Below are positions 1 to 22,475 of a stretch of 22,475 bases of DNA, one piece after another. Position 1 is the stretch's first letter. The number at the start of each line of letters is the position of its first letter. Source of the stretch: a virus; the IMG/VR virus record IMGVR_UViG_3300032677_001012, positions 1 through 22,475 of that record; one strand, given 5' to 3'. The notes beneath the pieces are model-generated. The model was not told the origin of the DNA and ran no database searches. It saw only the letters and a list, made by a program, of their open reading frames with translations. The translations under genes were made by a program, and so were the position numbers.

Positions 1-509
1 CCTTTGGCATCAAAAATACCTTCGTGTGTAATATGTAAGTCTCCTACACCATTATACTGACTTACATTTGGGCTAATAAGTTGTGCAAAATCGCCATCTG
101 TTGAAATGATAACGTGTTTGGAATCTGGATGAGCTTGTACCCACCCTGCAATTAAATCATCTGCTTCTAAATTAGGATGTTGTAAAATAGTAGCGTTAGT
201 CTTTTCTGTAATAAAGTTTTTAAACTCGTCAAATGCTTCCCAAAATAACTTATCTTCATCTTGTTGTTTTTGAGTCATTGCATCTCGAGTTTCTTGTCTA
301 TTTGCTTTATAAGGCTTATAGACATCTTTACGCCAAGAGCGACCTTCAAGGCAGAATACTACATGAGTGCCGCCAAAGTCTTGCCATGCTTTTTTAATGC
401 TGTTAAAAGTGATATGAAATGCCATACCGAGTTTAATGTCGGCGGTGCCTTGTACTACGTGGCGAGCACGAAAGAACGTGTTAGCAGTATCAACTATAAT
501 ATATGTCAT
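1..509 (-). CDS. rnh: T4-type RNase H / 5'-3' exonuclease (FEN/PIN fold), 3' end cut by window
   Basis: This is the N-terminal 169 residues of a FEN-family 5' nuclease, the T4 RNase H type that removes RNA primers and flaps from the lagging strand. I translated it by hand to the window edge. Visible family motifs are an N-terminal metal-binding Asp (D7 in IIVDTAN), the helical-arch region CLEGRSWRKDVYKPYKANR at about 53-71, the acidic metal cluster LEADD at 114-118, and STDGDFAQL at 136-144. T4 RNase H is about 305 residues, so roughly half the gene is present. The ATG at 509 forms an ATGA overlap with the TGA of the preceding gene, which implies translational coupling. No clamp-binding tail can be judged because the 3' end lies outside the window. 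Confidence 0.88.
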   Translation of the reverse strand, partial: MTYIIVDTANTFFRARHVVQGTADIKLGMAFHITFNSIKKAWQDFGGTHVVFCLEGRSWRKDVYKPYKANRQETRDAMTQKQQDEDKLFWEAFDEFKNFITEKTNATILQHPNLEADDLIAGWVQAHPDSKHVIISTDGDFAQLISPNVSQYNGVGDLHITHEGIFDAK

Positions 510-955
510 TCTACAGATGCTTTTCCGTTACCTAGTTTACTTACATTAATAAAACCCATGCCGCGATTAGTATCTTGGCCTTCGTCGGCTAATACGTTTC
601 TTGCCAAATCTCTGAACCAGCGATCTACTATCTCTTCTTCAGGATCTCCATCGAAACCGTATCCAGCTTGTTTCAATTGTACAATAAACTCTGGGTTCCA
701 GTCAAGCTCAAAGAAGCCATTTCGAATATTATCTTTGTTTACGTGTGTATCCAAAACTGCCACATATGGCTCTCCACGAATCGTTGCACGTTCTTTTGGA
801 GTCTTTTTAGCAAGGTCTGCTTTTTCTTCAGCCTCAACAGCTTCCATTTCGTGGCGCTGTTTGATTCCTTTAACTATTTCTAGTTCTTCTTCAGCTTTTG
901 CTTTAGCGGCTTCGATTTTATCAATGCCGAATATTTTTTTAATTAAGTTTTTCAT
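506..955 (-). CDS. conserved marine-phage protein with N-terminal coiled coil, function unknown
   Basis: The gene encodes 149 residues. I chose the ATG at 955 because an AAGGA Shine-Dalgarno sequence lies six bases upstream. An upstream in-frame Met at 1036 has no such site and would bury the preceding small gene. Residues about 10-60 are rich in Ala, Glu and Lys and should form a charged coiled coil. They are followed by a compact acidic domain with the segment EPYVAVLDTHVNKDN and a C-terminal part containing DEGQDTNRGMGF. I recognise this only as a type of protein that recurs beside rnh in marine T4-like phages; that is from memory. Its stop overlaps the rnh start (ATGA), so a replication-linked role is possible, but nothing in the sequence proves it. 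Confidence 0.7.
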   Translation of the reverse strand: MKNLIKKIFGIDKIEAAKAKAEEELEIVKGIKQRHEMEAVEAEEKADLAKKTPKERATIRGEPYVAVLDTHVNKDNIRNGFFELDWNPEFIVQLKQAGYGFDGDPEEEIVDRWFRDLARNVLADEGQDTNRGMGFINVSKLGNGKASVE

Positions 956-1091
956 TTGTATCCTTACATGTACATTCTCTTCCTTGTCTGCAAAAACCAG
1001 TACAGTTATTTTTTGGAAGACCTTGTAAAAAGCCATAAATTAATACCAACATAATTAACCAACCAACTGCGAGACAAAAATAAAAGAACAT
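939..1091 (-). CDS. 50-residue membrane protein with Cys-rich tail
   Basis: This is a short protein starting at the ATG at 1091, just after the queE stop codon (1093-1095), and overlapping the next gene by 17 bases. Residues 1-21 form one strongly hydrophobic segment, likely a membrane anchor. The C-terminal 25 residues carry four cysteines spaced C-x3-C-x5-C-x-C around the core GFCRQGREC. Similar CNQGRxC-type Cys motifs occur in many tiny phage and plasmid proteins of unknown function; that is recollection, not a search. The Cys set could bind a metal or form disulfides. A longer frame from 1139 runs back into queE and is less likely. Confidence 0.55.
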   Translation of the reverse strand: MFFYFCLAVGWLIMLVLIYGFLQGLPKNNCTGFCRQGRECTCKDTNEKLN

Positions 1092-1092
1092 T

Positions 1093-1944
1093 TTAGGTAC
1101 CCCATTCGTTTTTAAATAAAGGCACTTGTAATCTATCACTATAGCGTAGGCCTGCCTTCATAGCCAACTCTGCTACCCTGCGGTTATTCAGTGTATAGAC
1201 GCTTTCAACTCCGCCTACTGGCATTAGATATACTGGACCTTCAAAACCGTATGCGCGATAAATGTCCATTACTTCTAGTGCTTCGTATGCATCGTCTTCT
1301 GTTGCAACTACAAATTTTAAATATGTATAACCAAGTTCTTGATACTCACAAACAATATCGGGACGAATTGCTTCTTCTCTCTTTTCTCCTGAACAACTTA
1401 GTTTAGCACTAACGGAAAATGTAATTCCTCTATTAAATCCAGCACTTAACGACCACTCTTGTAAATACTCTTTAAATTCTGGAGTAAGTTTTTGAGTTCC
1501 GTTAGTTTCAAATGTGATTTCTTTTAACGGTTTCATATAAACATGATCCAGCAAGTCTGGGTAAGCACGTTGCCAACCTAACAAAGGTTCTCCACCGGTG
1601 ATAACCAAGTGTTCATCTTGCCAACCTTTCCATGGTAGTATTTCTACAATACGTTCTGCAATAGCATTACTAGTTAACATCGGACTTAGATCTTTGAATC
1701 TAGGATGCCAACTAGCATAGCTATCACAGCCTGTGCTTACTAATGGCAATTCTTCGTATTTTGTAAAATGCTGTTTTACTTCCGCAATTTCATCTGCTTC
1801 GGTGCTAAGTTTGCCACGTGGCATACCGAAGCCCTTACAAGAAAAATTGCAGCCAAAAGTTCTAAGAAACACGCTAGGTACTCCCATATATCTACCCTCG
1901 CCCTGTATAGAGTAGAAAAGTTCCGCTATCTTAATCTTTGACAT
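1093..1944 (-). CDS. queE: QueE-like 7-carboxy-7-deazaguanine synthase (radical SAM)
   Basis: QueE converts 6-carboxytetrahydropterin to 7-carboxy-7-deazaguanine, the ring-contraction step of preQ0 synthesis. The 283 residues begin with the family signature YSIQGEG (11-17) and contain GVPSVFLRTFGCNFSC (21-36), ITGGEPLLGW (115-124, the SAM-binding GGE motif) and TFETNGT (144-150). The usual radical-SAM CX3CX2C is not intact. C32 and C36 are present, the third position is not Cys, and the next cysteine is C73 in STGCDSY, about 36 residues later. The start at 1944 has an AAAGGA site whose bases are encoded by the end of the upstream endonuclease gene (14-base overlap). The first 23 codons are an almost fully recoded version of a remnant at 3637-3711. 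folE upstream belongs to the same pathway. Confidence 0.88.
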   Translation of the reverse strand: MSKIKIAELFYSIQGEGRYMGVPSVFLRTFGCNFSCKGFGMPRGKLSTEADEIAEVKQHFTKYEELPLVSTGCDSYASWHPRFKDLSPMLTSNAIAERIVEILPWKGWQDEHLVITGGEPLLGWQRAYPDLLDHVYMKPLKEITFETNGTQKLTPEFKEYLQEWSLSAGFNRGITFSVSAKLSCSGEKREEAIRPDIVCEYQELGYTYLKFVVATEDDAYEALEVMDIYRAYGFEGPVYLMPVGGVESVYTLNNRRVAELAMKAGLRYSDRLQVPLFKNEWGT

Positions 1945-2581
1945 TTGTATCCTTTATTATTTCAAAACCTAATTCTCTTGGCGTTTTACCTCTCCAGTTT
2001 TTAGGAGTTCGCCTACCTTGTAAGTTTAACACATTATCTAACGATTGTAAATACTTTCGAAGAGTATTACCGTCCGTTATTACTTCTATATTGCCTAAAT
2101 CTCGCAATCTCTTGCCTTCTGTAATAGCATCCAATCCCGTATCAAAAATACCCCAAGGCGTTTTTATTTGTCCTTTGAATTGGTAGTTGTTCCTACCGGC
2201 AGTTTTTTTCTTACCTTCATACCAAGCATCCGTTTTAGTTTTTGGTTTATTCATATTGGATGTGTCTTTAATTTTCCAAGTTTTACCTAACTGTCCAGTT
2301 CCTACTAAACCACCATCGCCCTTTTCTTCTGTTAGATTTGCCCAGGTATAATCATCTACTACATTGTATAATTTGGAATAATACAGCCCTGCTTCTTGTA
2401 ATTCTTCTTTAGTAGCATATTCACCTATTATACAAGTTATGATATGCGACTTATGTTTCTTAATGTGATTTAACCATCTAACTCCGGAGCCTGTGTATAG
2501 ATACGGATTTTTCTTACCACTTGTTTTACACAGATATTTGAGCCCGGTGTTCATACATTTTTTAATCATCAAGTAGTTCAT
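1931..2581 (-). CDS. putative homing endonuclease, degenerate GIY-YIG-like type
   Basis: The 216-residue protein resembles free-standing phage endonucleases. Its N-terminus reads GLKYLCKTSGKKNPYLYTGSG (13-33), followed by a basic helix (WLNHIKKH) and TWANLTEEKGDGGLVG, a pattern I know from phage GIY-YIG-like or Seg-type proteins. The middle and C-terminus contain short repeated DNA-binding-like segments rich in Lys and Arg (KTDAWYEGKKKTAGRNN, GKTPRELGFE). The ATG at 2581 has a strong GGAGGG site. That site lies in a hairpin whose loop carries a late-promoter-like sequence (see 2583-2619). The last codons overlap the queE start and supply its Shine-Dalgarno sequence. With the HNH gene upstream it forms an island inserted in queE. 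The endonuclease family assignment rests on pattern recognition only. Confidence 0.65.
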   Translation of the reverse strand: MNYLMIKKCMNTGLKYLCKTSGKKNPYLYTGSGVRWLNHIKKHKSHIITCIIGEYATKEELQEAGLYYSKLYNVVDDYTWANLTEEKGDGGLVGTGQLGKTWKIKDTSNMNKPKTKTDAWYEGKKKTAGRNNYQFKGQIKTPWGIFDTGLDAITEGKRLRDLGNIEVITDGNTLRKYLQSLDNVLNLQGRRTPKNWRGKTPRELGFEIIKDTNVKD

Positions 2582-2582
2582 C

Positions 2583-2619
2583 TTAAACCCTCCACACTTA
2601 TTTATGTGTTAAGGGTTAA
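2583..2619 (-). promoter_or_regulatory. hairpin sequestering the endonuclease RBS, with embedded late-promoter-like sequence
   Basis: On the minus strand, the arm TTAACCCT (2619-2612) pairs with AGGGTTTAA (2591-2583) with one bulged U. Inside it ACAC (2609-2606) pairs with GTGT (2597-2594), closing an 8-nt loop. The GGAGGG Shine-Dalgarno sequence (2593-2588) of the gene starting at 2581 is inside the 3' arm. CATAAATA (2606-2599), one mismatch from the T4 late promoter TATAAATA, spans the loop. A transcript starting about 6-7 nt downstream of it would lack the 5' arm and expose the ribosome site. T4 I-TevI is known to be controlled this way. Confidence 0.55.
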
Positions 2620-2631
2620 AAGCCACCGCAT

Positions 2632-3621
2632 TTAGAGTTCCTTTAATGTTTTACAATTATCTCCGTGCCATCTATTGTAGTTCGATACAACCGCAATTTT
2701 ACCACAATGTTCGCACGATTTAGTAGGACGAACAATTCCAGTCATTCGCTCACTCATTTGTTTTTTCCAGTTATCGGATTTGGGCATCTTACACCCTCTT
2801 AATGCCCCTTGACGAATTTTTTCTTTTGCTTCATCAGATACGACTCTATTTTTTAATGCTTCTTTTCTTTTTAATATTGTTTCAGCAGAATAAATTTCGT
2901 GTTCTTTTTTCCCACGTTTTGCCGCCGCACATTTTTCCATTATAGCAGGATCGCGTTTAACGCCTCTTCTTGAATCTGCCTGTTTTTGTAATAGTGATTT
3001 GCCTTCCGGAGTTTCTAAAAATGCTCGCCGTTTGGTCTTCATCATTTCTTTGTATTCTGGGTCAGCCCATCGTGCTAATGCGGCCTCTTTTTTTCTCTTA
3101 GTGCCGTCCGCAGTCATTTTGAGTTTTTTGCCCCAGTTAGGATTTTCGGGACCTTTCTTAAACTCTTTTAACTTACTTTTCTCGCCAATCTTCTTTTTAG
3201 ATTCTTCTGAGTGTTTTCGTCCGACCCAAGTTCCGCCTTCTCTGGCATACTTCTCTTTTAACATTTGAGAATAGTGTGTTCTAAATGTTTCATAAATCCT
3301 ACTGGAAATTGTATAGGTATGATTTACGCCGCGTTCCTTAGTAGTCATTTTGTTAATGAATGTATTAAACGCAAATGCCATTTTGCTACCGTATATGCCT
3401 TCAAACTTCATTTTCCATAACAATGCGTGAGCAATGTAATGTTCTCGGGCAGTTAGTTGAACGACGTTTGATTTGATATTATCGCCTCCAAAACTACGAG
3501 GAATAATATGATGTGTTTCTTTATATCCCTGTATCGGACCTCGTAGTTGTGCTTTGTGTATAAGGTTATTATACCACTTGCTATATTTGCTTTCTACAAA
3601 TTTTACGGGCCAATTTATCAT
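2632..3621 (-). CDS. HNH homing endonuclease with NUMOD3-like repeats and C-terminal zinc finger
   Basis: A 329-residue HNH endonuclease of the phage homing type. The HNH core is ETHHIIPRSFGGDN (35-48) followed by NVVQLTAREHYIAHALLW (52-69). The long basic C-terminal half carries several NUMOD3-like DNA-binding segments, for example GRKHSEESKKKIGEKSK, ENPNWGKK and VSDEAKEKIRQGALRG. It ends with a Cys/His cluster, CEHCG followed by H and C near the C-terminus, which may bind zinc. No good Shine-Dalgarno site precedes the ATG at 3621. The stop of the 24-codon queE remnant lies 15 bases upstream, so reinitiation after that remnant is a plausible route of translation. The gene sits exactly where the queE remnant breaks off, which suggests queE codon 23 is at or near its homing site. 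Confidence 0.85.
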   Translation of the reverse strand: MINWPVKFVESKYSKWYNNLIHKAQLRGPIQGYKETHHIIPRSFGGDNIKSNVVQLTAREHYIAHALLWKMKFEGIYGSKMAFAFNTFINKMTTKERGVNHTYTISSRIYETFRTHYSQMLKEKYAREGGTWVGRKHSEESKKKIGEKSKLKEFKKGPENPNWGKKLKMTADGTKRKKEAALARWADPEYKEMMKTKRRAFLETPEGKSLLQKQADSRRGVKRDPAIMEKCAAAKRGKKEHEIYSAETILKRKEALKNRVVSDEAKEKIRQGALRGCKMPKSDNWKKQMSERMTGIVRPTKSCEHCGKIAVVSNYNRWHGDNCKTLKEL

Positions 3622-3636
3622 CGATGTTAAGCAGAA

Positions 3637-3711
3637 TTAGAACGGTACACCCATGTAACGTCCTTCTCCTTGAATTGAATAAAACAATTCAGCTACTTTT
3701 AATTTACTCAT
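3637..3711 (-). pseudogene. queE': in-place 5' remnant of queE (24 codons)
   Basis: The minus strand encodes 24 residues matching the QueE N-terminus at 21 of the first 23 positions (YSIQGEGRYMGVP identical, two conservative changes), then runs into a TAA at 3639. Its ATG overlaps the end of the upstream gene (stop 3704-3706) by 8 bases, a typical ancestral phage junction, so this is probably the original queE start. Compared with the complete queE at 1944, 19 of 23 codons differ, 17 of them synonymously. The homology ends at the GTACC of codons 22-23. The peptide is too short to be an enzyme. It may still be translated and feed ribosomes to the HNH gene. Confidence 0.85.
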
Positions 3712-3934
3712 CTTCGTCTTTCTCTAAAAATTGTGAAACTTGATCTTCGGCATCTTGAATACTGTCTGCCCATACTGTAAATGTAGCAATTCCTTTACTA
3801 GCACTAATATCAAATGGAACTGTACCGCTAGGCAACCAATTAAGTCCGACTTCGCGTTTAATCTCAAACTTATTTAGGTCTGTAGTTTTCATGCGATAAA
3901 TTAATTCGTCAGTTATTTGTTTGGCGTTTTGCAT
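3704..3934 (-). CDS. 76-residue protein of unknown function
   Basis: A small soluble protein starting at the ATG at 3934, which has an AGAAAGGA site at good spacing. It overlaps the preceding gene by 26 bases. No membrane segment or known motif is visible. The sequence predicts a small mixed alpha/beta fold (GIATFTVWADSIQDAEDQVSQF) with an acidic tail ending EKDEDE. The last bases also encode the start of the ancestral queE remnant, so this gene was once the immediate upstream neighbour of queE. Position between folE and queE hints at the same operon, but no function can be inferred from residues. Confidence 0.6.
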   Translation of the reverse strand: MQNAKQITDELIYRMKTTDLNKFEIKREVGLNWLPSGTVPFDISASKGIATFTVWADSIQDAEDQVSQFLEKDEDE

Positions 3935-4265
3935 CTTGTTCCTTTCTAAATTGTGCTACATCTTCAACAGCACTCAATAATGTATGAGCATAGTTAAATG
4001 CTTGTTGTCGACGCATAATTACAGCAGATTCTGTATCAATATAGCCTTTAGTTAACAATGTCCAAATAGCATGCCAGCGAGTCTTGCTCCACCAATTACT
4101 TTTTACAGTTGTGTAGATAGTAACACTAACTTCGTGGTCATCTGCTTCTACCCACATATTGTGATTGTGACTTTCGTCACCACATGTACATGCAACTCTA
4201 TAGACTTTACTATTACCCCAGTCGTTAGTTTGCATAATGCCTTCAGCCGGCGTTTGGTACATCAT
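3909..4265 (-). CDS. 118-residue phage-conserved protein of unknown function
   Basis: The ATG at 4265 overlaps the folE stop in an ATGA junction; a second ATG follows at 4262. The N-terminal half has VACTCGDESHNHNMWVEADD, a Cys/His-rich stretch (C-x-C plus HxH) that could bind a metal. A Trp-rich segment (NWWSKTRWHAIWTLL) and an Arg/Gln-rich helix (MRRQQAFNYAHTLL) follow. I have a sense that this protein recurs in marine phage genomes but know no function. Coupling to folE suggests it is expressed with the deazaguanine genes. Confidence 0.6.
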   Translation of the reverse strand: MMYQTPAEGIMQTNDWGNSKVYRVACTCGDESHNHNMWVEADDHEVSVTIYTTVKSNWWSKTRWHAIWTLLTKGYIDTESAVIMRRQQAFNYAHTLLSAVEDVAQFRKEQDAKRQTNN

Positions 4266-4990
4266 TTTGAAGCATACTCCTGTTGCATCTTGATATTATC
4301 AAAGAATTCTTTCTTTGTACCGTGGTCGTCTTTAAACGCACCTTTTAATACTGTAGTCTGCGTTAGACTACTCTTAGCCATAATGCCGCGATTCTCACAG
4401 CATCCGTGAGTCATTTGAATATAAACTCCTAAGTCTGTGGCTCCTGTGGCTTTTTGTATTTCCCTAGCAATATCATTACAAAGTTCCTCCTGGAGAGTTC
4501 CACGTCGGGCACACCACTGTGCGATTCTTGTGTACTTAGATAATCCGATAAGTTTTTGAGCGGCAATAATGCCAATATAAGCAACACCAGTAACGGGTTG
4601 GTGATGATGGCTACACATACTACGAAGCTCACTACGGACAACCAACATACCTTCGTAACGGTCCTCCGAATCATTTGGAAATGCTGTTGCGTCTGGTGCT
4701 GGTTCATATCTTCCACTCATTATTTCATTAAAGTACATTTTAGCTAGACGCTTCGCAGTACCATGCGAGTTTGGATCTGTTTCTCTATCAATTAGTAGTG
4801 TATCTAATACAGTTTCAAAAGCCTTAGTAGCTTCTTCGATTAAGACTTCTTTTTGTTCTTCGTCAACATACTCGCTAATATTGTCGCCAGCCCAGAAGCG
4901 TACATTGTGCTTTTTCATTTGATCTCGAATAGCTAGATGCAAAGGTCTGCCTTCGTCTTCTTTGGTATTATATGTCATTGATTCAGTCAT
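4262..4990 (-). CDS. folE: GTP cyclohydrolase I (FolE)
   Basis: FolE converts GTP to 7,8-dihydroneopterin triphosphate, the entry step to folate and to preQ0/7-deazaguanine. The 242 residues contain the zinc-site signature RSMCSHHHQP (123-132), with C126 and H129 as expected ligands. The GLSKYTRIAQW core (149-159) and THGCCENRG (194-202), with C197 as third ligand, also match, and RLAKMYFNE (81-89) matches the family helix. Length is close to bacterial FolE (about 220), with an N-terminal extension. The start at 4990 has an AAGGA site six bases upstream. A sigma70-like promoter lies directly before the gene (5010-5038), making this the first gene of its transcription unit. With queE and dpdA in the window, the deazaguanine role is more likely than folate supply. 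Confidence 0.93.
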   Translation of the reverse strand: MTESMTYNTKEDEGRPLHLAIRDQMKKHNVRFWAGDNISEYVDEEQKEVLIEEATKAFETVLDTLLIDRETDPNSHGTAKRLAKMYFNEIMSGRYEPAPDATAFPNDSEDRYEGMLVVRSELRSMCSHHHQPVTGVAYIGIIAAQKLIGLSKYTRIAQWCARRGTLQEELCNDIAREIQKATGATDLGVYIQMTHGCCENRGIMAKSSLTQTTVLKGAFKDDHGTKKEFFDNIKMQQEYASK

Positions 4991-5009
4991 TATTATTCCT
5001 TATAGTGCT

Positions 5010-5038
5010 ATTATATAGGTTTATTTAGGCGATTGCAA
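5010..5038 (-). promoter_or_regulatory. sigma70-type promoter before folE
   Basis: On the minus strand the -35 TTGCAA (5038-5033) and the perfect -10 TATAAT (5015-5010) are separated by exactly 17 bases. The expected start near 5003 gives a leader of about 13 nt that contains the AAGGA ribosome site. The -35 box lies within the last codons of the upstream gene. Three other gene starts in the window have the same arrangement. Confidence 0.7.
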
Positions 5039-5239
5039 TATTTTTTCTGCTCGAAGGTTACGACAAGTTTCTTTAACTTGTACAGGATAATCAGGACTAA
5101 TTTCTGCAATTGAGCAATCATATTTGACAACTATATGCGGGTGTGTATAATTACAATAGAACGCAAATGCTACACCTAAAATTCCTACTACTAATGCTAT
5201 ATAAAAATCTAAATTTTGTCGCTTAATAATACTTTGCAT
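5021..5239 (-). CDS. small single-pass membrane protein
   Basis: Seventy-two residues with one predicted membrane helix at about 12-28 (YIALVVGILGVAFAFYC) and a polar C-terminal domain containing YDCSIAEISPDYPVQVKETCRNLR. The two cysteines of that domain could form a disulfide outside the membrane. The YDCSxAEISPD pattern is one I associate with a small protein common in marine phages; function unknown. It overlaps the preceding gene by 31 bases, and the last codons contain the -35 box of the folE promoter, so it ends its transcription unit. Confidence 0.65.
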   Translation of the reverse strand: MQSIIKRQNLDFYIALVVGILGVAFAFYCNYTHPHIVVKYDCSIAEISPDYPVQVKETCRNLRAEKILQSPK

Positions 5240-5421
5240 AATTGATAATCCTTTTTTGATTTAAAACGAAACAACATACAATCTTCGTAAGGATGACTTG
5301 TAAATCGTTCACCCGGCAAGCCAAAAACTTCTATTACATCAGCACATGCTTCGTTCCACCATTTGTTATCTTGATTATGCCATGGAATTTTAAGTTCCCA
5401 AAGCACGTCAGTTTCTTGCAT
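5209..5421 (-). CDS. 70-residue phage protein of unknown function
   Basis: The start at 5421 is preferred because AAAGG lies six bases upstream and it gives a 14-base overlap with the HIT gene. A further in-frame ATG at 5457 would lengthen the overlap and has no clear site. The protein is soluble, with ELKIPWHNQDNKWWNEACADVIEVFGLPGERF and a basic/aromatic tail. It resembles a small family I have seen in marine phage genomes, but no activity is known to me and no catalytic motif is visible. Confidence 0.6.
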   Translation of the reverse strand: MQETDVLWELKIPWHNQDNKWWNEACADVIEVFGLPGERFTSHPYEDCMLFRFKSKKDYQLCKVLLSDKI

Positions 5422-5782
5422 AATTGCCTTTTTCTGGAATAACGTGCCGAACTCCACCGCGTGGATCTTGCATGTCTCCCTTGCGTCTTGGGATCATGTG
5501 TACATGAGGATACATTATTGTTTGGCCAGCAGCCTCCCCAACATTTTGGCCGACGTTAAATGCGTCCCATTTTTCCGATGCAACGCCGTCGAATCCGAAT
5601 TTGTAAGCGGCTTTGTAGCACTCCCAGAGACTATGACCTTCGAGGCTGGTAGGCACAAATAACAAATGCCCTTCGGTAACTGGATATGCATCTCGGAAGA
5701 CCCAAAAGTCTTTTGTTCTGTATTCAATTTCTTTCCAGGGTACTGTTTTTTCATCAAGCGCCTTTGTTAGTTCGTTCTGCAC
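5408..5782 (-). CDS. HIT-family nucleotide hydrolase/transferase
   Basis: The 124-residue protein carries the histidine-triad signature near its C-terminus, YPHVHMIPRRKGD (92-104), in which HxHxxPR replaces the classical HxHxHxx ending. The N-terminal strand region FRDAYPVTEGHLLFVPTS (29-46) is also typical of HIT proteins, which hydrolyse or transfer nucleotidyl groups. The substrate cannot be told. Translation appears to begin at a GTG (5782), since GAGG stands six bases upstream and no ATG fits. The gene overlaps its upstream neighbour by 29 bases and its downstream one by 14. Confidence 0.8.
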   Translation of the reverse strand: MQNELTKALDEKTVPWKEIEYRTKDFWVFRDAYPVTEGHLLFVPTSLEGHSLWECYKAAYKFGFDGVASEKWDAFNVGQNVGEAAGQTIMYPHVHMIPRRKGDMQDPRGGVRHVIPEKGNYARN

Positions 5783-5933
5783 GTTCTGCCTCTTTCAATT
5801 CATCTTTTAAATAATCGACATAGTCAATTAGCATTGAAATTTTACGGTCGTTTCCTGCTTCAGCCCGCAATGTATCAATATCTTTATTAACTACAGTAAT
5901 TTTTTCTGATAATTCTTTTGAAGTTAATGTCAT
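5754..5933 (-). CDS. 59-residue coiled-coil protein of unknown function
   Basis: A complete small frame translated by hand: it starts at the ATG at 5933, which forms an ATGA overlap with the stop of the upstream membrane-protein gene, and ends at a TGA at 5754-5756 inside the HIT gene. It is helical and highly charged (KELSEKITVVNKDIDTLRAE, then DYLKDELKEAERAERTNK), so a short coiled coil is likely. There is no hydrophobic segment or catalytic motif. Tight overlaps at both ends argue that it is a real gene. Confidence 0.6.
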   Translation of the reverse strand: MTLTSKELSEKITVVNKDIDTLRAEAGNDRKISMLIDYVDYLKDELKEAERAERTNKGA

Positions 5934-6130
5934 TTTCTAAATTTCCCTGCAACGCTACCACCAAACAACACAGTAAAAGCCAACCAAGTTTGCCAATTTA
6001 ACGGTATGTTTAGATATTCTGGAAATAATGTATTCAGTGCCCAAATACCTATGATAGGACCAATAGCAAGTGCAATTATAATAAGTGCAATTCCAAACAA
6101 CAATTTAATTACTGAACTAGTTAACGACAT
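5930..6130 (-). CDS. small two-segment membrane protein
   Basis: Sixty-six residues from the ATG at 6130, which follows a GGAGG site about nine bases upstream. It overlaps the phosphoribosyltransferase stop by 10 bases. Hydrophobic segments lie at about 8-30 (LLFGIALIIIALAIGPIIGIWAL) and 46-60 (WLAFTVLFGGSVAG), separated by the polar turn NTLFPEYLNIPLNW. Small proteins with this WALNTLFP layout are common in marine phages and have no assigned role. A longer start at 6166 lacks a ribosome site. Confidence 0.65.
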   Translation of the reverse strand: MSLTSSVIKLLFGIALIIIALAIGPIIGIWALNTLFPEYLNIPLNWQTWLAFTVLFGGSVAGKFRK

Positions 6131-6618
6131 AACCAAAATTCCTCCCACGGATAAACTAACCAACAATCTTCCTCTGCTTTGTTAACTTCCCATACTGAGT
6201 AATCAACTTCTTCTTTGCTCGCTAGATTGTTAGTAAGCGTAGCAAAACGTACATTTTTGTGCCAGATACTGTTACTCCACGCCTCATGATCGGGCAATGC
6301 ACTGTTTTGCCAATCACGTTTAATCCATTCGATGGTGCTACCTTGATCATTAATATCATCTACAATCAAAATATTTTTACCATCAAATGCATCATTTGCC
6401 ATCCCCAGATTACTAACAGTATCGCCTCCGTCACGTAGACTAATATCTAGGCTTGACATTTTAATTCCTGTATATTGACTTAGTAAATTGGCGGGAATAA
6501 GGCCGCCACGACCTATTCCAACAATGTAATCTGGTTTCCACTCGCTGACTGTAATTTGCCTAGCGATTTCTAATACTGCACCTTCAATTTGTTGCCAACT
6601 GTAATAAACTTTCTTCAT
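6121..6618 (-). CDS. type I phosphoribosyltransferase
   Basis: A 165-residue PRTase-fold protein. The PRPP-binding loop signature is ILIVDDINDQGST (83-95: hydrophobic stretch, two acidic residues, then the small loop). The P-loop-like VGIGRGGLIPANLL (33-46) resembles xanthine/hypoxanthine-guanine PRTases such as Gpt. Such enzymes join a base to PRPP in nucleotide salvage, but some PRTase-fold proteins are regulators. The C-terminus, VWEVNKAEEDCWLVYPWEEFW, fits the base-binding hood of the Gpt group. The start forms an ATGA overlap with the gene upstream. Substrate specificity is not resolved; a purine or deazapurine base would fit the neighbourhood. Confidence 0.82.
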   Translation of the reverse strand: MKKVYYSWQQIEGAVLEIARQITVSEWKPDYIVGIGRGGLIPANLLSQYTGIKMSSLDISLRDGGDTVSNLGMANDAFDGKNILIVDDINDQGSTIEWIKRDWQNSALPDHEAWSNSIWHKNVRFATLTNNLASKEEVDYSVWEVNKAEEDCWLVYPWEEFWLCR

Positions 6619-6845
6619 GCTGTTAGTGCAGATGCTAATGTTGCCATTTCATCTTTAGTCATAAAAAAATTATATGTTTGTGAATCTGTAACTTCGCCGT
6701 CTTTTAAACTTTCTTGAACCATGTCAATACTAAACAAACCTTTAGGGTTTAATACTTCGTGTTTCTTCAATGTCAAACGAAAGCCTGAGTGTTCTTTAAT
6801 TACTTGTTCGGTATAAGTATCTTTAACTGATTCATGTAGTTCCAT
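6615..6845 (-). CDS. 76-residue protein of unknown function
   Basis: I chose the ATG at 6845 since AAAGGAG lies six bases upstream; the alternative ATG at 6851 is too close to the same site. The ribosome site is encoded within the end of the preceding gene (14-base overlap). The protein is small and soluble, with a predicted beta-rich centre (SGFRLTLKKHEV, LFSIDMVQES) and a C-terminal helix (TKDEMATLASALTA). I recognise no family. It is coupled by ATGA to the phosphoribosyltransferase. Confidence 0.6.
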   Translation of the reverse strand: MELHESVKDTYTEQVIKEHSGFRLTLKKHEVLNPKGLFSIDMVQESLKDGEVTDSQTYNFFMTKDEMATLASALTA

Positions 6846-7194
6846 TGTCATCTCCTTTAATTGCTTCAAATGTTCTGTACTTACCCAAAGCATTGATGTA
6901 ATCATCGTATAACTTCTTTAACTTTGGATGCTTCTTTTCTAGTATAACATCTCGTTCGGGTATTTGCAACACCTTTTCGATTGTTTCTAACCGTTCTTCT
7001 AAATCTCGGCCATTGATAACCATTCGACCTTTAACGTCTAATTGAGGAGGGTCACCTTGGTTGATAACCATTACCGAGTCATAAGGATTGGCAACACTAG
7101 TACCAGTAGTCCAAACAGTGTTGGTTCCTGTCGATGTTATGTAACCACCATTTGGTATAGTAGTTGTATTAGTTGTGGTTGGGAAGTAAGACAT
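6832..7194 (-). CDS. phage-conserved 120-residue protein with Thr-rich N-terminus
   Basis: The N-terminal third (about 1-45) is low complexity, rich in Thr, Asn and Gly, and the C-terminal part is a conserved-looking helical module beginning VKGRMVINGRDLEERLETIE and continuing through IPERDVILEKKHPKL. I know this C-terminal module from marine T4-like phages, where it occurs in proteins of unknown role. ATG 7194 is preferred, with AGAAAG just upstream; a GTG at 7206 in frame is possible. The layout (extended N-terminus plus small helical C-terminus) resembles the protein at 7629-8039 and suggests a pair. Confidence 0.65.
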   Translation of the reverse strand: MSYFPTTTNTTTIPNGGYITSTGTNTVWTTGTSVANPYDSVMVINQGDPPQLDVKGRMVINGRDLEERLETIEKVLQIPERDVILEKKHPKLKKLYDDYINALGKYRTFEAIKGDDNGTT

Positions 7195-7663
7195 TCTTTC
7201 TATCACTTAAATATTTTTCAAAGTGGATCCATTTATTTTCAACAATAAATCCCCACTCGCGTTGACGCTTACCGACAAAGAACAATGTCCACGGTGTTAC
7301 GCCTTCTTTTAATTCGATACGGTGGAAGGTATGTGTATTTCCGAAACGGAAACTACCAGGCCCTCGCCAAATTCTTACTTCACAGTTCTTTGTACCATCT
7401 TCATTGAATTGTGCAATCCACTCGTAGTATCCACCGGCAAGAATGATAGTAAAGTAGTTCCATGGATGATCGTGAACATCATCTGGATCTGATTTTAAGA
7501 ACTTGTGTAAAAATACGTTGTAAGGGAATGTTACACGTTCTTTGAATAGAACATAGTAACGTTCGAGATATGGTTCGTTTTCTGTACGATCCATAATGAT
7601 ACGTTTACGGTCATGGCGTTCGAGCCAATTAAGGACGTGGTCTCTGATCTTCTGGAGTGTCAT
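7169..7663 (-). CDS. cupin-fold protein
   Basis: A 164-residue protein with a cupin-like metal-binding pattern: HKFLKSDPDDVHDHPWNYFTIILAGGYYEW (48-77), where HDHPW supplies His ligands and the glycine turn follows, then RFGNTHTFHRIEL (106-118) with further His residues. Cupins include sugar epimerases, dioxygenases and binding proteins, so the reaction is open. It lies next to a glycosyltransferase and sugar-type oxidoreductases, which would suit a sugar-related role. The ATG at 7663 lacks a strong ribosome site and overlaps the upstream gene by 35 bases, so coupled translation is likely. Confidence 0.7.
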   Translation of the reverse strand: MTLQKIRDHVLNWLERHDRKRIIMDRTENEPYLERYYVLFKERVTFPYNVFLHKFLKSDPDDVHDHPWNYFTIILAGGYYEWIAQFNEDGTKNCEVRIWRGPGSFRFGNTHTFHRIELKEGVTPWTLFFVGKRQREWGFIVENKWIHFEKYLSDRKNVLLPNHN

Positions 7664-8039
7664 AATGATTTTTTACTAGTAAGTAAGTTGTTTTAAATTT
7701 TTCAAATGCTATTTTTAAACCTGGATATTCTTCACACATACTTTGCACTTCATTCCAACTAGGAAATTGATCCTTCCAATCTTCAGTCATTTGAAATGTG
7801 TATGTCGATGTGCCTAATGAACCAACATTTAATGTTGCTGTAGATATGCCGACACTGCTACCACCATTGCTAATAGTTATAGTACTTCCGCTTCCTGCAC
7901 CAATACCTGCACCAGTATAGTAAAAACTGCTACCAGTTGTGGAATCATAAGCCGGTATAGTTACATTACCAAATTGTGATGTTGTTATCGTATCATTTGA
8001 TATTGTTGAGTAATCCACTTGCGCTGAAGAAATGTTCAT
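7629..8039 (-). CDS. 136-residue phage protein with Ser/Gly/Thr-rich N-terminus
   Basis: The first 80 residues are low complexity, dominated by Ser, Thr and Gly (GAGIGAGSGSTITISNGGSS), and may be an extended or beta-structured segment. The C-terminal 50 residues form a compact helical module with WKDQFPSWNEVQSMCEEYPG and a proline-rich end. I recall this module from marine phages, attached to variable N-termini. ATG 8039 has an AAAGGA site six bases upstream. It overlaps the glycosyltransferase gene by 47 bases. The role is unknown; a virion or adaptor function is only a guess. Confidence 0.62.
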   Translation of the reverse strand: MNISSAQVDYSTISNDTITTSQFGNVTIPAYDSTTGSSFYYTGAGIGAGSGSTITISNGGSSVGISTATLNVGSLGTSTYTFQMTEDWKDQFPSWNEVQSMCEEYPGLKIAFEKFKTTYLLVKNHYDTPEDQRPRP

Positions 8040-9084
8040 GTAAGTCCTTTGATTGTTTTCGGATCATAGGAATTCGTGTAGTGTAATTATCCATATGTTC
8101 CATTATCTTACCACATAAGTCTGGTCTGTAAACTGTATAAGCATCAAAACTTTCAGTCCACTTACTAGGATATTTAAATCCTTCGTAATACATCTCGGTA
8201 TAACTAAGCCTATCCGGAACCATGGGAATACCATCAACTACCGCACCTTCATAGCAACTAATGCCTAAAGTTTCTTGTAAGTTAGCACTAAACACCATCT
8301 TCGCTTCGCCTAACAAGTTATGATATTCATTTTTTGTTAGTTGTTGATCCTGACACACTACGAATTCATACTGCGGTAAGTGTGTAGCTAAGTCTCTGAA
8401 AATCTCAACTTGCTTCTCAGGTGCGATGCGATGCGGAAAAAGAATTAAATCACGCTTGGGCATATTCTTATACATTGTTAATGTATCTTCCATATACTCC
8501 ATAGGCCAACCTGTGCGAACATACTTTTTATCTTCAAGCATGTCTGCTTTGTCTTCTTCCTCCCAAGGATTTTCGACCATGCCATCATTTAATAAATTAT
8601 GATGGAACATATCAATATGGAATTGAGTAGCAAAGTAATTGTGATCGAATGCCGCAAAGAACGATTTCTCAGCGTGACGTACCCAAGGCTTATTGCCTAC
8701 TAGTCGACCTAAGAAGTCTTGAGGGTCATAACTACCGGCATGCCATAAGCCATGTGTAACTATCGGAATGTTCAACAGTTCGCTCATGTACTTTAAGTTT
8801 ATGATGCCAGGATGCCAAGCATCAGTAAAGATAAAGTGATCGCCAGGGCGTACTGATCCGGAGCAAAATAGACGCCCCATTTGTTCCACTTGGCTAGACT
8901 TATAGATATTGGTACCGCCAAAATTAAGGAAGGCACCAGGAGTAGTGGCATTAGGAATATCCGTAGGGCCAGATATAATTTGAACATTGTGTCCTGCCTT
9001 TCGTAAGAGATTAGGTACATGAGTCTTCCATTGACCCGTGTACCTTGTCTCAACGGATTCTAGATCAATTAGAAATACGTTCAT
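7993..9084 (-). CDS. glycosyltransferase, GT-B fold
   Basis: A 363-residue GT-B-like glycosyltransferase. The C-terminal nucleotide-sugar domain is recognisable by LILFPHRIAPEKQVEIFRDL (about 213-232) and by SANLQETLGISCYEGAVVDG (about 267-286), which matches the E-x7-E region of GT4-type enzymes. The N-terminal domain starts with a Rossmann strand (MNVFLIDLESVE) and includes FTDAWHPGIINLKY and THGLWHAGSYDP. It could glycosylate phage DNA, a virion protein or a host surface polymer. The window does not decide between these. The start at 9084 overlaps the previous gene by 20 bases. No signal peptide or membrane segment is visible. Confidence 0.75.
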   Translation of the reverse strand: MNVFLIDLESVETRYTGQWKTHVPNLLRKAGHNVQIISGPTDIPNATTPGAFLNFGGTNIYKSSQVEQMGRLFCSGSVRPGDHFIFTDAWHPGIINLKYMSELLNIPIVTHGLWHAGSYDPQDFLGRLVGNKPWVRHAEKSFFAAFDHNYFATQFHIDMFHHNLLNDGMVENPWEEEDKADMLEDKKYVRTGWPMEYMEDTLTMYKNMPKRDLILFPHRIAPEKQVEIFRDLATHLPQYEFVVCQDQQLTKNEYHNLLGEAKMVFSANLQETLGISCYEGAVVDGIPMVPDRLSYTEMYYEGFKYPSKWTESFDAYTVYRPDLCGKIMEHMDNYTTRIPMIRKQSKDLHEHFFSASGLLNNIK

Positions 9085-9325
9085 TGTTATTATAACGTGG
9101 GTTTTTACCTAAGTAAGGTTTACGTTCGCCTGTATACGGCTTTTTAGGACGCCGTGTTTTGTCGAAATTACGCCATTGCCAACTTTCTCTGTTGTAGAGG
9201 TGAGCTTCGTTAAACTCACACATCTCAAAACGGCACCACTCGTGAAATGCCTCAAGGTCGTCAAACAATTTAACAATCTCTGGACGAGTTTCGAAATAAC
9301 TAAAGTCCTTGTAGTTCTTAGCCAT
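9065..9325 (-). CDS. 86-residue phage protein of unknown function
   Basis: The ATG at 9325 has AAGGAAAG at good spacing. The protein is soluble. Its first half is acidic and aromatic (DFSYFETRPEIVKLFDDLEAF, CRFEMCEFNEAHLY) and its C-terminal 35 residues are strongly basic (RRPKKPYTGERKPYLGKNPR), which suggests nucleic-acid binding. I have seen this pattern in marine phage genomes but know no function. Confidence 0.65.
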   Translation of the reverse strand: MAKNYKDFSYFETRPEIVKLFDDLEAFHEWCRFEMCEFNEAHLYNRESWQWRNFDKTRRPKKPYTGERKPYLGKNPRYNNNERISN

Positions 9326-9336
9326 TATAGCTTTCC

Positions 9337-9732
9337 TTAATATTTAATAAATGAACCATTTTCTCCATCTTCGGAGACTTCAATCCAAACCTCGCGGTCT
9401 GGGTACTTTGCTGAAATTTGAGCGTATAAATCATCGCTCATCATTTCGCAACTTTTATAATCTAGCGACAATACACCTTGTTCGCTAGAATACAACCTTT
9501 CAAGCCACCGCTTGAACTGAATGAATTCCACATCTCTGTCGTTATGAGTAACTCCGAGCCATACACGAAAGTGAAAAATATGGCGATGAGGAGTGCCAAG
9601 AAACGATACGTCATAGTAATCTCCTGTTGCTAGGTTAGGATCTGTTGCGGCCGCTGGATAGCAATGAATACCTTCCTTCTGAAAAGTAACCCAAATCATT
9701 TTGTTAGGGCGGATGTCTTGTTTAATAATCAT
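9337..9732 (-). CDS. conserved phage protein, possibly a divergent QueD/T-fold enzyme
   Basis: The gene encodes 131 residues and starts by an ATGA overlap at 9732. Histidines cluster as in tunnelling-fold (T-fold) enzymes: GIHCYPAA (21-28) and TPHRHIFHFRVWL (47-59), then DRDVEFIQFKRWLERLY (65-81), LDYKSCEMMSDDLYAQI (90-106) and a C-terminal IEVSEDGENG (117-126). In QueD and 6-pyruvoyl-tetrahydropterin synthases a Zn-binding HxH strand is followed by V-x-DF-x-x-LK, a LDH segment and a C-terminal Glu. The order of elements here is similar but the residues are not a clean match. The folE-queE-dpdA context makes QueD plausible. Otherwise it is an unnamed marine-phage protein family, which is how I would label it by default. 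Confidence 0.6.
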   Translation of the reverse strand: MIIKQDIRPNKMIWVTFQKEGIHCYPAAATDPNLATGDYYDVSFLGTPHRHIFHFRVWLGVTHNDRDVEFIQFKRWLERLYSSEQGVLSLDYKSCEMMSDDLYAQISAKYPDREVWIEVSEDGENGSFIKY

Positions 9733-10268
9733 GTTGGAGTATCTTGTGTATATTGATCCCAGTAAGTATATTTGTCTTTACTCATAAGATCATGCAGTTG
9801 ATGAGTCCACACACCTGGATTAGTAGCACCCCAAGTGCGGTCATCCAGTTTTAGTGTGGCGTTATAGTTAAATTGATTAATGTAAGGTAATTTAACACTA
9901 ATCATTGGTACAAATCTTGGATATTCGCAATAGCAAGATTCAAGTACTCCTTCAGAATGTTCTACACCGAAGTCTAGAGTCACCCAATAGTCTTTCTTTA
10001 AACATGGAATAATAACATCATCCCATGGTTTGTATTCTGCCTGGCTAATTGATTTAGGATTAAAACTTTGACTAGTACCAAAGTAAATGTGCTTGATACG
10101 CTTAGACTCGTCTAACATTGCTTGACTTTCATCAGCAATACGTAGTATATCTTCTACAGGAGGTGTGCCTACAACAAACAAAGTAAACATACCATGACAA
10201 ATAGTATGCTCGACTTCATAGCCTGTGAAATAAACAACGTCTTGTCGTTCTTCTGTGTTTAACCCCAT
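9729..10268 (-). CDS. 179-residue phage-conserved protein of unknown function
   Basis: This soluble protein has no motif I can name. Recognisable segments are VEHTICHGMFTLFVVGTPPVE (19-39), KDYWVTLDFGVEHSEGVLES and ESCYCEYPRFVPMISVKLPYI, with an Asn-rich NQFNYNATLKLDD and NPGVWTHQLHDLM near the C-terminus. It overlaps the dehydrogenase stop by 10 bases and is linked by ATGA to the 131-residue protein downstream. From memory the two occur together in marine T4-like phages, so they may act as a pair. The start at 10268 has AGAGG about ten bases upstream. Confidence 0.62.
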   Translation of the reverse strand: MGLNTEERQDVVYFTGYEVEHTICHGMFTLFVVGTPPVEDILRIADESQAMLDESKRIKHIYFGTSQSFNPKSISQAEYKPWDDVIIPCLKKDYWVTLDFGVEHSEGVLESCYCEYPRFVPMISVKLPYINQFNYNATLKLDDRTWGATNPGVWTHQLHDLMSKDKYTYWDQYTQDTPT

Positions 10269-11164
10269 TTGATATAACCTCTGCTGTAACCACTCGGACG
10301 ATTAACGCCATCCGCAAACGCTTGTTTCCAATCTGTAGTACGATTGTAACACTTTGTCCAAAAAGAATCAACCTCTAAATAGCCTTTTTCAATCCAGTAT
10401 TTTGCCATATACATGCAATCAATAAATGCTGGATTACGAGGACTTGGTTTAATAGTAGTAACAGATTTCCAAAGTTGAGATTGTGCTTCTTGTTTACTAA
10501 CTGCTTTGCCAACACCGTCTATAATTAATGCATTATTATTTAGGTTAATCTGTGTACCTAACTCATAATTTCCGCTAAGGTCTACTACAACATCATAATT
10601 TTCAATAGTGCTAGGTAACAGTTTATCACCCCACAGTTCTTTATTACTGTGTCCAAGTACATCTACATGAAAGATATAACCATTTAAACGCATAGTATGA
10701 TACGCAACCCACGCTAAAAAGCCACTGCCGATAATTAACATGCGTGTGTTTTCACTGCGTCCTTGCCTATGTTCAATTTGATCTTTAGCTTGATTAATAA
10801 GATTAATTCCACATGCTACAGGTTCTAGAATATATTTTGGATCGGCTTCTGGAACTACTACAAATTCTTCAATTCGTGCATTATAAAAATCGGCATAAGC
10901 AGGCTCGCCTCGTGTTGCTACAATGTCGCCTACGTTTGTTTTAGCAATACCTATGCCTACTTTAGTTACAATGCCCAAGCCTTCGTGACCTTGCATGTGT
11001 AATGGTAATGGTCCGAAATCTCCCATCATCATATCGATGTCGCTACGGCAAACACCAGTCATTAATGCTCGAACTTCAATTTCGTATTGACCGGGTTCGG
11101 GTTTATCGTAGTCAACTTCTTCAAATTGACCTTGTCCGGTAGTTTGTAAGCATTTTACTTTCAT
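10259..11164 (-). CDS. zinc-type alcohol dehydrogenase-like (MDR) oxidoreductase
   Basis: A 301-residue medium-chain dehydrogenase/reductase. The catalytic-domain signature includes GVCRSDIDMMMGDFG (37-51), whose Cys is the usual catalytic zinc ligand, and the GHEGLGIVTKVG motif (59-70). The NAD(P) domain contains MLIIGSGFLAWVAY (142-155). The four-Cys structural zinc loop of classical ADHs is missing, and the protein is about 40-50 residues shorter than typical MDR enzymes. The start at 11164 is supported by an ATGA overlap with the Gfo/Idh gene. An in-frame ATG at 11191 lies well inside that gene. Together they look like a two-step sugar or polyol oxidation module; the substrate is unknown. 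Confidence 0.82.
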   Translation of the reverse strand: MKVKCLQTTGQGQFEEVDYDKPEPGQYEIEVRALMTGVCRSDIDMMMGDFGPLPLHMQGHEGLGIVTKVGIGIAKTNVGDIVATRGEPAYADFYNARIEEFVVVPEADPKYILEPVACGINLINQAKDQIEHRQGRSENTRMLIIGSGFLAWVAYHTMRLNGYIFHVDVLGHSNKELWGDKLLPSTIENYDVVVDLSGNYELGTQINLNNNALIIDGVGKAVSKQEAQSQLWKSVTTIKPSPRNPAFIDCMYMAKYWIEKGYLEVDSFWTKCYNRTTDWKQAFADGVNRPSGYSRGYIKWG

Positions 11165-12042
11165 AAACTTTCTATTCTCTCGTGTATCCACAGATCGATA
11201 TCGTATTGTCTTAACCAGAATTCATAATTATGCATGTTGTCTACTGCATCTGCAATCATTGATTGATATGCGTCTTCTGGACACCAACCTAATTCAAAAC
11301 GCTCTACTTTATTATCTTGCATGATAAATTCAATAGAACTATCTTCAGCATCCATACTGCGCCAATCAGCATAACACCCCCATTTGCTACCAAAGTCTAT
11401 GTAGCATTGGTCGTCTACATCGTACACACCGTTGGGGTTTATTGTACCATATTCTGTACTATCTATATTTTCTAATTGCCACTTCATTAAGGACGCTTGT
11501 CCATTTACTGATTCCTTACGCCATTCAGGATTAAGTGCAACATACAAACTTAACAAATGTGGCATTAAATCTCGACTAACACCACCAAACGCTAATTTAC
11601 GTGTAGTAAACCAACTGCCTGGACTAGGAATACAATTCTTTCTAATCCAACGTATGTTCACTATTTTTGCTTGAAGTGCTAATTTTTTTAAATCATCTAT
11701 GTTAATTCTCCACATATTATTCTTAACCATCATAAAACGTGTTTGTGGAAAAGTAGAAATTAGTTTAGCCCAAGTAAGGCTAGTAGCAACACCTGGTTTT
11801 TCTATAAACACAATTTTACTATATGGTGCTAGTTTAGCCGCTAGTTCAAAGTGTGTAAAATTAGGAGTACAAATATGAACAGTATCAAAGTTATGACATT
11901 TTATAATGGCCGCATCTACAGTTTCAAAGTCAGCGCCTTTTTTAGGATTGCTATCTACAGTAACAACCCTGTAGCCTAACTTATGTAGTACATCTACATA
12001 TAGTTGACCTATACCCATACCAACAACAAGACTAGTCTTCAT
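11161..12042 (-). CDS. Gfo/Idh/MocA-family NAD(P)-dependent oxidoreductase
   Basis: The 293-residue protein has an N-terminal Rossmann domain (SLVVGMGIGQLYVDVLHKLGY, 4-24) and the family hallmarks VHICTPNFTHFELA (55-68) and FIEKPG (79-84); the Lys of EKP is the usual catalytic residue. The C-terminal domain should be the beta-sheet substrate domain. Family members oxidise or reduce sugars, inositols and related compounds. Length is a little below the usual 330-350. It is coupled to the MDR dehydrogenase downstream (ATGA) and overlaps the upstream gene by 11 bases. With the UDP-glucose dehydrogenase-like and glycosyltransferase genes it suggests making or remodelling a sugar. Confidence 0.82.
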   Translation of the reverse strand: MKTSLVVGMGIGQLYVDVLHKLGYRVVTVDSNPKKGADFETVDAAIIKCHNFDTVHICTPNFTHFELAAKLAPYSKIVFIEKPGVATSLTWAKLISTFPQTRFMMVKNNMWRINIDDLKKLALQAKIVNIRWIRKNCIPSPGSWFTTRKLAFGGVSRDLMPHLLSLYVALNPEWRKESVNGQASLMKWQLENIDSTEYGTINPNGVYDVDDQCYIDFGSKWGCYADWRSMDAEDSSIEFIMQDNKVERFELGWCPEDAYQSMIADAVDNMHNYEFWLRQYDIDLWIHERIESL

Positions 12043-12292
12043 GTTTTAATTTTTTCCCTTCTTCCCAATATTTGATCATACGATCGACATCTTCCATACG
12101 TTCTTGTATAACATTGGGTGCCGCACGTTCTATCTCTTTTAGATTGTGATAACTAGGATAGTGTCTCAAACACCATCGTGCTGACTCACGCACTTCTTTT
12201 GGAACTCGTGGAGTTTTTTGAGGATTTAGCAGGTCCTGCAAAAATTCTTCTGTGCGTTGTATACTTCGAAATCGTTCGTCTGGTAAAGTCAT
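12032..12292 (-). CDS. small BPSL0761-like conserved protein
   Basis: An 86-residue soluble, charged protein starting with the distinctive TLPDERFRSIQRTEEFLQDLL (2-22), then NPQKTPRVPKEVRESARWCLRHYP (23-46). I associate this LPDER...LLDPxKTPRVPKEVR pattern with a widespread proteobacterial family of unknown function (BPSL0761-like); that is from memory. Its presence hints at gene exchange with proteobacterial hosts. The ATG at 12292 lies where transcription from the promoter at 12298-12326 should begin, so the mRNA may be leaderless. No Shine-Dalgarno sequence is present. Confidence 0.7.
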   Translation of the reverse strand: MTLPDERFRSIQRTEEFLQDLLNPQKTPRVPKEVRESARWCLRHYPSYHNLKEIERAAPNVIQERMEDVDRMIKYWEEGKKLKHED

Positions 12293-12297
12293 AGTTT

Positions 12298-12326
12298 ATT
12301 ATACAGTAAAAACTATTAAACGTCAA
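12298..12326 (-). promoter_or_regulatory. sigma70-type promoter, probably giving a leaderless transcript
   Basis: On the minus strand, TTGACG (12326-12321) and TATAAT (12303-12298) are spaced by exactly 17 bases, close to the ideal bacterial promoter. The -35 box lies within the last codons of the halogenase gene. The predicted start (about 12289-12293) coincides with the ATG at 12292. It would drive the Gfo/Idh, MDR and downstream genes. Confidence 0.75.
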
Positions 12327-13518
12327 ACTGTCTTGGCGCACCTTTGAAGTAATTATAGCCAAAAGACTCGTCCATTACAACCAAACTGAATGTTGTAAAC
12401 AAATGAGCTGGTCCAGCATACGGAGCGCCTGCACTAGTTGCCGCTTGATTAGCATCTAAAATATCATTGAATCTTTTGTTATTTTTTAAATTAGTTTTAC
12501 TGTTAGCGACTGCTTTGTTCCAAAATTCACTGTTAAAATTAGTACCGCCATGATATATCCAATTGATAATATCTTCGGTTGTTTGTACTTCACGCAACCA
12601 TCGAGCGTTTGCTTGATTTTCGGAAATCTTTTCTGTTATGTAGTCTAATAAAATTGCACAAGTAGCATTGTATTGATTAATCGAAGTTGCACTAATTGGT
12701 TCAAAGAATAATGCTCTATTACCATTTAACAAAATATTGTTGTTTACAATCTTATTTGCATAATAAGGTCGGAATGAATATTCTTTTGATTGTAATTTTT
12801 CAACAGGAATTTTCAATGTGTCTGCAAAATCTTGTCTAGCATCTTCTATAGTAGTAATAGTATCATTAAACATGTAACCGTAAGTTTTCCGGGAAGTTAA
12901 TGGAACACCAAAAATCCAGCCATGTTTAGTTGCTATGTGTTCTGTGTATTCTATAGGGTCAAATTCTTCACTGTGTATCAGTGCGTGATTTAATAAACTG
13001 CAAGTACTATATGTGTAATCGGAATAATCTTTAGGAAATCCGCCACAATCAACTACATAATCGAATCTTTCTTCTTTGTTATCAATTGTTAAAGTTACAC
13101 CGTCTAGTGTATCTTCCATATTATTAACACAGCCTTCGATTATACTAAATTTATCAGACCATAATTTTTGAAATCTAGAAAATGCAAATTCTTTAAGTTT
13201 AAAATTATTAAAATGTACAGCAATACCGCCACTGGCAATCAAGGGATTAAGCCAATCCTTTTCTCGCCAGTTAATAAATTTAGTCCCAAATTTTAATGTG
13301 CTGTCTAATGATTCAGTGTCTTCGTAAATAGAATAACGCATTGCATATTCTAATACTCTAACAAATCCAGGATTAGTACTTTCACCTATTCCTAAGATAG
13401 GAGTGTTAGGATCGTAGATTGATACAATTTCGTAATTGTTATCTAAACTACATAAAAAATAACTTGCAGTAAGAATGCCGGCAGAACCGGCACCTATGAT
13501 TCCTATACGTTTTTTCAT
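12316..13518 (-). CDS. flavin-dependent (tryptophan-type) halogenase
   Basis: A 400-residue FAD-dependent halogenase-family protein. It has the dinucleotide motif GIIGAGSAG (6-14), GIGESTNP (43-50), the region LKFGTKFINW (75-84), in which K76 aligns with the catalytic lysine of PrnA, and FFEPISATSI (271-280). The diagnostic GWxWxIP motif appears as GWIFGVPL (200-207), with the second Trp replaced by Phe. Bacterial PrnA-type enzymes are about 530 residues, so this one is short. A cyanophage halogenase (VirX1, phage Syn10) is known to iodinate aromatic substrates, so a viral member is credible. The start forms an ATGA overlap with dpdA. A flavin reductase, which these enzymes need, is not in the window and could come from the host. 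Confidence 0.85.
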   Translation of the reverse strand: MKKRIGIIGAGSAGILTASYFLCSLDNNYEIVSIYDPNTPILGIGESTNPGFVRVLEYAMRYSIYEDTESLDSTLKFGTKFINWREKDWLNPLIASGGIAVHFNNFKLKEFAFSRFQKLWSDKFSIIEGCVNNMEDTLDGVTLTIDNKEERFDYVVDCGGFPKDYSDYTYSTCSLLNHALIHSEEFDPIEYTEHIATKHGWIFGVPLTSRKTYGYMFNDTITTIEDARQDFADTLKIPVEKLQSKEYSFRPYYANKIVNNNILLNGNRALFFEPISATSINQYNATCAILLDYITEKISENQANARWLREVQTTEDIINWIYHGGTNFNSEFWNKAVANSKTNLKNNKRFNDILDANQAATSAGAPYAGPAHLFTTFSLVVMDESFGYNYFKGAPRQFDV

Positions 13519-15194
13519 AGTTCAAACAAATTGTCATTAAGCACAATTTCTGCTTTAGGAGTAATTACTTTTTCCACAGTTAAATTTGCTTCAATAATTA
13601 AATGCTCATCTGCTTTGGTGCTAGCATTAACAGTTTTCTTTCCAGTGTAACCACGAGTACCAGGGATAGCCATCCAAAACTTACTGAATTCATCAACAAT
13701 GGAATCTGCTGTTGCTCTATCGCTTGTAGCAAAAATAGCATCGATAATATCTTTAGCATATAGTCTGTCAAATTTTTCATCGACTAGCATACTAGGGCAA
13801 AGTCCAGCATCGTATTGTCTATTGGCTTCTTGTACGGCATTGATATGCATCCAAACATTATGACCCATCATAATAGCGTAAGTAAAACTATCCCAACTTG
13901 TTTTTCCTACTTTACCAATTTTGTTAACATCGTTAGGCCCATATATACAAATTTTATTAACTTCGACTCCATCCATAATAGGACTTGTTTCGAAATTAGC
14001 AAAATGTTTATCTTGAACCACAGCATCTTGGAATAAACGTGTATCTTGACTATATTTTTTATCGTCTAAGCTAGGAAGCATACGATATAGCCATTTATCA
14101 CGATCTTTAATTTCTGTTTGTACATAAATCTGACCATTAGCAGTTGCTAAGAATGGACTTGCACAGTCGAAACTAATTGTAAATTGATCGTTATGATATT
14201 TTCGAACAGCACGTTGTATGTCTGTTAAAATTAAAGCCCATTCAAGTTTACTTGTACCTAAGAAGTGCATCCAGTCTTGATGTCCTTTTTCAAGTAAGCC
14301 ATCAAATCTCAATGCCACTATACGTTTTAAAGTTAAGTGTATATCACACATGTTCTGGCCGCCCATGCCCCAGCCATTAAACGGTTTGTCATATTTCTTT
14401 GGATCGCAAAAATCTTTCATTTGCTGATACCAATCTTCTGCTTGTGCGTGATTTTCGCCTTGTAGTACATTTAAGAACTTACAAGCACCTGTACGATGTT
14501 TAATAAAATATTCGTTATTATATTTTGTAGCTTCAACTGCTTGTTGATATGTTTCAATTCCAGTAGCTTTCTTACCAACAGGACTACGTTCAACCCATGC
14601 TGGAATATCGAGTACCATGCCGTAATCCATTAACGAATCCATCCACGCTAAAACTTGTTCACGTTTCTTTTGTGCCGCATCTAATTGCGCTTGATAATTC
14701 TTAACGTGATCAATCTTAGTCATTTTAGGATTGCCGTTTTTATCTAGCTTAGGATTACCGCTTGCATCTAGTTGTGGAACAAGTTCAATACCTTTAGCAC
14801 GAACTTCTGCCCATTTTGCCGCAACTTCTGGGCCAGTAGGATCTCGCCATTCACCTGCCCATACACCTTTACCAATTTGGAATCCACCTGAATCACCTAA
14901 CACCCAACTAGTACTACGGTCGCGATTGCGAAACATATCTTCACCATCGTCTTGTTTGCTAAGATCTAAATTAGCATGTCCAGCACTATACAAACAATGG
15001 TCGTAGTAAAACGCACCTTTATCTGGTTCTAGGTAGTTAAGGCTTTCTACACCGTTTTTAAAACTTGCAGGTATGCGAGCAGGATCAACATAATTACCGT
15101 AACGTTGTTTACCTATATATGTGCTATAAAATCCTGATGTAGCTGGAAGGAAATATGCGTAATCGTTTTGTGTGGCTGTTAAATTTTTATTCAT
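13515..15194 (-). CDS. dpdA: DpdA-like DNA-guanine transglycosylase (TGT superfamily)
   Basis: DpdA exchanges guanine in DNA for preQ0 or a related 7-deazaguanine, modifying the genome against restriction. The protein is 559 residues from the ATG at 15194, chosen for its ATGA overlap with the upstream gene; a longer frame from 15239 exists. TGT landmarks appear in order: LGDSGGFQ (99-106, first catalytic Asp D101), VLDIPAW (194-200), FLNVLQGE (240-247), GWGMGG (274-279), HFLGTS (310-315), and SFDCASPF (341-348), with D343 in the place of the TGT nucleophile. A TGT-type four-ligand zinc site is not obvious. The C-terminus NDNLFEL resembles the polymerase tail FNSLFEF and may bind the sliding clamp encoded upstream. 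tRNA-TGT enzymes are shorter (about 380), which favours DpdA. Confidence 0.82.
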   Translation of the reverse strand: MNKNLTATQNDYAYFLPATSGFYSTYIGKQRYGNYVDPARIPASFKNGVESLNYLEPDKGAFYYDHCLYSAGHANLDLSKQDDGEDMFRNRDRSTSWVLGDSGGFQIGKGVWAGEWRDPTGPEVAAKWAEVRAKGIELVPQLDASGNPKLDKNGNPKMTKIDHVKNYQAQLDAAQKKREQVLAWMDSLMDYGMVLDIPAWVERSPVGKKATGIETYQQAVEATKYNNEYFIKHRTGACKFLNVLQGENHAQAEDWYQQMKDFCDPKKYDKPFNGWGMGGQNMCDIHLTLKRIVALRFDGLLEKGHQDWMHFLGTSKLEWALILTDIQRAVRKYHNDQFTISFDCASPFLATANGQIYVQTEIKDRDKWLYRMLPSLDDKKYSQDTRLFQDAVVQDKHFANFETSPIMDGVEVNKICIYGPNDVNKIGKVGKTSWDSFTYAIMMGHNVWMHINAVQEANRQYDAGLCPSMLVDEKFDRLYAKDIIDAIFATSDRATADSIVDEFSKFWMAIPGTRGYTGKKTVNASTKADEHLIIEANLTVEKVITPKAEIVLNDNLFEL

Positions 15195-15544
15195 GTTATC
15201 CAATGTTGTACTAGTACCATAAGGCTTAACCAAGCCCACATGGTATTAAAACCTACTAGAGTAGGTAGAGCTTTTTTACGACTAGCCCAGATAAGAGAAA
15301 CACTAGTTGCTAATGTTAGATAATATAATTCCCAGATTTGAATATTAAAAATTAATCCAGGAACTATAATGATTGCCTTAGCCCACCAGCTGATAAATTC
15401 AATAGTATTATAGCTGGTCCAGTATTCTTTAGTAAACCACATCATATAGCAGTCACGCATATTGCGCCAACCGCTATGTGAGTAGCATATAATCATTAAT
15501 ACTAACCATAAAGCAACTGCTAATAATATCTGGTCTTGAGACAT
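15191..15544 (-). CDS. small integral membrane protein
   Basis: The 117-residue protein has about three to four hydrophobic segments: 6-20 (ILLAVALWLVLMIIC), about 53-66 (WAKAIIIVPGLIFN), about 71-86 (WELYYLTLATSVSLIW) and 96-113. It is rich in Trp and Tyr. A basic loop (WASRKKALP) lies between the last two segments. It starts three bases after the clamp stop with no clear ribosome site and is coupled to dpdA by ATGA. I recognise no family. A role at the host membrane is the most one can say. Confidence 0.65.
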   Translation of the reverse strand: MSQDQILLAVALWLVLMIICYSHSGWRNMRDCYMMWFTKEYWTSYNTIEFISWWAKAIIIVPGLIFNIQIWELYYLTLATSVSLIWASRKKALPTLVGFNTMWAWLSLMVLVQHWIT

Positions 15545-15546
15545 AA

Positions 15547-16278
15547 TTATTTGCTTTGTGCTGGTAGAATATAGTCATATATTGCAATACCACTGTCTAC
15601 TGTAATTTGCATTGCACCAGCATCTGCAATACGCATAGTTTTGTCACCAGCTAGGTTTAGAATACTAATTACTGAACTTACGGGCCAAGACCAAGTTTGT
15701 TTTAATTTACCATTAATCCCGCCTTGGAAGACAAATGATCCTGCGTGTGTGCTAGCATCACCGAAACTAAACACTAAACTGCTACCATCTGTAGTAACTT
15801 GGAATGTTGGCTCTTCGGTGTGTGCGGCCGCTTGGAATTTTAATTTTTGAATGCTTGCTACAGTAGGCTCAAACTCGATATCCCATTTAGCACCTTTGAA
15901 CTTAACAGTTTTCAACATGTCGTTAATAACTTCTGTGTTCATAAAACGATAGTCGTTTTCAAAGTCACCTGTACTGTTTTGAAAATGCAAGCCAGTTGGA
16001 ATCTCTTCACCATTGCGTTCTTGTTTAACTACTGCAATACTAGCACCTTCCTTATATTCTGGACATTTTAAGTGTGTGTCTAGTTTATTTAGATTTGGCA
16101 TACCAAATACGCCTTCGAAATTATCAACAGCGGTATGTGTTTTAGCGTTGAGGATAACACTACGATCCTCTGCCATAGATTCAATCGATGTTTCTTTTTC
16201 AGTTGCTGAAATTTTAACTAGCGGTAGGAAACCTAAGCTGTGTGTATGTGCTACTAGGTCTTGTAAAAAATCTTTCAT
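15547..16278 (-). CDS. 45: DNA polymerase sliding clamp (gp45-like)
   Basis: A 243-residue protein of the PCNA/gp45 type, which encircles DNA and tethers polymerase and other factors, including the late-transcription machinery in T4. T4 gp45 is 228 residues. The C-terminal part is the clearest match: TMRIADAGAMQITVDSGIAIYDYILPA, a clamp-style strand pair ending in the exposed C-terminus. FSFGDASTHAGSFVFQGGI and QTWSWPVSSVISILNLA precede it. The start at 16278 is favoured over the ATG at 16290 because GGAG stands well placed before it. A strong sigma70-like promoter precedes the gene. The clamp loader genes (44/62), usually adjacent in T4-like genomes, are not here; dpdA and the halogenase follow instead. 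The assignment is from pattern and context, as N-terminal similarity is low. Confidence 0.75.
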   Translation of the reverse strand: MKDFLQDLVAHTHSLGFLPLVKISATEKETSIESMAEDRSVILNAKTHTAVDNFEGVFGMPNLNKLDTHLKCPEYKEGASIAVVKQERNGEEIPTGLHFQNSTGDFENDYRFMNTEVINDMLKTVKFKGAKWDIEFEPTVASIQKLKFQAAAHTEEPTFQVTTDGSSLVFSFGDASTHAGSFVFQGGINGKLKQTWSWPVSSVISILNLAGDKTMRIADAGAMQITVDSGIAIYDYILPAQSK

Positions 16279-16298
16279 ATTATTCTCCATGTTTTATG

Positions 16299-16327
16299 AT
16301 TATATTTAGGTTTTTGTTAAAAGTCAA
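16299..16327 (-). promoter_or_regulatory. sigma70-type promoter before the sliding clamp gene
   Basis: On the minus strand, TTGACT (16327-16322) and TATAAT (16304-16299) are separated by exactly 17 bases. The -35 overlaps the stop codon of the UDP-glucose dehydrogenase-like gene. The predicted start near 16292 gives a leader of about 14 nt carrying the GGAG site of the clamp gene. Confidence 0.75.
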
Positions 16328-17103
16328 TGACTTTTTCTTATCTTTTTGTTATATTTTATTGCTGATTCCACCAACGTGTGTGATATTTGAATACTATCGG
16401 CATAGTGTACAAACGCACTAGTGTCCTTTGGAAAACATGCACCACCAAATCCACGTGATCCATCTGGTCCAGGAACCATCATATGACTATTGCCAATACG
16501 TAAATCGTGTGTAAGTACTTGTCTAATTAACTCATAATCTGCGCCGTTCTTCTCGCACATATCATAAAGTTGATTAAAGAACGCTACTTTGATACTTAAA
16601 AAACAATTAGTAGCATATTTGATCATACTAGCTTCTACAATACTAGTATTAAAAACTAATTTTAGTTTAGGCAATGAATCTTGAAACAATGTTTGCCAGA
16701 ACCCTTCGGGATCGTCACCACCGATTACCATATAAGTTTGATTTAAGAAATCATCATTGGCGCTAACTGCTCTAAGGAATTCAGGACTATAAACTATACT
16801 GTGGTTGGGATAATTTACCAAAAGTCTTTCTAGATAATTAGGCGGTACAGTGCATTTAAGTAATACAGGTATATGTACAGGTACTGTATCCATTACTTGA
16901 TAAATTTGATTAACATCACAATCACCTAATTCGGTACTAGGTGTACCTACACAGATAATAACACCTTCGGCATACGGATAATCTTTTACTGTTTGCTCAC
17001 TTATTTTCGGATCAACAATGTAGATTGTGTTATTTTTATCAATGGCATTTGCAACTGCTTTGCCAACAAATCCATATCCTGCAACTATAATTTTTCTTTT
17101 CAT
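16324..17103 (-). CDS. UDP-glucose/GDP-mannose dehydrogenase-like protein, short form
   Basis: This protein matches the N-terminal and central domains of nucleotide-sugar dehydrogenases, which oxidise UDP-glucose to UDP-glucuronate using NAD. Motifs: KIIVAGYGFVGKAVA (4-18), GVIICVGTPSTE (46-57), IVYSPEFLRA (102-111), the central-helix pattern EASMIKYATNCFLSIKVAF (156-174) and the catalytic cysteine in GFGGACFPKD (218-227). Usual enzymes have about 390-450 residues. Here the whole C-terminal UDP-binding domain is missing (259 residues), so activity or substrate may differ. The polymerase stop and this ATG (17103) are separated by one base; an alternative ATG at 17115 overlaps the polymerase gene. 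It supports sugar metabolism together with the Gfo/Idh, MDR and glycosyltransferase genes. Confidence 0.85.
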   Translation of the reverse strand: MKRKIIVAGYGFVGKAVANAIDKNNTIYIVDPKISEQTVKDYPYAEGVIICVGTPSTELGDCDVNQIYQVMDTVPVHIPVLLKCTVPPNYLERLLVNYPNHSIVYSPEFLRAVSANDDFLNQTYMVIGGDDPEGFWQTLFQDSLPKLKLVFNTSIVEASMIKYATNCFLSIKVAFFNQLYDMCEKNGADYELIRQVLTHDLRIGNSHMMVPGPDGSRGFGGACFPKDTSAFVHYADSIQISHTLVESAIKYNKKIRKSH

Positions 17104-17104
17104 A

Positions 17105-19774
17105 TTAAAACTCAAATAAACTGTTAAATGTATTTTTTTCTTCGGTACTACCTATGTCCCATTTTAGTACACCAATCAAGTTGTCTAGCTTCTTGTCGAT
17201 AATGGTAGCCTCCATTTCTGCATGGTCAAAAGGTAAGTCTTTAAACCACTGTGGGAGCCGTAATTCATCTACTGGATAGGCTACGCTTGTGAAACCCATT
17301 GCATTGGGCTTGAGTTTACAAACAATAACTTTTGCACCATCTGTAATACTCATAGAATATTTGTCATTAAACATACGCTTCAACGTATTCCAGTTGATAC
17401 TAGCACGTACATGACCAGGCATATTTGCTTTGCCTGCTTTTGCTTCTTTGGCTTGGTAGTCTGTAATGTTGTTAGCACGTTTCGGACTACCTTTCTCCCA
17501 ACCTGGACGAGCTTTAAATCTAATTCTAAATTCACTAATGTGATCAAGAACTTCTTGTTCAGGCTTGCCCATAAGAACCATTTCAAGTACTTCACTTAAG
17601 AAGTCTTGAATAAATTCTGGAGTGTCGGATCTCTTAAGATCTAACCCCATCGCTTTAATTTTGCCAGCTTTTCCATCTACGTCTGTGCGCTTACCTTCTT
17701 TATCATAATAAAGAACTGCATAACGTTTTTTAGTAATGAATAAACTCTTACTACCAACAATCTCACGTCCTGCCTTAATAACTTCACCACGCGATTTAGG
17801 GCAATGGAAAGTATCTAACATAAACTGTGGGAATGTAGTATTAACTTCTTCACCGATTTGATCGTATAATCCGATAACTGTTTCCTTAGTCCAAGGAATT
17901 TTACCAGCTTCAATGTCTTTTTGTAAGGTTTTATATGCACTAAAATAACAAGAATCGGTATCACCGTAAATAACAGCCTTACCTCTGTAGTCATATTCAC
18001 CAGCAATAATCTCATTTACCTTACCAGCCATGTGTCGTACAATTTGACGACCAGTTAATGTAGTAGATTGACCAATACGTTTATCAAAGAAACGGCATCC
18101 ACTGTTAAGAATAGCACCATATAAACTATTAAGGTTAATCTTCTTAACAAGTTGACGCTTATCCCAGTACTCTTCTTCGACTTTGTTTCCTGCTTTAATT
18201 GCTTCTTTAAGTTTAGCCTGCATTTCTTTACGTTCAGCATACCAACGTTTTAGCAAACCAGGAATAATACCTTCTTTTTCATAGGTAAAGATTGTGCCGT
18301 TAGCACTAATCATCCAAGGTTGATTACTTTCAAATATTAAACGATACACTTCGGCAGCACTCAATACATCACTAGACCCATCTTCCCAGTCGATAGTGAT
18401 GTCTGTTCCTATTTCTTGTGCCATTACTGCTTCGTATTCGTCTGTACCGAACTTGCCTTCCCATGCCGCCGCAAATGATTTACCTTTAGCAATTTGCAAT
18501 TCGATGAATTCATCTGTTTTAGTTTGACGTAACTGCCCGATAATTGTTTCTGGGCCCATGTTAAGTGCTCTAATAGCACTAGGATACAGTGAGTTAATGT
18601 CTAATGAACCAACCCAATCCTGAATACCTTCTTTAGGATACGCAACATACGCACCAGCCGCACCTTCGTTATCTTCACGTTCGCTCATCTTCTTGCGATT
18701 AGGTACTTGAAACCCTCTTCGATGTGCTTCGTTAATAATAGCTTGTTCGGTTACAGCTACAGCACCCATTGTAGTTTGCAGTAATACTGTGTTTTCATGT
18801 GCTAGTGTATTAGCAAGATCCATGAATTTCAACTTCTTGTCTAGATCATCAAGTAGTTTACAGTCATTAATGTTATATTCAACAAATGTCTTAAAGTCAT
18901 TGTTATATAATTGATCTAAAGTACCTTCGTATTGTGTTTTACGTTTGCCTAATTCATATTCGGCAATAGCATCCAACCTATAACTGTGACGTTCTTCATA
19001 TGTATATTTGCGATACAACTCTAAATAGTCCAAATGCACACGTCCAATATAGTCATATGTTGTACTAGTTCGTCCATATTTTTCATATTCACGCTTTTTA
19101 GGCAATTGATCAAACAAACAAAAACGTCTTGTATCTTCTTTGCTTAATACTTTAATTACTCTATTTGTAGTATACGGAATATCGAAGCCTTCGCTATTCC
19201 AACCACTTATAATATCTGCGTCTTTGATTAGATCTAAAAACATATCTAACAAATCTGCTTCGTTATCAAACAAATATGTATTAGGAAAGTCTTTAATCAT
19301 TTCCTTGGCTTCTTCCATCTTAAGACCTTTAGGTGGAATAGCCAAACATACCATAGTTTCTAACCATTGTAGGTAGACAGCAATCGCAGTAATAGGCATA
19401 AATGCATCATCTGGTGATGCGTAGCCACGTTCTGGATCAAAGTCTACCTCAATATCGAAAAATGCTACATTTAATTTAGGAGCATCTTGATTTAAATAAT
19501 GTTCACTTAGTGTAACAAAGATTGGATTAATGTCTGCTTCGTAAAGTTCTTTACCACTGTTAATAGCTTGTTCTTTACGTAGTTCTTTTGTATTTTTACA
19601 AACAATACGTGTAAGCGGATCGCCGTAAATTGATTGAAATTTCCCTCGGGGATCTTTTACATAAAATGTGTGGCGCACAGGAATGTCTCTGAATTCTCTG
19701 TTGCCTTTTTGATTACGTTCGACTACGCGAACAATATCATTCTCGCGGTCAAACCATGCGTCTACATAAGACAT
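17105..19774 (-). CDS. 43: family B DNA polymerase (gp43-like) with 3'-5' exonuclease
   Basis: The replicative polymerase, 889 residues, close to T4 gp43 (898). Exonuclease motifs: FFDIEVDFD (105-113, D107/E109), SGWNSEGFDIPY (190-201, D198) and EYNINDCKLL (299-308, D304). Polymerase motifs: A, SLDINSLYPS (390-399, D392); B, KKINLNSLYGA (544-554); C, IYGDTDS (602-608, D605 and D607). The C-terminus ends NTFNSLFEF, like the clamp-binding peptide of RB69 gp43. The ATG at 19774 has a GGAGAAG site, and two similar hairpins lie just upstream (19790-19835), suggesting autoregulation as in T4. No intein or intron interrupts the gene. Confidence 0.96.
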   Translation of the reverse strand: MSYVDAWFDRENDIVRVVERNQKGNREFRDIPVRHTFYVKDPRGKFQSIYGDPLTRIVCKNTKELRKEQAINSGKELYEADINPIFVTLSEHYLNQDAPKLNVAFFDIEVDFDPERGYASPDDAFMPITAIAVYLQWLETMVCLAIPPKGLKMEEAKEMIKDFPNTYLFDNEADLLDMFLDLIKDADIISGWNSEGFDIPYTTNRVIKVLSKEDTRRFCLFDQLPKKREYEKYGRTSTTYDYIGRVHLDYLELYRKYTYEERHSYRLDAIAEYELGKRKTQYEGTLDQLYNNDFKTFVEYNINDCKLLDDLDKKLKFMDLANTLAHENTVLLQTTMGAVAVTEQAIINEAHRRGFQVPNRKKMSEREDNEGAAGAYVAYPKEGIQDWVGSLDINSLYPSAIRALNMGPETIIGQLRQTKTDEFIELQIAKGKSFAAAWEGKFGTDEYEAVMAQEIGTDITIDWEDGSSDVLSAAEVYRLIFESNQPWMISANGTIFTYEKEGIIPGLLKRWYAERKEMQAKLKEAIKAGNKVEEEYWDKRQLVKKINLNSLYGAILNSGCRFFDKRIGQSTTLTGRQIVRHMAGKVNEIIAGEYDYRGKAVIYGDTDSCYFSAYKTLQKDIEAGKIPWTKETVIGLYDQIGEEVNTTFPQFMLDTFHCPKSRGEVIKAGREIVGSKSLFITKKRYAVLYYDKEGKRTDVDGKAGKIKAMGLDLKRSDTPEFIQDFLSEVLEMVLMGKPEQEVLDHISEFRIRFKARPGWEKGSPKRANNITDYQAKEAKAGKANMPGHVRASINWNTLKRMFNDKYSMSITDGAKVIVCKLKPNAMGFTSVAYPVDELRLPQWFKDLPFDHAEMEATIIDKKLDNLIGVLKWDIGSTEEKNTFNSLFEF

Positions 19775-19789
19775 AAATTTTCTTCTCCA

Positions 19790-19807
19790 TGCAATTTAGG
19801 GCTTGCA
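19790..19807 (-). promoter_or_regulatory. putative gp43 translational operator, proximal hairpin
   Basis: On the minus strand, TGCAA (19807-19803) and TTGCA (19794-19790) form a 5-bp stem with the 8-nt loop GCCCTAAA. It ends one base before the GGAGAAG ribosome site of the polymerase gene. T4 and RB69 gp43 repress their own translation by binding a hairpin with a 5-bp stem and 8-nt loop next to the ribosome site; their loop sequence is different. Confidence 0.6.
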
Positions 19808-19817
19808 AATACCTTCG

Positions 19818-19835
19818 TGCGGTTTATGGCCCGCA
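19818..19835 (-). promoter_or_regulatory. putative gp43 translational operator, distal hairpin
   Basis: On the minus strand, TGCGG (19835-19831) and CCGCA (19822-19818) form a 5-bp stem with the 8-nt loop GCCATAAA. The loop differs at one base from that of the proximal hairpin, while the stems differ in sequence and keep pairing. It lies 28 bases upstream of the proximal hairpin. Confidence 0.55.
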
Positions 19836-19856
19836 TACCTTTCCTAGCAATACTTA

Positions 19857-20114
19857 TTAGATACGTTTAGTAATATCCAAAATTGCTTCAATCTCTTCCC
19901 AGTCTTCATTATGACTAGCCCAGTCGCCTTTATGAGCAATTTTAATTGCTTTATTAATGACTGCTGGTTTGACTTGTAATTCTTCTGCAACTGCTTTAAC
20001 AGTTTCTTTTAAGCCTTCTTGTAAATCTTCAATTTCACGCAATACTGTAGAACCTTCGCTAATTAAACGTTCTAGTTTTGCTTTTTCTTCTGCACCGTAT
20101 GAACGACCGCCCAT
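19857..20114 (-). CDS. dsbA: DsbA-like double-stranded DNA-binding protein
   Basis: The 85-residue, mostly helical, charged protein resembles T4 DsbA (89 residues), a dsDNA-binding protein that stimulates late transcription. The matching part is the C-terminal two thirds: LKETVKAVAEELQVKPAVINKAIKIAHKG (35-63) followed by an acidic helix (HNEDWEEIEAILDI). The KPAxxNKAIxIAHK stretch is the form I know from cyanophage relatives. The start at 20114 has GGAG well placed. A sigma70-like promoter lies immediately upstream, so it leads the unit containing the polymerase. The assignment rests on remembered family pattern and size. Confidence 0.68.
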   Translation of the reverse strand: MGGRSYGAEEKAKLERLISEGSTVLREIEDLQEGLKETVKAVAEELQVKPAVINKAIKIAHKGDWASHNEDWEEIEAILDITKRI

Positions 20115-20138
20115 GTAAATCTCCTAATGTATATGCCT

Positions 20139-20167
20139 ATTATAAACTACTTATCTCGTAAATGCAA
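20139..20167 (-). promoter_or_regulatory. sigma70-type promoter before dsbA/DNA polymerase
   Basis: On the minus strand, TTGCAT (20167-20162) and TATAAT (20144-20139) are separated by exactly 17 bases. The expected start near 20132 leaves about 18 nt to the ATG at 20114, including GGAG. The -35 box abuts the inverted repeat at 20167-20188. Confidence 0.72.
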
Positions 20168-20188
20168 CCTCTATGAAATTTTAGAGGT
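20167..20188 (-). repeat. inverted repeat abutting the dsbA promoter -35 box
   Basis: ACCTCTA (20167-20173) and TAGAGGT (20182-20188) form a perfect 7-bp inverted repeat with an 8-base spacer. It touches the -35 hexamer at position 20167, so it could be an operator for a dimeric repressor. It could equally be a second, weak hairpin supporting the adjacent terminator. Confidence 0.5.
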
Positions 20189-20189
20189 G

Positions 20190-20217
20190 AAAATGGCAGA
20201 ACTAAGTCTGCCATTTT
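20190..20217 (-). terminator. hairpin terminator after the virion-protein gene
   Basis: An 11-bp perfect stem, AAAATGGCAGA paired with TCTGCCATTTT, with a 6-nt loop, stands two bases after the TAA at 20220-20222. The run of T at the 3' arm is short (four), so termination may be partial. The sequence is symmetric and could act in both directions. It separates the presumed late gene from the early-type promoter of dsbA. Confidence 0.7.
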
Positions 20218-20219
20218 GA

Positions 20220-22364
20220 TTACTCTCCGCGAGCTATTCTTAACCAACGAGTCAACTCATCGCTTTCATTGGTTGCTTTTGGTGTTAATGCTGGAGTATT
20301 GCCTGCCGCAGTTTGTGGACCACCAGGGATACTAGTTGCTGGATTTGGATTCTTTGCTGGATCCTTAGCCGCATCACCTGCTGGTTGTGAAAACTGAGTA
20401 GATGCTGTATCGTGTGATTGATCCATTGCTGTTTGTGCAGGATTTGCATGTTCAGCTTTATCTAAAACAACTTGAGCATGCCCTGTAGCTTTAATCCATT
20501 CTGGATCATCTCCAAAGTCTTGATTCATTGTGTCATGAATTTGTTTAATCAAATCTTGTTGTTCTGGAGTTAATGCTGTTGCATCTGGAGTTGTAGTTCC
20601 TGCTGGAGCAGTTCCGCCACTGTGACCACCTGCTGGAGTTGTAGTTCCTGCTGGAGCAGTTGCGCCGCCACTACTACCTATGGCTAATCCTAATGCACCT
20701 GCACCTAATGCAGTTTTGATTGGATTCTTTTTGATAGTATTTGCTACTGCCGCACCACCTTTGTAAACTTGACGTCCGGCTTTGTTAAGAGCTTTTTCAG
20801 CTCCTGTTGTACCTAAAAACTTGCCACCTGCGCCCATTGCTTGAGGATTTGTTTTGTTTACAACGCCTCTACCAAATGCTTTTGCGCCTTTAGTAAGTGC
20901 ATCATACCATGCTTCGTCAATAGCGGAATCCCATGCTACTGTTTCGAATACATCATTGTCTAATACTTTACCCTCTTCATCAACTACAGTACCGTCTTCT
21001 AACAACCATACACGATAATCTGCGTCTTCTTCTAAACGCCATTGGCCGCTTTCAATCATTGCTAGTTTTTCTGAAAGTGATTTAATGCTTTCAGCAACTG
21101 ATGGAACTGCACCTGCTGGCGCTTCTGGCTCTATTCCCATCTTATCTAAAATGCCTTTAGTCTTAGGTCCAATGATGCCATCAGGAGTTAAACCATTAGC
21201 TTTTTGGAAAGCCATAATTTCTGGTTTACTTGTTGGATATTTGTTAGGATCGTAGCCTAAAGTTTTTGTATCTGCTACTTGTTTAAGTTTATCAACACCG
21301 GCTTGTGCGGCTAAGTTTGTACCAAGTGCAGTAGCACCACGTGCTAATTGAGCGCCTTTGGTAGCACCTTTGATTAATCCGCCAGCAATAGCACCACCAG
21401 GAACTGGCATTGCAAGTGATCCTGCTACATTGCCTGCACCATACAACCATGGACTACGTTTTTCTGCTTCTTTACTTGCGGCTGTTTGTTTTGCTAATTC
21501 GTCTTTGTACTTTCCTGGACCAAACAAACTCTTAGCACCAGCAACAATATTATCACCAGCACCTAGTGTAACACCATTCCATGCTCCGCGTCCGAAATCT
21601 CCAGCATCTGATTTAAATTCATCCCAGCTATATTCTACTAACATTCCGTTAGGAGCATAAAAATAACGTGTATCTTCGTTTACAGCATAACCGAAACTTT
21701 CAACTAGTGTGCTTGAAATACTAACGTCAGATTCTACAATAGATTCTAAAACTGTTTCGTAATCTTCTTGTGGAATTTCAGAAACTGTGCCATCTGCAAG
21801 AACTAATGCCCAGTTATCTTGAGTAAGTTTAACAAGACGTGCTTCTGCAATACTTTCTTTTTTCACTGCAAGTGAAGCTTCTAATTTTGCTACTAAATCT
21901 TGTAATTTTTTAACTGCGTCTGCACTACTGCCTTTTGGACCAGTAGTTGTTCCAGCAGGTGCGGCACCTTGTTGTAATTTTGCTAGATCAACTTTAGTAC
22001 CTTGATCTAATTTCATTCCGAATGGGCCACCTTTAACAGCTTGCCCAGCACCGGTTGATGCTAATGCTTTTGCTAAATCTGGTGCGTAACGTTGAATCCA
22101 GTCGCTTGGCATAACTTTAGGTTGAGGAGTTCCGCCAGTATCTCTAGCACCCATTACATCCATATATTTGACCATTCCGTCTTTACTATCGATAAACGCT
22201 TCGCCTTTTGTATTATCGACGTATTTTTTAATTGTTGCAATATCGTCACCACCGGCAGCAGGATTAGTACCTGTGCTTGTAGTAGTAACAGGTTTGCCCG
22301 AACCATCTGTAACAGGCGCTTCTGAAATAGTGCTTAATTTAGTAAGTATATCTTTTATGTCCAT
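20220..22364 (-). CDS. large Ala/Gly/Thr-rich presumed virion protein with peptidoglycan-binding-like domain
   Basis: 714 residues. Residues about 375-410 (YPTSKPEIMAFQKANGL, then TPDGIIGPKTKGILDKMG) match the PG_binding_1 fold, known to bind peptidoglycan. Two Gly/Ala-rich hydrophobic stretches (about 306-335 and 547-567) could insert in membranes. Three similar short modules with a W/Y-hydrophobic-x-(D/N)-G pattern occur at about 184-196, 233-245 and 450-461. The GTAPAGTTTP linkers at 568-577 and 584-593 are direct repeats. Acidic AESI/VESF/MIES segments could be prohead-protease sites. The features suit a protein packaged in the head and injected, or a tail protein acting at the cell wall. 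No lytic active site is visible. GGGGAA precedes the ATG, and a late-promoter-like AATAAATA lies upstream. Confidence 0.72.
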   Translation of the reverse strand: MDIKDILTKLSTISEAPVTDGSGKPVTTTSTGTNPAAGGDDIATIKKYVDNTKGEAFIDSKDGMVKYMDVMGARDTGGTPQPKVMPSDWIQRYAPDLAKALASTGAGQAVKGGPFGMKLDQGTKVDLAKLQQGAAPAGTTTGPKGSSADAVKKLQDLVAKLEASLAVKKESIAEARLVKLTQDNWALVLADGTVSEIPQEDYETVLESIVESDVSISSTLVESFGYAVNEDTRYFYAPNGMLVEYSWDEFKSDAGDFGRGAWNGVTLGAGDNIVAGAKSLFGPGKYKDELAKQTAASKEAEKRSPWLYGAGNVAGSLAMPVPGGAIAGGLIKGATKGAQLARGATALGTNLAAQAGVDKLKQVADTKTLGYDPNKYPTSKPEIMAFQKANGLTPDGIIGPKTKGILDKMGIEPEAPAGAVPSVAESIKSLSEKLAMIESGQWRLEEDADYRVWLLEDGTVVDEEGKVLDNDVFETVAWDSAIDEAWYDALTKGAKAFGRGVVNKTNPQAMGAGGKFLGTTGAEKALNKAGRQVYKGGAAVANTIKKNPIKTALGAGALGLAIGSSGGATAPAGTTTPAGGHSGGTAPAGTTTPDATALTPEQQDLIKQIHDTMNQDFGDDPEWIKATGHAQVVLDKAEHANPAQTAMDQSHDTASTQFSQPAGDAAKDPAKNPNPATSIPGGPQTAAGNTPALTPKATNESDELTRWLRIARGE
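20585..20661 (-). repeat. two 29-bp direct repeats within the virion-protein gene
   Basis: The same 29 bases occur at 20585-20613 and 20633-20661, a 48-base period. They encode the repeated linker around TAPAGTTTP. Copy number could change by slippage, altering linker length; only two copies are seen. Confidence 0.75.
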
Positions 22365-22382
22365 TTTGTTCCCCGGGTACTA

Positions 22383-22390
22383 TATTTATT
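22383..22390 (-). promoter_or_regulatory. late-promoter-like octamer before the virion-protein gene
   Basis: AATAAATA on the minus strand, one mismatch from the T4 late consensus TATAAATA. It overlaps the stop codon of the preceding gene. A start 6-7 bases downstream would leave a leader of about 12 nt carrying GGGGAA. AT-rich context makes chance occurrence possible. Confidence 0.35.
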
Positions 22391-22475
22391 TTTTCGATTC
22401 GCCGATATTCTTAGGTATATTGCCTGTACGACGGCCACCTGCTTTTCGTATCTTCGCTAATTCTTCTATGCCATG
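22386..22475 (-). CDS. C-terminal end of an upstream gene, unknown product
   Basis: The last 29 codons of a gene that enters from outside the window end at a TAA (22386-22388). The tail is basic (GIEELAKIRKAGGRRTGNIP) and finishes ESKK. The pattern E-E/D-L-x-x-x-x-R-I/K-A is loosely like the end of the next protein (SDELTRWLRIARGE), so the two may be related virion proteins. The frame is open to the window edge; there is not enough for a function. Confidence 0.5.
   Translation of the reverse strand, partial: HGIEELAKIRKAGGRRTGNIPKNIGESKK

Follow-up and report, generated by a model that had tools for sequence, protein, structure and literature searches.

Tandem H-type RNA pseudoknots ahead of the gp43-type DNA polymerase gene of large uncultivated phages, a possible autogenous operator

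Just before the DNA polymerase gene of hundreds of uncultivated phages, most of them large, lie one or two copies of a small RNA unit, the fold of which is conserved while its letters are not. The sequence studied here is a 22.5-kb IMG/VR virus record (the window, meaning the whole stretch of 22,475 nucleotides), the minus strand of which holds nearly all plausible genes. Two units stand there in tandem directly ahead of the Shine-Dalgarno (SD) sequence, and their pseudoknotted structure is nearly certain. On the basis of our comparative analysis, we consider it rather probable that the tandem pseudoknots serve as an autogenous two-site translational operator that is bound by the polymerase and exerts negative feedback. 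The features of the leader and its flanking genes are as follows.

17105 to 19774, minus strand: family B DNA polymerase, gp43 type, 889 aa (Pfam PF00136/PF03104; PHROG 262, E 1.8e-197)

19782 to 19788, minus strand: Shine-Dalgarno GGAGAAG, 1 nt 3' of the proximal unit, from sequence

19790 to 19813, minus strand: proximal pseudoknot unit, supported by covariation in 79 distinct units and by independent events on the polymerase tree; S1 5' strand GGT (19813-19811), L1 ATT (19810-19808), S2 5' strand TGCAA (19807-19803), S1 3' strand GCC (19802-19800), L3 CTAAA (19799-19795), S2 3' strand TTGCA (19794-19790)

19818 to 19839, minus strand: distal pseudoknot unit, from sequence and from conservation with compensatory S2 and S1 in relatives; S1 5' strand GGT (19839-19837), L1 A (19836), S2 5' strand TGCGG (19835-19831), S1 3' strand GCC (19830-19828), L3 ATAAA (19827-19823), S2 3' strand CCGCA (19822-19818)

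19851 to 19858, minus strand: AATAAGTA, putative T4-late-promoter-like -10 box, from ATAARTA occurrence in related leaders

19857 to 20114, minus strand: upstream gene, DsbA-like transcriptional regulator, 85 aa (Pfam PF11126, E 8e-5, just under the cut-off; PHROG 639, E 1e-11)

The polymerase has the gp43 proteins of RB69 and T4 as its closest solved relatives, in agreement with the initial annotation, which had taken it to be of this type. Its start is separated from the stop of the DsbA-like gene by a leader of 82 nt, the RNA sequence of which is AGGAAAGGUAUGCGGGCCAUAAACCGCACGAAGGUAUUUGCAAGCCCUAAAUUGCAUGGAGAAGAAAAUUUAUG. The same annotation had described two perfect hairpins of 5 bp and 8 nt at 19790-19835, and both are exactly as described: read 5' to 3' on the minus strand, the distal hairpin (19835-19818) is TGCGG-GCCATAAA-CCGCA and the proximal hairpin (19807-19790) is TGCAA-GCCCTAAA-TTGCA. 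A third component was absent from that description, namely a GGT located 1-3 nt 5' of each stem and complementary to the GCC that opens the loop. The reading as plain hairpins has to be given up, as the bases that open the loop pair with this upstream triplet to give an H-type pseudoknot. The pattern TGCNNGCCNTAAANNGCA has exactly two matches in the record, both at these hairpins, and its reversed control has none. The loop word GCCMTAAA occurs four times in the window versus 1.65 expected; because this word alone is not special, counting it elsewhere is uninformative. The folding energy of the single sequence is no better than that of shuffled sequence (z = 0.14), and it is the relatives that prove the hairpins: both recur there ahead of the polymerase gene, with altered stems in which every change is compensated.

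Relatives were collected as 80 polymerases with 89-100% amino acid identity, then about 158 more from the same clade, plus two more distant sets. A unit lies within 75 nt of the polymerase start in 233 of the 237 window-clade loci (some contigs are counted twice), and nearly all of these loci have two. The proposal that loop conservation would mark a recognized RNA site survived this comparison. In relatives a GGAG- or AGGA-type SD comes after the proximal unit, and in the window the second unit ends 1 nt before the SD, so that the suggested doubled element beside the ribosome site is borne out. The remaining four loci (L020, L030, L041, and L275, the last on the contig of L020) have a gene inserted and keep the element approximately 820-850 nt upstream. 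In L020 an ORF of 247 aa on the opposite strand (5229-5972, minus strand), which encodes a DUF723 domain, has come to lie between leader and polymerase gene, as it also does in L030, L041, and L275, and it looks like a homing-type insertion that separated the putative operator from its gene. The polymerase behind the insert uses a new SD in these loci. Polymerases of phage-collection isolates reach at most about 51% identity, and no such unit was found in the leaders of seven isolates (Phosso, Atu_ph07, SCTP-2, Vibrio 2.275.O, MIJ3, 121Q, and XacN1).

The consensus unit, approximately 24 nt long and folded as a compact H-type pseudoknot, can be written as RGY-N(0-4)-S2-RCY-NNAAN-S2', where S2 has 4-7 bp, or 3-4 bp in some of the sister clade. 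H-type pseudoknots usually have a short first loop over a second stem of 4-5 bp and an A-rich third loop over a first stem of 3 bp, and the loops and helices of the consensus fit this geometry. The stems themselves vary widely. Proximal stems include UGCAA/UUGCA, UGUCA/UGACA, UGUGA/UCACA, UGAGA/UCUCA, UGUAA/UUACA, UGCGA/UCGCA, UGGGA/UCCCA, and UGUAG/CUACA, and distal stems include GCGG/CCGC, GCUG/CAGC, GCGA/UCGC, GUCG/CGAC, and GAUCA/UGAUC; conserved loops on changed but complementary stems, as first noted in the window, thus recur in the upstream regions of relatives. Within the loop the two A's are invariant, and the base before them is C, T, A, or G. Among 79 distinct proximal units (set A1), all 632 cells of the eight base pairs are standard pairs; S2 pairing was a requirement in the extraction, and the percentage of paired S2 cells is therefore partly built in, which does not apply to the variety of pair types. 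All five S2 pairs and the first S1 pair change on both sides, with both-side changes in 100 cells versus 22.7 in shuffles, and none of 500 shuffles matches any measure. When the structure is slid by 1-3 columns, only 22-37% of the cells pair. On a polymerase tree with 277 leaders, each variable stem position shows about 22-29 independent changes in the same way and none opposed (p down to 4e-9), a count that covers the three positions of the stem next to the loop. Register artefacts of the parser in S1 (L535 and L561) inflate the S1 change count on this tree.

The pairing of the upstream triplet is what makes each unit a compact H-type pseudoknot, because the RGY triplet pairs with the RCY of the loop and covaries with it. 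In 308 of 315 hairpins, which were collected without reference to upstream sequence, a triplet 0-4 nt upstream is complementary to the first three loop bases. The seven others comprise two spurious hairpins and five in which the same GGU was absorbed by a longer stem call. The triplet:loop pairs are GGU:GCC, GGC:GCC, GGU:ACC, and AGU:GCU in the window clade, with AGU:GCU, AGC:GCU, and AGU:ACU additionally in the sister clade. Set A1 was extracted with RGY and a central C of the loop triplet as conditions and without regard to S1 pairing, and the first S1 pair is GC in 66 units and AU in 13, never changed on one side only; the second pair is invariant and the third varies on one side (UG, CG, or UA). 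In L330 and L338 both sides of S1 have switched to AGT:GCT in the distal unit while the proximal unit remains GGT:GCC, and the pairing is therefore within a unit. The distal S1 is GGT:ACC in L312, L313, and L331, and there is one clear S1 mismatch, GGU:UCC in the distal unit of L106. The order of the strands is that of an H-type pseudoknot (a-b-a'-b'), with covariation in both helices.

Complementary half-sites are likewise kept by DNA dyads, and the element might be read as a DNA operator with two dyad sites for a transcription regulator. We regard this as scarcely credible, since the half-sites vary freely while the asymmetric spacer, the loop, stays. Of the 79 units, 74 have U-G as the third S1 pair, and non-Watson-Crick S2 pairs are G-U in 10 cases versus A-C in four, a bias that is consistent with the mRNA-sense strand and speaks against an operator in DNA. 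Moreover, the S1 pairing of an upstream triplet with a loop would be meaningless in duplex DNA.

Two contigs of 345 kb and 400 kb were read whole, and in each the combination of tandem, SD, and start codon occurs once, only before the polymerase. Other single matches in these contigs are weak, number about 1.5-2 times the reversed control, and lack SD and start context. This distribution bears on the ligand. Another phage protein, such as a gp32-like single-stranded DNA-binding protein (SSB), a RegA-like repressor, or the DsbA-like neighbor, might bind the pseudoknots and control polymerase translation. T4 gp32 does bind a pseudoknot that lies 5' of gene 32 (PMC3014915), a gp32-like SSB is encoded in three of the five contigs searched, and the DsbA-like gene lies directly upstream. 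We nevertheless consider a ligand of this kind unlikely, because an autogenous gp32 site of this type is absent: the two whole contigs have no unit elsewhere, including before the gp32-like gene. A RegA search of the five contigs gave no match, and its control matched nowhere either. The gene 32 element of T4, T2, and RB69 resembles the one described here in being an H-type pseudoknot in the leader of a phage replication gene; it is, however, single, lies 67 nt upstream with A+U repeats for cooperative SSB binding after it, and controls gene 32. The window element precedes the polymerase gene and not an SSB gene followed by such A+U-rich repeats. In 2010, the gene 32 pseudoknot was described as perhaps the only viral one with a part in translational autoregulation (PMC3014915).

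A metabolite riboswitch, for example a tandem of preQ1-type pseudoknots, could be suspected from the QueE-like and FolE genes in the window, given that preQ1-I riboswitches (RF00522) are small H-type pseudoknots with an A-rich third loop that lie 5' of the SD. This seems quite improbable. Unlike in preQ1-I, the unit has 0 nt between the 5' strand of S2 and the 3' strand of S1, leaving no room for a ligand base between the helices, and it precedes the polymerase rather than queuosine genes. Against Rfam, nothing in the window reached the gathering score and 19700-19960 had no match even at E ≤ 10, and no unit precedes the metabolic genes of the two whole contigs.

The position of the element in the message also deserves attention. 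The sequence ATAARTA occurs about 71-86 nt ahead of the start codon in many window-clade leaders, as compared with 1.5% of random 110-mers. Transcription from this promoter-like box would begin immediately upstream of the distal unit, so that the tandem would form the 5' end of the message. The box of the window and of many leaders takes the forms AATAARTA or TATAAATA and lies about 75 nt ahead of the start of the polymerase. In a considerable share of the leaders the exact box is missing, and other A/T-rich boxes are found instead. Stable 5' structures can stabilize mRNA, and it is conceivable, if not very likely, that the pseudoknots are a ligand-free cis element that shields a 5' end placed just before the distal unit from decay, or tunes ribosome loading. 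However, stability requires neither the invariant RCY and AA letters nor two copies, as generic stems would suffice, and the motif is bound to one gene in the two contigs.

Autoregulation of gene 43 is known from few coliphages, via plain hairpins. By our own reading, the gene 43 leaders hold AGCCT-AATAACTC-GGGCT in T4 (5 bp/8 nt), AGAC-AATAACTC-GTCT in RB69 (4 bp/8 nt), and TCTTT-CGTAAATG-AAGGA in RB49 (as RNA, UCUUU-CGUAAAUG-AAGGA; 5/8/5), the last hairpin including the SD. The geometry of the window hairpins, once said to be exactly that of T4 and RB69, is therefore shared with T4, but RB69 has a stem of only 4 bp. The element resembles these operators in the type of gene, in its place next to or over the SD, and in its stem of 4-5 bp with an 8-nt loop. 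T4-type operator loops contain UAAC or UAAA and the window loops end in UAAA, although only the AA is invariant in relatives. In contrast to the T4 and RB69 operators, the element is pseudoknotted through S1, is tandem in its clade, and has a loop beginning with RCY; no complementary triplet was found in the T4 and RB69 leaders, and the upstream gene is regA in T4 and RB69 and a DsbA-like gene in the window. Because its defining feature, a plain hairpin, fails, the element is not classed as a T4-type gp43 operator. Autogenous repression by gp43 is established for T4 and RB69, the AC/AA bases of the T4 operator loop matter, and RB49 has UAAA; no evidence of a pseudoknot has been reported for gene 43, and some T4-related gp43 proteins do not autoregulate (PMC3014915). 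The element is described neither in that paper nor in the literature searched, in which subscription papers were incompletely covered.

Autogenous repression is favored here because of the adjacency to the SD, the single target gene, the fixed letters on variable stems, and the precedent of T4 and RB69. In this mechanism, the polymerase mRNA leader folds into two tandem H-type pseudoknots (RGY-L1(0-4 nt)-S2-RCY-NNAAN-S2'), free gp43 not engaged on DNA would bind them, probably with one molecule per unit or cooperatively, and the bound polymerase would block ribosome entry, such that the polymerase level would be set by negative feedback. The existence of a protein ligand, its identity with the polymerase, repression upon binding, and cooperativity arising from two copies are each what we infer from this pattern. 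Counting against a polymerase operator are the absence of units in some sisters, the inserted gene in four loci, the T4-related gp43 proteins that do not autoregulate, and the presence of an encoded gp32-like SSB.

In the sister clade (polymerases approximately 74-100% identical to L387 or L403), most members keep the proximal unit. Many L403-group members have CCG/CGG or CCA/UGG as S2, and the 3' strand of this stem is provided by the GG of the SD (L520-L598), which is direct sequestration, as in RB49. Some members (L463, L466, L467, L470, and others) have no unit before the gene, and control is therefore dispensable there. At 45-75 nt before the polymerase start, L440-L599 have a different small hairpin in place of the distal unit, such as GTC-TC-GCCG-GAC-TTGAAA-CGGC or GCTC-ACGTTAC-GAGC. 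S1-like pairing in this distal hairpin is not established (25 of 81 versus 15.6 by shuffle, with a shuffle maximum of 25). In L443, L446, and L458 the unit is not directly ahead of the aligned polymerase start but about 180-205 nt away from it, and a small ORF or an N-terminal extension may lie between the two.

We are evenly divided on whether these units constitute a new RNA family of tandem H-type pseudoknots that would be recognized, possibly cooperatively, by a replicative family B DNA polymerase as its autogenous two-site operator in a broad group of large uncultivated phages. If so, the element would be, to our knowledge, the first operator of pseudoknot type for a DNA polymerase and the second viral case beside gene 32. 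The leaders of gp43-type polymerases in large environmental phages are under strong selection for RNA structure, with a different fold and in two copies. The natural variants, several hundred in number, differ freely in their stems and keep the recognition letters; they amount to a ready-made mutational scan, and they make testable how a DNA polymerase might discriminate a specific RNA from DNA and why the operator would have been doubled, replaced, or lost in some phages.

Among the other genes of the window, all on the minus strand, are those for the QueE-like protein (1093-1944), FolE (4262-4990), and a 574-aa protein without family match (13515-15239). The last holds a DSGGFQ motif, which we take to be that of tRNA-guanine transglycosylases, and as judged from sequence the three may belong to a 7-deazaguanine pathway. 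A tryptophan-halogenase-like gene is found at 12316-13518 (Pfam PF04820, E 4.5e-33), and ORFs that by eye resemble GIY-YIG and HNH endonucleases lie at 1931-2581 and 2632-3621, respectively.
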